NCBI GenBank assembly: GCA_030537075.1
Contig: JAUNOS010000005.1
Coordinates: 1-64,000, forward strand
Reading direction: 5' to 3'
Length of the DNA: 64,000 nucleotides
Origin: Candidatus Saccharimonadota bacterium
Lineage (GTDB): Bacteria > Patescibacteriota > Saccharimonadia > Saccharimonadales > Saccharimonadaceae
In this document: piece after piece, positions 1-64,000 of the stretch
How positions within the stretch are numbered: position 1 is the stretch's first letter
Layout: every line of letters begins with the position of its first letter
The notes under the pieces: generated by a model
Database searches by the model: none
Told to the model about the DNA's origin: nothing
Seen by the model: the letters and a program-made list of their open reading frames with translations, nothing else
Program-made: the position numbers and the translations under genes

Positions 1-711
1 CTCGGTTCAATTCTCGGTTCATCAAACCTTACAAATATTGTTGAGGGTCAAAGACAGTATGAAGCAGACTGTTTATTCGCCGGAGATATCCAGGCGGTTG
101 AGATAAACAATTTTATTAGCCGGCTTATTGAAACTGCCGCTCGGCCACTTGATGCGCTTACAATAACACCGGTGATGCCTGAGAACAATCTTCTAAAGGA
201 CCAGTTGGGTGTCCTAAGGTTAAAAGAAGATGAGGTCAGGAGTATCAAGCAGCGACTTGAGGATGTTCACTTTAATATTCCACTCAAGGGCGATGTTTCG
301 CAGCGTAGCGGACTTAATGCATCTTTTGGCGAGGGCAGGCGTAATAAACAGGGATTTGTTCAGCCTCGTTCTTGGTATGAGGTGGAGTTAATTGTGCCAA
401 AAGAGGTTACCAGCAATCCTGAATATCCGAAAGCAAATTCTGAAAAGGCACAGTTTGATGTTGTTACGGACGACGGCTGGAGGTTTCGCTGTAAGGTTAG
501 TGGCGATTATAGTAAAAATTTCCGCTCTGGGGATGACTTGAAAACACTCGGCCGGTGGATTAAAGGTAGGCTGGAGAACGCAGGCGTTCTACGCCCAGGC
601 GAAAGAGTCAGCGACGAAATATTGGCGCAATACGGCCGTTCAGACTTAAAAATGAGTAAAATTAAAGATACAAATGCATGGTATCTAGATTTTGGAGTAG
701 AGAATGCCTAG
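1..711 (+). CDS. C-terminal part of a PLD-type restriction endonuclease (NgoFVII-like), cut by window edge
   Basis: The frame is open to the left edge, so the start and most of the catalytic half lie outside; 236 residues remain. The first visible residues, GSILGSSNLTN followed by RQYEADCLF, resemble the GSxN segment that follows the HKD motif in phospholipase-D-fold nucleases such as NgoFVII and BfiI. The rest (WYEVELIVP, DDGWRFRCKVSGD, LGRWIKGRLE) would be the DNA-recognition half. The next gene overlaps it by 8 bp and a Vsr relic follows, which suggests a restriction-modification operon; a cytosine methylase would be expected to the left. The family call rests on motif resemblance only, and another PLD-fold effector is possible. 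Confidence 0.6.
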   Translation, partial: LGSILGSSNLTNIVEGQRQYEADCLFAGDIQAVEINNFISRLIETAARPLDALTITPVMPENNLLKDQLGVLRLKEDEVRSIKQRLEDVHFNIPLKGDVSQRSGLNASFGEGRRNKQGFVQPRSWYEVELIVPKEVTSNPEYPKANSEKAQFDVVTDDGWRFRCKVSGDYSKNFRSGDDLKTLGRWIKGRLENAGVLRPGERVSDEILAQYGRSDLKMSKIKDTNAWYLDFGVENA

Positions 712-2596
712 TCATTTAAGAAGTTATTTAAATATTGTTGCGCAGGATTCTCCGGGCGCAGTTGAATCAATTAAGGAGACAGTCGAAAAACTTATACCTG
801 AACATGTTGAGACATTTACGCACAAAGAACACGTGAAGGGTTTATTGCTTGGACAGGTGCAAAGCGGTAAGACAGGTCAAATGCTTGGTGTTATCGCAGC
901 AGCAGCCGATGCTGACGATGCTTTTTCAATTTTTGTTTTACTTACCAGCGACATGACTGGTTTGCAGCAGCAAACATATAAACGCGCCCTGGCCGCCATG
1001 GACACGTTTAATGTTTGCGACGAACACGACGAGATGCGTTTTCTTGAAGTCGGCGGACGAAAGCCGTCGCTCATCATACTCAAAAAGAACCAAAGCATCC
1101 TCAAAAAATGGCTTGGGCTAATCCAGCAATCCGGCTTTTTGCAGGGGCGTCCGATTTTTATTGTCGATGACGAGGCGGATGCAGCCAGCCTCAATACCCA
1201 GGTTAATAAAAAAGAGCAAAGCACAATCAACAAGCGCCTTGATGCGATTGTCGGGCTGTCTACAAGCAGTTTTTATTTGCAAGTTACTGCAACTCCCCAA
1301 TCATTACTTCTACAAACAAAAGAATCTGGCTGGCAGCCAAGTTTTGTGCATTATTTTCCTCCAGGCAAAGGTTATCTTGGCGGAGAATTCTTTTACAGCA
1401 AGCCCAAGCCGTTCACTTGCCGATATACTGCTGATGACGAATTAAGCACCTTGCTTGATACAGAGGACACGCCCGACGGCATGAAGCGGGCTATCGAAAC
1501 CTATCTTGTTACGTGCGCCCATGTAGTTATAAAAGATAGCGCAAAAGTTTGTAATTTTCTCGTTCACCCAAGCGTCCGCAAGGACGATCACGAGCGAATC
1601 CGAGGAAAAATTGAGAAATACGTTCAATATATTTTTGGAAATATCGAAACGCCAGCCGTTAAAGAATTGCTAAAATCTGCCTGGGAGGACTTGCAGCAAT
1701 CAAGACCTGACCTTACGCCGTTTAACGAAACCATGGATTACTTGGCGCAGAGGACTCTGCCAATTAACGTTTACAAGCTAAACTCAAGCCCAGATAGCAG
1801 TTCGCGCAAGACATTTGACACAGGCTTTAATATTATCGTTGGAGGAAACAGCCTCGGCCGAGGCGTTACGTTCAAGTGCTTGCAGACGGTTTATTATTGC
1901 CGGTCGGCAAAAACTCCGCAGGCTGACACGTTTTGGCAGCACTGTCGCATGTTCGGCTACGACCGCGACCCGATGCTAATGCGAGTGTTTATTCCTGAGC
2001 TGTTATTCTTCCTGTTTGCGGAGATAAATGCTTCAAACGAAATGCTTATCAAGCAAATTGAGGACGGCAAACTTAACGATATCCAAATTATCACAAATAC
2101 CAAATTGAAACCGACGCGTAAGTCGGTTATCGACCAAGAGAAATACAATCTTATTGTTGGTGGCGTGGACTATTTCCCGCCTCGTCCAGACCAAGGCGAT
2201 GCAACCGATACCGACAATATTTTGGAGCCGTTTGCTGGAGAGGGCGTCCACGACGTCAGTATCAACGATGCAATCGCCATTTTGCAAACTTTCAAATCCG
2301 ACCCTGGAAACGACTGGTCGATGCCTGCTTACATCAACGCGTTAGAGGGCATTAAATCGCACAAAGAACTATCAAATTCAGCAAAACTCATTGTCCGGCG
2401 AGACCGTAATATTAGCAAAGGAACCGGAACGTTGCTTTCTAGCGACGACCGCGGGCTTGGCAAGAAATATCAAGATGTAACAGTGATCACCCTCTATCGT
2501 CTAAACGGTAGAGTCGAGCAGAAGTGGGATGGGCATCCTTTTTGGGTGCCAAATATTAAGTTGCCTATTGGGAAAGTGTTTCACCGGATTGACTAG
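704..2596 (+). CDS. Z1 domain ATPase of a restriction-modification-type cluster
   Basis: This 630-residue protein has the motifs of a superfamily-2-like ATPase of the Z1 group. Walker A is GQVQSGKTGQ near residue 50, Walker B is IVDDEADAA near 153, TATPQ lies near 196, and GGNSLGRGVTF near 382 resembles a helicase motif V/VI region with a later FGYDRDP. Z1 proteins are known from restriction-modification and MutL/MORC-like ATPase gene clusters, where they are thought to act as DNA translocases or remodelers. ATG 704 overlaps the end of the PLD nuclease gene by 8 bp, so the two are probably translationally coupled. A broken Vsr gene follows after 11 bp. The family call is firm; its role here is inferred from its neighbours. 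Confidence 0.82.
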   Translation: MPSHLRSYLNIVAQDSPGAVESIKETVEKLIPEHVETFTHKEHVKGLLLGQVQSGKTGQMLGVIAAAADADDAFSIFVLLTSDMTGLQQQTYKRALAAMDTFNVCDEHDEMRFLEVGGRKPSLIILKKNQSILKKWLGLIQQSGFLQGRPIFIVDDEADAASLNTQVNKKEQSTINKRLDAIVGLSTSSFYLQVTATPQSLLLQTKESGWQPSFVHYFPPGKGYLGGEFFYSKPKPFTCRYTADDELSTLLDTEDTPDGMKRAIETYLVTCAHVVIKDSAKVCNFLVHPSVRKDDHERIRGKIEKYVQYIFGNIETPAVKELLKSAWEDLQQSRPDLTPFNETMDYLAQRTLPINVYKLNSSPDSSSRKTFDTGFNIIVGGNSLGRGVTFKCLQTVYYCRSAKTPQADTFWQHCRMFGYDRDPMLMRVFIPELLFFLFAEINASNEMLIKQIEDGKLNDIQIITNTKLKPTRKSVIDQEKYNLIVGGVDYFPPRPDQGDATDTDNILEPFAGEGVHDVSINDAIAILQTFKSDPGNDWSMPAYINALEGIKSHKELSNSAKLIVRRDRNISKGTGTLLSSDDRGLGKKYQDVTVITLYRLNGRVEQKWDGHPFWVPNIKLPIGKVFHRID

Positions 2597-2607
2597 GGTT
2601 TTGATGT

Positions 2608-2980
2608 ATGCCTGAGATGTTCTCTCCTAAAAAACGCAGCGAAATAATGTCGCGCATACGATCGAAAGAGGTAGGGGCAGAGAAGACAACTTTTAAGTAT
2701 TTGCGCCAGAATAAAATACCATTATGCTCGCGTGGCGGGTAAACCTGATATTGCTCTGTCAAGGAAGAAGGTGGTATTTATCGACGGCGATTTTTGGCAT
2801 GGGCGTGACTATAAGAGAATTGTTACTAGCTGCCCGGAAGGTGACTATTGGCCTGCAAAGACTGCTTATAATATAGGGAGGGACACTCGCAATCGTACTG
2901 AACTAACAGAAAAAAGATGGATACTACTAGTTGTTTGGGGAGCGACATCAAACGTAAGCGAACACGTGAAATCACGTTAA
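2608..2980 (+). pseudogene. vsr: Vsr-type mismatch endonuclease, frameshifted
   Basis: ATG 2608 opens MPEMFSPKKRSEIMSRIRSK, the typical N-terminus of very-short-patch-repair endonucleases. That frame stops at 2728-2730. A different frame then supplies AGKPDIALSRKKVVFIDGDFWHG, with the metal-binding Asp of GKPD and the FWHG box, and runs to the stop at 2980 through RWILLVVWG. The two halves join if one base is lost or two are gained between about 2690 and 2715, close to an A-rich run. Vsr nicks T:G mismatches left by deamination of 5-methylcytosine, so its presence implies a C5 methylase nearby, outside the window. It is either a decayed gene or carries an assembly error. Confidence 0.8.
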
Positions 2981-3014
2981 AACAAATCGCAAGACTTCTA
3001 GTTGAAGACTAGAG

Positions 3015-3043
3015 CAGAATGCCTTCGGGCGGTGTTTTGTTTT
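3015..3043 (+). terminator. Weak terminator-like hairpin between vsr and clpB
   Basis: GCC-TTCG-GGC forms a short UUCG-capped stem followed by a T-rich run (GTTTTGTTTT). It lies just downstream of the R-M cluster. The stem is only three to four pairs, so this is a weak call. Confidence 0.3.
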
Positions 3044-3050
3044 GGGCAAG

Positions 3051-5192
3051 TTATCGAGCGGTGAAGACGATTTTCTCGTTAGCGCGTGATGTCGCTACCG
3101 TCTGCCCGTCGTGAATCTTCCCATCAATCAACTCCAGTGCCAGCGGGTCCAAAATTCGCTTTTGAATAAGACGCTTGAGTGGTCGTGCCCCAAAGGCCGG
3201 GTCGTAGCCGTCGGTTGCGAGCATGTCACGCACGCTATCATCAAACTCCAGGGTGATGTCACGGGAATGCTTGATGTCACGCGCTACTCGGGCCAGCTGC
3301 ACATCGACAATCGCTCGCATGGCTTCAGGGCGGATACGGTCAAATAGCACGATGTCGTCGATGCGGTTGAGGAATTCGGGGCGGAAATGTTGCCGCAGCA
3401 CATCGAGCATCTGGTTGTCCAGTGCCGAAATATCATCGCCCGTAAAGTCCATGATGGCCTGCGAACCAACATTGCTGGTCATGATGATGATAGTATTGGC
3501 AAAATCCACCGTCCGTCCCTGGCCATCGGTTAGGCGGCCATCGTCAAGTACTTGCAGCAGGACGTTAAACACATCAGGGTGAGCCTTCTCGATCTCATCA
3601 AATAGCACCACGCTATATGGGCGGCGACGCACCGCTTCGGTCAGCTGGCCGCCTTGGTCGTAGCCGACGTATCCTGGCGGCGAGCCGATCAGCCGCGCCA
3701 CGGCATGCTGCTCCATGTATTCGCTCATGTCGATACGGATCATCGCGTGCTCGTCGTCGAACAGTTCGCGGCACAGGCTGCGGGCGACTTCGGTTTTACC
3801 CACGCCGGTTGGGCCAAGGAATAGGAAGGAGCCAATTGGTCGTTGCTGGTCGCCCAGGCCGGCCCGTGAGCGGCGGATGGCGCTGGCTACGGCCGCCACG
3901 GCTTTGTCCTGGCCGATGACGTGCCGGCCAATTGATTCTTCCAGTTTGGTGAGCTTGCTCGATTCACTTTCGATCAGCCGCTCTACGGGGATGCCTGTCC
4001 AGCGCGCTACCACGCTGGCGATGTCGTCAGGCGTCACTTCTTCACGCAGCAGGCGGTCTTGGACGGGGATGCGTGCCAATTCCTCGCGGGCGGCGGCCAA
4101 TTTTTTGTCTAATTCTGGCAGGTCGCCGTACTTGATGCGGCTGGCGGTGGCCAGGTCGGCATCGCGTTCGGCACGCTCCAGTTCGCCGCGCAGCTCATCC
4201 ATTTTTTCGGCCGCTGTATTCACCGTGCGTAAAATGTCTTTTTCGCGACGCCATTTGCGATCAATTTCGGCCGCTTCGCTGCTAATCTGCTCTATCTGCT
4301 GCGTAATTTCCTCTTTGCGGGCTTTGGCGTGGTCGGATTTGTCTTTTTTGAGTGCCGCCGCTTCGATTTCCAGCTGTAACTTGCGGTTGTTCAATCGGTC
4401 TAGGCTAATTGGCACGCTCTCGAGTTGCATCTTCAACGCACTGGTGGCTTCGTCTAGCAAGTCCACGGCCTTGTCGGGTAAAAAGCGGTCGGGCAGATAC
4501 CGGGTCGATAGCCGCGCCGCCGCCACGATGGCATCGTCGGCGATGTTCACGCCATGATGTACCTCGTACTTTTCCTTCAGTCCGCGTAGAATCGCTACGG
4601 TGTCGTCAAAGCTCGGCTCACCGACATACACCGGCTGGAAACGACGCTCCAGTGCGGCATCTTTCTCGACATATTGGCGATATTCCGCCAGGGTCGTCGC
4701 GCCGATCATGTGTAGTTTGCCGCGTGCCAGGGCGGGCTTCAGCATATTGCCAGCGTCCATACTGCCTTCGGTTTTGCCAGCCCCCACCATGGTGTGGATT
4801 TCATCAACAAACAGGATAATCTCGCCAGCGGCTTCCTCGACCTCTTTCAGGATTGCCTTCAGCCGCTCCTCGAACTGGCCGCGAAAACTTGCCCCAGCCA
4901 GCAGGCTGGAGATCTCGAGGGAAATCAGCCGCTTGTCCTTCAGCGAATCCGGCACATCTCCGCGCACGATCCGCTGCGCCAACGCCTCGACGATGGCGGT
5001 TTTGCCCACGCCTGGCTCGCCGATGAGCACCGGGTTGTTTTTGGTGCGCCGACTAAGGATTTGCATAGTGCGGCGAATTTCCTCGTCTCGTCCGATAACC
5101 GGGTCGAGTTTGCCCTCGCGCGCCAGGGCGGTGATATCGGTGCCGAACTGCTCCAGCGGCTTGGTTAATTCTTCTTGCATGTTTGGTGGCAT
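3051..5192 (-). CDS. clpB: ClpB-type disaggregase lacking the N-terminal domain
   Basis: Cytosolic Hsp100 ATPase that extracts and refolds aggregated proteins, normally with DnaK. The 713 residues hold D1 (Walker [10 protein letters not shown] at 58-66, Walker B LFVDEIH), a coiled-coil middle domain around residues 280-400, and D2 (GPTGVGKTE near 459, [12 protein letters not shown]). E. coli ClpB is about 857 residues; the missing part is the N-domain, so the protein starts close to the first ATPase module. ATG 5192 is preceded by a strong AAGGAGG site. The promoter contains a CIRCE operator, which predicts HrcA-controlled heat induction. The middle domain distinguishes it from ClpA and argues against ClpC. 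Confidence 0.9.
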
Positions 5193-5300
5193 AGGTCCTC
5201 CTTTATTGCGTTAGGTCAGGCGCTGTCCGCCTTATGTCATATATCATTAGGGTTGCTATCGCCCCGTGCCGCTGGCTGAAAGGGGATACGAGATGTCTCA

Positions 5301-5329
5301 ATTGTAGCAAATTAGCACTCGCAGGTCAA
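5301..5329 (-). promoter_or_regulatory. clpB promoter, TTGACC-17-TACAAT
   Basis: On the minus strand TTGACC (5329-5324), a 17-bp spacer and TACAAT (5306-5301) with an upstream TGC form a good vegetative promoter. The -35 box lies in the CIRCE spacer and the left CIRCE arm lies in the promoter spacer, so a bound repressor would block RNA polymerase. Confidence 0.8.
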
Positions 5330-5338
5330 GAGTGCTAA
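5312..5338. promoter_or_regulatory. CIRCE operator (HrcA site)
   Basis: TTAGCACTC, nine bases, GAGTGCTAA: both arms and the spacer length match the CIRCE consensus exactly. CIRCE is the binding site of the heat-shock repressor HrcA. It sits between divergent genes, over the clpB promoter and immediately upstream of the -10 box of the hydrolase gene at 5356, so it could control both. Confidence 0.95.
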
Positions 5339-5355
5339 TTTGCTATACTAAACGT

Positions 5356-6204
5356 ATGACGAAATTGTATGCAGCCGCTGCAGGCACCATCGAATATCGC
5401 TATGATCAGCGAGGTGATCGGGCGGTGCTCATGATGCATGGCGGGCACATGCGGGCGGAATTGCCAGGCGGTGAGGAGTACTTTGCACGGCGCGGCTACT
5501 CCGTTGTGGTGGTGTCACGTCCAGGCTACGGGCGGACAAGTCAGTCGCTGCATCGACAGGTTGGTGCGTTCGAAGCGGCTGTCGCCGAGCTGCTTGATGC
5601 ACTCGGTATCTCGCAAGTTTTGGTGGTCGGGGTATCGGCAGGCGGTCGGGCAGCTATGCGATTTGCGGAGCGATATCCAGATCAAGCAAAGGGGCTCATA
5701 TTGCTGAGTGCACTATCGTTTCAGCAGTGGCCGTCGCTGCCAACTCGTATGGCGGCGTATCCCCTCTTTAATCCTGCGGTTGAGGCTGGTACTTGGGCGA
5801 TGATGAGATGGTGCGTGCGGCACTGGCCATCACTGTTTTTAGGTCAGCTGATGGGGAGTTTGACGACTTTACCTGCGCGGCAAGTGATAGCGGAGCTTGA
5901 TAAGGATCGCCTGGAGGCATTTCGCTCACTGGTCTGCGAATTCCGCTCAAAACGAGGCTTTATGAACGATATGAGCCGACAGGCGCGCCAGGGAAACCCA
6001 GAGGATATTCAGTGTCCGACATTGATCATCCACAGTCGTTATGATGGTTCGGTGCCGCTGCGTCATGCCGAGGAGAATGCTCGGCGTATTCCCCATGCGA
6101 CGCTCCGTGAAAACGACACCGAATCGCACTTGATGTGGCTGAGCCGGCGCTGGTTGGAGGACGTGGAGCCGCAACTGGACGATTTCCTTAATTTGCTATA
6201 CTAA
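5356..6204 (+). CDS. Alpha/beta hydrolase
   Basis: A 282-residue alpha/beta-hydrolase fold protein. LMMHGGHM near residue 25 is the oxyanion-hole region, GVSAGG near 95 is the nucleophile elbow with the catalytic Ser, HSRYDGSVPL near 230 carries the likely catalytic Asp, and TESHLMW near 258 the His. The substrate is unknown; peptidases, esterases and haloperoxidase-like enzymes share this layout. TATACT at 5344-5349 ends six bases before ATG 5356 and there is no ribosome-binding site, which suggests a leaderless mRNA. The CIRCE element ends 17 bp upstream of the start, so heat-shock control is plausible. Confidence 0.8.
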   Translation: MTKLYAAAAGTIEYRYDQRGDRAVLMMHGGHMRAELPGGEEYFARRGYSVVVVSRPGYGRTSQSLHRQVGAFEAAVAELLDALGISQVLVVGVSAGGRAAMRFAERYPDQAKGLILLSALSFQQWPSLPTRMAAYPLFNPAVEAGTWAMMRWCVRHWPSLFLGQLMGSLTTLPARQVIAELDKDRLEAFRSLVCEFRSKRGFMNDMSRQARQGNPEDIQCPTLIIHSRYDGSVPLRHAEENARRIPHATLRENDTESHLMWLSRRWLEDVEPQLDDFLNLLY

Positions 6205-6208
6205 ACTC

Positions 6209-7669
6209 ATGAAGCGTGACTGGCTCCAGCGTCCCCTCCATATCTCGTGGCTGGTGGCGGTCTGGTGCCTAGGGGTGACCATCGGCGTCATCATGGTGAT
6301 GCGCGCGCCATATGGCTGGTTCGCCAGTCTGGGCTGGCTACTGGCGGGGCTTGTGCTGCTGGCGCCGCTGTTTATCTGGCGGCAGACCAGGGTCTTCATG
6401 GTGCCAATTGTGCTACTTTCTGGCAGCCTGACGGGACTATGGCGAGGGAGCCTCGGGCAGGTCGGCCTGGAGGAGTACCAATCGCTGATCGGTCAAACGG
6501 TGACACTACGCGGCGTGGTAACGGAAGATCCAGATATCGATAAAAAGGGTAGTACCGTGCTGCGCCTCGGCCAGATCCAGGTGGCGGAGCGGTCGCTGCC
6601 GGGGCTGGTGTGGGTGACCACGACGCAGAGTGACGCCATCAAGCGCAGCGACATCGTGACGGTGAAGGGAAAAATGAGCCAGGGCTTTGGTGCCTTTGCG
6701 GCGCGACTGGGCAGGGCTAAGGTCGAGCAGGTGGCGCGACCAGTTCCCGGCGATGTGGCGGTGGGGGTGCGCGATTGGTTTTCGGAGCGGGTGCGCCGTC
6801 ATGTGGCGGAGAATGAATCGGCGCTGGGACTGGGATTTTTGCTGGGACTGCGCCGGGCGCTGCCACCAGAACTAGGCGAGGCGCTGAAGATTGCTGGCCT
6901 GACGCATGTCATCGTGGCGAGCGGGTATAATTTGACCATTTTAGTGCGACTTAGTCGGCGGCTATTCGTGAGAGTGTCGAAGTATCTTTCGGCGCTGAGC
7001 GCCACGGCCATGATCCTTAGTTTTATGGCGCTGACGGGCCTGAGTCCCAGCATGTCGCGGGCGGGGCTGGTGGCGGGGCTTTCCTTGGCGGCGTGGTACT
7101 ATGGCCGGACGATTCATCCGTTGGTACTACTGCCAGTCGCAGCGGCCATCACCCTCCTGGTCAATCCGTCCTACGGCTGGAATGACCTCGGCTGGCAGCT
7201 CAGCTTTGCGGCCTTTGCTGGCGTGATGTTGCTGGCGCCGCTGCTACAGCGCTACTTTTTCGGCGACAAAGAACCTGGCACGTTGCGGCAAATTTTTGGC
7301 GAAACCCTGTCCGCGCAAATCATGACTCTGCCCATCTTGGTGCTGAGCTTCGGCGTGGTGAGCAATGTGGCGCTTCTGGCGAACATCCTTATTTTACCGC
7401 TGGTACCGCTAGCTATGCTGCTGACCTTTTTGGTCGGCGTCCTGGCGGAAGTGCCGCTGATAGCTGGGCTATTGGCGGCACCGACCGAATGGCTGCTTGG
7501 CTATATGGTGACGGTTGGTAAATGGCTGGCGGAACAACCGTGGGCGCAGACTGAACTTACCATCCAGTGGTGGCAGGCGGCGGGGGCGTATATCGTCATC
7601 GCCCTCGGTATGTGGTGGATGCAGCGCCAGACAAAGGCGAGCCTCCGCGAGGTGAATATCGTGAAGTAG
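6209..7669 (+). CDS. comEC: ComEC/Rec2-type DNA uptake channel, without the metallo-hydrolase domain
   Basis: Inner-membrane channel for single-stranded DNA in natural transformation. The 486 residues show N-terminal membrane segments, an OB-like soluble region (residues about 85-190, LRGVVTEDPDIDKKGSTVLR), then the competence domain with HVIVASGYNLTILV near 232 and many transmembrane helices. The usual C-terminal metallo-beta-lactamase-like domain of long ComEC proteins is absent, as in several short forms. The -10 box TATACT (6197-6202) overlaps the stop codon of the hydrolase and lies six bases before ATG 6209. Together with the type IV pilus genes at 23411 it points to DNA uptake capacity. 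Confidence 0.88.
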   Translation: MKRDWLQRPLHISWLVAVWCLGVTIGVIMVMRAPYGWFASLGWLLAGLVLLAPLFIWRQTRVFMVPIVLLSGSLTGLWRGSLGQVGLEEYQSLIGQTVTLRGVVTEDPDIDKKGSTVLRLGQIQVAERSLPGLVWVTTTQSDAIKRSDIVTVKGKMSQGFGAFAARLGRAKVEQVARPVPGDVAVGVRDWFSERVRRHVAENESALGLGFLLGLRRALPPELGEALKIAGLTHVIVASGYNLTILVRLSRRLFVRVSKYLSALSATAMILSFMALTGLSPSMSRAGLVAGLSLAAWYYGRTIHPLVLLPVAAAITLLVNPSYGWNDLGWQLSFAAFAGVMLLAPLLQRYFFGDKEPGTLRQIFGETLSAQIMTLPILVLSFGVVSNVALLANILILPLVPLAMLLTFLVGVLAEVPLIAGLLAAPTEWLLGYMVTVGKWLAEQPWAQTELTIQWWQAAGAYIVIALGMWWMQRQTKASLREVNIVK

Positions 7670-7717
7670 TGTATAATGAGAACAGATTGAGATACTAGTG
7701 AAGACGAAGGAGCGAAT

Positions 7718-8437
7718 ATGGCTGGACACAGTAAATGGGCCAAAATTAAGCGAGACAAGGGTGCGAATGACGCCAAGCGTGGGGCGATTTTTACCAAGCT
7801 AGGCAATCAAATCGCCATCGCGGCGCGCGGCGGTACCGACCCGACGCTGAACTCGGCGCTAGCGCTGGCTATCGAAAAAGCCAAGGCGGCCAATATGCCG
7901 GGCGCCAACATCCAGCGAGCTATCGACCGCGTGGCGGACAAAAACGCTGCGGCGCTGGAAGAAATTACTTATGAAGGCTATGGCCCGGGCGGCGTCGGCA
8001 TCATTATCGAAACAGCGACCGACAACCGCAACCGAACGTTTCCGGAGGTGAAGACGGCGCTGGTCAAAAACGGCGGCCGCATCGCTGACGCCGGCAGTGT
8101 GGCCTTTCAGTTTACGCGCAAGGGCGTCATCACGATTGAGGGCGCGGGCGAGGAATTGCTACTGCAAATTCTGGACGCGGGCGCCGAGGACGCGGTGGAA
8201 GAAGACGGTGAGATCATCGTCTACACGGAGCAGAAGGAATTGGCGGCGGTGCGCACGGCGCTGGCGGAGCAGGGTCTGACTATTAAGGACGCAGAACTAC
8301 AATACGTGGCGAACACGCCGGTAGAAATCGCTGACAGTGAAACGGCGCAGAAACTCCTCAAGGTCATGGACGCGCTGGACGACCTGGACGACGTGGTCAA
8401 TGTTCATACCAACGCCGATATTACCGCTGAGGTGTAG
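7718..8437 (+). CDS. yebC: YebC/PmpR family protein
   Basis: A 239-residue member of the YebC/TACO1 family (MAGHSKWAKIKRDKGANDAK at the N-terminus, then NRNRTFPEVKTAL and GGRIADAGSVAFQF). The family includes DNA-binding regulators near ruvC in many genomes and proteins that relieve ribosome stalling. In line with that, the ruv genes follow 2.4 kb downstream. The gene has its own promoter-like TATAAT at 7672-7677 and a leader with AAGGAG before ATG 7718, unlike the leaderless genes around it. Confidence 0.93.
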   Translation: MAGHSKWAKIKRDKGANDAKRGAIFTKLGNQIAIAARGGTDPTLNSALALAIEKAKAANMPGANIQRAIDRVADKNAAALEEITYEGYGPGGVGIIIETATDNRNRTFPEVKTALVKNGGRIADAGSVAFQFTRKGVITIEGAGEELLLQILDAGAEDAVEEDGEIIVYTEQKELAAVRTALAEQGLTIKDAELQYVANTPVEIADSETAQKLLKVMDALDDLDDVVNVHTNADITAEV

Positions 8438-8547
8438 GGTCTAGCTAAGGCGAACAGTCCTGCCGGGGGCATGACAGTCGGCGAATCTATATAAATGTGA
8501 TAAAGTAAGAACAGTTAACTTATGCGCAATTCAAAGTAGGAGGTGTT

Positions 8548-8898
8548 ATGGACCAAAAAATAAAAAATCTACTGAATGACTGGCAGCTTGCTAATCCTGA
8601 CTTGCATGAAATCGCCGATAGTGTGCGTACGGAAATATTGCAACTGGCGGATACGGTAGGCGAAGAGGTGAAGTATGGCGGCATTCTGTTTGCCGCGCCC
8701 GTTCCGTTTTGCGGCATTTTTGTCTATAAGCAACATGTATCTGTAGAATTTAGTCACGGTTCCGAAATAGCAGACCCGCATGGCTTATTAGAAGGAAAAG
8801 GCAAGGGCCGTCGTCACTTGAAGCTGCATACGCTTGAAGATATAGATAGTAAGCATTTGGCAGATTACTTGCGATTGGCGCAAAAAGCAGCAGCATAA
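8548..8898 (+). CDS. DUF1801-like small protein
   Basis: A 116-residue cytosolic protein (DWQLANPDLHEIADSVR, EEVKYGGILFA, FCGIFVYKQHVSVEFSHG, then GKGRRHLKLHTLEDID). It resembles the YdhG/DUF1801 fold, whose biochemical role is not settled. A strong AGGAGGTGTT site precedes ATG 8548. It is separated from yebC by 110 bp that contain AT-rich promoter-like sequence, and a weak terminator-like hairpin follows. The family call is from the overall pattern only. Confidence 0.65.
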   Translation: MDQKIKNLLNDWQLANPDLHEIADSVRTEILQLADTVGEEVKYGGILFAAPVPFCGIFVYKQHVSVEFSHGSEIADPHGLLEGKGKGRRHLKLHTLEDIDSKHLADYLRLAQKAAA

Positions 8899-8904
8899 CA
8901 TACC

Positions 8905-8927
8905 GGTCCAGTAGTTCGGACTTTTTT
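8905..8927 (+). terminator. Short terminator-like hairpin
   Basis: GGTCC and GGACT can pair around an 8-base loop and are followed by TTTTTT (8922-8927). The stem is short, so efficiency is uncertain, but the position right after the stop at 8898 fits. Confidence 0.45.
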
Positions 8928-9043
8928 GCCAATATTCCCATTTGTCTTATTCCTCGGTAGATTCTTTGTCAAGAAGTCACTATATTTCGGAGGGCGATTT
9001 TTTATGGTACACTGGAAATGACAAGCATAAGCAAGGAGTGAGC

Positions 9044-10816
9044 ATGAAACGGATGCGCAATGGACTACTTATGATACTCATCACGGCGTTGGTGATGCCA
9101 GCGCCTGGGGTGAACGCGAGCCAGTCGCCCGGGGGTGATCCGACACCACCAGCGACAAGCGTAGCCGTCGCGCCACCATCTACACCTTCTACCGAGTCGC
9201 CCGCTCCGTCGGGCGATGTGTCGTCTCCGGCGCCTGCGGCGGATCCTCGTCCAGCGGCGTCAGTCACGCCGCCTGCCACATCACCCACTCCACCTGCAGT
9301 TGAGCCAGCGCAGCCGCCAGCAGTGACTGACCCCAAACCGCAGCAGCCACCAGCGCCACCCGCCTCGCAGCCCACGCCAGACCCATCGACACCAGTACCT
9401 CCGTCGCCCGCTCCACCTGCAGCCTCGGGCCGCTTGATCATCAGCAAGCTGAACCCAGATGAGCCGGAGGTCATTGAGCTGTATAATCCCGAGAGCTATC
9501 CGGTTGACCTAGCTGACGCCCGCATCGAGTTCGTGCCGCGCGGCAAGGCGCCCGTGCTACTGAAGCGCTTCCAGTCGGGCAGTGTGCCAGCGCAGGGGTT
9601 TATCACCTTGGGTGACGAATCAGGCGCGCCATTTGATGTCAGTAGCAAAAACGTCATCAGTCTGAGCGGGACGATCCGGGTGGTACTGAAGGACTATGAG
9701 GAAGAGCTGGCATTTGGCGAAGGGACGGCGCTGGATACGGCGGGCGCGCGCAGCGGGCAGAGATTTATGCAGCGCTGTCAGGCCGACCAGACGACGTTCG
9801 TGATGACGGCGTTTGATGCCACGCGACTCGGTGCTTGGCCGAACTGCCAGCAGGATCCGCCGCCGACCGCGCCGCCGCGCAATGGATGTTCCGGCGTGCG
9901 GCTGTCGGAAATTGGTGCTTATACGCCTGGGCAATTTATCGAGCTGCAGAATGTGAGCGACCAGGCAGTCAATCTCGCCGGCTGCCAGGTGACCACGCAG
10001 CGCACCCGCGCTCCGTATGTGCTGCCGGATTACGAACTGGAGCCGCAGGAATTCCTCCGCATCTCGGCGCTGGAGGCCAAATTATCCCTTACTAAAACCA
10101 GCGGCACGGTATATTTCTTGACCTCAGCGGGTGAGGAAATTGACGAGGTGCGGTATCAGAAATTGGCGAAAGGAACATCCTGGGCGCTGGTGGATGACGA
10201 GTGGCGGCAGACCTACGCGCCAACGCCCGGCGAGGCAAATGTGTTTCAGCGCTGGCAGGACTGTGAGGAAGGCAAGCAGATAAACGAAGCAACGGGAAAT
10301 TGCGTGAAAATTCCTGCACCGCCCGCGGGTCCAGCGGCCTGTGCGCCGGGGTATTATCGTCATCCAGAGACCGGGCGCTGCCGCAAGCTAGCTACTGCCA
10401 AAACGCCTGCGCCGTGCAAGGAAGGGCAGTACCGCAGCGAGGAAACGGGACGCTGCCGCTCGATTGCGTCGGTGGTCGCCAAGACACTCAAGCCATGCAA
10501 AGACGGGTATTTTCGCAATCCCGAAACGGGGCGCTGCAAGAAAATCGCTGCCGATAGCGACGTACTGAAGGAATGTGCCGAAGGATTTGAGCGCAACCCA
10601 AAGACCAACCGCTGCCGCAAAGTTATCGCTGCCAGTATGCCACAGGCTGGCTTCGCACCCCAGAAAGTTGAGCAGGTCGCCGGCGCCACCTGGGGCTGGT
10701 GGGTGTTCGGCGGCGTCGGGCTGCTGGCACTGGGCTACGGCGCTTGGCAGTGGCGCTGGGAGCTGGGGCAATTACTGCGGCGGGTCGGCGCAGCGTTCAC
10801 CTCAGGCAAAAAATAG
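9044..10816 (+). CDS. Secreted, membrane-anchored lamin-tail-domain surface protein
   Basis: The 590-residue product starts with a signal peptide (LLMILITALVMPAPGVNA), then a Pro/Ala/Thr-rich linker of about 100 residues. Two lamin-tail-like beta domains follow: GRLIISKLNPDEPEVIELYN, and SEIGAYTPGQFIELQNVSD. Then come four tandem Cys units of the form C-x-x-G-x-x-R-x-x-x-T-x-R-C (GYYRHPETGRC, GQYRSEETGRC, GYFRNPETGRC, GFERNPKTNRC), and a C-terminal helix (WWVFGGVGLLALGYGAW) with a basic tail. ATG 9044 follows AAGGAG; an upstream in-frame extension lacks a signal peptide. Its role is unknown; a cell-surface or host-contact protein is likely. Confidence 0.75.
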   Translation: MKRMRNGLLMILITALVMPAPGVNASQSPGGDPTPPATSVAVAPPSTPSTESPAPSGDVSSPAPAADPRPAASVTPPATSPTPPAVEPAQPPAVTDPKPQQPPAPPASQPTPDPSTPVPPSPAPPAASGRLIISKLNPDEPEVIELYNPESYPVDLADARIEFVPRGKAPVLLKRFQSGSVPAQGFITLGDESGAPFDVSSKNVISLSGTIRVVLKDYEEELAFGEGTALDTAGARSGQRFMQRCQADQTTFVMTAFDATRLGAWPNCQQDPPPTAPPRNGCSGVRLSEIGAYTPGQFIELQNVSDQAVNLAGCQVTTQRTRAPYVLPDYELEPQEFLRISALEAKLSLTKTSGTVYFLTSAGEEIDEVRYQKLAKGTSWALVDDEWRQTYAPTPGEANVFQRWQDCEEGKQINEATGNCVKIPAPPAGPAACAPGYYRHPETGRCRKLATAKTPAPCKEGQYRSEETGRCRSIASVVAKTLKPCKDGYFRNPETGRCKKIAADSDVLKECAEGFERNPKTNRCRKVIAASMPQAGFAPQKVEQVAGATWGWWVFGGVGLLALGYGAWQWRWELGQLLRRVGAAFTSGKK

Positions 10817-10830
10817 CGTATCATAGAAAT

Positions 10831-11304
10831 ATGAGAATTATCGGCATCGACCCTGGTACGGGCATTTTGGGCTTTGGTGTAATCGATGTCGTCAAGGGCG
10901 GCTACAAATTGGTGACGGCGGGCGTGGTGCGCACGCCAGCACATACACCGCTGGAGGAGCGGCTGGAGGAGATTTTTGATAGCTTGACGGAAATCATTGC
11001 CGAGACCAAGCCGCAGGTGATGTCAATTGAAAAACTGTTTTTTGCCCGCAATGTGACCACCGCCATGAGCGTGTCGCATGCTCGCGGCGTGGCCATGCTG
11101 GCGGGGCAGAAAGCACGGCTGCAACTGGCTGAATACACGCCGCTGCAGATCAAGCAGACGCTGACCGGGTATGGTAAGGCCGACAAAAAACAGGTGCAGG
11201 AAATGGTGCGGCTGAACCTTGGTCTCAGTGAGGTACCAAAGCCCGACGACTGTGCCGACGCATTGGCGGCGGCCATTACGCATGCGGCGATGAATCGGGT
11301 ATAA
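10831..11304 (+). CDS. ruvC: Crossover junction endodeoxyribonuclease RuvC
   Basis: Dimeric nuclease that cuts Holliday junctions with RuvAB. The 157 residues have the first catalytic Asp in IIGIDPGTG, the Glu in MSIEKLFFARN near residue 68, and the final acidic pair in PDDCADALAAAITHA. ATG 10831 is chosen because TATCAT (10819-10824) ends six bases before it and no ribosome site is present; an upstream extension overlaps the surface protein. It starts the ruvC-ruvA-orf-ruvB run, the usual order with one insertion. Confidence 0.95.
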   Translation: MRIIGIDPGTGILGFGVIDVVKGGYKLVTAGVVRTPAHTPLEERLEEIFDSLTEIIAETKPQVMSIEKLFFARNVTTAMSVSHARGVAMLAGQKARLQLAEYTPLQIKQTLTGYGKADKKQVQEMVRLNLGLSEVPKPDDCADALAAAITHAAMNRV

Positions 11305-11311
11305 TGAGGGT

Positions 11312-11887
11312 ATGATTGCACATGTTTCGGGGACGGTAGCGGAAAAATTTGGCGGCGCGGTGGTGATCGATGTCGGTGGTATCGGCTATGAAGTGAGCGT
11401 GCCGGCGGGCGATTTTGACGCCGTACACCTCGACCAATCGGTCAAATTCTACACCTATCATCATGTGCGCGAACAAGCAGAGGAATTGTTTGGCTTCTCT
11501 AGCTTAGCGGCGAAAAAACTGTTTGAGCTACTTATCACCGTGCAAGGCGTCGGACCCAAAGCAGCGCTGGCCATCCTCAGCCTGGGCGACGCCGAAACGG
11601 TGCGCAACGCCATCGCCAATGCCGACAGCGCCTTCGTCCAGAAAGCGGCTGGTGTCGGCAAAAAGACCGCCGAGCGCGTGGTGGTTGACCTAAGCGACAA
11701 GGTCGGCCTGCCGACGCACTACGGCCGCAAAGATGCGCCCGTGCAAACCGAACTAAGCGCCGCCGATGAAGCACTGGAGGCCTTGATGGCGCTGGGCTAC
11801 ACCCTGGCGGATGCGACGAAAGCACTCGAAGGCATTGACCCGAACCTGTCGACGGCGCAGCGGGTGACGGAGGCGCTGAAGGGATAG
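11312..11887 (+). CDS. ruvA: Holliday junction DNA helicase subunit RuvA
   Basis: RuvA binds four-way junctions and loads the RuvB motor. The 191 residues contain the N-terminal OB fold (MIAHVSGTVAEKFGGAVVID), two helix-hairpin-helix motifs (LLITVQGVGPKAALAIL and AAGVGKKTAERVVVDL), and the C-terminal RuvB-binding three-helix domain (ALEALMALGYTLADATKAL). TATAAT (11300-11305) overlaps the ruvC stop region and ends six bases before ATG 11312, so ruvA may have its own leaderless transcript besides read-through from ruvC. Confidence 0.95.
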   Translation: MIAHVSGTVAEKFGGAVVIDVGGIGYEVSVPAGDFDAVHLDQSVKFYTYHHVREQAEELFGFSSLAAKKLFELLITVQGVGPKAALAILSLGDAETVRNAIANADSAFVQKAAGVGKKTAERVVVDLSDKVGLPTHYGRKDAPVQTELSAADEALEALMALGYTLADATKALEGIDPNLSTAQRVTEALKG

Positions 11888-11890
11888 CAT

Positions 11891-12253
11891 ATGCTACGTC
11901 AACTGCTTCGCGCAATATATCCGCCGCGAGATCCAGAAATGGAGGCCTGGAACGCGATGAACACTCCAGAGAGGCTGCGCTATGCAACGCAGCGCGTGGT
12001 CGGGGCGGCGGCCACGCAGAAGTACCTAAGTGACGGTCCTATTGGGAGTTCGGAAACTGCTGCTCAGTTTTATGACGCTCACCTTAAGTTGCTTGATGCT
12101 ACTGAGAATCCAGCAGAGACGCTAGAATGCATCCTCCGAGAGCTTGAGCTACTCGTTGATCAAAGTCACCAGTATGCTGAGAAGGTCGAAAAGCCTCGTG
12201 CTCGCTGGGAAGCAGTCTGGCGGGCGATTGGGAAAATAGGATTGCGACAATGA
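11891..12253 (+). CDS. Small hypothetical protein inserted in the ruv locus
   Basis: The 120 residues (MLRQLLRAIYPPRDPEMEAWN, ETAAQFYDAHLKLLDATENP, LECILRELELLVDQSHQY) look alpha-helical and soluble. I recognise no family. ATG 11891 starts three bases after the ruvA stop and ruvB begins 15 bases after its end, so it is probably part of the ruv transcript, although ruvB also has a TATAAT within the gap. There is no ribosome site apart from GAAGGG at the ruvA end. Confidence 0.6.
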   Translation: MLRQLLRAIYPPRDPEMEAWNAMNTPERLRYATQRVVGAAATQKYLSDGPIGSSETAAQFYDAHLKLLDATENPAETLECILRELELLVDQSHQYAEKVEKPRARWEAVWRAIGKIGLRQ

Positions 12254-12268
12254 TATAATAAAATAACT

Positions 12269-13267
12269 ATGGCAATTGAACGAATCGTTGATACTAGCGT
12301 GCATGACGACGACGCCAGCGAGCAGAGCATCGAGTTGACGCTCCGGCCGCAGCGCTTTGATGAGTATATCGGGCAGGCGCGGCTAAAGCGGAACTTGCAG
12401 CTGGCTATTACGGCGGCGAAGAAGCGCGCCGAGCCGCTGGATCACATTTTGCTCTACGGGCCGCCGGGCCTGGGCAAGACCACCATGGCGACGGTTATCG
12501 CCAATGAAATGGGCGTGAGCGTGCGGGTCACCAGCGGGCCGGCCATCGAGCGGGCGGGTGATCTGGCGTCGATTTTGACCAATTTGCAGGACGGCGATAT
12601 CCTATTTATCGACGAAATTCATCGCCTGAGCCGGGCGGTGGAGGAAGTGCTGTATTCAGCTATGGAGGATTTCAAGCTGGACATTGTCATCGGCAAGGGC
12701 CCGGCGGCGCGCTCCATTCGGCTAGATCTGCCGAAGTTTACGGTCATTGGCGCCACGACGCGGACGGGTAGTCTGGCGGCGCCACTACGCGACCGCTTTG
12801 GTCATGTGTATCGGCTGGAATTTTACACGCCGGCGGAAATTAGTCAGATTATCACTCGGGCGGCGGGGATTTTGCAGTCGCAGATTCATCCTGAGTCGGC
12901 TGAGCTGCTATCCACCCGGGCGCGCCTGACGCCACGTATCGCCAATCGCTTACTGAAGCGCGTGCGTGACTACGCTGATGTCAATGGCGATGGTATAATT
13001 GATGTAAAAACGACAACGAAGGCATTGGAGCTGCTGGAAGTGGACGAGCTGGGGCTGGACCCGGCGGACCGGCAGCTACTAAATGCCATCATCGAAAATT
13101 ACGGTGACAATCCCGTGGGCCTGACGACCATCGCGGCGCTTACGGGCGACGAGGCAACGACTATCGAGGATTTTTATGAGCCGTATCTGCTGCAGATTGG
13201 TTTTATCGAACGTACTCCGCGTGGCCGGCGTGTGACGGTGAAGGCGCGGAAGCATCTATCCCCGTAG
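12269..13267 (+). CDS. ruvB: Holliday junction branch migration ATPase RuvB
   Basis: Hexameric AAA+ motor that drives branch migration with RuvA. The 332 residues show Walker [10 protein letters not shown] near 67, Walker [10 protein letters not shown] near 115, sensor 1 (GATTRTG), the Arg finger region PLRDRFGHV, and the C-terminal winged helix ([21 protein letters not shown]). Length and domains are complete. TATAAT at 12254-12259 lies nine bases before ATG 12269. Confidence 0.96.
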
Positions 13268-13300
13268 GTTCTGGCCTGAAAACATGCTATACTAACAGAT

Positions 13301-15079
13301 ATGAAACAGAGGATACGAGCGACACAGACGCCTGCGCACACGGGCGAGCGAGTGACCGTGGCGGGTTGGGTGCATTCCCGGCGGGACCACGGTGGACTGA
13401 TTTTTATTGATCTGCGTGACCACACGGGATTGGTGCAATTGGTGCTGAACCCGGAGCAGGCGGCGGCGTTTGGCGTGGCAGAGCAGCTGCGCGATGAGTT
13501 TGTCGTCCGCGCCAGCGGTGTGGTGACAGAGCGCGGCGAGGGTTTGAAAAATCCGCATATTGCCAGTGGCGAGATTGAAATTGTGGTGGACGAGCTGGAT
13601 ATTCTTAACCGTTCCGAAACGTTGCCAATTCAGCCATTTTCGGAGGATCATCAGGCCAGCGAAGAGCTGCGGTTCAAATACCGCTACCTGGACCTGCGCC
13701 GTCCGAAAATCCAAACCATGCTGAAAAAGCGCGCCGAAATGTACCGCCTGATGCGCCAGTACATGGACGAGCGCGACTTTACCGAAATGCAGACGCCGAT
13801 TTTGGCCAATTCCAGCCCTGAGGGCGCGCGTGACTTTATCATCCCGTCACGTTTGCAGGAAGGGAAATTCTACGCCCTGCCGCAAGCGCCGCAGCAGTTC
13901 AAGCAGCTGCTGATGGTCGGCGGTGTGCCGCGCTACTACCAGCTGGCGGCGTGTTTTCGCGACGAAGATCCGCGAGCAGACCGGCTGTACGGCGAATTTT
14001 ACCAGCTGGACCTGGAGATGAGCTTTGTCGAGGATGGCGAGGAAGTGCGCAGCGAAGTTGAGCCATTGATGCGTCAACTGGCGACGGAGTTTGCGGGCAA
14101 GACGGTACTGGATCTGAGCGATCTGCCAGCGGGTGATGGCAGTCCTATTCCGCGCATCCCGTATGCCCAGGCCATGGAAATCTATGGTTCGGACAAGCCC
14201 GACCTGCGCTTTGGCATGGAGCTGGTTGAGCTGACTGATGTATTTTCGACAACAGAATTTGGCGTATTTAAAAACGCCGAATGCATCAAAGCCATTTGTG
14301 TTAAAAATGGCGCGTCCCTAAGCCGTAAGCAAATTGACCACTTTACCGACATCGCCAAGAGCGAGGGTGCGGGCGGGCTAGCCTACATCACCTACGAAAA
14401 CGGCGAGGCTAAAAGCCCAATTGCTAAATTCTTGACTAGCGCCGAACTGACTGCAGTCAAGGAACGCCTGGGCGCTACGGACGGCGATACCATTTTCTTC
14501 GGCGCTGACCGCCGCACAGTCGTGAACAAGGTTCTGGGGCGCCTGCGCTCTGCGTTCGCCGACCATTTCAACCTGAAAGACCCGAATGTCGTGGCCTTCG
14601 CCTGGATCGTCGATTTTCCATTCTACGAATGGGACGAAAAAGCCAAGAAAATCGACTTTGGGCATAATCCATTTAGCATGCCGAAGGGCGGCTTGCCATT
14701 CCTCGAAGCAGCCGAGACGGACGAGCAAAAATTGGCTATCCTGGCAGACCAATTCGACATGGTGATGAACGGCTATGAAATCTGCTCGGGCGGCGTGCGT
14801 AACCATAGTCCAGCGGTGCTGTACAAAGTCTTTGGGCTGCTGGGTTACGGGCCAGAGTACGTGGAAGAGAAATTTGGCGCCATGCTCAGTGCTTTCAAAT
14901 ACGGCGCCCCGCCACACGCCGGCTGTGCCTTCGGCGTCGATCGCATGCTGATGGAACTACTCGGCGAAAGCAACATCCGCGAAGCCATCGCCTTTCCGAA
15001 AAACGGCTCCGGCGTTGACGTGATGATGAACAGCCCAGGCGCGGCTGATCCGAAGTCGCTGAGAGAGCTAGGGTTGTAA
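13301..15079 (+). CDS. aspS: Aspartyl-tRNA synthetase
   Basis: Class II synthetase charging tRNA-Asp. The 592 residues have the N-terminal OB anticodon-binding domain (VTVAGWVHSRRDHGGLIFIDLRD split across residues 14-36), motif 2 (ACFRDEDPRADR), the bacterial GAD insertion, and motif 3 (GCAFGVDRMLMELLGE) near the end. The size is that of bacterial AspRS. Whether it also charges tRNA-Asn depends on a GatCAB or AsnRS gene not in the window. TATACT (13288-13293) lies seven bases before ATG 13301 with no ribosome site. Confidence 0.96.
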   Translation: MKQRIRATQTPAHTGERVTVAGWVHSRRDHGGLIFIDLRDHTGLVQLVLNPEQAAAFGVAEQLRDEFVVRASGVVTERGEGLKNPHIASGEIEIVVDELDILNRSETLPIQPFSEDHQASEELRFKYRYLDLRRPKIQTMLKKRAEMYRLMRQYMDERDFTEMQTPILANSSPEGARDFIIPSRLQEGKFYALPQAPQQFKQLLMVGGVPRYYQLAACFRDEDPRADRLYGEFYQLDLEMSFVEDGEEVRSEVEPLMRQLATEFAGKTVLDLSDLPAGDGSPIPRIPYAQAMEIYGSDKPDLRFGMELVELTDVFSTTEFGVFKNAECIKAICVKNGASLSRKQIDHFTDIAKSEGAGGLAYITYENGEAKSPIAKFLTSAELTAVKERLGATDGDTIFFGADRRTVVNKVLGRLRSAFADHFNLKDPNVVAFAWIVDFPFYEWDEKAKKIDFGHNPFSMPKGGLPFLEAAETDEQKLAILADQFDMVMNGYEICSGGVRNHSPAVLYKVFGLLGYGPEYVEEKFGAMLSAFKYGAPPHAGCAFGVDRMLMELLGESNIREAIAFPKNGSGVDVMMNSPGAADPKSLRELGL

Positions 15080-15126
15080 TAACGCACGAAGCTAGCGTGA
15101 ATCGGGAGTTATAATCGGTAATAACG

Positions 15127-15660
15127 ATGAAACCAAATGAATACTCATGGAATGAATATGAGCAAAATGCTTTTTTAGCCAGTAAACATGAGGCTTTGTC
15201 GAAACGAAAAATTGCAATTGATGATGTGGATGAGAAGAGAGGTGAACTAGTAGAGATTTTAGACCAATTACCACATGATAAAATTGCCAGGTGGGCGCTC
15301 GAAAATGCACAAAAGTATATACCGTATATGGACGCTACTGATGACACCGAGCAGATTATAAGTGAAGCTTCATACGCGTTAAACCAACGTATAGCAGGTG
15401 ATAGTAGTGTGTCCGAATTGCGCCGAGCGGGTTTTCTGGCTAATACTTTAGCTCAAAGGTCTACTAATGTAATTAGTAAATTTTCTGCCCGAGTATTTGC
15501 GCAAGCAATAGCTACAGGACACATGCGTAGCCATGCAATTGTTTCGGCTGATTATGCAATTCGAGTGGTTAATGAGCTGTATCCAAATGACACCAAACAA
15601 GTTATCAACGAACGAAATCGTCAGATCAATCTTGCTAAGGAATATTACAAGCTTTCATGA
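15127..15660 (+). CDS. Imm5-like putative immunity protein
   Basis: A 177-residue all-helical protein. The pattern AQAIATGHMRSHAIVSADYAI followed by VVNELYPND resembles the Imm5-like family of putative toxin-immunity proteins, where a conserved His-Met-xx-His helix follows repeated Ala-rich helices. Base composition is richer in AT than aspS, which suggests transfer. No toxin gene is adjacent, so it could be an orphan immunity gene. TATAAT at 15110-15115 lies 11 bases upstream of ATG 15127. Confidence 0.5.
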   Translation: MKPNEYSWNEYEQNAFLASKHEALSKRKIAIDDVDEKRGELVEILDQLPHDKIARWALENAQKYIPYMDATDDTEQIISEASYALNQRIAGDSSVSELRRAGFLANTLAQRSTNVISKFSARVFAQAIATGHMRSHAIVSADYAIRVVNELYPNDTKQVINERNRQINLAKEYYKLS

Positions 15661-15720
15661 AACGAACCTACGCCACCACCAGCCCGTACAAACTAGCTGG
15701 CAAAAACTAAGAGGTAAATT

Positions 15721-16032
15721 ATGCCGATATACAACAAATTAGTTCGCGATAAAATCCTAGAAATCATCAAAGCCAACGGACAAAAGTCTACCCACAGAAT
15801 ACTTGAGGACGATGAATATACTGAAGAACTCATCAAAAAGCTCTTCGAGGAAGCCAGGGAATATGAAAAAGATAGGAACACTGACGAACTGGCGGACATC
15901 ATGGAGGTAGTGTACGCGCTAGCAAAGCTTCACAGCTGCACGCCCGGTCAATTGGAGCAAATCCGCCTAGAAAAGGCGCAAAAACGCGGCAACTTTGATA
16001 AGAAAATATTTCTTGAGAAGGTGAGGGATTAG
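15721..16032 (+). CDS. MazG/HisE-like nucleotide pyrophosphohydrolase
   Basis: A 103-residue all-alpha NTP pyrophosphatase (NKLVRDKILEII at the start, FEEAREYEKDRNTDELADIMEVVYA for the ExxE-ExxD metal site). Members hydrolyse nucleoside triphosphates to monophosphates, often cleaning up damaged nucleotides. The N-terminal NKLVRDKI pattern is typical of small house-cleaning members found in phages and accessory regions. AAGAGGT precedes ATG 15721. The gene is AT-rich like its upstream neighbour. Confidence 0.8.
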   Translation: MPIYNKLVRDKILEIIKANGQKSTHRILEDDEYTEELIKKLFEEAREYEKDRNTDELADIMEVVYALAKLHSCTPGQLEQIRLEKAQKRGNFDKKIFLEKVRD

Positions 16033-16122
16033 GGCGCACCTTGGATACGATTTAGCGACAGCCTGATGACGTAGATGCGATGAAGAAACTCCTAGAGGAA
16101 AACGGAATTGACGACCAGAATA

Positions 16123-16788
16123 TCACAACGCAGAAGTTTCGGGGATTGAAGTAGGGATTATCATTGCGCGCTCATACACCACCCCGCTATCCTCGGCCAC
16201 TACACTCACTAGCCGGTCAACTAGTTCTTTGCCGGCTGGGCTGAGGATGGCGTCGTGGACCGGGAAGGCGCGAGCTGGTCGCACTTGGCGCAAGAAATCA
16301 AGCGCCTGACTGATGCGCATCCAAGGCGCTGCTACCGGCAGAGCCAGCATATCAACCGGTCCGCTGGGTAAAACGAACGAATCACCAGGATAATACAGAG
16401 ACTGATCGATATACACCGCCAAATTTTCCGGCGTGACAACTGACTGATCGATCGGTGCGTGCTCGCCGCCACTGGTCTCTATCTGGAACACGCCGATGTG
16501 GTGCGTTTCGCCGGGTTGCGCACGAAGATAATGAGGCGTCACATCGCCTGGCAACTGCACATCAAAATGCTGCGGCACCAGCACTGTCGCCGAAGGATAT
16601 TTCGCGATGATGTCAGCCAAGAGAGCAGGGTCGCAATGGTCGGGATGCTGATGGGTGATGATAATACCCGCCAGATCTTCCGCTGCAGCCACGTCATGAC
16701 TCCACACGCCAGGATCCACCAGCAGACTCTGACCGTCTCGCGACACGCAAAAACAACTGTGGCCAAACGTCTGCACTTGCATGCTCAT
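16123..16788 (-). CDS. Metallo-beta-lactamase-fold hydrolase
   Basis: A 221-residue MBL-fold protein of the UlaG/YtkL type: TFGHSCFCV at the start, THQHPDHCDP (HxHxDH metal motif) near residue 45, and PAWMRI/AFPVHDA metal ligands later. These enzymes are mostly hydrolases of small metabolites; the substrate cannot be told. ATG 16788 (MSMQVQTFGHSCF) is chosen because family members start at this strand; the longer frame reads through the small membrane gene upstream. It probably shares the transcript of that gene, 17 bp away. Confidence 0.82.
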   Translation of the reverse strand: MSMQVQTFGHSCFCVSRDGQSLLVDPGVWSHDVAAAEDLAGIIITHQHPDHCDPALLADIIAKYPSATVLVPQHFDVQLPGDVTPHYLRAQPGETHHIGVFQIETSGGEHAPIDQSVVTPENLAVYIDQSLYYPGDSFVLPSGPVDMLALPVAAPWMRISQALDFLRQVRPARAFPVHDAILSPAGKELVDRLVSVVAEDSGVVYERAMIIPTSIPETSAL

Positions 16789-16805
16789 CGTGGCGTCCCG
16801 GCTCC

Positions 16806-16979
16806 TTATTTCTTCTTCCGCTGCTCGATAAAGGCAGAGATAAGCCCGATAATGACCACGATAGCCGCCACGTACAGCAGACCATTGATCAGCCATGCGG
16901 CGAATTTGAACACCTGGCCGAGGAGCCACACAAACACAATGATAACAGCGATGCTAAAAATTAATTTCGTCAATTTCAT
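16806..16979 (-). CDS. Small membrane protein, 57 residues
   Basis: Frame MKLTKLIFSIAVIIVFVWLL ... QVFKFAAWLINGLLYVAAIVVIIGLI ... EQRKKK: two hydrophobic helices and a basic C-terminus, similar in design to the short lmo0937-type and LapA-like membrane proteins. No specific function is known. TATACT on the minus strand (16991-16986) ends six bases before ATG 16979, in a box shared with the divergent mutY-like gene. It is followed closely by the metallo-hydrolase. Confidence 0.7.
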   Translation of the reverse strand: MKLTKLIFSIAVIIVFVWLLGQVFKFAAWLINGLLYVAAIVVIIGLISAFIEQRKKK

Positions 16980-16983
16980 ACCT

Positions 16984-16995
16984 CTAGTATACTAG
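16984..16995. promoter_or_regulatory. Symmetric divergent -10 element, CTAGTATACTAG
   Basis: A perfect 12-bp palindrome containing TATACT on both strands. Read right (16988-16993) it lies seven bases before ATG 17001; read left (16991-16986) it lies six bases before ATG 16979. One box therefore appears to serve both divergent genes. Confidence 0.75.
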
Positions 16996-17000
16996 ACTCT

Positions 17001-17768
17001 ATGGACAAACGCCACTTTCAGACGCTGGTGCATGAAAAAGGACAGCAACTCTACCGCCCCATGCCGTGGCGCGACCAGCCGACGCTGTACTATGTGCTGG
17101 TCAGTGAGCTGATGTTGCAGCAGACGCAGGTGGCGCGGGTGCTGCCGAAGTTTGACGAGTTCATTCGGCGCTTTCCCGATGTGGCGGCGCTGGCGGCGGC
17201 AGAGCTACCTGAGGTGCTGCAGACCTGGCAAGGGCTGGGGTATAATCGCCGCGCAAAATTCCTCCACCAAGCAGCCCAGGCTATCGTGCAGGGTGCGCCG
17301 ACCGCCACCCAGGCCGACCTGACCAAGCTCCCGGGCATCGGTCCGAACACCGCTGGTGCCATCATGAACTATGTGTATAATCACCCGACGCCCTTCGTCG
17401 AAACCAACATCCGCACCGTCTATTTCCATCATTTTTTTCCGGACGCCTCAGCGGTGACGGACAAGCAACTGCTAGAGATGGTTACTGCGACCATGGATAC
17501 TGACGATCCGCGCCAGTGGTTTTGGGCGCTGATGGATTATGGTGCAGAACTCAAGGCCCAAGGGCAGGGCCGCCTCAGCACCAGTCGGCATTATAAAAAG
17601 CAGTCGCGCTTTGAGGGTAGTCTGCGCCAAATGCGCGGCGAGATCATCCGTCGTCAGGCGGCGGGGCAGCCGCTCGAGGACATTACGCAGGTGCTGTCGG
17701 ACGACCCGCGCTTTGGCTCAGCACTCGAGGGGCTGCGGCGGGATGGATTGCTGGCGGATGCGGAGTGA
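17001..17768 (+). CDS. mutY: MutY-like adenine glycosylase without iron-sulfur cluster
   Basis: Base-excision repair glycosylase of the HhH-GPD family, expected to remove A opposite 8-oxo-G. The 255 residues contain SELMLQQTQV with the catalytic Glu36, the helix-hairpin-helix LPGIGPNTAGAI near 112, and FVETNIRTV where the usual catalytic Asp is Glu134. There is not a single Cys in the protein, so the four-Cys 4Fe-4S loop is missing, and there is no C-terminal NUDIX-like domain. Such short members are often annotated as A/G-specific glycosylase; specificity could differ. It shares a divergent promoter with the gene at 16806-16979. Confidence 0.75.
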   Translation: MDKRHFQTLVHEKGQQLYRPMPWRDQPTLYYVLVSELMLQQTQVARVLPKFDEFIRRFPDVAALAAAELPEVLQTWQGLGYNRRAKFLHQAAQAIVQGAPTATQADLTKLPGIGPNTAGAIMNYVYNHPTPFVETNIRTVYFHHFFPDASAVTDKQLLEMVTATMDTDDPRQWFWALMDYGAELKAQGQGRLSTSRHYKKQSRFEGSLRQMRGEIIRRQAAGQPLEDITQVLSDDPRFGSALEGLRRDGLLADAE

Positions 17769-17792
17769 TGTCGGCGCTGAAACATAAAGTCA

Positions 17793-17821
17793 TTGACATT
17801 TTAAAATGCTTATGCTATAAT
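17793..17821 (+). promoter_or_regulatory. Consensus promoter TTGACA-17-TATAAT with palindromic spacer
   Basis: TTGACA (17793-17798), 17 bp, TATAAT (17816-17821) with TGC directly upstream (extended -10). The spacer contains CATTTTAAAATG (17797-17808), a perfect 12-bp palindrome. It drives the two small envelope genes at 17875 and 18127. Confidence 0.88.
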
Positions 17822-17874
17822 GATGGATAGTTAGTAATGACTAACATAAACAAAATAACTTAAAAAGGAAGGAC

Positions 17875-18102
17875 ATGGAAGAAATGCAAACCGTCATTAT
17901 TCTGATGACCGTTGTCATTATCATTCATTCGGTGATGATTATCGTGTTATTTGGTATAATGATAGCACTGCTGGTGAAGCTAAAAAGGATCGCCGGCCAG
18001 GTCGAGGCAACGACGAAGAACCTTGCCCAGGCAACCGAGTGGTTGTCGCCCGTCAAGGTGTTTAGCTCGGCGCTCTCGGCATTTAAACGGTTTAGAAAGT
18101 AA
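17875..18102 (+). CDS. Small single-span membrane protein
   Basis: The 75 residues start with a long hydrophobic helix (TVIILMTVVIIIHSVMIIVL) and continue as a basic amphipathic helix (KLKRIAGQVEATTKNLAQATEW) resembling DUF948-type stress-envelope proteins. AAAAGGAAGGAC precedes ATG 17875. It forms a two-gene unit with the YtxH-like gene 24 bp downstream, as DUF948 and YtxH genes do in Gram-positive bacteria. Confidence 0.65.
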   Translation: MEEMQTVIILMTVVIIIHSVMIIVLFGIMIALLVKLKRIAGQVEATTKNLAQATEWLSPVKVFSSALSAFKRFRK

Positions 18103-18126
18103 TAATTCCAAGAAAGGAATAGTAAT

Positions 18127-18399
18127 ATGAAAAAACTTTTGACAGTACTTGGTGCCGCAGTTGCAGGCTTTGCGGCGGGTATTTTGACCGCACCAAAGAG
18201 TGGCAAGGAAACGCGTGCTGAGTTGAAGCAGAAAGCAGACCACCTGAAGCAGGAAGCTGGCAAGACCGCCAAGAAGGCGAGCGCCGCTGCGAAGGACAGC
18301 TTTGAGAACGTAAAGGCTGGCGCCGATAAGGTTGGTCAGACTGTTGGCAAGACTGCTCGCGCCGTTAAGACTGATGTTGAAAAGCGCTTTTCAAAGTAG
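18127..18399 (+). CDS. YtxH-like protein
   Basis: A 90-residue protein with an N-terminal glycine-rich hydrophobic helix (LLTVLGAAVAGFAAGILTAPKSG) and a long Lys/Ala helix (LKQKADHLKQEAGKTAKKAS) with LEA-like periodicity. The TAPKSGKETR pattern after the helix is the YtxH signature. Family members are general-stress envelope proteins. AAGAAAGGAATAG precedes ATG 18127. A long-loop terminator-like hairpin follows. Confidence 0.8.
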   Translation: MKKLLTVLGAAVAGFAAGILTAPKSGKETRAELKQKADHLKQEAGKTAKKASAAAKDSFENVKAGADKVGQTVGKTARAVKTDVEKRFSK

Positions 18400-18413
18400 T
18401 TTGACCTGAGCAC

Positions 18414-18465
18414 AAAAACGCGAGATAATGAGAATATGAACTACCTCAAACGTCTCGCGTTTTTT
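18414..18465 (+). terminator. Terminator-like hairpin that spans the next gene's start
   Basis: AAAAACGCGAGA (18414-18425) pairs perfectly over 12 bp with TCTCGCGTTTTT (18453-18464), leaving a 27-base loop that contains the ATG at 18436; a T-run closes the structure. It would form only in transcripts reading through from the YtxH unit, not in one starting at 18436. Confidence 0.6.
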
Positions 18466-18987
18466 ACTGCCAGCATAGCGGTGCTTGGTATGGTTTTGCA
18501 TCCACAGACTACACTTGCCCAGCAGATGGTTCTACAGTCACACGACCCAGTTCAGGTGAGAGCAATTCAGTCGCGCTGCTCATCGCTGCGTGCAACCATG
18601 AGCCGTATTCAGCATAATGACGCGCTGCTGCGGGTCAACGTTGGCCAAGCGTATAACACGCTGTCATCTCAGCTGATGGCGCGCTTAAACAGTCGATTGG
18701 CGCTGGAGAAAATTGACAGTACGCAGCTCGTTTCGATCGCACAGCGCTTTGAGTCTGAGCGCAAGCAGTTTGCGACGCAGTACAACACCTACGAAACTCT
18801 GATAGCCGGCCTCGTTAAAGCATCATGCCAGGAGGCTCCAGTGCACTACTATGAGCAGCTGATCAAGGCTCGAGATGCGAGGCAGGACGTGGGTGCCTCA
18901 GTCAAATCACTTGATGAGTTGATCAGGCAGTATCGTACCGCAGTCGAAGGACTCAAAACGACACTTGAGGGGAGGCGGCATGGATAA
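18436..18987 (+). CDS. Exported coiled-coil protein
   Basis: The 183 residues begin with a signal peptide (MNYLKRLAFFTASIAVLGMVL, cleavage near TLAQQ) followed by helical, Gln/Arg-rich sequence with two Cys (IQSRCSSL, KASCQEA) that might form a disulfide outside the cytoplasm. I recognise no family. GATAAT (18424-18429) ends six bases before ATG 18436. It overlaps the following membrane gene by 8 bp, so the two are likely made together. Confidence 0.65.
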   Translation: MNYLKRLAFFTASIAVLGMVLHPQTTLAQQMVLQSHDPVQVRAIQSRCSSLRATMSRIQHNDALLRVNVGQAYNTLSSQLMARLNSRLALEKIDSTQLVSIAQRFESERKQFATQYNTYETLIAGLVKASCQEAPVHYYEQLIKARDARQDVGASVKSLDELIRQYRTAVEGLKTTLEGRRHG

Positions 18988-19369
18988 AATTCGTCGCTAT
19001 GTCGCAGAGCACAAGTTACCGGTACTGGTGGCGGTGGCGATCCTTATGTCTTTGGCGCTGGTGAGTGTATCGATGTATCTATATTATTCGTCAGACGCCT
19101 TTCGGCTTGACCTCAGCAGGCCAGATTATGCGCAGTATCGAGACAAGATAAATACGAGCGAAGGGACAGAGCATCACTTCGCCTCACAGGGTGCTATCAC
19201 GCCACAAGCATTGGATGAGTTTTTGTCGGAGTATCAGAAGGAGCAGCAGAAAAGCGGTGGCGGAAAAGCGTTTGCGCATGATGTGCTCAGTGATGAGCAG
19301 TTGGGGATCGGCAGCGAGCAGCGCGGCGTAACGACGCAAGATGCTTATGGACCCGATGATGCGCTTTAA
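18980..19369 (+). CDS. Membrane-anchored hypothetical protein
   Basis: The 129 residues hold one N-terminal membrane helix (LPVLVAVAILMSLALVSVSMYL) and a polar, presumably external domain (SPLFR-free, acidic, with GAITPQALDEFLSEYQKEQQK). No family is recognised. GAGGGGAGGCGGC lies before ATG 18980, inside the end of the preceding exported-protein gene, so translation is coupled. Its product probably works with that neighbour at the envelope. It converges on mscS with 10 bp between the stops. Confidence 0.6.
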   Translation: MDKIRRYVAEHKLPVLVAVAILMSLALVSVSMYLYYSSDAFRLDLSRPDYAQYRDKINTSEGTEHHFASQGAITPQALDEFLSEYQKEQQKSGGGKAFAHDVLSDEQLGIGSEQRGVTTQDAYGPDDAL

Positions 19370-19379
19370 TAAACGGGGA

Positions 19380-20282
19380 CTACTTCTTGCCGCTGGCGCC
19401 TGTCGGAATGACGGCAAGGGTGATAGATTGTCTGTCAAACTCCTTCAGTAGGCGTCGGCGCATTTCTGAAGTGACCGCCCACTGATCAGACGGCTGCACC
19501 TTGCCGGCAACGATAACGTCGATAGAGCGGCCGGTGATGTCACCGACTGAGACAAAGGCTGGCGGCTCGATAATTTTTCGCTCCCAGTTTTTATCACTTG
19601 CCAATTTCTTACCGGTTTTGTTAATGATGTCCGTTACGACATTGATGTCATTTGCCGGGTCGAGCTGAAGAGTAAAGCGCGACATACTATAGCCCATAGT
19701 CTTATTTATGACATGCTGAATGGTGCCATTGGGGATGTAGTGCACATTGCCATCGGCATCACGTATCACCGTAGAGCGGGTACCCACTCGTTCCACGGTG
19801 CCGATAGCGCCCATGACATCGACGACGTCGCCCACGCGGTACTGATTTTCCGCGATGATGAAAATACCAGAGAGGAAGTCCTTCACTAGCGACTGTGCGC
19901 CGAAACCGAGCGCCACGCCGATGATGCCGGCACTGGCGAAGAGCGGCGAAAGGTCGAAGTAAAAAAGGCGATTGGCCACCATAGCGGCCACATAGCCGAC
20001 AGTGATGATGCGCCAGAAACTTTGCATGAGGCTGATGAGCGTGGTTTCGCGCTTCTCGATATCTTTGCGGTGCCATGAGCGATGCTTGGCGGCTGAGCGA
20101 ATGGCGTAGCGCACTGCCCAGGAGAGGAACATTTTGCCCAGGTAGTAGACGAGGATGGCACCGATGACGATGCTAATGGTCTCTATCATGCGCTGACTGA
20201 CCAGCCAACCAAGGCCACGTTCTGCCAGCCACTCATCGGCGCTGATGGTATTGAGAAATTGTTGAATAAGCTTATCCGCCAT
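19380..20282 (-). CDS. mscS: MscS-family mechanosensitive channel
   Basis: The channel opens under membrane tension to release solutes. The 300 residues from MADKLIQQFL contain three transmembrane helices, the pore-lining TM3 and start of the beta domain (SAGIIGVALGFGAQSLVKDFLSGIFI), then EDQYRVGD-like ENQYRVGDVVDVMG and the HYIPNG motif. ATG 20282 is preferred because TATACT on the minus strand (20295-20290) lies seven bases before it. That box overlaps the -10 box of the divergent trmB gene. Confidence 0.9.
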   Translation of the reverse strand: MADKLIQQFLNTISADEWLAERGLGWLVSQRMIETISIVIGAILVYYLGKMFLSWAVRYAIRSAAKHRSWHRKDIEKRETTLISLMQSFWRIITVGYVAAMVANRLFYFDLSPLFASAGIIGVALGFGAQSLVKDFLSGIFIIAENQYRVGDVVDVMGAIGTVERVGTRSTVIRDADGNVHYIPNGTIQHVINKTMGYSMSRFTLQLDPANDINVVTDIINKTGKKLASDKNWERKIIEPPAFVSVGDITGRSIDVIVAGKVQPSDQWAVTSEMRRRLLKEFDRQSITLAVIPTGASGKK

Positions 20283-20289
20283 GAAATTT

Positions 20290-20297
20290 AGTATAAT
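20290..20297. promoter_or_regulatory. Overlapping divergent -10 boxes (AGTATAAT)
   Basis: TATAAT (20292-20297) faces trmB, seven bases before ATG 20305; TATACT on the minus strand (20295-20290) faces mscS, seven bases before its ATG 20282. The two hexamers share four base pairs. Confidence 0.7.
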
Positions 20298-20304
20298 AAA
20301 ATGT

Positions 20305-20952
20305 ATGCAGCTTGTCGACCCGAAAGAATTTATCATCACCAGGAAACGCAAAAAATATAAATTTGCCTTGTTTCATAATTCGCCGCTGTGTTTTGAATTT
20401 GATGAGTGGACTCGGCGACCGGTAGATGCGGTGGAGGTTGGTGCGGGTGATGGTATGTTCAGTGTCGAGCTGGCGACGCGCCATCCAGAACAGCGGTTTC
20501 TAGCGGTGGACGTCAAGGGCGACCGCCTACAGAAGGGGGCGCGAGAGGCGGAGGCGCGCGGCCTGACGAATGTGTGGTTCGTGCGGGCGCGGGCGGATCA
20601 GCTGGAGGAGTTGGTGGAGTCAGCATCCTTGACTCATCTGTGGCTGACCTTTTCTGATCCATTTCCGCGTCGGCGTTCGGCGGGGCGGCGATTGACCCAT
20701 CCGTCCTTTTTGGCGCGCTACGCCCGCATGTTGACTTCGAGCGGCTCGCTACTGATCAAGCATGACAACCCGGAGTTCTTTTGCTGGAGCCTGGAGCAGC
20801 TGGTGGCCAGCGGCTGGCGCATCACCGAACTCAGCTTTGATCTGCATGAGTCGGAGTTGTCAGATGACTACAAACTGCTCACTACCTACGAACAGCGCTG
20901 GCTGGGCGAGGGCAGGGTGACGCAGTGTGTGCGGGCTAGTCGCCCAGACTGA
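20305..20952 (+). CDS. trmB: tRNA (guanine-N7)-methyltransferase
   Basis: SAM-dependent enzyme forming m7G46 in tRNA. The 215 residues have the SAM loop VEVGAGDGMFSVELA near 39, FLAVDVKGDR near 62, LWLTFSDPFPRRR near 112 (the family DPWPKKRH region, here altered), and the C-terminal TTYEQRWLGEG, which matches the TrmB end motif. ATG 20305 is chosen over the in-frame ATG 20281 because the -10 box lies between them. The 3' end overlaps the convergent HD-CYTH gene by 17 bp. Confidence 0.9.
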   Translation: MQLVDPKEFIITRKRKKYKFALFHNSPLCFEFDEWTRRPVDAVEVGAGDGMFSVELATRHPEQRFLAVDVKGDRLQKGAREAEARGLTNVWFVRARADQLEELVESASLTHLWLTFSDPFPRRRSAGRRLTHPSFLARYARMLTSSGSLLIKHDNPEFFCWSLEQLVASGWRITELSFDLHESELSDDYKLLTTYEQRWLGEGRVTQCVRASRPD

Positions 20953-22247
20953 CGAAGTTGAGGTCGGTTCTGTTGGCGAGTGAATGGTTTTTAAAGCGTC
21001 TATCCTCGCTAATGTCCTCGCCGAACCATTCTGGCGCATTGAAGGTGTTTGCTTTTACTAGTGCATCGGCTTCGCGCCCGCTGAATTCCACCTCCGCTGT
21101 CGCAAGACCTTCAAGGTGGCCGTGGTAGATGTCAAGTTCGATAGTCAATTCTCTACCATTTTCATCCGTATATGGTATGTAGTAACGCGTCTTTTCGACA
21201 CGGTTTCCGTCAGTTAGCTGCCAGAGCGCCTCAAAGGCCTCCTTTGTTAATTTAATAGTTTGTTCACCCCGGACAATGGTACCGTCACTTTTCATCGTCA
21301 GCTCAAAACGTTTGTCGTCCCCAAAGCTGCGGACGCGCACTTCCGACCCATCACCACCAGTTGCGAGATAGCCCTGTTTTAGTTCTGCGCACCGCATCTC
21401 GCCTAACTCAAAGGGTATATTTTCTGGATCGATGCGCCATTTACGCTCCACCTCAGTCAATTGCTGTGGACGTTCTGGGAGTCGAGCTTCTCGTGCTTGA
21501 CGCTCAAGTTCGTACTTGTTTTCGAAGAGGTGGGCGAGTACTGCGTAGGTCTGCTCCAGCTCAGGAAACTCGTTATTGAACATGTTGCGCCATTTCACCG
21601 CTAGCTTATCGTGCGAGGTGCGCAGCTCTTCTAGGTTAGAAATACCAAAGTCCTCCTCAACGACGCGAGTGCCCTGACCGGTTATGTCCACCGCTGCTGG
21701 CAAAAGTTTGTCAACCATGCGCACAAAACGTGCTTCAGCTGTATCCTGACGTTCGTAAGCTCGCAGCACTGCCGCTTCGAGCGGGGTCAGCTCCTGACAA
21801 AGCTCGTCGAGAGCTTCTTTTTCCCGACGCTCTTTCTCTGCCTGCTCCTCAGGCGAGACGCTAAAGGTCGCAACGTCACCAGTTTTTAGTTCCAGCATAT
21901 CATGCACCATCCCGTAGTGGCGAACAAGGCCTATGTCAAGATCTGGCCTGATTTCTTGCGCAATATTTGGCGCTAATATTGCTAGCATAAAACTATGCTC
22001 AACATCAGATTCACGTTCTCCGTCTGATAGTCGCGGTATTCTTTCAACATTGCGAAACTGGTCTGTTATTGTTCCGGCGTCCAGTGCAAGGCGTCCAATT
22101 TTTATGATGGTGCTGTTGTTAATGCAAAACCTCTCGAGTGATTGGCTGATGCCGCCTTCTGTTACCGGTCCCTCTCGCAATGCATCGAGTAGCTGCTTAG
22201 GTTGATATTCGCCCCCCCCATGTCGCTTGTTCTGTCGCGTTGGCCAT
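20936..22247 (-). CDS. HD-domain and CYTH-domain fusion, 5' end shifted at a G8 tract
   Basis: The intact part (413 residues from 22180 to the stop) has an HD phosphohydrolase of the YfbR/5'-nucleotidase type (ESDVEHSFM near 60, MVHDMLEL near 92) and a C-terminal CYTH fold (EVERKWRI near 243, EVRVRSFG, RFELTMK, TRYYIP, ELDIYHG, TAEVEFSG). The fusion is unusual. The best start is ATG 22247 behind AAGGAGG, giving MANATEQATWGG, but the run of eight G (22219-22212) puts that start out of frame; with seven G it joins the rest exactly. It is phase variation, a mutation or a sequencing error. The substrate is unknown; nucleotides or polyphosphate are likely. Confidence 0.75.
22212..22219. repeat. 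C8/G8 homopolymer inside the HD-CYTH gene start
   Basis: Eight C on the plus strand (G on the coding strand) ten codons after the best ribosome-site start. One base fewer restores the frame. Confidence 0.85.
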
Positions 22248-22339
22248 CTATCCTCCTTATGATGATACGTTTAGTGTAGCACATCATTACTATATCGTGC
22301 TATTATGAGTTCGTATAGAAAGTATAATTTGACTCAAAT

Positions 22340-23014
22340 ATGGTTGACCAATTCATCCCCGAGCATCACATCCAAAAACACATCATCGGCGTACTGATGC
22401 ACCAGCAGTACGCCAGGTTTCGTGATATGCGACCACCTCGGGTCGATACAAATCTCTACAGCTACCACTTAAAATTATTACAAAAGCGTCAGATGGTGCA
22501 GAAGACTGATGCGGGGTATTGTCTCGACAGGGCAGGCCTGCTCTATGTCGATAGGGTGAGTTTAAAATCGCTCAACGTTCGTACACAGCCGAAAATTATT
22601 ACCATGATAGTGCTCCAAAACGCAGACGGCGATGTGTTATTGCAAAAACGTACCAAACAACCCTACATCGATACCTGGACGCTGCCGTATGGCAAGCTTC
22701 ACATCGACGATCCATCAGTGCAGGCGGCGGTCCAGCGCGAGGCGCGCGAAAAACTTGGTATCGACCGGCTGGAGGCGCAGCACGCGGGGGACTGCTATAT
22801 TCGTATCTGGCAGGGTGGTGAGTTGCTGTCGACCACTTTAGCGCATGTGTTTTATGCCGAGGTTGATGAGATCACTCTAAATGACGATCTGATGTGGGTG
22901 CGTCCGCATCGCTTGGGGCAGTATCGTTTGGCTCCTGCTGTGGAGCAGATCGTGGCGCGAACCTTTTTTCGTGATCCGTTCTTTTTTGAAGAGTTTGTCG
23001 TCGAGCAGGTATAA
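22340..23014 (+). CDS. Nudix-like protein with N-terminal winged-helix-like part
   Basis: The 224 residues start with a helical, basic segment (HIIGVLMHQQYARFRDMRPP, SYHLKLLQKRQMVQKTDAGY) resembling a winged helix, followed by a Nudix fold (VLLQKRTKQPYIDTWTLPYG, then the Nudix box GKLHIDDPSVQAAVQREARE). The box is G-x5-D instead of G-x5-E but keeps REAREKLG. It may be an active pyrophosphatase with altered metal site, or a ligand-sensing regulator of the NrtR kind. TATAAT 22323-22328 lies 11 bases before ATG 22340. Confidence 0.7.
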   Translation: MVDQFIPEHHIQKHIIGVLMHQQYARFRDMRPPRVDTNLYSYHLKLLQKRQMVQKTDAGYCLDRAGLLYVDRVSLKSLNVRTQPKIITMIVLQNADGDVLLQKRTKQPYIDTWTLPYGKLHIDDPSVQAAVQREAREKLGIDRLEAQHAGDCYIRIWQGGELLSTTLAHVFYAEVDEITLNDDLMWVRPHRLGQYRLAPAVEQIVARTFFRDPFFFEEFVVEQV

Positions 23015-23021
23015 TGAAGGC

Positions 23022-23363
23022 ATGACAATCGACGAGTATACTGAAAAAGCCATATCTACACTATTAGGGACGCATGCTTATGGGAAGATCACACCGACGC
23101 TGATAGCGCAGGTCCTGGGCCTATGCGGTGAGTCAGGTGAAGTGGCGGAGAAGTTCAAAAAGCTAATTCGCGACAAGCAGGGTGAAGTGACTGAGGCAGA
23201 CCGACAGGAATTATTGAAGGAATTGGGTGACGTCCTATGGTATGTGACGGCGGTGGCCCATCTACTCGACTCGAGCCTAGAAGAGGTGGCACAACTGAAC
23301 AACGCCAAGCTCGCCAGCCGTCGCGACCGAGAGCAGCTGGCTGGTAGCGGCGATAATCGCTAA
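23022..23363 (+). CDS. MazG-like nucleotide pyrophosphohydrolase
   Basis: A 113-residue MazG-fold enzyme; the metal-binding residues are in CGESGEVAEKFKKLI and LLKELGDVLWYVTAVA (ExxE, ExxD). It would hydrolyse a (d)NTP to the monophosphate. TATAAT (23010-23015) ends six bases before ATG 23022 and there is no ribosome site, so a leaderless start is chosen; the upstream frame lies within the Nudix gene. It is a different subtype from the gene at 15721. Confidence 0.82.
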   Translation: MTIDEYTEKAISTLLGTHAYGKITPTLIAQVLGLCGESGEVAEKFKKLIRDKQGEVTEADRQELLKELGDVLWYVTAVAHLLDSSLEEVAQLNNAKLASRRDREQLAGSGDNR

Positions 23364-23410
23364 ATCATTGTATTCTGAAAAATGATGGTCTATACTGAAG
23401 CATAAGGATT

Positions 23411-25192
23411 ATGCGCATTTCTGATAGTATCATCGAGAAGATTTTGCGCCAGGGTGAGGTAGTTTCTGAGTCACAGCTGGCTGATTTGAAAATGGAGGCG
23501 GAGCGAACGCATCATCCGCTGCAGGCTATCATCGTTGAGCAAAAGATTATCAGCGAGATAGAGCTCGGCAAGAAAATCGGCGAGTACATCAATGTGCCGT
23601 TTGTGCAGATTGAGCCAAAAGACATCGCTGACGAGGTGCTGAAAAAGATCCCCGAACACATCGCCCGACAGTATAACGTGGTGCTGTTTGATGTCGATGA
23701 TAACGGTGTCTTTTCGCTCGCGATGGAGGACCCGGATGATGTCCAGGCGCTCAACTTTATTCAGAAGGAGATAGGCTATAACATCAAGGTGTTCTTGGCG
23801 ACGAAGGATAATATCCTCAGCTGTCTGGAAAATTATCGTGGCGATATCACTGACGAGCTAGACGAAGTGGTGTCCATCCAGAGTGATGCCCAGGCGGAAA
23901 ATCAGAAGGTGTCCGAGGAGGAGATTGCCGAAAACTCGCCGATCGCCCAGACGGTGAACCTGCTGCTTGAGTATGCCATCAAGTCTGGCGCCTCCGACAT
24001 CCATATCGAGCCGCGCGAGGAATTTGTCCAGGTGCGCTACCGTATCGACGGTGTGCTTCGCGAGGTGAATAAGCTGCCGCGCAATGTCCAGGGTGCGCTG
24101 GTGAGTCGTATCAAAATTCTGTCAAATCTGAAAATTGACGAACGCCGCGTGCCACAGGACGGACGGTTTAAGATCAAAGTCTCAGGAAAGCAATACGCCA
24201 TGCGCGTCTCGACCCTCCCCATCACCGATGGTGAGAAGGTGGTGATGCGCGTGCTGAACGAATCGAACCAGGCAGTGGCGCTGGATAGCCTGGGATATTG
24301 GGGTTTGTCGCTCAGGACGCTCAAAGACGCCATGGCGCAGCCAAACGGTATGATCCTGGTGACGGGGCCGACGGGTTCGGGAAAATCCACCTCGCTATTT
24401 AGCGTGCTCTCCGAGCTGAATACGCCAGACGTCAACATCTCGACCATCGAAGACCCGGTCGAGTATAAAATCCCTGGCGTCAATCAAACGCAGACCAACG
24501 CCAAGGCCGGCATGACCTTTGCCTCGGGCCTGCGCGCGCTTCTGCGTCAAGACCCGAACATCATCATGGTCGGTGAGATCCGCGACGGCGAAACTGCCAA
24601 CCTGGGCGTCCAGGCGGCGCTGACGGGGCACTTGGTGTTCTCGACGCTCCACACCAACAACGCTGCGACTTGTTTGCCACGTTTGTTGGATATGGGGATT
24701 GAGCCGTTTTTGATCGCTTCGACAGTCAAGGCCGTCATCGGTCAGCGCCTGGTGCGGCGGCTTTGTATGTTCTGTCGGCAGCAGTATACGCCAGACGCCG
24801 AGGAACTACGCTATATCGCAGAGATGTTTAATATGAAAGAGGGGTCGATGGCGCGTCTTCATGAGCTCGAGCAGCAAGCGGCAGCTGATAAAATTGGTAA
24901 TGACACACCCGTTGGTTCGACGCCGCAGACCATTCAGTATCTATGGCGTCCGAACCCTGAAGGGTGCGATGAGTGCGGGCATAATGGCTTTAAGGGGCGC
25001 GTCGGTATTTACGAGGTGCTCGGCATCTCTATTCCGATTCAGAAAATGATCACTGCGAACGCGACGAGTAATGATATTCAGGAGAAGGCAATTAGCGAAG
25101 GTATGGTCACCATGCAGCTCGATGGCTTTGTGAAAGCACTGCGGGGCGTGACCACGACCGAGGAAGTATTGAGAGCAACAAGGGAGCAATAA
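23411..25192 (+). CDS. pilB: Type IV pilus assembly ATPase PilB
   Basis: Cytoplasmic hexameric ATPase powering pilus extension. The 593 residues show the N-terminal MshEN-like domain (EIELGKKIGEYINVPF), the central domain (ASDIHIEPRE), Walker A GPTGSGKST near 319, Asp box (ISTIEDPVEY), Walker B (IMVGEIRDGETA), and a zinc-type four-Cys site (CMFCRQQY and CDECGHNG). The Cys pairs favour PilB over the retraction ATPase PilT. AAGGA lies before ATG 23411. It begins the pilB-pilC-pilM-pilN-pilO cluster; pilC follows after 3 bp. Confidence 0.95.
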   Translation: MRISDSIIEKILRQGEVVSESQLADLKMEAERTHHPLQAIIVEQKIISEIELGKKIGEYINVPFVQIEPKDIADEVLKKIPEHIARQYNVVLFDVDDNGVFSLAMEDPDDVQALNFIQKEIGYNIKVFLATKDNILSCLENYRGDITDELDEVVSIQSDAQAENQKVSEEEIAENSPIAQTVNLLLEYAIKSGASDIHIEPREEFVQVRYRIDGVLREVNKLPRNVQGALVSRIKILSNLKIDERRVPQDGRFKIKVSGKQYAMRVSTLPITDGEKVVMRVLNESNQAVALDSLGYWGLSLRTLKDAMAQPNGMILVTGPTGSGKSTSLFSVLSELNTPDVNISTIEDPVEYKIPGVNQTQTNAKAGMTFASGLRALLRQDPNIIMVGEIRDGETANLGVQAALTGHLVFSTLHTNNAATCLPRLLDMGIEPFLIASTVKAVIGQRLVRRLCMFCRQQYTPDAEELRYIAEMFNMKEGSMARLHELEQQAAADKIGNDTPVGSTPQTIQYLWRPNPEGCDECGHNGFKGRVGIYEVLGISIPIQKMITANATSNDIQEKAISEGMVTMQLDGFVKALRGVTTTEEVLRATREQ

Positions 25193-25195
25193 ACA

Positions 25196-26425
25196 ATGGC
25201 AAAATTCAAATATATCGCAATCAAAAAAGATGGCTCGACTGTCAATGGCGAGCTTGAGTCGGCGAGCCGCGGGACTGCGCTGCAGCTCATTCAGGGCCAG
25301 GGACTCAAGCTGGTTGACCTAAAAGACGCGAGCGATGAAAAGAAAGGTTTGAGCATCGGTCGTGGTCGCAAGAAGGGAGTTCCTACCGAGGAGCTTGTCG
25401 GCTTTACGCGCCAGCTCAGTACTATGGTCTCTGCCGGCGTGCCGATATTGCGCTCACTGAACGCGATGGCACAGCACGCGGAGAGCGCCAACTTTCGCGA
25501 TATTCTCCACGGGGTCGCCAAAGAGATCGAGGGGGGTATTTCATTTGCTGATGCCCTCGAAAAATATCCGCAGGCCTTTAGCGATGTCTACATCAACATG
25601 GTGCGCGCGGGTGAGGCCGGAGGTATTCTGGATGATATCTTAAAGCGCTTGGCGCTGCAGCAGGAGAAGAACTCTTCGATGAAGAAGAAGATTAAGAGTG
25701 CCATGACCTATCCGATGGTGCTGATCTTTATCACCATCGGCGCTTTTTTCGGGCTGATGATTTTCGTGTTGCCGGCTATCGGCAAGACCATTAAAGACCT
25801 TGCGGGAGAAGATGCTGAGCTGCCAGCACTTACCACCGCACTGATGGGGATGAGCCAGTTTATGGTGACGTACTGGTATATTCTTATCCCCGTTATCGTC
25901 GGGGCGATCTATGGGCTCATTCGCTATATCAAGACGCCACGCGGCAAGGTAAAATTTCATCATTTCGTGCTGAAGGCTCCGATCTTGAAGACTATTGTCC
26001 GTAAGGTGGCGGTGGCGCGCTTTACTCGAACCTTCTCGGCACTGATCGGGGCAGGCGTTTCTGTTCTCGAGGCGCTGGAGGTGACAGCGCGCGCGGTTGG
26101 TAACAAAGTCTACGAAGACTCTCTGATGGAAGCGGCAAAACGCATCAAGAACGGAGAAGTCTTGTCAAAGATTATCAATGAACGCGAGGATTTGTACCCG
26201 CCAATCGTCGGCCAGATGTTATCGGTCGGTGAGGAGACCGGGCAGACGGATAAGGTGCTGGTGAAGGTTGCAGACTTTTATGAGGAGGAAGTGGATACGG
26301 CTATCGCAGGATTGAGCTCGACTATTGAGCCGGTGATGATCGTGTTCATGGGCGGCATGGTCGGTCTTATCGCTGCCGCGGTGATGATGCCAATTACTGG
26401 TCTGGCAAACCAAATTAAGGGATAG
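25196..26425 (+). CDS. pilC: Type IV pilus inner-membrane platform protein PilC
   Basis: The 409-residue GspF/PilC protein holds the pilus machine base and contacts PilB. It has two repeated GspF cytoplasmic domains (TRQLSTMVSAGVPILRSLNA near 65, and ARFTRTFSALIGAGVSVLEA near 275) and hydrophobic segments at about 175-195, 220-245 and 378-400. The length is the family norm. AGGGAGC overlaps the pilB stop; the two genes are cotranscribed. The pilM promoter follows. Confidence 0.94.
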   Translation: MAKFKYIAIKKDGSTVNGELESASRGTALQLIQGQGLKLVDLKDASDEKKGLSIGRGRKKGVPTEELVGFTRQLSTMVSAGVPILRSLNAMAQHAESANFRDILHGVAKEIEGGISFADALEKYPQAFSDVYINMVRAGEAGGILDDILKRLALQQEKNSSMKKKIKSAMTYPMVLIFITIGAFFGLMIFVLPAIGKTIKDLAGEDAELPALTTALMGMSQFMVTYWYILIPVIVGAIYGLIRYIKTPRGKVKFHHFVLKAPILKTIVRKVAVARFTRTFSALIGAGVSVLEALEVTARAVGNKVYEDSLMEAAKRIKNGEVLSKIINEREDLYPPIVGQMLSVGEETGQTDKVLVKVADFYEEEVDTAIAGLSSTIEPVMIVFMGGMVGLIAAAVMMPITGLANQIKG

Positions 26426-26454
26426 TTTGCATATCGATATGCTTATGCTATACT
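26426..26454 (+). promoter_or_regulatory. pilM promoter with 14-bp palindrome in the spacer
   Basis: TTTGCA (26426-26431), 17 bp, TATACT (26449-26454) with TGC upstream. GCATATCGATATGC (26429-26442) is a perfect 14-bp palindrome covering the -35 edge and spacer, a good place for a repressor. Confidence 0.7.
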
Positions 26455-26483
26455 GTGAAAAGAAATAGGCGTGGGAAAACAGA

Positions 26484-27530
26484 ATGTCAAATATCTTTTA
26501 TAAACCAAAGCAAATTATCGGTCTCGATATCAGTAAGTCTGGTGTGCGCGTCATGTCTGTTGACATGGACAAGATGATCGTGCACGGCTATGGCACGATT
26601 GAGCTTGATCCGGCGAAGGATGAGAGCGAAGATAAAATTGAGTACCTCACAGGGCGTATCAATGAAATGTTTGAAAAACATATCGTTGGCAAACTGCACA
26701 GCAACCGTGTCGTCCTTGGTATCCCGACTGCAAAAACCTATGCGCGCACGTTCTCACTGCCAGTGCAGCAAGAAAAGAAGATCAAAGAGGCGGTGAATCT
26801 GGAAGTGGAGCAGTATGTGCCGATCCCGCTCGACTCGCTATATGTTGACTATCAGGTTATCAAGCGCGATAAGGAAAATCTGACGGTGCTGATGTGCGCA
26901 GTGCCACAGAAGGCTATTGACGAAATGATAGAAGTGGTGCAGGCGTGTGGTATCGAGGTGGCGATGATCGAGCCGAGCATCAACGCAGTGGCGCGTCTAC
27001 TGGAGTGCACGAAAGAGGGTACAATGCCGACCGTTATCGTCGATATCGGGCCAGCAGCGACTGACATCGCAGTGATGGATTCGGCTATTCGCGTGACAGG
27101 TGGTTTGAACATCGGAGGTAACACTCTGACGCTTGATATTGCCAAAAAGCTGAATATTCCACTCGAGACAGCCCATCAGTTTAAGGTGCTGAATGGGTTG
27201 AGTGCGGGTCCGCGACAGGAGAAGATGATCAGTGCGCTAAAGCCAAGTATCTCCCGTATTTTGACTGAGACGGAAAAGATGATCCGCTACTACACAAATA
27301 ACTTCCCGAACGAGGCCAAACTCGAGCAAGTGCTTATCGTGGGCAGTGGCAGTGGTGTGCCGGGTCTTGGCGAGTATTTCACAAACAACCTTGAGATGCC
27401 TGCTCGCGTGGCGAGTCCGTGGCAGTCACTTGACTTTGCGAACCTGGCGCCGCCGGCTAAGCAGCTCCGGCCGCGCTTTATGACGGCGGCTGGACTTGCG
27501 CTAACGAAAGCGGAGGATATCTGGTCATGA
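26484..27530 (+). CDS. pilM: Type IV pilus assembly protein PilM
   Basis: Actin-like cytoplasmic protein that links the ATPase to the PilN/PilO frame. The 348 residues have the ATP-binding segments IIGLDISKSGVRVM, TVIVDIGPAATDIAV and VLIVGSGSGVPGLGEY, in the order expected for the FtsA/PilM fold. It has its own promoter 30 bp upstream, so pilM-N-O can be expressed apart from pilB-C. Its last four bases (ATGA) overlap the pilN start. Confidence 0.93.
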   Translation: MSNIFYKPKQIIGLDISKSGVRVMSVDMDKMIVHGYGTIELDPAKDESEDKIEYLTGRINEMFEKHIVGKLHSNRVVLGIPTAKTYARTFSLPVQQEKKIKEAVNLEVEQYVPIPLDSLYVDYQVIKRDKENLTVLMCAVPQKAIDEMIEVVQACGIEVAMIEPSINAVARLLECTKEGTMPTVIVDIGPAATDIAVMDSAIRVTGGLNIGGNTLTLDIAKKLNIPLETAHQFKVLNGLSAGPRQEKMISALKPSISRILTETEKMIRYYTNNFPNEAKLEQVLIVGSGSGVPGLGEYFTNNLEMPARVASPWQSLDFANLAPPAKQLRPRFMTAAGLALTKAEDIWS

Positions 27531-28090
27531 TTAACTTGATGCCCCCAAAGATGAAGCGCGAGATTGCAGCGGGTCGCTCGAATGTTCTCCTGTGGCGCTA
27601 CTGTACCGTCTCCTTTATTTTAGCTTTTTTGCTGCTGGCTATGATTGGTGCAGTATACCTTATCATGTCTCAATCGAAAAGCCGTGCCGAAGAAGCGATT
27701 GCTCGTGGCAAGCAACAGATCGATGAATACCGCGACGTGCAGGAAAAGTATGATACCTTTTCAAAAAATCTTGCTATCGCCAAATCTATTTTAAGCAAAG
27801 ACATTCATTATTCGGGACTTGCGATTCGTATTGCGCAGGCACTGCCGTCGGGAGTTATCCTTAATTCGTTGACGCTCGATGTGAAGCAATTCGGTAAACC
27901 AATGGTGCTGGATGCCGCTGGTCGTTCATATGTCGATGCAGTGAGACTGAAGACGGCATTGGAGAAGAACAAACTGTTTAAAGATGTAAATATTAGTGCG
28001 GTCACCAGTTCCAAGGATGGTAACGCCGCGTATCCTTTCCAAATCAAGATGAACGTAACGATTGCGCCGGAGGAGATTACGAATGGGTAA
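27527..28090 (+). CDS. pilN: Type IV pilus assembly protein PilN
   Basis: The 187-residue bitopic protein starts MINLMPPKMKREI, the motif that binds PilM, followed by one membrane helix (SFILAFLLLAMIGAVYLIM), a coiled coil and a ferredoxin-like domain. It forms the inner-membrane alignment complex with PilO. ATG 27527 overlaps pilM by 4 bp, and the gene overlaps pilO by 8 bp, so translation is tightly coupled. Confidence 0.9.
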   Translation: MINLMPPKMKREIAAGRSNVLLWRYCTVSFILAFLLLAMIGAVYLIMSQSKSRAEEAIARGKQQIDEYRDVQEKYDTFSKNLAIAKSILSKDIHYSGLAIRIAQALPSGVILNSLTLDVKQFGKPMVLDAAGRSYVDAVRLKTALEKNKLFKDVNISAVTSSKDGNAAYPFQIKMNVTIAPEEITNG

Positions 28091-28736
28091 AGTGCAGAAA
28101 GAAAAGATGGCGCCAGCAGTTGCCACGCAGATCCTCCTCTATGTAGGACTGCTCCTCATTTTAGCTGGCATGGTAGCGGGCTTCTACTTCTCTTATTCAC
28201 TTTTGTCTGAGACCGCATCAGAAGTCGCAAAGGTACAGAATGAGGCGCGTGGAGTTGATGCGAAGGTAAAGAATCTTGTTTCGCTCGAGTCACAGCTTGA
28301 TAAATATCGTGGCAGCATGGAGCGCGCTGCTCGTATCGCTGCCGAATCAAAAAGCTATACCTACCAGAATCAGGCCATTGAAGATTTGATTTACTATGCA
28401 AATAAGGCGGGGATTGGTATTGTTGGATTTAATTTCCCGCAGGGGTCAAGCGGTAGTTCGTCGAGCTCGTCGAGTAGCTCGAGCTCGTCATCCAGCAGTG
28501 CCCCTTCGACTGGCAGCCAGGCCACGACACCATCCACCCCTCAGGCCCCGCTCAAGAGTGTTCGCATATCAGTGCAGCTTGATGAGACGGTTGACTACGC
28601 TGGACTCTTGAGGTTTATCCATTTGATCGAGCAAAACTTAACGCGTATGCAGATAGCGAGCGTAAACATGACCAAAGCTCAAGATGGCCACCGTGTTACC
28701 GCTCAGGCGCTCGATGTGGAGGTGTACGTACGATGA
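28083..28736 (+). CDS. pilO: Type IV pilus assembly protein PilO with a poly-Ser linker
   Basis: The 217-residue partner of PilN has one N-terminal membrane helix (LLYVGLLLILAGMVAGFYFS), a coiled coil and a ferredoxin-like domain (LKSVRISVQLDETVDYAGLL). Between them a low-complexity stretch rich in Ser (about residues 122-138), then Pro/Thr, interrupts the domain where other PilO proteins have a short loop. ATG 28083 lies inside the end of pilN. The next small gene overlaps the 3' end by 4 bp. Confidence 0.85.
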   Translation: MGKVQKEKMAPAVATQILLYVGLLLILAGMVAGFYFSYSLLSETASEVAKVQNEARGVDAKVKNLVSLESQLDKYRGSMERAARIAAESKSYTYQNQAIEDLIYYANKAGIGIVGFNFPQGSSGSSSSSSSSSSSSSSSAPSTGSQATTPSTPQAPLKSVRISVQLDETVDYAGLLRFIHLIEQNLTRMQIASVNMTKAQDGHRVTAQALDVEVYVR

Positions 28737-29017
28737 AAAATTCACCAGATATCTCTCAGCTTGGTGTGATACTCGGTCGATTCTTCCGCCGTTATCATGT
28801 GATTCTCTTCACGCTTACTGTTGTGGCGGGTGTGTCGGCAGCACTTTTGCTACTGAACGGGCTTCTTGTCGCCTCAAGTGCGGCCGATGACGGCGTTGTA
28901 CAACAGCAGCGCTTTGACCAGGAGACCATCAAGAAAATAGACAGTTTTGGCAGCCGAACGACCACCAGTAGGGAATTACAATTTCCAGGCGGCCGCACCA
29001 GCCCATTTGTTGAGTAA
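28733..29017 (+). CDS. Small bitopic protein of the pilus operon
   Basis: The 94 residues have one membrane helix (VILFTLTVVAGVSAALLLLNG) and a polar C-terminal tail. Position and topology recall an extra alignment-complex subunit, but it has no lipobox and no PilP features that I can see, so no name is given. It overlaps pilO by 4 bp (ATGA), which supports a role in the pilus base. Confidence 0.65.
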   Translation: MKNSPDISQLGVILGRFFRRYHVILFTLTVVAGVSAALLLLNGLLVASSAADDGVVQQQRFDQETIKKIDSFGSRTTTSRELQFPGGRTSPFVE

Positions 29018-29041
29018 TTCGCTTGCTGCTATAATATAACC

Positions 29042-29620
29042 ATGCTTATTTCGGCGGAACGATTTGATAATGCACCAGTGATGAGCTTGCAGACTGGCTC
29101 GGAGCTGGCTCGGGTAGCGCGTGCAGTAGTGGATCCGCGCAGCCTGACCATCATTGCCTATGAGCTCGCGGGTCCGCTGCTCGACCAGTCGCCGAGCCTA
29201 CTGCGCATCGCAGATATTCGTGAAATTGGCCCTTTGGGTATTATCGTTGACTCGGTAGACGAACTTATCACGCCGAGTGATGTCATCAAGATCAAAGAAG
29301 TGTACGAGTTTCAATTTGAGCTCATCGGCAAGCGCATCCTCGACGAAAAGGGAAAAAAGATCGGTCGCGTCGTCGGCTACACTTTGGAGGCAGGCAATTT
29401 CGTTATCCAGCAGCTCCGTGTGCGGCGACCCTTGCTGCAGAGCTTCGGTGACACCGAGCTACTGATTCATCGTTCGCAAATTGATAAGGTGACCGACGAG
29501 GCTATTATCGTCAAGACGCCGAAGGTGCGCCATACCGAGCCGGTAGTGCAGCCCCAGGCCAGTTTTGAGAATCCATTTCGTAAGCCGCCGCAGCCAGCGG
29601 CAGAGCGTATCGAGGAGTAG
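29042..29620 (+). CDS. PRC-barrel domain protein
   Basis: The 192 residues contain two PRC-barrel-like units (MLISAERFDNAPVMSLQTGSELARVA, and FELIGKRILDEKGKKIGRVVG) joined by helices, with a Pro-rich tail. PRC barrels bind protein or RNA partners, for example in RimM and photosynthetic reaction centres; the role here is unknown. TATAAT (29030-29035, with TGC upstream) ends six bases before ATG 29042, so it starts a new leaderless transcript that may continue into tsaE. Confidence 0.78.
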   Translation: MLISAERFDNAPVMSLQTGSELARVARAVVDPRSLTIIAYELAGPLLDQSPSLLRIADIREIGPLGIIVDSVDELITPSDVIKIKEVYEFQFELIGKRILDEKGKKIGRVVGYTLEAGNFVIQQLRVRRPLLQSFGDTELLIHRSQIDKVTDEAIIVKTPKVRHTEPVVQPQASFENPFRKPPQPAAERIEE

Positions 29621-29622
29621 GG

Positions 29623-30090
29623 GTGAACGGTCGCGTTATTCAGTCAGAAACAGAGATGAAGTGGCTCGGCGAGGCGCTGGGTGTGGCCCTGGAGGGCGGC
29701 GAAGTGCTGGAGCTCATCGGTGATGTCGGTGCGGGCAAGACCACGCTAACCAAAGGCATTGCCGCGGCGCTGGGCATCACGGAGCCGGTGCAAAGTCCGA
29801 CTTTTACCATTTCACGGGTCTATTTGGCGCCGGGCGGGCTGGAGCTGCATCATTATGATTTTTACCGGCTGGGCGAAGCGGGTATCATGGGCGACGAGAT
29901 CCAGGAAGTGATGGCGCGACCAGAAAACGTTACCATCGTCGAATGGGCGGGCGCGGTGGATCACGTGCTGCCAGACGACCGTTTGGTGGTGAAAATTACC
30001 GCGACCAGTGAGGACGAACGCCAGGTCGAAATGACGCCAACGGGCGAGAGAGCGCGTGGCTTACTGCGCCGCATGGAGGACGCCAAGTGA
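29623..30090 (+). CDS. tsaE: tRNA threonylcarbamoyladenosine biosynthesis ATPase TsaE
   Basis: The 155-residue P-loop protein works with TsaB and TsaD to make t6A37 in tRNA. It shows IGDVGAGKTTLTKGIAAALG (Walker A near 36), the SPTFTISRVY switch, HHYDFYRLG, and VEWAGAVDHVLP. The start is GTG 29623, two bases after the previous stop and preceded by GAGGAGTAG. The stop overlaps the tsaB start by 4 bp. Confidence 0.92.
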   Translation: MNGRVIQSETEMKWLGEALGVALEGGEVLELIGDVGAGKTTLTKGIAAALGITEPVQSPTFTISRVYLAPGGLELHHYDFYRLGEAGIMGDEIQEVMARPENVTIVEWAGAVDHVLPDDRLVVKITATSEDERQVEMTPTGERARGLLRRMEDAK

Positions 30091-30473
30091 TCATCCTGCT
30101 CGACACGGCGACGCCGGTGTGTCGCTTGACCACTGTGCGGGATGGACAGCAGACGACCCGCGAGTGGCAGGCCGACCGTACCCTAGCGCGTTCACTTTTG
30201 GCTTTCCTGCGCGATACGCTGGCGGAGCAGGGCGCGACGTTTCACGACCTCACAGGCATCGGCGTGATGAAGGGGCCGGGCAGCTTTACCGGCTTGCGTA
30301 TCGGACTCAGCGTGGCAAACACGCTGGCGGACAGCCTGGGTGTGCCGATCGTCGGCGAAACGGGCGATGCCTGGGGGCAGCAGGCACTGACGCGGCTGGA
30401 GGCGGGCGGCAATGACCACATCGTCCTACCCGAATACGGCGGCGAAGCGCACATTACGCGGCCACGCAAATAG
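30087..30473 (+). CDS. tsaB: Short TsaB-like protein
   Basis: The 128 residues match the N-terminal half of TsaB: ILLDTATPVCRLTTV, then the conserved MKGPGSFTGLRIGLSVANTL. Typical TsaB is about 220-230 residues with a second ASKHA-like lobe, which is missing here; the protein ends in a short charged tail. The first lobe carries the TsaD-binding face, so a minimal TsaB may still work. It starts with GTG overlapping tsaE by 4 bp. No frameshifted remainder is seen downstream. Confidence 0.82.
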   Translation: MIILLDTATPVCRLTTVRDGQQTTREWQADRTLARSLLAFLRDTLAEQGATFHDLTGIGVMKGPGSFTGLRIGLSVANTLADSLGVPIVGETGDAWGQQALTRLEAGGNDHIVLPEYGGEAHITRPRK

Positions 30474-30487
30474 GGGCACTGGGGGGT

Positions 30488-30916
30488 ATGAGCGTTTCGG
30501 ATTTTTATCACTCTACAAAGCACTATGCCTACGTGGCAGTTCGTCTTGTGAGTATGTTCGCTATTATCGTGATATTGCTATACGGACTGTTGCTGCTCGC
30601 CTTTGCTCCGATCGCTGTATTGTTTAATGACGCCGGCACTGAAGTAGCGCCAGTCTTTGGCATCCTCATGCTTATCATCGGGGTGGTGTATGTGAAGCAG
30701 GCTATCAGGGCGGTACGAGTCTTTAGTCAGCCATATTCCTTTGCGAAAAGAACTTTTGCGCAGTGCATGATGATTATACCAGCGATTACTATCTGTATCA
30801 TTGTTCAGTATGGGCTGCAGGTGGCGTGGGATTTGATGTGGTACTTGATGCTTTTATCTGGTGCCGCCTCCGCATATCATGGCTATCTCCTGGAAGATGT
30901 GAGTGATGGTGCGTAA
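30488..30916 (+). CDS. Hypothetical membrane protein
   Basis: The 142 residues form about four hydrophobic helices (LVSMFAIIVILLYGLLLLAF, VFGILMLIIGVVYV, MIIPAITICIIVQYGL, WYLMLLSGAASAYHG). No family is recognised. GGGGGG at 30481-30486 lies just before ATG 30488 and could act as a ribosome site. It sits between tsaB and the rny promoter. Confidence 0.6.
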   Translation: MSVSDFYHSTKHYAYVAVRLVSMFAIIVILLYGLLLLAFAPIAVLFNDAGTEVAPVFGILMLIIGVVYVKQAIRAVRVFSQPYSFAKRTFAQCMMIIPAITICIIVQYGLQVAWDLMWYLMLLSGAASAYHGYLLEDVSDGA

Positions 30917-30920
30917 TCCG

Positions 30921-30950
30921 TTGTGTGTTCACCGCTCCGCGGTGTATAAT
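30921..30950 (+). promoter_or_regulatory. rny promoter
   Basis: TATAAT (30945-30950) with a possible TTGTGT (30921-30926, 18-bp spacer). It leaves a transcribed leader of about 115-120 bases before rny, in contrast to the leaderless starts elsewhere. Confidence 0.6.
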
Positions 30951-31025
30951 AAACCTAAGGCAACCTTTTTACTGAATCTTGCCTGATAATTGATTAAATG
31001 AGCATATGCAGGTCGTTGATACGTT

Positions 31026-31046
31026 CCCCGGGGCGAATACCCGGGG
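31026..31046 (+). ncRNA. GC-rich hairpin in the rny leader
   Basis: CCCCGGG (31026-31032) and CCCGGGG (31040-31046) form a perfect 7-bp stem around a GCGAATA loop, about 24 bases before the rny ribosome site. A weaker GGCAA/TTGCC pair lies upstream near 30959-30985. It may stabilise or regulate the mRNA; this is inferred. Confidence 0.5.
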
Positions 31047-31075
31047 CGACCGGGCATAGAAAGGAAAGTTAGGAT

Positions 31076-32566
31076 ATGGCAGGAATTGTCATTGGTGCAA
31101 TCGTCGGCGCTGCGTTAGGCGCGGGCGGATTGTATGGATATCAAGTGGTGCGGCATTCGCAGGCGAAGTCGCAGATTGATAAAGATTTGGCCAGCGCGAA
31201 AAGCAAGGCCAGCGACATCGTACTGAAGGCGAAAGATGAAGCCATGCGTATCGAGCAGGAGCGCCGCAAGGAGCTGCAAAAGACGGAAAATCGTTTGGTG
31301 GACCGCGAAAAGACGCTGGACCGTAAGATTGACGAGCTGGATAAGCGGGCTGAGCGGCTGCGCGCCGAGGAAGATGAAGTCGAAAAGCTGAAGGGCGAAA
31401 TTCGCGATATTCGGGTGCGCCAGCAGGAAAAGCTGGAGAAAATCGCTGGCCTGAGCAAGAAAGACGCCGCTGACAAGCTGATGCAAATGACCGAGCGCGA
31501 CATTCGCAACGACCTGTCAGGTATGGTGTCAAAATTACAACAGGAAGCGATGGATGACGCTGAGGAGCGCGCCCAGACTATCTTGCTGACTGCCATGGAG
31601 CGCATGAGCAGCGAAGTGACAGCTGAGCGCACCGTGACCGCCGTGAAACTGACTGATGATGAGATGAAGGGTCGCATTATCGGCAAAGAAGGTCGCAACA
31701 TTCAGGCGTTGCAGCGTGCGACTGGGGTGGACATTCTGGTGGACGACACGCCGGGTATGATCATCCTCAGTAGCTTTGATCCGATCCGCCGCCAGGTGGC
31801 GCGCCTGAGTTTGGAGATGCTGATGAAGGACGGGCGCATTCATCCAGGTCGCATCGAGGAAGTGGTAGCGAAGGCGCAGAAGCAGATTGATAAAGAGGTC
31901 AAGCAGGCCGGCGAAGACGCCATGCGTGAAGCGGGCGTGGTGGGCATTCCGAAAGAAATGCAGCGCTTGCTGGGTGAGCTGAAATTCCGCACCAGCTACG
32001 GCCAGAACGTGCTCAAGCATTCGACGGAAATGGCGTCGATGGCGGGGATGATCGCGGAGGAGATCGGCGCGGACGTGCGCATCACGAAAATTGCTACCCT
32101 GCTGCATGATGTTGGCAAGGCGGTGACGCATAAGATCGAGGGCAAGCACCACCACATCGGGGCGGAGCTGGCGCGCAAGTACGGCATGGATGAGCGCATC
32201 GTGCACGCTATCGAGGCGCACCATGACGACATCGAGGCGACCACGCCAGAAGCGCTGGTGGTCCGGGTGGTGGATGCGGCGTCGGCAGCTCGCCCGGGGG
32301 CACGCAACATCTCGGCGGAGAACTTTGCCGAGCGCATGCGCGATCTAGAAAATGTCGCCACCAGCTTTGACGGCATCGACAAAGCCTATGCTATCTCAGC
32401 GGGCCGTGAGGTGCGGGTGATCGTCCGGCCAGAGAAGATTGACGATCTGAGTGCTATCAAATTGTCGCGCGACATCGCCACCAAAATTGAAAGCACTATG
32501 CAGTATCCTGGTACCATCAAGGTTAATGTCATCCGCGAAACGCGGGCGATTGAGTACGCGAAGTAA
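31076..32566 (+). CDS. rny: Ribonuclease Y
   Basis: Membrane-anchored endoribonuclease that starts mRNA decay. The 496 residues contain an N-terminal helix (VIGAIVGAALGAGGLYGYQ), a long charged coiled coil (to about 190), a KH domain (GRIIGKEGRNIQALQ) and an HD domain (TLLHDVGKAVTHKIEGKHHH). AAAGGAAAGTTAGGAT precedes ATG 31076. The stop codon overlaps the next start (TAATG). The long structured leader could allow autoregulation. Confidence 0.95.
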   Translation: MAGIVIGAIVGAALGAGGLYGYQVVRHSQAKSQIDKDLASAKSKASDIVLKAKDEAMRIEQERRKELQKTENRLVDREKTLDRKIDELDKRAERLRAEEDEVEKLKGEIRDIRVRQQEKLEKIAGLSKKDAADKLMQMTERDIRNDLSGMVSKLQQEAMDDAEERAQTILLTAMERMSSEVTAERTVTAVKLTDDEMKGRIIGKEGRNIQALQRATGVDILVDDTPGMIILSSFDPIRRQVARLSLEMLMKDGRIHPGRIEEVVAKAQKQIDKEVKQAGEDAMREAGVVGIPKEMQRLLGELKFRTSYGQNVLKHSTEMASMAGMIAEEIGADVRITKIATLLHDVGKAVTHKIEGKHHHIGAELARKYGMDERIVHAIEAHHDDIEATTPEALVVRVVDAASAARPGARNISAENFAERMRDLENVATSFDGIDKAYAISAGREVRVIVRPEKIDDLSAIKLSRDIATKIESTMQYPGTIKVNVIRETRAIEYAK

Positions 32567-33744
32567 TGAAAGATGAGTGGCTGCCGCGTGAAGAGTGGCT
32601 GAAGACGCTGGAGGCGCGGGTCGCCAGTGCCGGTGTGATTGTTGAAAATGAGGCCGGCGAGGCGCTCATCGTCAAGGCCAGTTACAAAACACATTGGAGT
32701 ACGCCGGGCGGCATGATTGACGCGGGCGAAACACCGCTGCAGGCGGCGGTGCGCGAGTTACAGGAAGAGGTTGGGCTGGAGGTGTCGCCCGAGGAGCTGC
32801 GGCTCTATGCTGTTGCATCGCGCCACTCGCCGACAAGCGCCACCTATCAATTTGTGTTCATGGTTCGGCTGGGCGATCAGCGCCTGCGCTCCATCCAGAT
32901 CGATGGGGAAGAGATCGTCAAATATCGCTTTGTGAGCCGGCAGGAGGTTGCCACCTCAGCCGATACCTTTGCCTGGGTGGTTCCCCACTGGGCGTCGGGG
33001 CAGGAGGGTGGCTATATCGAAACGCAGCTTGATGACAGGGATGAATCGCGGCATGAGGCGGTCGTCCATCATCGTCCAAGCGTAACAAGGGAAAATAAAG
33101 GAGGAAACATGGGAATCTTAGTAATTAGTCGACATGGCGAAAGCGAATGGAATCTGCTCGGTAAGTGGACGGGCTGGACTGACGTCAGCTTGACGGAAAA
33201 GGGTGTGGCTGACACGGTACGGTTGGGTGCATTGCTCAAAGACATTACTTTTGACGCGGCCTACACCTCGAACCTGAAGCGCACGCACCAGACCTTGGAT
33301 GCGCTGCTGGAAGGGGCGGGGATTGAAAGCCTGCCGACCACGCGCGCTGAGGCGCTGAATGAGCGTGATTATGGTGATCTGACTGGCAAAAATAAGTGGG
33401 AAGTGAAGGAAGAAATCGGCGAGGAAGCGTTTAACGGCATTCGGCGCGGCTGGGATTACCCAGTGCCAGGCGGCGAAACGCTGAAGGGTGTTTACGAGCG
33501 CGCCCTTCCCTATTTCGAAAGGGAAGTGCTGCCGCGTCTCCAGGCAGGTGAAAATATTCTCCTGGTGGCGCATGGCAATTCCATCCGCGCCTTGATGAAG
33601 CACCTTGACCAAATCCCAGAGGCTGACATGGCGCATGTCGAAATGCCATTTGGCCAAGTCCTGGTGTACACTTTCGAGGCGGGCGAGGATCTGCCAGTGA
33701 AGAAAGAGGTGCGCTCGGTGGAGATCGCGCCGGTGAATGCGTAG
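32566..33744 (+). CDS. gpmA: Nudix hydrolase and phosphoglycerate mutase in one open frame
   Basis: Residues 1-180 form a Nudix hydrolase with a perfect box (GGMIDAGETPLQAAVRELQE). Residues 182-392 form a bisphosphoglycerate-dependent phosphoglycerate mutase (LVISRHGESEWN with the phospho-accepting His, NERDYGDLTGKNKWE, LLVAHGNSIRALMKH). No stop separates them. AAAGGAGGAAAC directly precedes the internal ATG 33109, so free GpmA of 211 residues is very likely made, and the 392-residue fusion may also exist. GpmA interconverts 3- and 2-phosphoglycerate in glycolysis. The first ATG overlaps the rny stop. Confidence 0.88.
   Translation: MKDEWLPREEWLKTLEARVASAGVIVENEAGEALIVKASYKTHWSTPGGMIDAGETPLQAAVRELQEEVGLEVSPEELRLYAVASRHSPTSATYQFVFMVRLGDQRLRSIQIDGEEIVKYRFVSRQEVATSADTFAWVVPHWASGQEGGYIETQLDDRDESRHEAVVHHRPSVTRENKGGNMGILVISRHGESEWNLLGKWTGWTDVSLTEKGVADTVRLGALLKDITFDAAYTSNLKRTHQTLDALLEGAGIESLPTTRAEALNERDYGDLTGKNKWEVKEEIGEEAFNGIRRGWDYPVPGGETLKGVYERALPYFEREVLPRLQAGENILLVAHGNSIRALMKHLDQIPEADMAHVEMPFGQVLVYTFEAGEDLPVKKEVRSVEIAPVNA
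33098..33111 (+). promoter_or_regulatory. Internal ribosome site for gpmA
   Basis: AAAGGAGGAAAC followed by ATG 33109 is the strongest ribosome-binding site in the area and lies inside the Nudix-GpmA frame. It decides the start of free phosphoglycerate mutase. Confidence 0.8.
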
Positions 33745-33755
33745 AAGTCGGGCTG

Positions 33756-34019
33756 CTATGATGTGGTGTCGGGCTCTACTAGATGCACTAAGCCTGTGGC
33801 GCGGTTGATATCAAGTTGCGCTGGCGGGTCGTCATTCAGAGCCTGAATAGCTTGCCCCTCAGAGAAGCCGACCTCTTCACTCGTGAGATGGTCGAGTAGC
33901 CCAAGTATTGACATCACCCCCCCTTCTCGCTCTCTGAGTATCGAGATAACCATTTGCTGCCTATCTCTATGTGGGCATGTCTCCATGCCTGACTTCATCT
34001 CGTTGCAGCACCTCTTCAT
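33756..34019 (-). CDS. Small hypothetical protein with an in-frame G7 tract
   Basis: The 87 residues (MKRCCNEMKSGMETCPHRDR, then EREGGVMSILGLLDHLTSEEV and GLVHLVEPD) have four Cys/His near the N-terminus that could bind metal, and a C-terminal part resembling a short HTH-like or regulatory unit. No family is recognised. AAGGAGGCGCTAT precedes ATG 34019 and TATAAT lies further up (34058-34053). Codons 32-34 cross a run of seven G (33923-33917); here the frame is intact. C7G7 lies directly upstream of the -10 box. Confidence 0.55.
   Translation of the reverse strand: MKRCCNEMKSGMETCPHRDRQQMVISILREREGGVMSILGLLDHLTSEEVGFSEGQAIQALNDDPPAQLDINRATGLVHLVEPDTTS
33917..33923. repeat. G7 tract in the coding strand of the small gene
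   Basis: Seven consecutive C on the plus strand, inside the 87-residue gene. Any single-base change would shift its frame. Confidence 0.8.
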
Positions 34020-34062
34020 ATAGCGCCTCCTTGCTATTTAGAAATTACCACTCCATTATACT

Positions 34063-34076
34063 CCCCCCCGGGGGGG
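34063..34076. repeat. C7G7 palindrome beside a -10 box
   Basis: Seven C then seven G, a perfect 14-bp palindrome. On the minus strand it ends four bases before the TATAAT box of the 87-residue gene, so it occupies the -35/-10 spacer where length changes would alter promoter strength. Confidence 0.8.
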
Positions 34077-34089
34077 ATGGCAAATCAGA

Positions 34090-34114
34090 AACCTCCGCCC
34101 TGAGGACGGAGGTT
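34090..34114 (-). terminator. Hairpin downstream of tRNA-Pro
   Basis: AACCTCCG and CGGAGGTT form an 8-bp stem about 15 bp beyond the CCA end of tRNA-Pro on the minus strand, with a modest T-rich stretch after it. It probably ends the tRNA transcript. Confidence 0.5.
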
Positions 34115-34129
34115 CTAAGATGTCACTTC

Positions 34130-34206
34130 TGGTCGGGGTGAAAGGACTCGAACCTTCGACCTCACGGTCCCAAACCGCGCGCGCTAGCCAACTGCGCCAC
34201 ACCCCG
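34130..34206 (-). tRNA. tRNA-Pro (UGG)
   Basis: Cloverleaf with acceptor CGGGGTG/CACCCCG, D arm GCGC...GCGC, anticodon loop TTTGGGA (anticodon TGG) on stem CGCGG/CCGTG, T loop GGTTCGAGTCC, discriminator A and encoded CCA. Confidence 0.95.
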
Positions 34207-34320
34207 AAAGAGTCGTGACAATACCACCGTAGTATAGCACACTTTTTCACTCATTTCTAGAGGTTTATAAAACGAATTATCCACCCCCGCAAAGCCTCAA
34301 GTGTGCTATACTCATCCATA

Positions 34321-34614
34321 ATGAAGCCTTACGCACAAGCAGCTACTATCACCGCTGGCGCTGGCCTACTATTGTTAGTCGTTGCGGTGCTTTTAGGCGA
34401 GGGTTTTTGGAATACCTTGCCCCAAGCAACCTGTCTCACTCACGGGCCGGGTTGCTTCTGCGAGGCGGTACATGGCGGGATTATAAAACAGCCGGTGAAT
34501 ACGCTCAGCTCTCTCGCCTTTGTCTATGTCGGCTTACTTGCTCTGTTGCGCCGGCTTGTCGCTTATTCTCAACCGGTATCTTGGATCAGGCTGCCGTCAT
34601 TGACAATACAATGA
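34321..34614 (+). pseudogene. Ceramidase-like membrane protein, N-terminal fragment
   Basis: The 97 residues begin with a membrane helix (ATITAGAGLLLLVVAVLL), then CFCEAVHGGIIKQPVNTLSS and FVYVGLLALLRR, which resembles the start of bacterial ceramidase/alkaline-phytoceramidase-type proteins (CE...GxIxQPxNTxSxLAFV). Those proteins have seven helices and about 230-270 residues with metal-binding His near the end; here the frame stops after two helices and no remainder is seen. TATACT (34307-34312) lies eight bases before ATG 34321. A new promoter and gene start right after the truncation. Confidence 0.55.
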
Positions 34615-34628
34615 TATTGTCGTACACT
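34600..34628 (+). promoter_or_regulatory. Promoter TTGACA-17-TACACT
   Basis: TTGACA (34600-34605), 17 bp, TACACT (34623-34628), ten bases before ATG 34639. It overlaps the end of the ceramidase-like fragment and supports 34639 as a true gene start. Confidence 0.7.
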
Positions 34629-34638
34629 GACACCAAAG

Positions 34639-35018
34639 ATGGAGAAGCAGCATTCACGACCACAAGCCGAGGTGCGCCCTGAGGGGGGGGGCGGTCCATC
34701 CTTGAGCGATGCAAGAGACTCTTGAGCAGGGTAGCCTTGAGAGTGGTCTTGGGGGAGCGGAAGGTTCTCTGTGAGCGATGCAAGCGGCCTTTGGGCGAGA
34801 AGGCCTTGGGGAGTGAGGTTGTGAGTGACGAGTCCTCTCAGGTCGATCGGACTTCTTCTCTGGCTAAGAGGAGAAAAATTTCCTTGATTGAAGCTGTCGA
34901 CCTGCCTGATCATGAGAAGGTTGTTGTCCTTAAGCCCTTAAAGCCGACGACGCGTGCGGAACAAGAAGCTTGGCTCAGGGAAGTTTCTCGCGGGCGACTC
35001 GTCTTCGTTAAGCCTTAA
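34639..35018 (+). pseudogene. Small basic-protein gene, out of frame at a G9 tract
   Basis: ATG 34639 gives MEKQHSRPQAEVRPEGGG and then leaves frame at nine consecutive G (34683-34691), ending at a TGA near 34725. With seven or ten G it would join the downstream frame ERCKRLLSRVALRVVLGE ... CERCKRPLGEKALG ... LKPTTRAEQEAWLREVSRG and end at 35018, about 125 residues with two CxxC-like pairs. A good promoter precedes it. It is a candidate ON/OFF switch gene or a homopolymer error; no family is recognised. Confidence 0.55.
34683..34691. repeat. G9 tract
   Basis: Nine consecutive G that separate the start of the small gene at 34639 from its downstream frame. A change to seven or ten restores the full reading frame. 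Confidence 0.85.
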
Positions 35019-35741
35019 CTACCGTACGCGTTCAGCAGCCACCCGCTGCGCCTCTTCGGCCAGTGTGTCGATATCCAGCGGCGCTAGTTCGGCGTCCAGT
35101 CCCTTTCGCTCCAGCGCCTTGCGTATCAAAAAGTCAGCGACGCGCGGGTTTTTCGGAAGTAGCGGGCCGTGCAAATAGGTAGCGATGACGTGGTGATGCA
35201 GCACGCCTTCGTGTCCATCAGCCAGGTTATTGCCCGCGCCGCGCACTACCTGTCCCAGCGGCGTCACGCCCTCGTCCAAGAAGGTCTGGCCGCTGTGATT
35301 TTCATAGCCGACCATGCGGCCAAATTGCTCATTTTCCAGCGTAATATTACCGATCAGCCGCTCTTCGCCCGCGCGCGTTTCCACCGGCAGGGCACCGATG
35401 CCGCGAATTTCTGTGCCGTCACCTGTCACGAAGCGCCGCCCGAACAGCTGGTACATGCCGCAGATCAGTAGCATTGGTGCGCCGCCCGTGACCAGCTGGC
35501 GCAATTCCTCGCCGCGCGCTAACAAATCGTCCTGAATGACCGTCTGTCCTGAGTCTTGCCCGCCGCCACCGACAAAGATGTCGCCTATCGAAAAGTCGGT
35601 CGCGTCGCCTGGATTATGGTCAATAATCTCTACCGCAAAGCCGCGCCACTCCAGCCGCTTTTTCAGCACCAAAACATTGCCCCAATCGCCGTACAAGTTC
35701 ATGTCGCGCGGGTACAGCTGAATGATGCGAATCGTCGTCAT
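35019..35741 (-). CDS. gatD: Lipid II isoglutaminyl synthase, glutaminase subunit GatD
   Basis: GatD releases ammonia from glutamine for MurT, which amidates D-Glu of the peptidoglycan stem. The 240 residues have the CobB/CobQ-like amidotransferase fold: YPRDMNLYGDWGN at the start, nucleophile Cys in LLICGMYQLFG near 95, and the catalytic His in IATYLHGPLLPKNP near 190. ATG 35741 overlaps the murT stop by 4 bp (ATGA), so the two subunits are co-translated. Confidence 0.92.
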   Translation of the reverse strand: MTTIRIIQLYPRDMNLYGDWGNVLVLKKRLEWRGFAVEIIDHNPGDATDFSIGDIFVGGGGQDSGQTVIQDDLLARGEELRQLVTGGAPMLLICGMYQLFGRRFVTGDGTEIRGIGALPVETRAGEERLIGNITLENEQFGRMVGYENHSGQTFLDEGVTPLGQVVRGAGNNLADGHEGVLHHHVIATYLHGPLLPKNPRVADFLIRKALERKGLDAELAPLDIDTLAEEAQRVAAERVR

Positions 35742-37000
35742 GAGATATCCTCCACCTCTGTTTTTGCCGCCAGGAGTTTGCGCAAGGTCGTCATGGCGGT
35801 GTAGCTACAGAAAATCTGTTTTGGTGCCTCAGGCTGGTCGGCCAGGAATTGATCCAGCGCCGCTGCTAACTCTTCCTCTACCGCGCCTACCGGCACTTCA
35901 TCATAGCCCAGGCGCAGCGCCATATCATGCGCCCGCGACCCGCTGACTAGCGCCACGTGCTTGAGGGCCGTAAAATCCACATCCCACAACCAGCTCATGT
36001 CGCGCCCGTCGGCGTAATTGTCATTAATGGCAATCATCGTGGCGCGGTCTCGGCCTGCAAACGACAGCAGACTGAGCCGAAAGCCACTGGGGTTTTTTAC
36101 CAGCAGTAGGTCAATCGGCGCACCGCGATAGTAAATGGTCTCGCCCCGACCAAAGGCGGGCTGCACCTGGCTGAGTGCCGTGAGAAAAGTCTGCACAGGT
36201 GTGTCAGGCATAATGACGCACGCCAGGCTCAGCGCCGCCGCCGCATTCAGCAAATTGTACACGCCGCTTAAGCTCACTGACACTTCATGCGTCTGACTAT
36301 CCAGCATAAAACTGGCCCGTTGGTCGCCGACTTGGGTCAGCAGCACGTCGGCGGGCACCGCATCATTGGCGCTTGCGCCGCCAGCCTTCAGGGCGTCGTC
36401 CGTCGGCATTAGCTGCAGTAGCTCTGTGGTGAGGCCAAAATACCGCGCCTCAGCCTGCGTCTGTTCATGCAGCCGATACACCCGCGGATCGTCGCGGTTC
36501 AGCACCACCGTGTCGGTCGTCGCCTCGGCGATTTTACCGAGGAACCCAGCCGCCGTGTCAATTTCCCCAAACCGATCCAGCTGGTCGCGCATGACGTTCA
36601 GGAGCAGTGAATAGCGGGGACGTACCATCTGGACAAATTTGACCGCCCAGGCCTCGTCCAGCTCCAGCACCGCGATATCGGCATGAAGCCGTCCGCGACC
36701 GTCAACTTCGCCCAGCAGTGCTGCTGCCACGCCGCGGGAAAAATTACTCCCCGTACGGTTCGTGAATACTTTGAGTCCCGCCGCTTCCAGCAGCTCCACC
36801 ACGATTTTGGTCGTCGTCGTCTTGCCATTGGTACCAGAGATCACCACCACGCCGTGCGGCAGATCACGCAGCGTCCGGGCGATAAAGCCGCGGTCAATTT
36901 TCTCCACCACCAGCCCCGGCAGCGCCGAACCGCCGCCACGCAGCCGCATGCCAGCACGGACGGTTTTGCCGATAAAAGTTGTGAGCAGTTGTCGAGACAT
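35738..37000 (-). CDS. murT: Lipid II isoglutaminyl synthase, Mur-ligase subunit MurT
   Basis: The 420-residue Mur-ligase-like ATPase activates the D-Glu carboxylate of lipid II. It shows VVISGTNGKTTTTKIV (P-loop near 58), the central ligase domain, and the C-terminal MurT signature YADGRDMSWLWDVDF with the catalytic Asp. The zinc-ribbon insertion with four Cys known from Gram-positive MurT is absent: its place (QAEARYFGLTTELLQLMPTD) has no Cys. ATG 37000 is preferred because TATAAT on the minus strand (37013-37008) lies seven bases upstream. Confidence 0.9.
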   Translation of the reverse strand: MSRQLLTTFIGKTVRAGMRLRGGGSALPGLVVEKIDRGFIARTLRDLPHGVVVISGTNGKTTTTKIVVELLEAAGLKVFTNRTGSNFSRGVAAALLGEVDGRGRLHADIAVLELDEAWAVKFVQMVRPRYSLLLNVMRDQLDRFGEIDTAAGFLGKIAEATTDTVVLNRDDPRVYRLHEQTQAEARYFGLTTELLQLMPTDDALKAGGASANDAVPADVLLTQVGDQRASFMLDSQTHEVSVSLSGVYNLLNAAAALSLACVIMPDTPVQTFLTALSQVQPAFGRGETIYYRGAPIDLLLVKNPSGFRLSLLSFAGRDRATMIAINDNYADGRDMSWLWDVDFTALKHVALVSGSRAHDMALRLGYDEVPVGAVEEELAAALDQFLADQPEAPKQIFCSYTAMTTLRKLLAAKTEVEDIS

Positions 37001-37037
37001 ATCTCTTATTATACACCTCTTGTGGTACAATAGAGAT

Positions 37038-37412
37038 ATGTTTTTGGTGGGGATGATTCAGTGGTGGTATGGTGCTGGGCTATGGCGTCATATCAAGCTA
37101 AGCGGGCTTGGCATCCTTCGCACTGCTGACTTTTTCTCGGTCGGACTGCTGGCTCGCACACTGTTCAACCCCTTTCGTCAAATTTCTGCCGGCCAAGTCA
37201 ATGGTCCGCTACCCCTCCAGCTCCAGGCCTTCTTTGACCGGCTGTTCTCGCGCGTCATCGGCTTTTTCGTGCGCTCTATGGTCATCATCTGTGGATTGGT
37301 GGTGATAGTTGTGCGCTGCGTGTGGACACTGGTGAGTATCATGATATGGGTGCTTTTACCAATCTTGCCGCTCATCGGACTTATATTATGGCAGATGGGA
37401 GTCGCGCCATGA
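37038..37412 (+). CDS. Membrane protein coupled to the Clp-like ATPase
   Basis: The 124 residues form a short amphipathic N-terminus and hydrophobic helices near 60-80 (RVIGFFVRSMVIICGLVVIV) and 85-115. No family is recognised. TACAAT (37026-37031) ends six bases before ATG 37038. The stop overlaps the start of the next gene by 4 bp (ATGA), so it is translated together with the membrane-anchored Clp-type ATPase and is a likely partner. Confidence 0.65.
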   Translation: MFLVGMIQWWYGAGLWRHIKLSGLGILRTADFFSVGLLARTLFNPFRQISAGQVNGPLPLQLQAFFDRLFSRVIGFFVRSMVIICGLVVIVVRCVWTLVSIMIWVLLPILPLIGLILWQMGVAP

Positions 37413-39844
37413 CAGATATTCGCCCTGTGCTGAAGTATGACAGTCTGCGTGCTCGAAAAGCTCGCTTTACGGTCCGTTTTGGTGCGGTGTGGCATGTTTT
37501 AGTGACAGCGCTGGCAGTAGCACTGGTGGCACTGGGGATGTGGATCTTGCTGGAGCACGGCGCGATTGGCTGGCTGCTCATCGGACTAAGCGGGCCACTG
37601 GTGATGCTCAGCGTGTGGTGGCAGGCTGAGCTAAAGACCATGCCGACGTCCTCTCGGCCAGAGACGATGGATGACGTACTGGCGGCTGATGTGCTGGGGC
37701 GCCTCACCGCGCAGCCAACCCCGCGGCAGGTCGTGGACATCATCGCGCAAACTCGGGCTGGGCAGTTCATGGCAGTGCGCCTGGGCTTGACGCCAAACTT
37801 CTTGGCTCATCTCGCGAGTGATGACGTGACGCGCATGGAGGATCTTTGGACGCAAGCACTGGCAGTCCAGCGCGAGACAGGGAGTCCGAAGGTGACGGGC
37901 GCGGTGCTGGCAGTGGCAGTGTTGCGGCAATTCCCCGAGCACGAAGCGCTGCTGGCCCACCTGGCACTGGCCCCAGATGATGTGCTCGAGGGGATTCGCT
38001 GGTATGAGCGACTGAAGTCCTTCGTCGAACAGGCGTCGGAGCGGCCGCTGCGGACAGGTGGCATCGCGCGTGATTGGTCGTTCGGCTATACGCCGCTGCT
38101 GAGTCGATTTGCACAAAATCTCAGCCAGCAGGTGTCGGGTGGTACGCTTTTTCGCAAGATGGGCGCACACACTGATGTGCTCGAACAGATGATGAAGCTG
38201 TTTGCAGGCGGCGGTCGGCAAAACCTGGCACTGGTCGGGCCGGATGGCGTCGGCAAGAGCACGCTCGTGGCGGCATTCGCAGAGATGCTGATCGATGGTC
38301 ATCGCGACGTGCCATCACATTTGTTGTACCAGCAGGTCTTCCTGCTCGATGCCTCAGCTCTCATTTCTGCGGCGTCGGGTCGTGGTGAGCTGGAGGCGCT
38401 GGTGACGCGGATACTGAACGAAGCATTTGCCTCGAAAAATGTCATCTTGTGTCTGGAAAATGCGCAGGTTTTCTTCGAAGAGGGTGTCGGCTCGGTGGAC
38501 ATCAGCAATCTTTTGCTGCCGGTGCTACAGGCGGGTCGTCTGCGCATGATCATGGCGATGGACGAGCAGCGCTATCTGCAGATTTCTCAGCGTAATACCC
38601 AGCTGGCACAGGCGCTGAACGTCATGGCGGTGCGCGAGCCGGGGCGCGAGGAGACCCTACACATTATGCGCGACCAGCTGCTGCTATTCGAGCATCAGCA
38701 CAAGGTGACATATATGCTGCAGGCGCTCAATGAGGCATATCGAGTGGGTGAACGCTACGTGCAGGATCGCGCCATGCCGGGAAGGGCCCTGACGGTTCTT
38801 GAGGCGGCGGCGCGTCATGCCAGTGGCGGACTCGTCACCGCCCAATCCGTCGACGATGCGGTCGAAAAGACCATGGGGGTGAAAATCGCTACGGCGTCCG
38901 CGCCTGACGAGCGGGAAAAATTGCTCAACCTCGAGAACCTTATCCACCAGCGGATGATCAATCAGTCGCGCGCCGTCAGTGTGGTGTCAGACGCCATCCG
39001 TCGGGCACGGGCTGGTGTGCGCAACCTCGACCGGCCCATCGGCACCTTCCTGTTTCTCGGCCCCACCGGCGTGGGTAAGACGGAGCTGTCTAAGGCGCTG
39101 GCTGAGGTGTATTTTGCGGGTGAGGACAATCTCATTCGCTTGGATCTGAACGAATTTGTCCGTCCCGAAGACGTGGCGCGCCTCATCGCCGATGGCGCCA
39201 GTGACCCGCTCAGCCTGACCGCTCAGGTGCAAAAACGACCGTTTTCGGTGGTGCTGCTGGACGAAATTGAAAAAGCCCATCCACAGGTGCTGACCACCCT
39301 ACTGCAGCTGCTGGACGAAGGTATTTTGCGCGATGAAAAGAACCGGGAAGTCAGTTTTCGCGACTGTATCATCATCGCCACTTCGAACGCGGGCGCTGAG
39401 CGCATCCGCGAATACATCGAGCGCGGCTACCAGTTGGAGCAGTTCGAGCAGACTTTTATCAACGAGCTCATCAATGCTAATTTGTTTCGCCCCGAATTCC
39501 TCAACCGCTTTGATGAGATCGTGCTGTTTCGTCCGCTGGAAAAGACCGAACTGCTGCAGGTGGTGGACCTCATCTTGGCCGGCATCAACAAAACGCTGGA
39601 GCCGCAAAAAATCCAAGTCGCCGTGGAACCTGCTGGTAAACAGCTCCTGGTGGATGCTGGCTATGACCCGCGCCTAGGTGCACGTCCGATGCGCCGCGTG
39701 GTGCAGCGCGCCGTGGAAAATACCGTTGCCAAACAACTGCTAGCCGGCACGGTGGCGCCCGGCAGTACCACCATCATCACCGCAGAGCAGATCCGGGCAG
39801 TGGTGGGCGAAGCGCCAGCGCTTGACGCGCCGACAGGGGTGTAG
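37409..39844 (+). CDS. Membrane-anchored Clp/Hsp100-type double AAA+ ATPase
   Basis: The 811 residues begin with two membrane helices (VLVTALAVALVALGMWIL, GWLLIGLSGPLVMLSVWW), then a Clp-N-like helical region (about 85-230), D1 (GPDGVGKST near 277) and D2 ([11 protein letters not shown] near 558, [13 protein letters not shown], and LGARPMRRVVQRAVE). In D1 the Walker B end reads ILCLENAQ, so the catalytic acid pair is altered and D1 may bind but not hydrolyse ATP. There is no ClpB middle domain and no obvious ClpP loop. It probably unfolds or extracts envelope proteins; the adjacent membrane protein may be its adaptor. Confidence 0.82.
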   Translation: MTDIRPVLKYDSLRARKARFTVRFGAVWHVLVTALAVALVALGMWILLEHGAIGWLLIGLSGPLVMLSVWWQAELKTMPTSSRPETMDDVLAADVLGRLTAQPTPRQVVDIIAQTRAGQFMAVRLGLTPNFLAHLASDDVTRMEDLWTQALAVQRETGSPKVTGAVLAVAVLRQFPEHEALLAHLALAPDDVLEGIRWYERLKSFVEQASERPLRTGGIARDWSFGYTPLLSRFAQNLSQQVSGGTLFRKMGAHTDVLEQMMKLFAGGGRQNLALVGPDGVGKSTLVAAFAEMLIDGHRDVPSHLLYQQVFLLDASALISAASGRGELEALVTRILNEAFASKNVILCLENAQVFFEEGVGSVDISNLLLPVLQAGRLRMIMAMDEQRYLQISQRNTQLAQALNVMAVREPGREETLHIMRDQLLLFEHQHKVTYMLQALNEAYRVGERYVQDRAMPGRALTVLEAAARHASGGLVTAQSVDDAVEKTMGVKIATASAPDEREKLLNLENLIHQRMINQSRAVSVVSDAIRRARAGVRNLDRPIGTFLFLGPTGVGKTELSKALAEVYFAGEDNLIRLDLNEFVRPEDVARLIADGASDPLSLTAQVQKRPFSVVLLDEIEKAHPQVLTTLLQLLDEGILRDEKNREVSFRDCIIIATSNAGAERIREYIERGYQLEQFEQTFINELINANLFRPEFLNRFDEIVLFRPLEKTELLQVVDLILAGINKTLEPQKIQVAVEPAGKQLLVDAGYDPRLGARPMRRVVQRAVENTVAKQLLAGTVAPGSTTIITAEQIRAVVGEAPALDAPTGV

Positions 39845-39848
39845 AAAT

Positions 39849-41282
39849 CTACCGCTCCAGTCCCGTCGCAATCTCTGGGTAGTCCTTGGCGAACTTTTCA
39901 GGGGTAGGGAGCTGCGGTAGCCTGCCACGAAACTCTTCATAGAACGCCCGATAATAATTAGTAGTTTCGGCAAATTCATCGGTCGCTGCATACGCCTTCT
40001 TGATCCATCCCCAAATATCATTAATGTCATCCTCGGTCAGCTTGTTCATCTCTTGCAGGCAGGCCGTAAAGGCGGTGTTATGGAGGGCGCTGAATGTATC
40101 CAATGTGTATGTTGGCGTTATAGCTATTCTTTTGAGCGCTTTTTCAAGCAGGCGCGCCCTGTTCGCTGTTATTTCTTTGGCAACTCCTGACGCCAGGTTG
40201 CCAGCAAACTCATTAAATTTTGCCGCGACCCCATCGCATTGCTCTTTATAGAATCTCGCGAGCCGATCAATGCCTTCCTGGTTTGTCGGGAGGCTCATGC
40301 TAGACCGTTGGTTGGCAAATTTATTGGCGGCCGCTAGCTCTTCTGCGGTCTTCTGGCACTGGCGAAGCGGCTCTAGCAGTTCGTGGAGATTTGAGAGACT
40401 GTGGCCGAGAAGCTCATTTGAGAGAGGGGTGTATAAGAGGTCATCATTTTCAGGACTACGCACTGCCACAACGCCGAGTGCCAGTCTTATCAAGAAGTCC
40501 CTCGGATTTTGAGGGGCTAGTATTTCATGATCCCTAAGCTGTGTATGCAGAGCGGACTGAAGATAATGAGGCATATCAGTGACACAGAGGGTGCCTGAAT
40601 CTTTCCTTAGGTCAGCAAAAACACCTTCCATAGAACTATTAAACTGACTGGAGAGTTCACGGTAGCGCTCCCTTCTAGCAGCATAATCTCCGATGCTCCC
40701 TATGACGCCACCCGCCATACTGATGAGTAGGGCGACGGCATAACCCGTAGGGTCGCTAGGTGCTAGGCGGTATGCCACTTCACATCCTGCGAATCCCACA
40801 AATAGAGCTGTACGCCCCATGGCAGCCATGGCGTGATTTCCTGCAGTCTTGCCATCGGTGCGCTCTATGACACGACGTTGTAACTCGGCGATTTCGCTGA
40901 GTTCTGATAGGTGCTGGCCGCCAATATTGACAAAAGTTTCCCCCAATTTTTTATCTGAAAAAACACAGGCGTTGCCATCTGGCGATATGACGCAGTATGA
41001 GTAAGCAGTGCCTTTATAGTCCCAGCACTGTGCTGTCGCTTCAAGGCGAGATACGGTTTCGTTGATGCTTTCCTCAGGATATTCAAGAGCTTCAAGATCT
41101 TCCGCTGCGGCCTTATACAGAGGACTGAAAGTGACCACCGTCTCTCCCTTGTGGATCTCGCCTAAGGAGCAGCAGCTCGTGTCGGCAGATAGCTCTTTCC
41201 TCAGATTCGCCAGGTCTATCCCAAACTTTCGTATCTCCCGTCCTGAAAGCTCACGAGAACTCGGCGTTAACTCATTTGACAT
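39849..41282 (-). CDS. Large hypothetical protein with a membrane hairpin
   Basis: The 477 residues have a soluble N-terminal domain with Cys (DTSCCSLGEIHKGETVV, ATAQCWDYKGTAYSYCVISP), a hydrophobic pair of helices around 153-195 (ALFVGFAGCEVAY, AVALLISMAGGVIGSIGDYA) and a long helical C-terminal part. No family is recognised. It follows convergently the Clp-type ATPase with 4 bp between the stops. The composition is slightly richer in AT. A local promoter is not clear, although AT-rich sequence with TGATAAT lies before ATG 41282. Confidence 0.6.
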   Translation of the reverse strand: MSNELTPSSRELSGREIRKFGIDLANLRKELSADTSCCSLGEIHKGETVVTFSPLYKAAAEDLEALEYPEESINETVSRLEATAQCWDYKGTAYSYCVISPDGNACVFSDKKLGETFVNIGGQHLSELSEIAELQRRVIERTDGKTAGNHAMAAMGRTALFVGFAGCEVAYRLAPSDPTGYAVALLISMAGGVIGSIGDYAARRERYRELSSQFNSSMEGVFADLRKDSGTLCVTDMPHYLQSALHTQLRDHEILAPQNPRDFLIRLALGVVAVRSPENDDLLYTPLSNELLGHSLSNLHELLEPLRQCQKTAEELAAANKFANQRSSMSLPTNQEGIDRLARFYKEQCDGVAAKFNEFAGNLASGVAKEITANRARLLEKALKRIAITPTYTLDTFSALHNTAFTACLQEMNKLTEDDINDIWGWIKKAYAATDEFAETTNYYRAFYEEFRGRLPQLPTPEKFAKDYPEIATGLER

Positions 41283-41328
41283 AGTGAAATTGGATCACTT
41301 TATTGCCAAATTATCAATAATATCATTA

Positions 41329-41405
41329 TGGTACCCCGCACAGGAATCGAACCTGCAACCTTTGGTACCGGAAACCAACGCTCTATCCAGTTGAGCTAAC
41401 GGGGC
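41329..41405 (-). tRNA. tRNA-Arg (CCG)
   Basis: Acceptor GCCCCGT/GCGGGGT with wobble positions, D arm GCTC...GAGC, anticodon stem TTGGT/ACCAA around loop TTCCGGT (anticodon CCG), T arm GCAGG TTCGATT CCTGT, discriminator A and encoded CCA. Confidence 0.92.
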
Positions 41406-41411
41406 GGAAAA

Positions 41412-41488
41412 TGGTACGCCCGGCACGATTCGAACGTGCGACCACTTGGTTCGAAGCCAAGTACTCTAATCCGCTGAGCTACGGGCGC
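41412..41488 (-). tRNA. tRNA-Arg (UCG)
   Basis: Acceptor GCGCCCG/CGGGCGT, D arm GCTC...GAGT, anticodon stem CTTGG/CCAAG around loop CTTCGAA (anticodon TCG), T arm GCACG TTCGAAT CGTGC, encoded CCA. It lies 6 bp from the Arg-CCG gene, probably on one transcript. Confidence 0.94.
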
Positions 41489-41544
41489 ATACCACGCTTC
41501 ATTATATCACATCGCTATCCTCGAGAACATGCTATACTATGTCC

Positions 41545-42564
41545 ATGGAATTGCGGACTGGAATCTCACTGAAATTATATACCACTATGCGACTTGGCGG
41601 CGATGCCAGGATGATGGCGCCAGCGACAACGGTGGACGACGTCAGGGAAATCTATCGTGCGGCGAAGGCGCAGCAGCTCCCCGTGTTCGTGCTGGGCGGC
41701 GGCAGTAACGTCATCGCACATGATGAGGGGTATAACGGCGTGGTGCTCCTGAACCACCTAAAGGGCTTTGATGTCGTGTTCGACGACGGCACTATAGCGG
41801 TTGTCAAAATCGGTGCGGGCGAAGTGTGGGATGAGGTCGTGAAGCGAACGGTTGACCTGGGGCTGAGCGGCATCGAGGCGATGTCAGCCATCCCGGGGAC
41901 GGCTGGTGCGGCGCCAGTGCAGAATGTCGGTGCCTACGGGCAGGAAATAGCGGATACATTCGTGGAGCTAGAGGCATACGATTCGCTGCGTGACGAAGTG
42001 GTGAAGATCAATGCTCAGCAATGTGAGTTTTCGTACCGTCACAGTATTTTCCGTGGGTCAGCGGCGGGGCGTTACTGTATTTTGAACATCACGCTCAAGC
42101 TGTTCCACCTCCCGCCGAAACCACCGTTTTATGCAGGGCTCCAGCAGTACCTTGATGATCGTCACATTACTACTTTTACGCCGCAAGTCATCCGTGATGC
42201 AGTGATGGCCATTCGCTTTGATAAGCTACCTGACCCAGTCAAGCATCCGAACGCTGGCTCATTTTTCAAGAATTCGCTTATCGAGCCGTGGCAGCTGAAG
42301 CAGCTGCGTGAGGACTATCCCGACATGCCGTGCTATGACATGCCAAATGGTACTTGCAAGGTGCCGACTGGCTGGCTCATCGAAAGGGCTGGCTATAAGG
42401 GGCGGGAGCTTCGCGGTATCCGGGTGCATGATAAGAATGCACTGGTGCTGATAAATGAGTCAGCCACGAGCTACCAGGACTTGGCTGCAGTGCGCGACGA
42501 AATCATCCAGGCGGTGTATGATAAGTTTCATATTCGCATCGAGCAAGAACCATTGGAAATCTAG
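41545..42564 (+). CDS. murB: UDP-N-acetylenolpyruvoylglucosamine reductase MurB
   Basis: FAD enzyme that reduces the MurA product to UDP-MurNAc. The 339 residues show the FAD motifs VLGGGSNVIAHDEG and SAIPGTAGAAPVQNVGAYGQ, the tyrosine loop FSYRHSIF, the catalytic Ser in HPNAGSFFKN, and the C-terminal Glu in LVLINESATSYQDLA: a type I MurB. ATG 41545 is chosen over ATG 41539 because TATACT (41533-41538) would run straight into the latter but leaves six bases before 41545, the usual spacing in this window. Confidence 0.95.
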   Translation: MELRTGISLKLYTTMRLGGDARMMAPATTVDDVREIYRAAKAQQLPVFVLGGGSNVIAHDEGYNGVVLLNHLKGFDVVFDDGTIAVVKIGAGEVWDEVVKRTVDLGLSGIEAMSAIPGTAGAAPVQNVGAYGQEIADTFVELEAYDSLRDEVVKINAQQCEFSYRHSIFRGSAAGRYCILNITLKLFHLPPKPPFYAGLQQYLDDRHITTFTPQVIRDAVMAIRFDKLPDPVKHPNAGSFFKNSLIEPWQLKQLREDYPDMPCYDMPNGTCKVPTGWLIERAGYKGRELRGIRVHDKNALVLINESATSYQDLAAVRDEIIQAVYDKFHIRIEQEPLEI

Positions 42565-42610
42565 CGGATAACGCTTGCGCTTCGCTTCGCGACCGAGTAT
42601 ATTAGAGAGT

Positions 42611-43210
42611 ATGAAGAGGTTGGGCTTTACGGTCATTGAGCTGTTAATTGTGATAGCTATCATGGCGATATTATTGACGCTGGGTGTGGTGAGTTTTCGA
42701 AACTATCAAGCGCACACGAGAGACAAGGAGCGCATGGCGGATATTCAAGCCATCCAAAACTACCTTGAGAGTATTTACCCCCAGGAAGTTCGTGCCGCTG
42801 ATGGCACCCTCCTCAAGGCAGCGGGTGGATATCCGGCGCATTACTCTGGGCGCTCGGGTCCTGAAAAGCTGACCCAGGCGCAGTTTGAGAAGATTTTTGA
42901 CGGACTCGGCGATGCTGCTAAGCGTGGCCCATCGTTAGCCGCAGGCGAAGCCTTCCTTCCGGCTTATCAGGGTATACTTGCAGGCGGGAAGAGCATCAAT
43001 AGTACCGCAGACGCTTTTCACTATGCGTCGGATTATGAAAATAATATGGCAGCAGGTAAGAAAGGTGGGGCATATATTTATTTTGCAAATAATGGTCCAG
43101 CTACAAATTGCGATGGACGTGAGTCGCTATGTCGGCGTTATATCATTTTGTACCACTTAGAAACTGAGGATGGCGGGCAGTGGAAAGTTGCCGAGGGGAA
43201 GCGACGATGA
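42611..43210 (+). CDS. Type IV prepilin-like protein
   Basis: The 199 residues start with a class III signal (MKRLGFTVIELLIVIAIMAI): cleavage is expected after Gly, leaving Phe-Thr-Val-Ile-Glu. The rest is a polar globular domain with two Cys (NCDGRESLCRRY). ATG 42611 lies seven bases after TATATT (42598-42603). It opens a cluster of three coupled prepilin-like genes; the next overlaps by 4 bp. Likely a minor pilin or pseudopilin. Confidence 0.85.
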   Translation: MKRLGFTVIELLIVIAIMAILLTLGVVSFRNYQAHTRDKERMADIQAIQNYLESIYPQEVRAADGTLLKAAGGYPAHYSGRSGPEKLTQAQFEKIFDGLGDAAKRGPSLAAGEAFLPAYQGILAGGKSINSTADAFHYASDYENNMAAGKKGGAYIYFANNGPATNCDGRESLCRRYIILYHLETEDGGQWKVAEGKRR

Positions 43211-43599
43211 ATCGAGGTTTTACGGTCATCGAGACAATGATCACACTGGTGATAGCGGGCATCTTTCTGCTAAGTGGATATCAGTTGTTTCTTGCAGTTG
43301 ATGCGCGAAGCGTTGAGATCCGACGCCTTTCAGTTGCCAGTAATGTTGCTTACGGTAATTTGCGGGAGCACGGTCGGTATCCGATGACCACCTCCTTGCC
43401 TCAGTGTGATGCTGGCGGGGCTGACCACCGTGTCGTGACGCCGTTGACCGGTGCTATAGAGCTACCGCAGCCCATTGAGGGCTGGATTGAGTACTGTAAA
43501 GTGCCGGAATCAGGGCTTGTTCGGGTGATATCGACAGTCAAGTACGGCTCTGGACAGAGCCAAGGGGAGACGCGCCATGCGACATATCTCGTCCCATAG
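43207..43599 (+). CDS. Minor prepilin-like protein
   Basis: The 130 residues start MNRGFTVIETMITLVIAGIF, a prepilin peptidase site (Gly before Phe-Thr-Val-Ile-Glu) with the hydrophobic assembly helix. A Cys pair (QCDAGG, EYCKVPE) may stabilise the globular part. ATG 43207 overlaps the preceding gene (ATGA), and the 3' end overlaps the next by 23 bp. Minor pilins commonly occur in such runs and prime pilus assembly. Confidence 0.82.
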   Translation: MNRGFTVIETMITLVIAGIFLLSGYQLFLAVDARSVEIRRLSVASNVAYGNLREHGRYPMTTSLPQCDAGGADHRVVTPLTGAIELPQPIEGWIEYCKVPESGLVRVISTVKYGSGQSQGETRHATYLVP

Positions 43600-44206
43600 T
43601 CGCCATGCTGGCTTTACCCTAGTGGAGATGCTGGTTATCATTCCGGTAGTGATCGTCATCGTGACCGGTCTGGTTGTTGCCATAGTGGGGACGACAGGAT
43701 CTTCGATGGTGACAACCGCTCGCTCTCAGTTGCAAAATGATGTTCTTGCTGCGCTTGACCGCATAGAGGCTGACGTTCGCTTGAGTCTGCAGCTCTCGAG
43801 GAGTAGCTCAGACCGTGTTGTCTTGTCAAATCTCGCGACAAGCGGCAGTCCGTTCAGCCCTGGTCGCCAGCTGATTCGCAAGAGTAACTGCACGCCGGTG
43901 TCAACGACATCAACTGTAGCTATCTCTGATGCGCTGCAGTATGAGACAAATTATTATGTGTCGGCAGAGAATAACCTCATTCGCAGGACGGATTATAACT
44001 GTGGCGGTGCTCGTGATGATTATGTATGGCAGATCAATGGAGATCAGGAAAAAATCCTGCAGTCAGTGAAAAGCATGGCGCTTAGTGTGACGAAGGTGGG
44101 GGGTGATGCGCTAAAGGTGGAGTTGACAGCGGGACGTCATGTTGCAGGGCGTGATATCGAGTTTTCGGGGCGCATGTTTGTGCGGTCTATAAATATTGCT
44201 GGATAA
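43577..44206 (+). CDS. Minor prepilin-like protein (PilW/GspJ-like)
   Basis: The 209 residues contain the prepilin site RHAGFTLVEMLVIIPVVIVI near the N-terminus, followed by SSMVTTARSQLQNDVLAALDR and a beta-rich part with paired Cys (KSNCTPVS, YNCGGARD). Length and the first helix resemble PilW/GspJ-type minor pilins. The first ATG 43577 lies within the end of the previous gene, so it is translationally coupled. The promoter of the next pilin follows. Confidence 0.8.
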   Translation: MRHISSHSRHAGFTLVEMLVIIPVVIVIVTGLVVAIVGTTGSSMVTTARSQLQNDVLAALDRIEADVRLSLQLSRSSSDRVVLSNLATSGSPFSPGRQLIRKSNCTPVSTTSTVAISDALQYETNYYVSAENNLIRRTDYNCGGARDDYVWQINGDQEKILQSVKSMALSVTKVGGDALKVELTAGRHVAGRDIEFSGRMFVRSINIAG

Positions 44207-44211
44207 AATGC

Positions 44212-44240
44212 TTGTGTTTTTAAAATTGCTCTGCTACAAT
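44212..44240 (+). promoter_or_regulatory. Pilin promoter TTGTGT-17-TACAAT
   Basis: TTGTGT (44212-44217), 17 bp, TACAAT (44235-44240) with TGC upstream. It precedes the pilin gene at 44286 by a leader of about 38 bases that contains ATTGTT-AAT-AACAAT (44245-44259), a small hairpin. Confidence 0.65.
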
Positions 44241-44285
44241 CAAAATTGTTAATAACAATTAATAAAAATAGGGGGCAAATCAGAG

Positions 44286-44720
44286 ATGATTTCTTCAAAC
44301 AAAACTAAGGGTTTCACACTTGTTGAGCTCTTGATCGTGATCGTTGTCATCGCTATCTTGGCAGCAATCTCAATCGTCGCCTACAACGGCGTGACACAAA
44401 AAGCACGTGACGACGAGCGTGCAACCAACGCACGCAATCTGCTGAACGCAGCTGCGTCATATCAGTCAGATAAGGACAACTGGCCAGATGTAGCTAATGA
44501 CCTGAAGGGCTACTCGGTCATTAGACTTGATAAGACTCTGATTGATGCAACTGATGATAATGACCCAACTAATACTAACAAGAATCATTATGGCTATGTG
44601 TTCTGCAAGGATGGTACCACGACGACAAATAAGGCAGAAGCCACTGGCGTAAAGGTGTCTTATTGGAAGGATGCGGACGGCGCTGGTAAGCAGACTATCC
44701 AGACTGGCAAGTGTTCATAA
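44286..44720 (+). CDS. Type IV pilin, probable major subunit
   Basis: The 144 residues begin MISSNKTKGFTLVELLIVIV with a canonical prepilin cleavage site after Gly, and continue with the assembly helix (AILAAISIVAYNGVTQKARDD). A C-terminal disulfide loop is likely (FCKDGT ... GKCS). It has its own promoter, its own leader and a strong terminator, unlike the coupled minor pilins, which suggests high separate expression as expected for the major subunit. Confidence 0.87.
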   Translation: MISSNKTKGFTLVELLIVIVVIAILAAISIVAYNGVTQKARDDERATNARNLLNAAASYQSDKDNWPDVANDLKGYSVIRLDKTLIDATDDNDPTNTNKNHYGYVFCKDGTTTTNKAEATGVKVSYWKDADGAGKQTIQTGKCS

Positions 44721-44737
44721 TTCGAACATAGTCTAAG

Positions 44738-44765
44738 AAAATCCCGGGTTTTCCCGGGATTTTTT
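44738..44765 (+). terminator. Intrinsic terminator after the pilin gene
   Basis: AAAATCCCGGG, loop TTTT, CCCGGGATTTTT: a perfect GC-rich stem ending in a T-run, 18 bp after the pilin stop. Also faces the end of glyA on the other strand. Confidence 0.92.
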
Positions 44766-44819
44766 GTGTGTAGAGGCCGCCAGAGTCACTCTGGCCTGTG
44801 CCATAAAGGCGCACATAGG

Positions 44820-46088
44820 CTAGTACGGCAGCGGAAACTCCTTCGTCAGCTCCTCGACTTCTGTACGAACGTCAGCGTGCACACTCCCATCATCAGTCCG
44901 CAGCGCAGCCACTATCCACCGCGCTATCATCCGCGCTTCAGTCTCTTTCATGCCGCGCGTCGTCATGGCTGGCGTGCCCAGTCGCAGACCACTGGGGCGG
45001 AACGGCGGCAAGGTGTCGTTCGGGATGGCGTTGGCATTGGCAGTGATGCCGCAGGCCTCCAGTCGCTCTTGCGCCTCCTTGCCATTGATGCCGAAGCTAT
45101 CGTGGATGTCCGCCAGGATGAGGTGATTGCTGGTGCCGCCAGTGACTAATTGTAGTCCACCCGCCATCAACTCCTCGGCCATGGCGCGGGCATTAGCGAC
45201 AACCTGCCGCGCATAATCGCCAAACGTCGGCTGCAGCGCCTCGCCGAAGGCGACCGCCTTGGCGGCAATGGTGTGCATATGTGGCCCGCCTTGGGTGCCA
45301 GGGAAGACCGCCCGGTCGATGAGCGTTGGGATATTTTCCAGCGTTTTTTCTGGGCGCTTCAGCGGGTTTGACACCACGCCCTTCGACAGAATGAGTCCAC
45401 CACGCGGTCCGCGCAGCGTCTTATGTGTCGTGGTGGTGATGACATGAAAGCCGTAGTCGAACGGATTGGCCGCCACGCCCCCAGCGATCAGCCCAGCGAT
45501 ATGCGACATGTCAGCCATCAGCAGCGCGCCTACCTCGCGTCCAATCTCCGCGAACTTGGCATAGTCCAGCTCCCGTGGATACGCCGAAAAGCCCGCCAGG
45601 ATGATTTTCGGGCGGTGCTTGAGCGCTAGCTGGCGCAGCTCATCATAATCAATCTCGCCCGTCGCCGCGTCCTTCAACCCGTAACGCACGAAGTTATACT
45701 CGCGAGCGCTGCGTGTCACGGGCGCGCCGTGCGTCAGATGCCCGCCGTGCGCCAAATCCATAGCCAAAATCGTATCGCCCGGCTCGCACCAGGCATAATA
45801 TACCGCTTCATTGGCCTGGGCACCCGAGTGTGGCTGGACATTGGCATGATCAGCGCCGAACAGCTCCTTCGCCCGGTCGATCGCCAGCTGCTCCACTTGG
45901 TCCGTATTCGTCTGTCCGCCGTAGTAGCGCCGCCCCGGGTAGCCCTCGGAATACTTATTCGTGAACACACTGCCGAGTGCCTGTAGTGTAGCCAAGGAAA
46001 CATAATTCTCACTTGGTATCAGCTCCAGGCCGTGCTGTTGCCGCTCTATTTCTGCCGCGATAAGCGCCGCGATTGTCGTATCATTCAT
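44820..46088 (-). CDS. glyA: Serine hydroxymethyltransferase
   Basis: PLP enzyme converting serine and tetrahydrofolate to glycine and methylene-tetrahydrofolate. The 422 residues show the family start (RQQHGLELIPSENYVS), SEGYPGRRYYGG, the PLP-Lys site ITTTTHKTLRGPRGG near 225, and PGTQGGPHMH. AAAAGGAGTGAAG precedes ATG 46088 and TATAAT on the minus strand lies at 46115-46110. With folD at 51871 it supplies one-carbon units. The inverted repeat at 46129-46150 sits upstream of its promoter. Confidence 0.96.
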   Translation of the reverse strand: MNDTTIAALIAAEIERQQHGLELIPSENYVSLATLQALGSVFTNKYSEGYPGRRYYGGQTNTDQVEQLAIDRAKELFGADHANVQPHSGAQANEAVYYAWCEPGDTILAMDLAHGGHLTHGAPVTRSAREYNFVRYGLKDAATGEIDYDELRQLALKHRPKIILAGFSAYPRELDYAKFAEIGREVGALLMADMSHIAGLIAGGVAANPFDYGFHVITTTTHKTLRGPRGGLILSKGVVSNPLKRPEKTLENIPTLIDRAVFPGTQGGPHMHTIAAKAVAFGEALQPTFGDYARQVVANARAMAEELMAGGLQLVTGGTSNHLILADIHDSFGINGKEAQERLEACGITANANAIPNDTLPPFRPSGLRLGTPAMTTRGMKETEARMIARWIVAALRTDDGSVHADVRTEVEELTKEFPLPY

Positions 46089-46128
46089 CCCTCTTCACTC
46101 CTTTTCTCTATTATACCATCTTGCAAAA

Positions 46129-46150
46129 AATATATCATCCATGATATATT
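46129..46150. promoter_or_regulatory. Perfect 10-2-10 inverted repeat, candidate operator
   Basis: AATATATCAT, CC, ATGATATATT: a 22-bp perfect palindrome. Its right end is the TATATT -10 box (46145-46150) of the HTH-MurA gene, six bases before its ATG. A repressor bound here would block that promoter; glyA on the other strand lies 41 bp away. Confidence 0.7.
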
Positions 46151-46156
46151 AGTCAT

Positions 46157-47680
46157 ATGAAACTGGACACATATCTTAAGAAAATCGGCGATCTTATCGC
46201 TGAAAATCGTCAACGTAAAGGGATGACCCAAGCGCAGCTCGCCGAAGAGGTGGGCACCTCGCAAAGTGCCATCAACCGCATCGAAAATGGCGGTCAAAAC
46301 ATCAGCCTCGAGATGCTGGCGCGTATCAGCGGCGTGCTAAGTCATAATATCATGACGCTCAACCAGTCCGGCAAGGTCAATTTCAGGGTACATGGTGGCA
46401 AGAAACTTTCGGGCGAAATTCAGATCAAGACAAGTAAAAACGCAGCCGTAGGCCTCCTGTGCGCCAGTCTGCTAAACAAGGGCAAGACAACGCTGAGGAG
46501 CGTGGCGCGTATCGAAGAGGTGAATCGTATCATCGAGGTGCTCAACTCTATCGGCGTGAAGACGCGCTGGCTCGAGGGGAATGATCTGGAGATTACGCCA
46601 CCGGCTCGCCTGCGCCTCGAGGATATGGATATCGAGGCGGCCAAGCGCACGCGCACGGTCATCATGTTCTTAGGGCCGCTCCTACATCAGTATCACGACT
46701 TCCGTTTACCGTTCGCGGGTGGCTGTAGCCTCGGGAAGCGCACTGTCGAGCCGCACCTGTCAGGCTTGGCAGCGTTTGGTTTGCAGGTTGATGCTGAGAC
46801 GGACCATTATCATGCGACAGTTGACCCTCGGACGGGTAATCGCACCATTTTGCTCACCGAGCGTGGCGATACGGTGACCGAAAACGTCGTGATGGCAGCA
46901 GCCATGTCGCCATCAACCACCACCATCCGTAATGCCAGCCCAAACTACATGGTGCAGGACGTCTGCTTCTTCCTGCAGAAGCTGGGGGTGGCCATCGAGG
47001 GCATTGGCACAACGACGTTGAAGATCACCGGTCGGACGCATATCGATAAAAATATTGACTACTCTCCGAGCGAAGACCCCATCGAAGCCATGAGCTTTAT
47101 CGCTGCAGCGGCGGTGACTGGCTCGGAGTTTGTGATTCGTCGCGCGCCGATTGAGTTTCTGGAGATCGAACTGGCAACGCTAGCGGGGATGGGGCTACAG
47201 TTTGAGCTCAGTGAGGAGTACGTCGCAAATAATGGTCATACGCGCCTGGTTGATATTTCGCTCAAGCACTCTCGTTTGGTGGCGCCGAAAGACAAGCTTC
47301 ATGCCTTGCCATTCCCAGGGATTAACATGGATAATTTGCCATTTCTTGGCCTTATCGCCACCATGGCGGAAGGGCGCACTCTGGTACATGACTGGAGCTA
47401 TGAGAACCGCGCTATTTACTTTACGGAGCTAACGAAATTAAACGCTCAGGTCGAGATGATCGACCCGCATCGTGTCTACATCAGCGGCCCGACCAAATGG
47501 AAGCCAGCTGATGTTGTCGCGCCACCGGCGCTACGTCCATCAGTCGTTGTGCTACTTGCCATGCTGGCAGCACCCGGTACGTCTATCTTGCGCGACGTGT
47601 ACTCCATCAACCGCGGATATGAAGAACTCGCCGAGCGACTGAACTCACTCGGCGCTGATATCGACGTCATTACAGAATAG
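46157..47680 (+). CDS. murA: XRE-type helix-turn-helix domain fused to MurA
   Basis: Residues 1-70 form a Cro/C1-type HTH (DLIAENRQRKGMTQAQLAEE, VGTSQSAINRIENGGQNISL). Residues 72-507 form UDP-GlcNAc 1-carboxyvinyltransferase, the first committed step of peptidoglycan synthesis: KTSKNAAVGLLCASLL, the catalytic Cys loop FAGGCSLGKRTVEPHLSG near 188, and the C-terminal EELAERLNSLGADI. The catalytic Cys is the fosfomycin target. The leaderless start (TATATT six bases before ATG 46157) lies in a perfect inverted repeat, so the protein may repress its own gene. No stop or second ribosome site separates the two domains. Confidence 0.88.
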   Translation: MKLDTYLKKIGDLIAENRQRKGMTQAQLAEEVGTSQSAINRIENGGQNISLEMLARISGVLSHNIMTLNQSGKVNFRVHGGKKLSGEIQIKTSKNAAVGLLCASLLNKGKTTLRSVARIEEVNRIIEVLNSIGVKTRWLEGNDLEITPPARLRLEDMDIEAAKRTRTVIMFLGPLLHQYHDFRLPFAGGCSLGKRTVEPHLSGLAAFGLQVDAETDHYHATVDPRTGNRTILLTERGDTVTENVVMAAAMSPSTTTIRNASPNYMVQDVCFFLQKLGVAIEGIGTTTLKITGRTHIDKNIDYSPSEDPIEAMSFIAAAAVTGSEFVIRRAPIEFLEIELATLAGMGLQFELSEEYVANNGHTRLVDISLKHSRLVAPKDKLHALPFPGINMDNLPFLGLIATMAEGRTLVHDWSYENRAIYFTELTKLNAQVEMIDPHRVYISGPTKWKPADVVAPPALRPSVVVLLAMLAAPGTSILRDVYSINRGYEELAERLNSLGADIDVITE

Positions 47681-49487
47681 TGATTTTGCGTGGCTCGGGA
47701 GCCTCGGACTGCTGAGTTCGGGGCTTTTCATTGCGTGCTGGAAAGAGGAATTTGAGATAATCTTTCAACATGCGTGCACCTGAGATGATAGGCAAGTAGG
47801 CTGCCAGTTGACGCCTGACGTGCTGCTCAAGTAGGTGGTCGTGTTTGACGATTTGGGCTGCTTTGTGCATGTTCGCGTATAGTGAGGAGACTTCGGCCTC
47901 GTAGCCGTTGCCATTCACCTCCAGGCAAGCGATTGGCTTGATATCCGCTACACCGCCGTCGCTGGTTGAGATGAGTAATTTCAAATTCGCGATATCCTTC
48001 TCCCATGACGTTCCACAGGCCTCTAGACCGATAACCGGAACGTTAATGGCAGCGTCCGAGCCGATGGCGAGTGCGCGCCCCAGCTCTTCATCATAATCTT
48101 GGATATAATGGACACGTTCGCGCAGTACGGGATCATTATCTACCAACTGCAGGATGCGCAGTAAGTGCTGGTACATCGTCACGTCGCCCTGATGAACCTT
48201 GCCGGCCAGGATATAGTGTGCGTTGTGGTCGACCAGGATGCGCCCCAATGTTTCCGGCGAGTCAAAGGCCATGTACGGACGCTTGTAGTCGGCGAAACGG
48301 CGCTTAAAATCAAATACGAAAGCATCCTCAGGTATTTGCACTGGCTTACCGTACTGATCTTTGCGGTGGGCCAGCACGGCGTTCAGCTCTTGGCGACCAC
48401 GACGCTTTAGGGCACGGATGATGCTGGCGTCTAATTGCCCCAGCTGCTCGATATAGCTGTCTGTCGGCAGCCCGAATTTATCGATAATCCCGCGGTTGCG
48501 GTAGGTCTGTAAAATCTCCGGCAGCACCCATGTCTCCAGGTCGACACCGTTGGTGACAGCGTGGAACTTTACTTTGTCATTGTTTCGGTCGCGGAAGTTG
48601 GCGACGCGTGCATGGAGCTTAGAGACGCCATTTTTTGCTTCGGTGAGTTCGATGGCGAGCAGGTTTGGACGCAGTCGGTCATCGCGGAATTGTTCCATTA
48701 GCCAGCAGCGCACCGCATTGCTTTTCAGATTTGGCAGTACCAATTTCTCGAACTGCGAAGCGTGGAACTCTGGCTCAGCAGCCTGAAGTAGTGTGTGGTT
48801 GGTGTAGAGTGTGTGTTTACGGACATAGACGATGGCTTCGTATAGGTTCATGCCGTTACTGCACAATTCATCCAGTCGTGCCAGCGCCGCAAAGATGGTC
48901 GCCGTTTCATTCAGCTGGATGACAGCTGGCTTGATACCGACGAGCTTCAGTGCCTTGTAGCCACCAAAACCTAGCGCCACTTCCTGGTAGAGGCGGTGGT
49001 CGCCCGAACCCTCGCCTTCGTATAGTTGTCCAAAGTTTGGCTCTGACATGGTGATAAACTGGGTTGAACCTAAGGTCTTACGGAACACACTCAGGCTGGT
49101 GTCGGGAAAGCCAGCAGACCTTACCGTCACCTCGTCGATGTACTCAAAGCCATAGTCCTGTGGGCAGACATTTTCCGAATACTCCGTCTGCGCCAGCCCT
49201 TCAATTTTTTGGTGTGACTCGCTACGGTAAAATGGCGTCACCACTACGAACGGCACTTCCAGTTGCTCGGCTACCCGGCGGGTATCTGCCGCTAGTACAC
49301 CCAGGCCACCACCGCCCTTGATGCCATTGGCCTTGTCGTAAATTTCCATCGTCCAGTAGACATATGGTCGCGACTCTGACAACTGATGTGTGAGATTAGA
49401 ACGATTGATATGCTCATAAAATTCAGACGCGTCCTCGATGTCCTGCGGCTGATACTTCGGTGGTTCAGTATACGAATATGGATCCAT
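47670..49487 (-). CDS. glgP: Alpha-glucan phosphorylase (GT35-like)
   Basis: PLP-dependent enzyme that releases glucose-1-phosphate from alpha-glucans. The 605 residues resemble the short archaeal/bacterial phosphorylase group: GGLGVLAADTRRVAEQL, NETATIFAALARL, FDFKRRFADYKRPY near 385, and EACGTSWEKDIANLK near 490, which corresponds to the family EASGTxNMK with the PLP Lys but has an insertion of about four residues. The C-terminal tail is polar. ATG 49487 follows TACAAT and a short leader. It overlaps the convergent murA end by 11 bp. Confidence 0.8.
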   Translation of the reverse strand: MDPYSYTEPPKYQPQDIEDASEFYEHINRSNLTHQLSESRPYVYWTMEIYDKANGIKGGGGLGVLAADTRRVAEQLEVPFVVVTPFYRSESHQKIEGLAQTEYSENVCPQDYGFEYIDEVTVRSAGFPDTSLSVFRKTLGSTQFITMSEPNFGQLYEGEGSGDHRLYQEVALGFGGYKALKLVGIKPAVIQLNETATIFAALARLDELCSNGMNLYEAIVYVRKHTLYTNHTLLQAAEPEFHASQFEKLVLPNLKSNAVRCWLMEQFRDDRLRPNLLAIELTEAKNGVSKLHARVANFRDRNNDKVKFHAVTNGVDLETWVLPEILQTYRNRGIIDKFGLPTDSYIEQLGQLDASIIRALKRRGRQELNAVLAHRKDQYGKPVQIPEDAFVFDFKRRFADYKRPYMAFDSPETLGRILVDHNAHYILAGKVHQGDVTMYQHLLRILQLVDNDPVLRERVHYIQDYDEELGRALAIGSDAAINVPVIGLEACGTSWEKDIANLKLLISTSDGGVADIKPIACLEVNGNGYEAEVSSLYANMHKAAQIVKHDHLLEQHVRRQLAAYLPIISGARMLKDYLKFLFPARNEKPRTQQSEAPEPRKITIL

Positions 49488-49551
49488 GATGCCCTTTTGG
49501 AATTAACTTAACCGTTTTATTGTAGCATAGACGGCAGGCTCTACACCAGAT

Positions 49552-49580
49552 TTGACTTTTTCAGGCTTTAGTGCTATAAT
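49552..49580 (+). promoter_or_regulatory. Promoter TTGACT-17-TATAAT
   Basis: TTGACT (49552-49557), 17 bp, TATAAT (49575-49580) with TGC upstream. The leader to ATG 49650 is about 60 bases and contains a ten-codon frame (MSYSGISLNA, 49592-49624) behind GGAGG. Confidence 0.8.
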
Positions 49581-49649
49581 GGAGGCATTATATGTCTTAC
49601 TCAGGCATTTCTCTTAACGCATAACAAGTATCGATAGGAAAGGATTGTA

Positions 49650-50390
49650 ATGGATGGTCTAGGGTTTGTTGTGACATTTTTTGTGACGCTATGTGCCAGC
49701 GTATTGAGCGGTGCAGCGGGCGGCGGTGGAGGATTCGTGACAACGCCGTATTGGCTGCTGATTGGTATGACTCCGGCTCAGGGGGCGGGAACGGGTGCGT
49801 GTATGGCTACGGGGATGTCGATGAGCTCGGCAGCGGCCTTTCGTCGTGCCTGCTACACGGCACGCGGCGGGAGACTTACTCTCGCATTACTAGTGGCGAC
49901 GCTGTTTGGCTCATTGCTTGGTATATGGCTTGTACCGCATATTCCGATGCAGCCATTTCGCTATAGCATGGGTGTTATTGCTATCGTTGCCTTGCCCCTG
50001 TTATTCCGTAAGCCAGGAGGGGCATTGCCTCGTCCGCGACATCATCGGATTGGTGGTGCTTGTGCGGCGGGGCTTGCAATTGTCGGGTCGATTATGCCAA
50101 GCAGTGCGTTTTCGCTGCTCTTCACGATCGTCCTGATCCGCTTTTTCAGCCTGTCTGTGCTTGAGGCGACATCACTCAGGAGGGTAACTGGCATTGTGCA
50201 GTCGGTTGTGCTGTGCGTTGGATTTGCAGCGCAGGATCATGTGGTATGGCAACATGCGGCCGTCGGTCTCCTGGGCGGTGGTATCGGTAGCTACATCGGG
50301 ACGCGGTATGCCATCAAAAAGGGTGAACAATTCGCCACCTATACCCTTGCGGGCGTGTCACTTGTCGGTGGGGTGGCGCTACTTATATAG
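49650..50390 (+). CDS. TSUP/TauE-SafE family membrane permease
   Basis: The 246 residues form about eight membrane helices in two similar halves: LSGAAGGGGGFVTTPYWLLIG with the family Gly-rich loop near 20, and the second half AGLAIVGSIMPSSAFSLLFT. Members export or import sulfite, sulfonates or other organic anions; the substrate cannot be told. GAAAGGATTG precedes ATG 49650. A short upstream frame in its leader could affect expression. Confidence 0.82.
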   Translation: MDGLGFVVTFFVTLCASVLSGAAGGGGGFVTTPYWLLIGMTPAQGAGTGACMATGMSMSSAAAFRRACYTARGGRLTLALLVATLFGSLLGIWLVPHIPMQPFRYSMGVIAIVALPLLFRKPGGALPRPRHHRIGGACAAGLAIVGSIMPSSAFSLLFTIVLIRFFSLSVLEATSLRRVTGIVQSVVLCVGFAAQDHVVWQHAAVGLLGGGIGSYIGTRYAIKKGEQFATYTLAGVSLVGGVALLI

Positions 50391-50916
50391 ATGGTCGGGG
50401 CGCCGCCCGCATCCCATCAAAGAACCGCTCCCAATCAATGCCAGTATATGCCTGATATTGTGCGTGCGGTATGGTGAAATAGAATTCGGTTGTGCGGTTC
50501 ATGGCACGAACGCTGATATGTGGCGCTTCGCCGTCACGCGCGCGGGTGGTAATTTCGACTGCTGTCCCATCTGCGGTGACGATGGAACGACAGACATCAT
50601 GCGGCTGACGCTGCGAACAATCAAGGACCCGTAGTGGATGTCGGCGTCGCTGCGCCAGGACCGCGCCATCCTTGAAGCTGGTGCGATATTCATAATGACC
50701 CGTTCGCCAACCATCTGCGACGACAATGTAGCGTTCGTCAGTAATTTCCTGCGAAGGGGCGAGATTGACAATCTGATACGCCATCAGCTCGCCCGGCGAT
50801 GGCTTCGGCTGCCAGATGGCGTAGCGGTACCAGTAGATAATAAAAAAGAGGGTAAGCACAACAAAGATAATGAGTGCTGCCCGCCAATACTCTTTCATAA
50901 AGTGTTTCAATGTCAC
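50383..50916 (-). CDS. Exported or membrane-anchored hypothetical protein
   Basis: The 177 residues have one N-terminal membrane helix (RAALIIFVVLTLFFIIYWY) and an external polar domain with a Cys pair (RVLDCSQRQPHDVCRSIV). No family is recognised. ATG 50916 lies just after the tRNA-Gly gene on the same strand with an AGGAGTGAC site, so it may be read from the tRNA transcript. It overlaps the convergent permease stop by 8 bp. Confidence 0.6.
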   Translation of the reverse strand: MTLKHFMKEYWRAALIIFVVLTLFFIIYWYRYAIWQPKPSPGELMAYQIVNLAPSQEITDERYIVVADGWRTGHYEYRTSFKDGAVLAQRRRHPLRVLDCSQRQPHDVCRSIVTADGTAVEITTRARDGEAPHISVRAMNRTTEFYFTIPHAQYQAYTGIDWERFFDGMRAAPRPSI

Positions 50917-50920
50917 TCCT

Positions 50921-50995
50921 TGGTGCGGGCGGCGAGAATCGAACTCGCATCACTTGCTTGGAAGGCAGGTATATTAGCCATTATACGACGCCCGC
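50921..50995 (-). tRNA. tRNA-Gly (UCC)
   Basis: Acceptor GCGGGCG/CGCCCGC, anticodon loop CTTCCAA (anticodon TCC), T arm GCGAG TTCGATT CTCGC, encoded CCA. The anticodon stem CCTGC/GCAAG has one C-A mismatch. The hypothetical gene begins a few bases downstream. Confidence 0.88.
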
Positions 50996-51041
50996 ATCTC
51001 TAATTATTGTATCAGATTAGTGGTATAATGAAAATAGGCGT

Positions 51042-51118
51042 GCCCTGATAGCTCAGCTGGATAGAGCAGGAGACTTCTAAGCTCAAGGTCGTAGGTTCGA
51101 ATCCTACTCGGGGCGCCA
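51042..51118 (+). tRNA. tRNA-Arg (UCU)
   Basis: Acceptor GCCCTGA/TCGGGGC, D arm GCTC...GAGC, loop CTTCTAA (anticodon TCT), T arm GTAGG TTCGAAT CCTAC, discriminator G, encoded CCA. The anticodon stem GGAGA/GCTCA has mismatches at both ends, leaving three pairs. TATAAT at 51024-51029 lies 12 bases upstream. Confidence 0.88.
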
Positions 51119-51138
51119 GGCAATGATCAAGGGGGATA

Positions 51139-51516
51139 ATGATGGATGCACAAGGAAAACCGCGCATGTCACGAGCGATGATTCGGCGTCTTGGTGGCTG
51201 CATTGCGGACGATCAAGTGTCGGCAACTGCTCAGACTCACGTGAGTTTTAATGAACGCCGACATCGCGAGCGCAATCTTGACCGTCGGCATGTGGCGAAC
51301 TACCGAACGTCGCGGCTGGCAAGTCGAACTCATGTGCGTCAGTTCGGTATGGAGCTGGGGGTGCCACGTCGATCAAAGAAAAAGCACAAGATTCACAACG
51401 TCCGTAGTCGTCCAAACGATACCGCTCGCGATGCTGAACGCATGCAGTCCGGCGTCAATCGTCCGTCGGCTGGCTTTGTCGAGCCGCCAGGCCGCCGCTT
51501 CAACCCTTACGGCTGA
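51139..51516 (+). CDS. Arg-rich small protein downstream of tRNA-Arg
   Basis: The 125 residues are very basic (RRHRERNLDRRHVANYRTSR, PRRSKKKHKIHNVRSRP) and end in FVEPPGRRFNPYG. No family is recognised; nucleic-acid binding is plausible from charge alone. AAGGGGGAT precedes ATG 51139 and the gene begins 20 bases after the tRNA-Arg CCA with no separate promoter visible, so a tRNA-mRNA transcript is likely. A strong terminator follows. Confidence 0.6.
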   Translation: MMDAQGKPRMSRAMIRRLGGCIADDQVSATAQTHVSFNERRHRERNLDRRHVANYRTSRLASRTHVRQFGMELGVPRRSKKKHKIHNVRSRPNDTARDAERMQSGVNRPSAGFVEPPGRRFNPYG

Positions 51517-51547
51517 GCCCTCTCACGCGTGCAAAAGGCAAGACACG

Positions 51548-51579
51548 AAAATATCCCGAACAAATCGGGATATTTTTTT
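51548..51579. terminator. Strong bidirectional terminator
   Basis: AAAATATCCCGA, loop ACAAA, TCGGGATATTTTTTT: a long stem flanked by A-run and T-run, so it can work for the basic-protein gene on the plus strand and for tRNA-Lys on the minus strand. Confidence 0.92.
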
Positions 51580-51655
51580 GGAGGGCCAGGAGGGGCTCGA
51601 ACCCTCGACACCCTGCTTAAGAGGCAGGTGCTCTAACCAGCTGAGCTACTGGCCC
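51579..51655 (-). tRNA. tRNA-Lys (CUU)
   Basis: Acceptor GGGCCAG/CTGGCCC, D arm GCTC...GAGC, anticodon stem CCTGC/GCAGG around CTCTTAA (anticodon CTT), T arm GAGGG TTCGAGC CCCTC, encoded CCA. Confidence 0.95.
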
Positions 51656-51725
51656 GTATGTATCACTCCTTTCATTGTAGCACAAATTACTTAAAAAGTA
51701 AAGCATAGCCACAATGCAAGGTGCT

Positions 51726-51803
51726 TGGGGCGAATGATGGGGGTCGAACCCACGGCCTCCGGAGCCACAATCCAGCGCTCTAACCAACTGAGCTACATCC
51801 GCC
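51726..51803 (-). tRNA. tRNA-His (GUG)
   Basis: Anticodon stem CTGGA/TCCGG around TTGTGGC (anticodon GTG), D arm GCTC...GAGC, T arm GTGGG TTCGACC CCCAT. The extra 5' G(-1) and C73 of tRNA-His are both encoded, as is CCA. Confidence 0.95.
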
Positions 51804-51870
51804 AAGCTTTTCAGATTATACCACACTGCAGCCACAGACTCAACGGGTGAACGTGGTATAATAAAAAGCG

Positions 51871-52677
51871 ATGAAAGTACTCCATGGCAGTGAGTTGGCG
51901 GGCTTTATCAAGGAGCGCCAGGCCAAGCAGGTGCGTATGCTCAGGCAAGCGCATCGTATTCAGCCGCGCCTGGCCATCGTGACAGACGCGGATAATCCAG
52001 TTATCGAGACCTACATGCGGCTGAAGCAGCGCTACGGGGCGGACATTTTGATAGAGGTGGACATCGTGCGGGTGGCGTCAGGCGAGTTGCTGCAGGCTGT
52101 CCAGCGGTTGAATGAACGCGACGAGGTGCAGGGAATTATCGTGCAGCTACCTCTCGCTCATCCCCAGATGACTGACGAGATACTGTCTTCTGTGGCGCCA
52201 GACAAGGATGTTGATGGGCTCAATCCTACGGGCACTAGGTTTGATGCGGCGACGCCGATAGCTATCAATTGGCTGCTGGCTGGACACGGTATTGAGCTTC
52301 ATGGCAAACGTATCGCACTGGTGGGGCGCGGTCGACTGGTGGGTGCGCCACTCGAGAAACTATGGCGGGCGTCGGGGCTGGATGTGACGGTGTTCGAGGT
52401 AGGAGATGATCTCGCGCTGCTGCGTGAGTATGATGTGGTGGTGAGCGCGACGGGATGTCCGGGGCTTATCACGACGAGTATGCTACGGCCGGGTGCTGTG
52501 GTAGTAGATGCGGGGACGGCGAGTGAAAATGGTAAGATCGTTGGTGATGTTGCCGAGGCAAATCGCCAGCGGAATGATATTCATCTGACACCTGAAAAGG
52601 GTGGCGTTGGTCCACTGACGGTGGCCGCGCTATTCGACAATCTTATCACTGCGTGCCTGCGGCAGATTCGTCGCTAG
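51871..52677 (+). CDS. folD: Methylenetetrahydrofolate dehydrogenase/cyclohydrolase FolD
   Basis: Bifunctional enzyme linking methylene-, methenyl- and formyl-tetrahydrofolate. The 268 residues show YMRLKQRYGADI with the catalytic Lys region, VQGIIVQLPLAHP, PDKDVDGLNPTG, the NADP loop ALVGRGRLVGAPLEKLW and the end motif TPEKGGVGPLTVAALFDN. TATAAT (51857-51862) lies eight bases before ATG 51871. It acts with GlyA. Confidence 0.93.
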   Translation: MKVLHGSELAGFIKERQAKQVRMLRQAHRIQPRLAIVTDADNPVIETYMRLKQRYGADILIEVDIVRVASGELLQAVQRLNERDEVQGIIVQLPLAHPQMTDEILSSVAPDKDVDGLNPTGTRFDAATPIAINWLLAGHGIELHGKRIALVGRGRLVGAPLEKLWRASGLDVTVFEVGDDLALLREYDVVVSATGCPGLITTSMLRPGAVVVDAGTASENGKIVGDVAEANRQRNDIHLTPEKGGVGPLTVAALFDNLITACLRQIRR

Positions 52678-52716
52678 GGCGATGCACTGATGCACTAGTG
52701 TACGGCGATGGTGCGG

Positions 52717-53094
52717 CTAGGTGTGTTTTGTCTCAACAACTGACTTTACTTGAGCGACGACTTGGCGCGGTGTTAAGTTAGCCTTCACGATATAGCCGCT
52801 AATGCCGAGTGAGCGCATGTCGGCTGGCGCCTCTTCCTCGCCAAGGTTCGTGAGTACGATGACAGGGATGGTCTTGCCCCAGTCGTGTGAGCGGATGATT
52901 TTTAATGCTTCGACACCGTCCATCTCTGGCATCTGGATATCGAGCAGGATGATGTCAGGACGAAAGCGCTCCACGACATCGACACCGATGGCGCCATTGC
53001 CAGCCATACGCACATCGAAGCCGTCAGCCTCGAATTTCATGCGGTACATTTGGCTGATAGTGGAGTCATCTTCTATGATTGCGATCTTGGTCAT
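52717..53094 (-). CDS. Stand-alone response regulator receiver
   Basis: The 125 residues form a CheY-like domain: acidic pair in IAIIEDDSTISQMY, phospho-Asp in IILLDIQMPEMDG near 55, Thr switch VIVLTNLGEEE, and Lys in GYIVKANLTP. There is no output domain. TACAAT on the minus strand (53106-53101) ends six bases before ATG 53094, so it is leaderless. The histidine kinase at 54288, one gene away, is the obvious candidate partner. Confidence 0.9.
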   Translation of the reverse strand: MTKIAIIEDDSTISQMYRMKFEADGFDVRMAGNGAIGVDVVERFRPDIILLDIQMPEMDGVEALKIIRSHDWGKTIPVIVLTNLGEEEAPADMRSLGISGYIVKANLTPRQVVAQVKSVVETKHT

Positions 53095-53135
53095 GCTTCT
53101 ATTGTATCAGCTTATGCTATAGTGTAAACGATACT

Positions 53136-54272
53136 ATGCGTAATAACGAAAAAAATATTGATAGAGCCCCTAGAGTTAACATTAACGAAAGAGAGGGGAT
53201 GGGTGCAGCGCGGATATTCGACGTATCGGTGAATGACCCATACAGAGATGATGCTTTCGAAAGAGTAAGCAGTGAGGTTGAAGCGCTGACGGCAATGGGC
53301 TATGGTGGTGCGGAAGTATCACCAGAGGAGGCTATAACCCGCAAGCGTACAAAGATTAATCGTGATGATGCGGCGCTCAAGGTGCTTATTTCCATGTATC
53401 CAGACTTGAGCTATTGGCTTGACCTCGTGCCTACGGCGGCGGCCCTTGGGCCATTATATAATCCAGAGATGACACATTTGCCGGTGCCTGGAGGTCATGC
53501 GATAAGTCAAGGAATGCGCGACTATTTTCGTAACCTCGCTGACGCAGTAGGAATCCGGAGCCGTAGTGAAATAATGCGCCATATTGTAACGGAGCAAGCG
53601 CTGCATGGCGCAGGGATGAGTCGCTGGGCTAGCTTGGCTTGTGGGGCGGCTCAACCCGTGTTTGATGCAATGGAAGATATTCGCAATATGGGGGGCTTTG
53701 TGCCAGAGGTGACGCTGGTAGATTATGACAAGGAGGCTTTAGCTCTCGTGCGGCAGGAGGCGATGCGGCGACAGCTTTCGCCCCGTGTCTGCACGCGAAA
53801 AATGAATATTCTGCGACCAGAGGGGATCGCGAGCCCAGAGCGGATTGGCTGGCGGGAGGTGGCAGTAAGTGCTCTGCGCAGGAAGGTTATCTTACCGCAG
53901 AGAGGATATGATGTTGTTGATGCTGTCGGTCTGCTTGAATACCTACGTCCGGAGGACTGGCAATATCGCTACAATCGTGTGATTCGGACACGACAGACAA
54001 TGGCTGGCGCGGTCACTTTCCTCAGGAATGCTAGTGAGTTAGTGAAGCCTGGTGGCACATTGCTAGTTGGGAATATGCTCGATAGCCATCCGCAGCTTGG
54101 TTTTACCCTGAATGTGATCCAGTGGCCGCATATTCAACCGCGACCGATAGATAAAATGCTTGGAATCATGGAACAGGCCGGCCTAGGCGCCTGGGAGACG
54201 AAGGTATACTGTCCTGATGATGGCGTATATGCACTATACGCTTTGCGAAATACGTCGGGGGATGTACACTAG
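53136..54272 (+). CDS. Class I SAM-dependent methyltransferase-like protein
   Basis: The 378 residues hold a methyltransferase fold in the second half: WASLACGAAQPVFDAMEDI (SAM loop), EVTLVDYDKEALALVRQ, YDVVDAVGLLEYL, and NASELVKPGGTLLVGNML. The first 150 residues are helical with unknown role. The substrate is unknown. ATG 53136 follows TATAGT (53118-53123, in the string TTATGCTATAGT). The gene lies between the divergent response regulator and the kinase, with which it may share a transcript. Confidence 0.72.
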   Translation: MRNNEKNIDRAPRVNINEREGMGAARIFDVSVNDPYRDDAFERVSSEVEALTAMGYGGAEVSPEEAITRKRTKINRDDAALKVLISMYPDLSYWLDLVPTAAALGPLYNPEMTHLPVPGGHAISQGMRDYFRNLADAVGIRSRSEIMRHIVTEQALHGAGMSRWASLACGAAQPVFDAMEDIRNMGGFVPEVTLVDYDKEALALVRQEAMRRQLSPRVCTRKMNILRPEGIASPERIGWREVAVSALRRKVILPQRGYDVVDAVGLLEYLRPEDWQYRYNRVIRTRQTMAGAVTFLRNASELVKPGGTLLVGNMLDSHPQLGFTLNVIQWPHIQPRPIDKMLGIMEQAGLGAWETKVYCPDDGVYALYALRNTSGDVH

Positions 54273-54287
54273 GAGAGGAGAAGTAGG

Positions 54288-56441
54288 GTGGATATGGAAG
54301 TTGTTGGGTTGACAATCGCAAGTATTATTACGGCAGTCTTTGGTGTTATGCTTTTTGTCAGTAAGCCGAAGCTGCCTGCACTGGTCTTCCTAGCCCTCAC
54401 GACGCTGAGCGCTAGTGTGTGGTCGTTCGGCATCGCGATATTTTTGTCTTCGGATAATGAGCTTGTGTTGCGGGTTGCGGCGCAGGCTTACTATATCGCC
54501 GCCCTCTGCGTTGCGGTATCATCACTGTCAGTTGCTTTAACTATGGGTCATGCCCGAAAGCGACATACGATTATCGTATGGTCGTGGGCAAGCTGCGCTA
54601 TATTGGCAAGTATCATCTCGGCGGCACCGTCACTACTTGTAGAACAGATCTACATTGAACCTTACCATGGAGTAGTGTTGCAAACGACAGGATATGCGGT
54701 GTATAGTGCGTACTTTGCTATCGTCTTCTTTGTCGCGCTGGGGGTGTTGGCGGCACGGGGCGTGCTTGAGCGTAAGAAGATATTTCGCTCACAGTTTAAG
54801 CTGCTTTTCGCGGCGTATAGTCTTGCAGGTGTCGTGGGGGTGTTTTTTAATCTATTACTCCCGGGCATTGGTATTTACCATCTAATATGGATCGGGCCAC
54901 TCGGTGTGCTGCTCTTTATACCAATTGCATATGTGGCAATTTCCCGCCACGGACTCTTTGACCTTAAGGAAGCCGCCTCAAGAACTATCGCATACGCACT
55001 ATCTCTGGCGGTACTTGGCGCAGTGTACTACGGTGTGGCTCATGTAGTATCGCTGACGGTTGGTGGCATAAATGGATTCAACGAGCTGAAGCCCGGGCTT
55101 TTTAGCATGACCATAGCTCTGGCACTTGCTTTTCTGTTCCAGCCAGTGAGAATCTTTTTTGACAGGTGGACTGACCGACTGTTTTATCGTGACGAGCAGG
55201 GCGTCGATGAATTACTCGCTGCTCTTAGCTCCATTCTGACGAATACACTAGAGAAGGATCTGCTCATGAAGCGCATTACTCGCTTTCTCGTGGTGCACCT
55301 AAAGATCGACAGGGCAATTATCGCAATGAAAGAGGAAACGGGAGAGCTAAGTATGGTGGCAGTGGGTGGCAATCGTCTCGTGAAGACTGACATGCATGAG
55401 CTTATCGAACAACTATGCGACAATGGCGTTTTGAGCGCTGAGGAGATTGAGGACGAGCTCTTACGTAACGTGCTAAAGGCAGCTCATGTCAGTTTTGTTG
55501 TGCCGCTTGTTATTCAGGGGCAAACATTGGGCTGCATTTTTATGGGTCATAAAAGGATAGGTGATTATTCAATGAGGGACATCAATCTTATGAGACTTAT
55601 TGGCGGCGAGGTCGCAGTTGCAATTAAAAATGCACAGTCAATGGAGGAAGTACGGAAGCTGAATGATGAACTTCAGCAGCGCATCGAAGACGCCACCAAA
55701 GAGCTGCGGGCGAGCAACCGGCAGCTGCAGAAGTTGGATGAGGCGAAGAATGAATTTATCTCCATGGCCTCCCACCAGCTGCGGACGCCGCTGACGAGCA
55801 TCAAGGGATATCTCGATATGCTACTCCAGGGCGATATGGGCAAGCTCGCGCCCACCCAGCGCGCAGTGCTGCGCGAGGCATTTTCGTCTAGCGAGCGGAT
55901 GGTGCAACTGATCAACGACTTTTTGAATGTCTCGCGCCTGCAGACGGGGAAGTTTACTATCAATCGCCAGCTAGTCAACCTCGGGGATATCATCAAGGAG
56001 GAGGTGACGTTGCTACGAGTGGTGGCCGAGCAGCGTGGTATTCGTCTGGTGACAAAAATTGACCGGAGCGTGGTGGTAAATATCGATGCGGACAAGGTAA
56101 GGCAGGTGGTGATGAATATGATCGATAATGCGATTTATTATTCGAAGCCAAAGATGACCGTGACGGTGACGCTGAAGAAGACGGGAGAGGATGTAGAGTT
56201 TGTCGTGAAGGATCATGGTATCGGCGTGCCGGAGGCTGAGCAGTCTGGATTGTTTAGCAAGTTTTTCCGCGGTTCAAACGCCCGTAAGCGTCGCCCTGAC
56301 GGCACTGGCGTCGGTCTATTCTTGGCGAAAAAGGTAGTCCTCGAACACGACGGAGAAATGATCTTTAGTTCGGTAGAAAATAAGGGCAGTGTCTTTGGGT
56401 TTCGCCTGCCACTGCGCCAACCAAAAGAAGGCTCGTCTTAG
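54288..56441 (+). CDS. Sensor histidine kinase with 7TM-type N-terminus and GAF domain
   Basis: The 717 residues start with about seven to eight membrane helices (7TM-type sensor, residues 1-230), then a GAF-like domain (about 300-450), a coiled coil, HisKA (EFISMASHQLRTPLTSIKGY, phospho-His near 497) and HATPase_c (NMIDNAIYYSK N box, DHGIGVPEAE, GTGVGLFLAKKV). It autophosphorylates and would pass phosphate to a receiver such as the one at 52717. The start is GTG 54288 behind GGAGAGGAGAAGTAGG; ATG 54294 is an alternative. The stimulus is unknown. Confidence 0.9.
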   Translation: MDMEVVGLTIASIITAVFGVMLFVSKPKLPALVFLALTTLSASVWSFGIAIFLSSDNELVLRVAAQAYYIAALCVAVSSLSVALTMGHARKRHTIIVWSWASCAILASIISAAPSLLVEQIYIEPYHGVVLQTTGYAVYSAYFAIVFFVALGVLAARGVLERKKIFRSQFKLLFAAYSLAGVVGVFFNLLLPGIGIYHLIWIGPLGVLLFIPIAYVAISRHGLFDLKEAASRTIAYALSLAVLGAVYYGVAHVVSLTVGGINGFNELKPGLFSMTIALALAFLFQPVRIFFDRWTDRLFYRDEQGVDELLAALSSILTNTLEKDLLMKRITRFLVVHLKIDRAIIAMKEETGELSMVAVGGNRLVKTDMHELIEQLCDNGVLSAEEIEDELLRNVLKAAHVSFVVPLVIQGQTLGCIFMGHKRIGDYSMRDINLMRLIGGEVAVAIKNAQSMEEVRKLNDELQQRIEDATKELRASNRQLQKLDEAKNEFISMASHQLRTPLTSIKGYLDMLLQGDMGKLAPTQRAVLREAFSSSERMVQLINDFLNVSRLQTGKFTINRQLVNLGDIIKEEVTLLRVVAEQRGIRLVTKIDRSVVVNIDADKVRQVVMNMIDNAIYYSKPKMTVTVTLKKTGEDVEFVVKDHGIGVPEAEQSGLFSKFFRGSNARKRRPDGTGVGLFLAKKVVLEHDGEMIFSSVENKGSVFGFRLPLRQPKEGSS

Positions 56442-56650
56442 AACAAGCTGATAATACCAGAAATCACCAGAATGATCACTGCGATGATGATAAGCACAGT
56501 GCCAGCAAGCTTAAGCATGCGCTGACGGTCGTGGAGCCATTGGCCGAGGCGCGAACGGTTGACTGCACTCACACGAGTGACGCTAGGCCGATGCGTGGCA
56601 GCGTCGATGCCGGAGTATTTCTTGGTGCGTTTTTTCTTCGGCTTTGCCAT
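56438..56650 (-). CDS. Small basic single-span membrane protein
   Basis: The 70 residues from MAKPKKKRTKKYSG have a very basic N-terminus and one C-terminal membrane helix (LAGTVLIIIAVIILVISGII), i.e. a tail-anchored layout. No family is recognised. ATG 56650 is preferred to the longer frame, whose start overlaps a GC-rich inverted repeat at about 56665-56700. It overlaps the convergent kinase end by 4 bp. Confidence 0.6.
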   Translation of the reverse strand: MAKPKKKRTKKYSGIDAATHRPSVTRVSAVNRSRLGQWLHDRQRMLKLAGTVLIIIAVIILVISGIISLF

Positions 56651-56754
56651 GGTTTCAGTATACCAAAAACCTCCCTCGCGCAAAAGGGAGGGAGGTGGTT
56701 TCTCGAAACCGAACGCCTCAAGAAAGAAGTCTATCTGGAGCGGTCAGTCTCTCA

Positions 56755-57585
56755 CTAGCCTTGGCGGCGACTCATGATGTAGGCGACACCTGCGGTGACA
56801 ACTGCGCCCAGGCCCAGGCTGCCGACAAGCACGTCAGCCATACCAGTCTGTGGCAATTCAGTCACAGCGGGTGGTGTTGGTGCTGGCGGGTTAGGGGTGA
56901 CTGGTGTCGGCGGAGTGACAGGTGTCGGAGGGGTTTCTGGCTTCTCTGGCGAGCGTGGCTTGACCACAAAGGTGAGGTAGCCGGCATAGTCGAAACAACC
57001 TGAGATATTGCCGTCCATCTTGTCATAACCCAGTTTGGCGCCACTGGTGAACAGTGTGTCGGGCAGGGTAAATGTCCCCTTCTTCGTGCGATACTGAGCG
57101 CTGCCAGGAACGATGTCGAGTGCAAATTCCTTCGTGCCAGTAAAGGTTGCATCGTCCCAGATGACGCGTGGTGTTGCGTTGCTGGCGCTCAGAGTACCCT
57201 TGACGGTGTGTGATGTGCCGTAGCCCTTCGGTACTGTGAAGGTCGCGGTAACATCGTGTGCCACGAGATTTAGCCATGGTGCGGCATTATTGTGAACGTA
57301 CAATTGCACGACATACTCTTTACCCTCGGTGACCTGCTGGGTGTTGACCCACTTGCCAGACGTACCTTTTTCGCGAATGCCGACGAAATTGCGCTCATCG
57401 CCAATCTCCGGATTGTTAGTAATAGAGTTAAAGGTGATGTGGCGAATCACATCAGCCGTCTTATATACTGGCCGGGCTGGACCCTGAGCCAGGATGATAG
57501 TCGGGACCACCAGGACAGCTGCGACCATAGCCACAAGGGCATAGGTGCTTGCTGAAAGTGATCGCAGTCGGTGCATGAGCTTCAT
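56755..57585 (-). CDS. LPxTG-type surface protein
   Basis: The 276 residues have a signal peptide (YALVAMVAAVLVVPTIILAQ), a beta-rich domain (VNTQQVTEGKEYVVQLYVHN, HDVTATFTVPKGYG) like the DUF11-type repeats of cell-wall proteins, a Pro/Thr-rich spacer, and a sorting signal: ELPQTG, the hydrophobic stretch GSLGLGAVVTAGVAYIM, and RRQG. Sortase would link it to peptidoglycan or another acceptor; no sortase is in the window. GAGGAGGAATATTT precedes ATG 57585 and TATAAT on the minus strand lies at 57676-57671. Confidence 0.82.
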   Translation of the reverse strand: MKLMHRLRSLSASTYALVAMVAAVLVVPTIILAQGPARPVYKTADVIRHITFNSITNNPEIGDERNFVGIREKGTSGKWVNTQQVTEGKEYVVQLYVHNNAAPWLNLVAHDVTATFTVPKGYGTSHTVKGTLSASNATPRVIWDDATFTGTKEFALDIVPGSAQYRTKKGTFTLPDTLFTSGAKLGYDKMDGNISGCFDYAGYLTFVVKPRSPEKPETPPTPVTPPTPVTPNPPAPTPPAVTELPQTGMADVLVGSLGLGAVVTAGVAYIMSRRQG

Positions 57586-57790
57586 AAATATTCCTCCTCA
57601 CTTATAATTGCTATGCGTTATGATACGCGAACGATACGGTCTCCACCTCGCATCATCGCTTATGATTCCCATTATACCACAAAGAAATTAAAAAGTCAAT
57701 AAATTGCGCCATGTTGCACATATTTTATCAATATAGGATGGCGACCCTAGACAAATGACCGTCGCCCTGCTATAATCAACGACTGTATAT

Positions 57791-57865
57791 GGCCTCATCG
57801 TCTAACGGTTAGGACACCAGGTTTTCATCCTGGCAATCGGGGTTCGATTCCCCGTGAGGTCACCA
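57791..57865 (+). tRNA. tRNA-Glu (UUC)
   Basis: Acceptor GGCCTCA/TGAGGTC, anticodon stem CCAGG/CCTGG around TTTTCAT (anticodon TTC), T arm CGGGG TTCGATT CCCCG, discriminator A, encoded CCA. TATAAT at 57771-57776 lies 14 bases upstream. It marks the left edge of the AT-rich effector region. Confidence 0.95.
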
Positions 57866-57895
57866 TCAAAGGATCTATTATCCATCTGGATACGA

Positions 57896-57930
57896 AACAG
57901 CTCGCCTGCCTCTAGCAGCGGGCTGTTTTT
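57896..57930 (+). terminator. Terminator after tRNA-Glu
   Basis: AACAGCTCGC pairs with GCGGGCTGTT over ten positions (one G-U) around a 12-base loop, followed by a T-run. Confidence 0.8.
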
Positions 57931-58006
57931 GAGTTCCAAGCCTTATTATGCCAATCAGTCCTACTTAAGTAATCCAGTGTTGCCTGTGCTTTTGCGGCTC
58001 CTTTAG

Positions 58007-58012
58007 TATAAT
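58007..58012 (+). promoter_or_regulatory. -10 box of the first small-gene module
   Basis: TATAAT in CTTTAGTATAATCATACTTA, about 46 bases before ATG 58059, whose ribosome site is AAGGAGGGG. Similar boxes occur before the modules at 58975 and 60292. Confidence 0.6.
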
Positions 58013-58058
58013 CATACTTAAACAATATTCACTATAAAATGGGGTTACAAGGAGGGGT

Positions 58059-58562
58059 ATGGGTTTTATAAGCAAACAAATAAGTAAAGACGAAGCTCAA
58101 AATCTCATGAAAAAATATAAAATCTCCAGCCCGTGGCCCGGAAGGGACGAAACTGCTGTAGCAAATATGGCGACAACTTTGATGCACGATGATGACACTG
58201 GTGCATTATTTGCTATTGTAAGAGGAGGGTTTGGAGTGGCAGTTGATGGGTATCGTAACTTTGACGGGTTTGATGCTGTAGGTGTATTGATATGGAAAGA
58301 TACTGCGGTAAGGGTTAACTATTACGAGAATATCATAGATAAAGGTAAGAAGATATTCTTAGTAGCAACCTGGGCTCTTGCTCCAAAAATAATAGAATCT
58401 TATAAGCTTGAGGTAGTAAAACTGATTAAAGACGCTCTCCTGGCGTATCATGATTCAAGGTTGCCTGTGGCAAATATAGCTATGGGCACTGAGCATATAG
58501 TTGAAGAGTTTGAGATGGAATTTAGTAACGAGGGTGATATATGGAAACAGCGCAGAGTATAA
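58059..58562 (+). CDS. Small paralog 1 of the effector array (putative partner or immunity protein)
   Basis: The 167 residues start MGFISKQISKDEAQNLMKKY, have a central strand pattern VGVLIWKDTAVRVNYY, a helix VVKLIKDALLAYHD and end in NEGDIWKQRRV. The same plan recurs in the genes at 58975, 59701 and 60386. No known family is recognised. Its last 22 bp overlap the start of the gene at 58541, with the ribosome site (GAGGGTGAT) inside its own end, so the two products are coupled. Low-GC composition suggests transfer. Immunity or chaperone function is inferred from the arrangement only. Confidence 0.6.
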   Translation: MGFISKQISKDEAQNLMKKYKISSPWPGRDETAVANMATTLMHDDDTGALFAIVRGGFGVAVDGYRNFDGFDAVGVLIWKDTAVRVNYYENIIDKGKKIFLVATWALAPKIIESYKLEVVKLIKDALLAYHDSRLPVANIAMGTEHIVEEFEMEFSNEGDIWKQRRV

Positions 58563-58867
58563 TTGACTTCGTGTCGCAATGGAGGGTTAAGAATGCACAT
58601 ACCCTCAATAGCCAGGGCAAACTAAGTGAGCAGAGCCTTCTTAAGCTTCTAATTGACATTAACTCTAAGATTGAGAATATGTCATTTGAACCTCCGCAGG
58701 GCGGAACGCGCGCTTATTTTTACAGCAATGTAATTTTGATAAATGGAGACAGAGCTTACACTGGTCAAAATTACACGGATTTTATCAAATTATCAGACAG
58801 GGTTGCGTATAATACAACTACCTTGATAGGTTTTACGAGCTGTACAATCGGACGGTACGTGAAGTGA
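58541..58867 (+). CDS. Orphan N-terminal module of the large exoprotein
   Basis: The 108 residues (METAQSIIDFVSQWRVKNAH, KLSEQSLLKLLIDIN, MSFEPPQGG) match the first about 60 residues of the large protein at 60790 (METIDSIIQYVRSWRKNNAH, SLSEESLAKFMEGLN). Near the end the frame appears to shift: an alternative frame at about 58824-58890 reads DRFYELYNRTVREVNYDPEKML, then stops, reminiscent of the FDTDAGKML region of the large protein. It is therefore a truncated relic or a donor cassette. It is coupled to the preceding small gene by overlap. Confidence 0.6.
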   Translation: METAQSIIDFVSQWRVKNAHTLNSQGKLSEQSLLKLLIDINSKIENMSFEPPQGGTRAYFYSNVILINGDRAYTGQNYTDFIKLSDRVAYNTTTLIGFTSCTIGRYVK

Positions 58868-58920
58868 ATTATGATCCTGAAAAGATGCTATGTTAGTTAT
58901 GTTTTTTACATCCCATTTGG

Positions 58921-58926
58921 TATAAT
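58921..58926 (+). promoter_or_regulatory. -10 box of the second small-gene module
   Basis: TATAAT in TTTGGTATAATCGTATTTAT, about 49 bases before ATG 58975. The layout (box, AT-rich leader with ATATTC-CACTAT-like words, AAGGA site) parallels the first module. Confidence 0.6.
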
Positions 58927-58974
58927 CGTATTTATAAATTAGAAATATTCGCACTATATCCTACAAGGAAGAAC

Positions 58975-59451
58975 ATGCCTTTTACTATAAGAGAGTTAAG
59001 CCATCAAGAGGGAGAGGCTTTACAGAAAAAATACAATATAACATATCTCGAAAAATACCCGTCCACACCAGATCAAATCATAGAAGATGTGGAGAGGAAT
59101 GCTTTTCTAGTCGGCGTACAGGCTGCTCAAGGATACTTTATTGATGGAAGACCTATCTCATTCGGTGGTCCCGGCAAGGATATGTTGGTATGGAATGGTA
59201 GTCGAATACGAGTTGAGTATCATAATGACTTTGCCAAAGACGAAAGCAAGTCCACTACAGTCATAACAAGGTTAGTCATGCCTAACGAATATAAGAGCAA
59301 AAAGAGCGTAATTATAGATATGCTAAAAGAGGCGATTGTTACTGATAATAAAAACCTATTCCCTTTATCCGAAAAGATATATGAAGTATGCATAGATAAG
59401 AACTGCCAATTTGATTTTGTGCCAGAGGAGGATGTATGGCTGCGACGATAA
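58975..59451 (+). CDS. Small paralog 2 of the effector array
   Basis: The 158 residues (FTIRELSHQEGEALQKKYNI, DMLVWNGSRIRVEYHND, IIDMLKEAIVTDN, FVPEEDVWLRR) follow the same plan as paralog 1: N-terminal helix ending in KKY, central VW-x4-RVEY strand, C-terminal helix and acidic EEDVW end. ACAAGGAAG precedes ATG 58975. An ATG at 59434 inside its end opens only 12 codons (MAATINNNELRV), the expected place of an exoprotein N-terminus that has been lost. Function is not known. Confidence 0.6.
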   Translation: MPFTIRELSHQEGEALQKKYNITYLEKYPSTPDQIIEDVERNAFLVGVQAAQGYFIDGRPISFGGPGKDMLVWNGSRIRVEYHNDFAKDESKSTTVITRLVMPNEYKSKKSVIIDMLKEAIVTDNKNLFPLSEKIYEVCIDKNCQFDFVPEEDVWLRR

Positions 59452-59700
59452 ATAATAATGAGCTGCGGGTTTAGGGTCTATATAAATCTTAGAAATAAGA
59501 CGGATTTTGAAAAAGTCGGTAGAGATATAGCAAAATAGCATATCGAGAATCATAAAATTAACGAAGCCTTACTCAAGTAGCGCTTTTTGAAAGCTAAGAT
59601 TAACGGAACAGCATTCAATTGCTTTCTATATTGATAAACGTTAGCTTGTCGTATAGAACAAGAATAAGTTTGCAAAATTTTAAGTAACTAGCGGGGGCAT
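59452..59700. other. AT-rich gap with decayed coding remnants
   Basis: No intact gene is seen in these 249 bp. A frame from ATG 59458 (MSCGFRVYINLRNKTDFEKV) is interrupted by TAG codons at about 59536 and 59578, as in a decayed gene. The ribosome site GCGGGGGC of the next gene lies at the right end. Confidence 0.4.
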
Positions 59701-60147
59701 ATGGCATACAGGTACAAAGAACTAACCGAAGAGGAATCGCAGGCGCTTAAAACAAAGTACGCCACCGATGATATATCACCTATATCGCCCGCAGATATGG
59801 TTAGTGATGACAGTAAAAAATATCAATTAATAGGTCTTATGGCCGGAAGGGACGGCGTGCCATATATAGCTTTGGCAATTTTAGATGGTCGTGAAATTGT
59901 GATTGAATACGATCACGTTCAATACGGTCGTGACTTTGATCCTAATAAACGCACCTGGAAGGTAGTCTCTATTTATGCATCACCAAACCGACCATTCACG
60001 GTTCGAAATGACATACATGATTTTATGAAAAAACATAAGAAGCAAGTACTACAACAAATATCATCATTAGTTGTGTCGTTAGAATCACAGGCATTCCCCA
60101 CTTCTATGGAAACAGAGTGTTTGATAGACGAAAGTTTAATAAGGTAA
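59701..60147 (+). CDS. Small paralog 3 of the effector array
   Basis: The 148 residues begin YRYKELTEEESQALKTKYAT and contain ALAILDGREIVIEYDHVQ, matching the KEL-x-EEE-x3-L-x-KY start and the central strand of the other copies. The C-terminus (TECLIDESLIR) lacks the EED-W ending and no exoprotein start overlaps it, so this copy appears to stand alone. No separate -10 box is obvious in the decayed gap upstream. Function is not known. Confidence 0.55.
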   Translation: MAYRYKELTEEESQALKTKYATDDISPISPADMVSDDSKKYQLIGLMAGRDGVPYIALAILDGREIVIEYDHVQYGRDFDPNKRTWKVVSIYASPNRPFTVRNDIHDFMKKHKKQVLQQISSLVVSLESQAFPTSMETECLIDESLIR

Positions 60148-60247
60148 GTGGTATGGAAATATTAAGAATATAAGCGAAACAAATAATTTGATATTACACC
60201 TTTATGGTTCATCTGGATATCACTTATGCTTTTATGACAACCTTTGA

Positions 60248-60253
60248 TATAAT
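60248..60253 (+). promoter_or_regulatory. -10 box of the last small-gene module
   Basis: TATAAT in CTTTGATATAATTGAATTAT, about 39 bases before the remnant start at 60292 and 133 bases before GTG 60386. It is the third copy of this promoter layout and presumably drives the large exoprotein gene. Confidence 0.55.
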
Positions 60254-60291
60254 TGAATTATAGCTGATAACTTTTTAAATGAGGGGATGAT

Positions 60292-60375
60292 GTGAGTTTT
60301 ATAGGAAAAGAAATTGATAGATATGTACTTTTTGCAAATGGTGGTGTTTTGTTTTTAGTTAAGGATAAAATATGA
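60292..60375 (+). pseudogene. Remnant of a small paralog start
   Basis: GTG 60292 opens 27 codons (MSFIGKEIDRYVLFANGG ...) and stops at 60375. The first residues MSFIGKEI match MGFISKQI of paralog 1, and the promoter spacing is the same, so this is a truncated copy or a short leader frame in front of paralog 4. Confidence 0.45.
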
Positions 60376-60385
60376 GAGGTAAATA

Positions 60386-60808
60386 GTGTTCGTAAAAAGA
60401 GAATTAACAGAAAAAGAAAGTAGCACTTTACAGAAGAGGTATGGTCTAACGACACTCGGTTGGCGCCCTCTTATGGTACGTAATGTCGTAGAAGATAAAG
60501 ATAAAGACGTGCTGTATGCTAAAGTAAGCGTTCCTATAGATCAAGGATTGCCAGGTGTAGCCTTGATGGTATGGCGAAGTCATCTAATACGCATAGAATC
60601 TACAGATTGGTCTGGTTTTTGTGTCAGCAGAATAAAGGCTCCTGTAGAGCTGAAAAACGAAAAAGACACCATTATAAAATACTTGAGACAAGCACTTGAA
60701 GCGTACGGAAAGAGTCGTTCCGCAAATAAAAACTCATTACCTAAATTTGAATTAAGATGCGAACCGGAATTTATGGAAGAAGAGGATATATGGCCATGGA
60801 AACAATAG
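60386..60808 (+). CDS. Small paralog 4, directly coupled to the large exoprotein gene
   Basis: The 140 residues (MFVKRELTEKESSTLQKRYG, VALMVWRSHLIRIESTDW, IIKYLRQALEAYGKS, FMEEEDIWPWKQ) share the array plan. The start is GTG 60386 behind GAGAGG. The end overlaps the exoprotein start at 60790 by 19 bp, and the acidic codons GAAGAAGAGGAT double as the ribosome site of the exoprotein, exactly as in paralog 1. A dedicated partner (immunity protein or secretion chaperone) is the simplest reading, without direct evidence. Confidence 0.62.
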   Translation: MFVKRELTEKESSTLQKRYGLTTLGWRPLMVRNVVEDKDKDVLYAKVSVPIDQGLPGVALMVWRSHLIRIESTDWSGFCVSRIKAPVELKNEKDTIIKYLRQALEAYGKSRSANKNSLPKFELRCEPEFMEEEDIWPWKQ

Positions 60809-61038
60809 ATAGTATTATTCAATATGTTAGAAGTTGGCGTAAAAATAATGCCCACACCACTCGAGGCGATGGGTCTTTGTCTGAAGAAAGTCTCGCTAAG
60901 TTCATGGAGGGACTTAATGAACGTGCTAATAAATTGTCATATAATCCGGGTAACGGGAAGACTGTGGGGGTGCTGTTCGGAGGTAAGTTTTTCTCCTATA
61001 CAAACGACGGAACAGCAAAAACCTACTGGGGATCTTAA
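60790..61038 (+). CDS. N-terminus of the large exoprotein up to an in-frame TAA
   Basis: The 82 residues (MAMETIDSIIQYVRSWRKNN, SLSEESLAKFMEGLNERANK, VGVLFGGKFFSYTNDGTAK) match the orphan module at 58541. TAA 61036-61038 follows TYWGS, but the same frame continues without another stop to the end of the window (YAQDLSHPNSKYFTIFDTDA). No ribosome site is seen for a restart soon after the TAA. It is a nonsense mutation, a base error or a site of read-through; ATG 60796 is an alternative start. Confidence 0.65.
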   Translation: MAMETIDSIIQYVRSWRKNNAHTTRGDGSLSEESLAKFMEGLNERANKLSYNPGNGKTVGVLFGGKFFSYTNDGTAKTYWGS

Positions 61039-64000
61039 TACGCACAGGATTTGTCGCATCCTAACTCGAAATACTTCACTATTTTTGATACAGACGCTGG
61101 TAAAATGCTTAATAGTGACGCATTTTTGGACGCTTTCGTAGAAACAATCGGAAACGAAGAGGCCGCACAGAGAGCTTATAATGGAGAAACTTCTAGCCAA
61201 GGAAGAGTGACGAAATACAGCAGCGAATTGCCTAGTGGTAAAAAAGTGCTAACTTTAGTTGATAGTGTATCAAAAAGGTTTGCAAGCACCCTACAGGGTG
61301 AAGCTATAGTACTCACAGATGGGAAAAAGGGTACAGTACTGATGGATTCAGAAATTCCTGAGGTAATTAAAAATATTAATAATAAAACCCTAGACACAGT
61401 AAATGGTCAATCTGCGCAATCAATTAGGTCCATAGTGCGAGAATACTACCCTAACCACTCGTTTGAAGATGGACTAGTTGAAGTACTAAAAGAAAGTAGC
61501 AGATACGGCGAGTTTAGCAATTTAGATGTAGTTCTAGACAAGAAAGGCAACATACTAAAAGTAGGTAGTCCCGATACGAACATCCCCTCAGGGTCAGTTA
61601 GAGGGGGAGATTTTTATACCAAAATTGGTGAGCTGAGTCATATAAAGAGTCTGTCACAACTAGGAGAAGAAAGCGCTAGAGTAGCAAAACAGCTTGAAAA
61701 AGTAAGTGGAGTTAGTCCATCTACGCTAGAAAGTCTAGAAAAGACACTTAGGTTGATAGATAGAGTGTCAAATGGACAAAGTGGTAATTTTACCAAGCAA
61801 GTCCGTCTTCATGCAGAAGTTAACCTGGGTAGATATCAGACATGGCGTGGCGGTAAAGTTCTCAGAGGGGCAGGAACTCTTGGTGCAGCGATAGTGGCTA
61901 TTGAAGGTGCCTACGTCATTGGGGAAGCTGCAGCTTACTATAACCTAGGCGATAGCCGTAAAGGAGATAGAATACTGTCAAGCTGGGTTATGCGTACCAG
62001 TGTAGCGTATGGATCTGCAGTGTTAGCTATGAAAGCTATAGCCCCTGTCGCTATATTTCTGGGAGCATTAGGTCCTGCGGGCGCTGTTGCTGGCATTGGA
62101 GTGGAAGTCATCTCTGGTATTATAGGGTGGATGTATGGCGCTATGTTGGGGCAAGAACTGAGCGATGTTATGTGGTCTCATTTGGAGCAAGCAGGAAGTA
62201 CGCCAGCCAGAATAGATCCTATCGTACTGGATATAAGCGGCAGCGGCATAACTACAATCCCCGTATCTCATGGAGTATATTATGACCTTGACAATAACGG
62301 TTTCTCTGAGAAGACAGGATGGATTGACGCGAAATCAGGCATACTTGTATTAGATAAAGATGCGAACGGCCAGATTGAAACTGGTAATGAATTGTTTGGC
62401 GATAGAACGATTCTGGAAGATGGCAAGACCGCCTCGAGTGGTTTCGCTGCCCTAGCAGCCTTGGACTCAAACCGTGACGGAGTCATAGACGCGAAAGATG
62501 ATAAGTTTTCCGAGTTGCGAATATGGGTAGACCGTGATGGCGACGGCTTCTCTGCTCCAGATGAGTTGATGACCCTGGAAGAAGCAGGGGTTAAATCCCT
62601 GAACTTGAGCCATACGTTCGTCGGGCAAGTTGACGAAAATGGCAACACAATTGCTCGGGTCGGCTCGTTCACTCGTGCCGATGGTACGACTGCCGAGATG
62701 AAAGAGTTTTTCTTGCAACGCGATACAAAAGACGTGCAAATGACACACTCGGTTGAGATACCTGAAGATATTATGGATATGCCAGAGCTACATCCAATGG
62801 GTAATACTTACTCGCTTCGTCAAGCGATGGTTCGTGATGAATCTGGCAAATTGAAACAATTGGTACAAGATTTCGTGAATGACACGAATATTGAGTCGCG
62901 GCAAACGAAACTGCACGACATATTATTTGCTTGGGCTGGCGTATCAGATGTAAAACCAGCTAGTCGTGGCAGTAACTTTGATGCGCGTAAATTGGCGGTG
63001 CTTGAGACAGTGACAGGAACAAGTTACCGCAACTCGCCAACGAGTTCTCCTACAGCAGCCGAAGCGCCAATTTTGGAGCGATCGTACACCGTGTTGGCTG
63101 AAAGCGTCTATACAATGCTGTCTTTGCAGACAAACTTGGCGGAGGTCTTTAAGAAGTTTAACTATTCGTTTAATCTGGAATCCGAAACACCAATTAAACT
63201 TGACGTCACGAGTGTTCAGGCGTACCTTGACGAGCAGCTGCAGGCTGATGCAGTTGGCGGTGAGAAGCTACTCGCAGAGGTGACTCGTGTGTTGCGCAAT
63301 CGTGGACTTGTTTCAGAGGCAGAATTTGCTGGCCTACGCGATCATTTCGCTAAGCAGTCGATAAAATACCAACAGATTATTGACACCGCACCACTGACGA
63401 CACTAGTCGGTACTGATGCAAATGAATCTATGAGTGGCGTCGTCGATCGAGACAATGTAGTGGCGGCTGGCGCGGGCAATGATTCACTCAATGGATCGAC
63501 TCGTAACGACCTCCTCTACGGCGATGCTGGCGATGACACGCTTTACGGCCGCGAGGGTGATGATATATTGGTTGGTGGCGAGGGTAACGAGCGTCTTTAT
63601 GGCGGCCGGGGCAACGACACCTACGTCTTCAGTCGAGGCGATGGGGTGGATGATATTTACGAGCAGGATGGTACTGATACTATACAGTTTGGCGCGGGAA
63701 TCAGTCCCGATGATGTCGCTCTAAGACTAGTGAACTTGCAGGGCAGTGAAATTGCGCTTGAAATTACGATTAAGGGAAGTGGCGATAAAATCATAGTGCA
63801 CGAGCACGGCGGTCTGCGCTATCATAACTCGCCGCATATCGCGAAGCCGCAGTATCAAATTGAAAGTATTATTTTCGCCGATGGAACCGCATGGGATGCA
63901 GTGGAGATTCATCGTCGCGCGCATGACGTTAGTGGTTCTGACAAGTCTGAATCATGGGTGGCTCTGGATGATTCGTCGTTTACTTACCATGGTTTCGATG
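61039..64000 (+). CDS. Large RTX/EF-hand exoprotein, interrupted near its start and cut by window edge
   Basis: The frame is open for 987 codons to the window end. In order: a helical region (about 61050-61850); a hydrophobic glycine-rich part (GAGTLGAAIVAIEGAYVIGE, APVAIFLGALGPAGAVAGIG) that could insert in membranes; EF-hand-like loops (DLDNNGF, DKDANGQIETGNELFGD, DSNRDGVIDAKD, DRDGDGFSAPDEL) of the type seen in proteobacterial RTX exoproteins; a helical spacer; RTX nonapeptides (GAGNDSLNG, GDAGDDTLYG, GEGNERLYG, GRGNDTYVF) and the haemolysin-type calcium-binding-related segment (SRGDGVDDIYEQDGTDTI). Such proteins usually leave by a type I system and fold on calcium outside the cell. The best nearby ATG is 61105, with no ribosome site. 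Confidence 0.75.

Follow-up and report, generated by a model that had tools for sequence, protein, structure and literature searches.

The BzdR repressor of Azoarcus is composed of an XRE-type helix-turn-helix (HTH) domain and a shikimate-kinase-like domain; it represses a catabolic promoter and its effector is benzoyl-CoA (PMC3602430). A chimera termed Q1, made of the BzdR HTH and the active E. coli shikimate kinase, is a bifunctional repressor which responds to shikimate and retains its enzyme activity (PMC3602430). BirA and PutA, known as trigger enzymes, are metabolic enzymes that double as transcriptional regulators of their own pathways (PMC6978683). With respect to MurA itself, the Streptomyces literature describes the SCO5998 (MurA2)–SCO5999 gene arrangement (PMC12161575), dependence of murA2 on SigB (PMC8346170), and binding of BldM-WhiI to the murA2 promoter with developmental control (PMC4125116).

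The locus described here encodes a fusion of an XRE-type HTH with MurA (termed HTH-MurA) and is located in a 64,000 nt stretch of DNA (the window) from a Candidatus Saccharimonadota bacterium. Similar to BzdR and Q1, HTH-MurA has an N-terminal XRE domain linked to a metabolic-enzyme fold. Unlike BzdR, which is enzymatically inactive, it has an intact active site, it is the sole MurA of the cell and it has no clear target besides its own gene. With the BzdR subfamily profile (PRK08154 / NF006015) the score is 36 vs 204 bits and the match is to the HTH part only, which places HTH-MurA outside that subfamily. By analogy, HTH-MurA resembles a natural form of the synthetic XRE-enzyme construct Q1. 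As in BirA and PutA, an enzyme is paired with a DNA-binding domain and with a candidate operator that appears conserved alongside that domain; however those proteins concern biotin and proline and display other folds, whereas HTH-MurA belongs to peptidoglycan synthesis and to an apparent one-gene autoregulatory circuit. Ordinary MurA (PDB 1UAE, 3R38) has the fold and catalytic residues in common with HTH-MurA, but is without a DNA-binding domain and forms a separate clade in the tree.

The fused gene and its promoter region

The features of the locus are as follows (window positions; promoter elements and operator as read from the sequence).

44820–46088, minus strand: glyA (serine hydroxymethyltransferase, Pfam SHMT), the divergent neighbour
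46110–46115, minus strand: putative glyA -10, TATAAT, extended TGG
46121–46126, plus strand: putative murA -35, TTGCAA (4/6), 18-nt spacer; a weak TTGA-like enrichment is found at the equivalent position in homologues
46129–46150, no strand: candidate operator, perfect 10-2-10 palindrome AATATATCATCCATGATATATT, with a conserved 18-bp core at 46131–46148
46145–46150, plus strand: putative murA -10, TATATT, within the right arm of the palindrome
46157–47680, plus strand: HTH-MurA fusion gene, a 507 aa open reading frame with full-length orthologues at 60–85% identity
46196–46339, plus strand: XRE/HTH_3 domain, residues 14–61 (Pfam PF01381, E 6.5e-14, 52.1 vs cut-off 23 bits)
46256–46291, plus strand: recognition helix region TSQSAINRIENG, residues 34–45, nearly invariant among operator-bearing homologues
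46340–46378, plus strand: flexible linker, residues 62–74, with low pLDDT at 66–71 in the AlphaFold2 model
46379–47671, plus strand: MurA catalytic domain, residues 75–505 (NCBIfam NF006873; Foldseek to solved MurA structures)
46724–46726, plus strand: catalytic Cys190 (E. coli Cys115) in GGCSLGKR, conserved in 120/120 fused proteins and 15/15 unfused relatives

A preliminary description had presented the protein as an XRE-type HTH fused to a full MurA with the catalytic Cys, and the Pfam and NCBIfam matches together with Cys190 confirm this. The Pfam EPSP_synthase match covers residues 79–495 (E 6.6e-43). The score for the MurA subfamily NF006873 is above threshold (330 vs cut-off 297 bits, residues 75–505), and that for the stricter equivalog TIGR01072 is below it (311.5 vs 392.7 bits). 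Residues K22, N23, C115, R120, D305, R371 and R397 (E. coli numbering) are invariant in all 120 fused proteins. The AlphaFold2 model has a mean pLDDT of 88.7 and displays a four-helix HTH (helices at 3–20, 25–32, 36–43 and 51–61), a linker disordered at 66–71, and a MurA core whose catalytic loop (189–191) is mobile. Foldseek searches with this model give top matches that are all MurA structures (TMt ~0.9, enolpyruvyl transferase fold). The best reading of the conserved active site is that HTH-MurA is a working MurA. The genome (810,516 bases, completeness 99.75%) has one EPSP_synthase-family gene in all, which is that of HTH-MurA, and thus HTH-MurA is the sole MurA. The nearest named orthologues are from Candidatus Saccharibacteria / TM7.

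The arms of the palindrome are AATATATCAT-CC-ATGATATATT. The putative -10 ends 7 nt before the murA start codon at 46157, and the mRNA is therefore probably leaderless. The preliminary description, which had placed the -10 of a leaderless promoter at the right end of a perfect 10-2-10 repeat, is thus correct at 46129–46150, with the -10 as a putative element.

The 18-bp core has a single perfect copy in the 810-kb genome, and the runner-up has two mismatches. At up to three mismatches there are 7 matches with the true pattern vs 4 with a reversed-pattern control. Six near-matches (2–3 mismatches) were considered as other targets in this genome, but most of them fall within coding sequence or lack an obvious promoter, and no regulon was accepted. 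The gene for the next step of the pathway, murB (UDP-N-acetylmuramate dehydrogenase), is at window positions 41539–42564, about 3.6 kb before murA; the genome-wide search found no copy of the operator at murB.

The operator in fused and unfused homologues

Upstream regions were gathered from named GTDB contigs and from genomes of the same genus, the same phylum and the Actinomycetota. The fused set comprises 120 different loci across Patescibacteria and Actinobacteria; these homologues are related and the counts are not phylogenetically independent. Sites were scored out of 12 with the pattern TATATCn6GATATA.

The preliminary description had proposed that other fusion genes be searched for the same palindrome, and the expectation is borne out. 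An 18-bp site, TATATCAnnnnTGATATA (TATCTCAnnnnTGAnATA in Actinobacteria), adjoins the start codon in 115 of the 120 fused homologues at a score of at least 9/12. Such a promoter-proximal site is present in 1/15 of the nearest unfused genes, a weak match at most (Fisher p 4e-14, which ignores kinship). At a score of at least 10/12 the site is found at 96/120 fused loci (80%) vs 5.8% of dinucleotide-shuffled upstream regions; the figure for unfused MurA genes is 1/31, which is the chance level. Of the five remaining fused loci, four (L089, L120, L131 and L137) have the site 58–95 nt upstream instead, and L138 is the only one of the five that is truly without an operator. In most homologues 8–13 nt separate the right edge of the 18-mer from the start codon, and over 101 non-actinobacterial sites the left arm carries about 1.1–1.8 bits per base. 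Actinobacteria display an altered site, TATCTCATATCTGAnATA, of equal geometry at 9–11 nt before the start in 18/18 loci. In another family of Patescibacteria (f25; L126, L132, L134, L135 and L137) several loci show the operator-like sequence two or three times ahead of HTH-murA.

The recognition-helix motif around TSQSAxNRxE is recognizable in 118/120 fused proteins. The only two with a degenerate helix, L138 and L139, show no convincing operator. Sister contrasts, although few in number, show the same relation: fused L129 has the site and unfused L143 does not (fork 100), and fused L136 has the site and unfused L144 does not (fork 97). No HTH remnants were seen upstream of the unfused relatives L140–L145. 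The gene context differs in the unfused lineages checked, and joint loss of operator and HTH by relocation is therefore conceivable. In one clade (L081, L083, L085, L090–L094 and L116–L119) an asymmetric left arm, TAT[TG]CA, is present, with TAT[TG]C replacing TATATC. H for N at recognition-helix residue 40 accompanies this arm in 9/10 proteins; as independent evidence the covariation was discounted, since the residue-40 H proteins are essentially one clade. The HTH-murA frame is split by frame changes at G008:C1:502888-504398 (L009, L011, L014) and G438:C1:1261846-1263353 (L166), and these are probably sequencing errors.

A blind search with a strict site pattern in 61 genomes of the same family gave at most two sites per genome. 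Twenty-five of the 29 loci inspected are HTH-murA promoters, usually the sole site of the genome; the other four (L202, L203, L204 and L209) are away from murA, and L202 and L203 are apparently inside open reading frames. Streptomyces-type genomes (7–10 Mb) likewise have a near-unique site at HTH-murA. When as many as two mismatches are allowed, 7/8 actinobacterial genomes that encode the fusion yield the murA operator and at most one other site.

Proposed autorepression and its alternatives

It is very probable, from the conservation described above, that HTH-MurA controls its own gene, and probable that it is an active enzyme which is also a dedicated negative autoregulator. In the proposed mechanism the N-terminal XRE domains would dimerize. 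MurA is usually monomeric, which leaves the XRE domain as the source of such a dimer. This dimer would bind the 18–22 bp palindrome, situated in the -35/-10 spacer and over the -10, and would exclude RNA polymerase; murA would then be repressed and the enzyme level set by negative feedback. Repression is the natural reading because the operator occupies the spacer and overlies the -10. The XRE domain of MurA is the likely binder because the site is gone where the HTH is lost or its helix broken, because the left arm is conserved with no promoter element needing it, because Actinobacteria keep the geometry with an altered sequence, and because the blind search returns mostly HTH-murA promoters. 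The earlier proposal that MurA represses itself is strongly supported with respect to self-regulation, as the site tracks an intact HTH in two phyla, overlaps the core promoter and is near-unique per genome; repression itself, and the sensing of substrate or flux that was also proposed, are inferred.

A further step would be that occupancy of the MurA active site, by UDP-GlcNAc or in the tight UDP-MurNAc/PEP state, alters the DNA affinity by way of the short flexible linker. The UDP-MurNAc/PEP state closes MurA. With DNA affinity tuned by ligand, murA would respond to precursor flux. That ligand occupancy gates DNA binding in this manner might be given an even chance.

Pure dosage control, where HTH-MurA represses by its own concentration and substrate or product has no effect on DNA binding, has a chance only slightly below even. 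The single conserved target agrees with it, as does the linker, which is predicted by the model to be flexible and thus suggests that there is no fixed coupling between the HTH and MurA domains. However, ligand binding moves the MurA domains, and an HTH kept on such an enzyme is an obvious sensor. Also against dosage control, by analogy, the synthetic XRE-shikimate kinase chimera responded to its ligand from the outset (PMC3602430).

HTH-MurA may be a two-gene regulator whose operator also controls the divergent glyA in Saccharibacteria, but this is rather unlikely. The geometry permits what the preliminary description had suggested, that glyA is perhaps repressed too: among the 25 operator-murA loci of the family, 22 have a divergent glyA, the putative glyA -35 position here (46133–46138) is inside the left arm of the operator, and 23 loci share a TATAAT-like element at 18–20 bp from the operator. 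However the distances vary, up to ~130 bp, and the extended -10 may spare glyA any need for its -35. Fused genes without an adjacent glyA, e.g. L159 of the Streptomyces type, retain the operator, and control of glyA therefore cannot be the general function. A type IV pilin-like gene cluster with GFT[VL][IV]E motifs is found just before glyA, at window positions 42575–44720.

It is improbable that the palindrome serves another regulator, with the XRE domain of MurA having some other role or none. Binding of the XRE domain to the palindrome is so far deduced, and BldM-WhiI does bind the Streptomyces murA2 promoter, but that report gives the BldM-WhiI site as non-palindromic (PMC4125116). In addition, the site is lost along with the HTH or with a degenerate recognition helix, it is common to two phyla despite different neighbour genes, and the three other XRE domains of this genome have recognition helices unlike that of HTH-MurA. 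An XRE-like HTH is carried by an apparent intein in the UvrB of this genome (L233, G000:C3, ~71273–71404, minus strand), positioned between LLGVTGSGKS and NTFTMANI, with NCBIfam UvrB and intein-type matches. That the palindrome is incidental to an AT-rich promoter or to a transcribed hairpin is hardly credible, for although the -10 box is within the right arm, the strongly conserved left arm is needed by no promoter element, shuffled upstream regions seldom match, Actinobacteria keep the variant TATCTCATATCTGA with the geometry unchanged, and the palindrome is upstream of the predicted transcript start and so would give no RNA hairpin.

Streptomyces MurA2 and the history of the fusion

Streptomyces MurA2 (SCO5998 / vnz_28735 / sven5810) is similar to HTH-MurA in that it consists of an HTH and MurA, with an equal operator at an equal distance. 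Unlike HTH-MurA of the present genome, the sole MurA, it is a second MurA and is described, in the portions of the sources available, as being under BldM-WhiI and SigB control. In the Streptomyces-type locus L159 the HTH-MurA gene is near acnA, which matches the published SCO5998–SCO5999 arrangement (PMC12161575). Streptomyces MurA2 would thus belong to the HTH-MurA group, the identity of SCO5998 being taken from the gene arrangement and not from the SCO5998 sequence. The literature found on murA2, in its available portions, makes no mention of an HTH or of self-regulation of MurA2, and no description of self-regulation of HTH-MurA, MurA2 or Saccharibacteria murA was found in the open-licence full-text literature.

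These proteins may represent a widespread undescribed class of flux-sensing cell-wall enzymes: in genome-reduced epibionts with a single MurA, that MurA would sense its ligand state and tune its own transcription accordingly. The gene and operator would have passed between Saccharibacteria and Actinobacteria and, in the latter, have given rise to Streptomyces MurA2; this wider reading is tentative and somewhat short of an even chance. The organisms concerned have one MurA and a very small set of regulators, and in them the enzyme itself apparently acts as the repressor; the circuit is compact and testable, with one protein and one 22-bp site. HTH-MurA is a candidate intracellular sensor of UDP-GlcNAc/UDP-MurNAc and a natural counterpart to the synthetic XRE-enzyme "missing link" made from BzdR, and it gives grounds for re-reading Streptomyces MurA2 as a regulator. 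MurA is the target of fosfomycin, and thus binding of the inhibitor might also alter murA expression.

A quick tree sets the HTH-MurA subfamily, unfused members included, apart from ordinary MurA (100). The unfused members are scattered among the fused ones, which suggests several losses of the HTH. The actinobacterial fused proteins (Knoellia, Janibacter and Streptomyces type; L076–L080, L082, L086, L088 and L155–L165) form one clade (98). Six genomes of Knoellia and Janibacter have two EPSP_synthase matches each, the second of which is AroA in the one checked, and these genera seem to have no MurA besides the fused one. The actinobacterial clade is nested among Saccharibacteria sequences (82; containing clade 94). 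Actinobacteria is the phylum of the known hosts of Saccharibacteria epibionts, and the nesting suggests gene transfer between the epibionts and the host phylum. Horizontal transfer of HTH-murA between Saccharibacteria and Actinobacteria, in either direction, is likely from these relationships.
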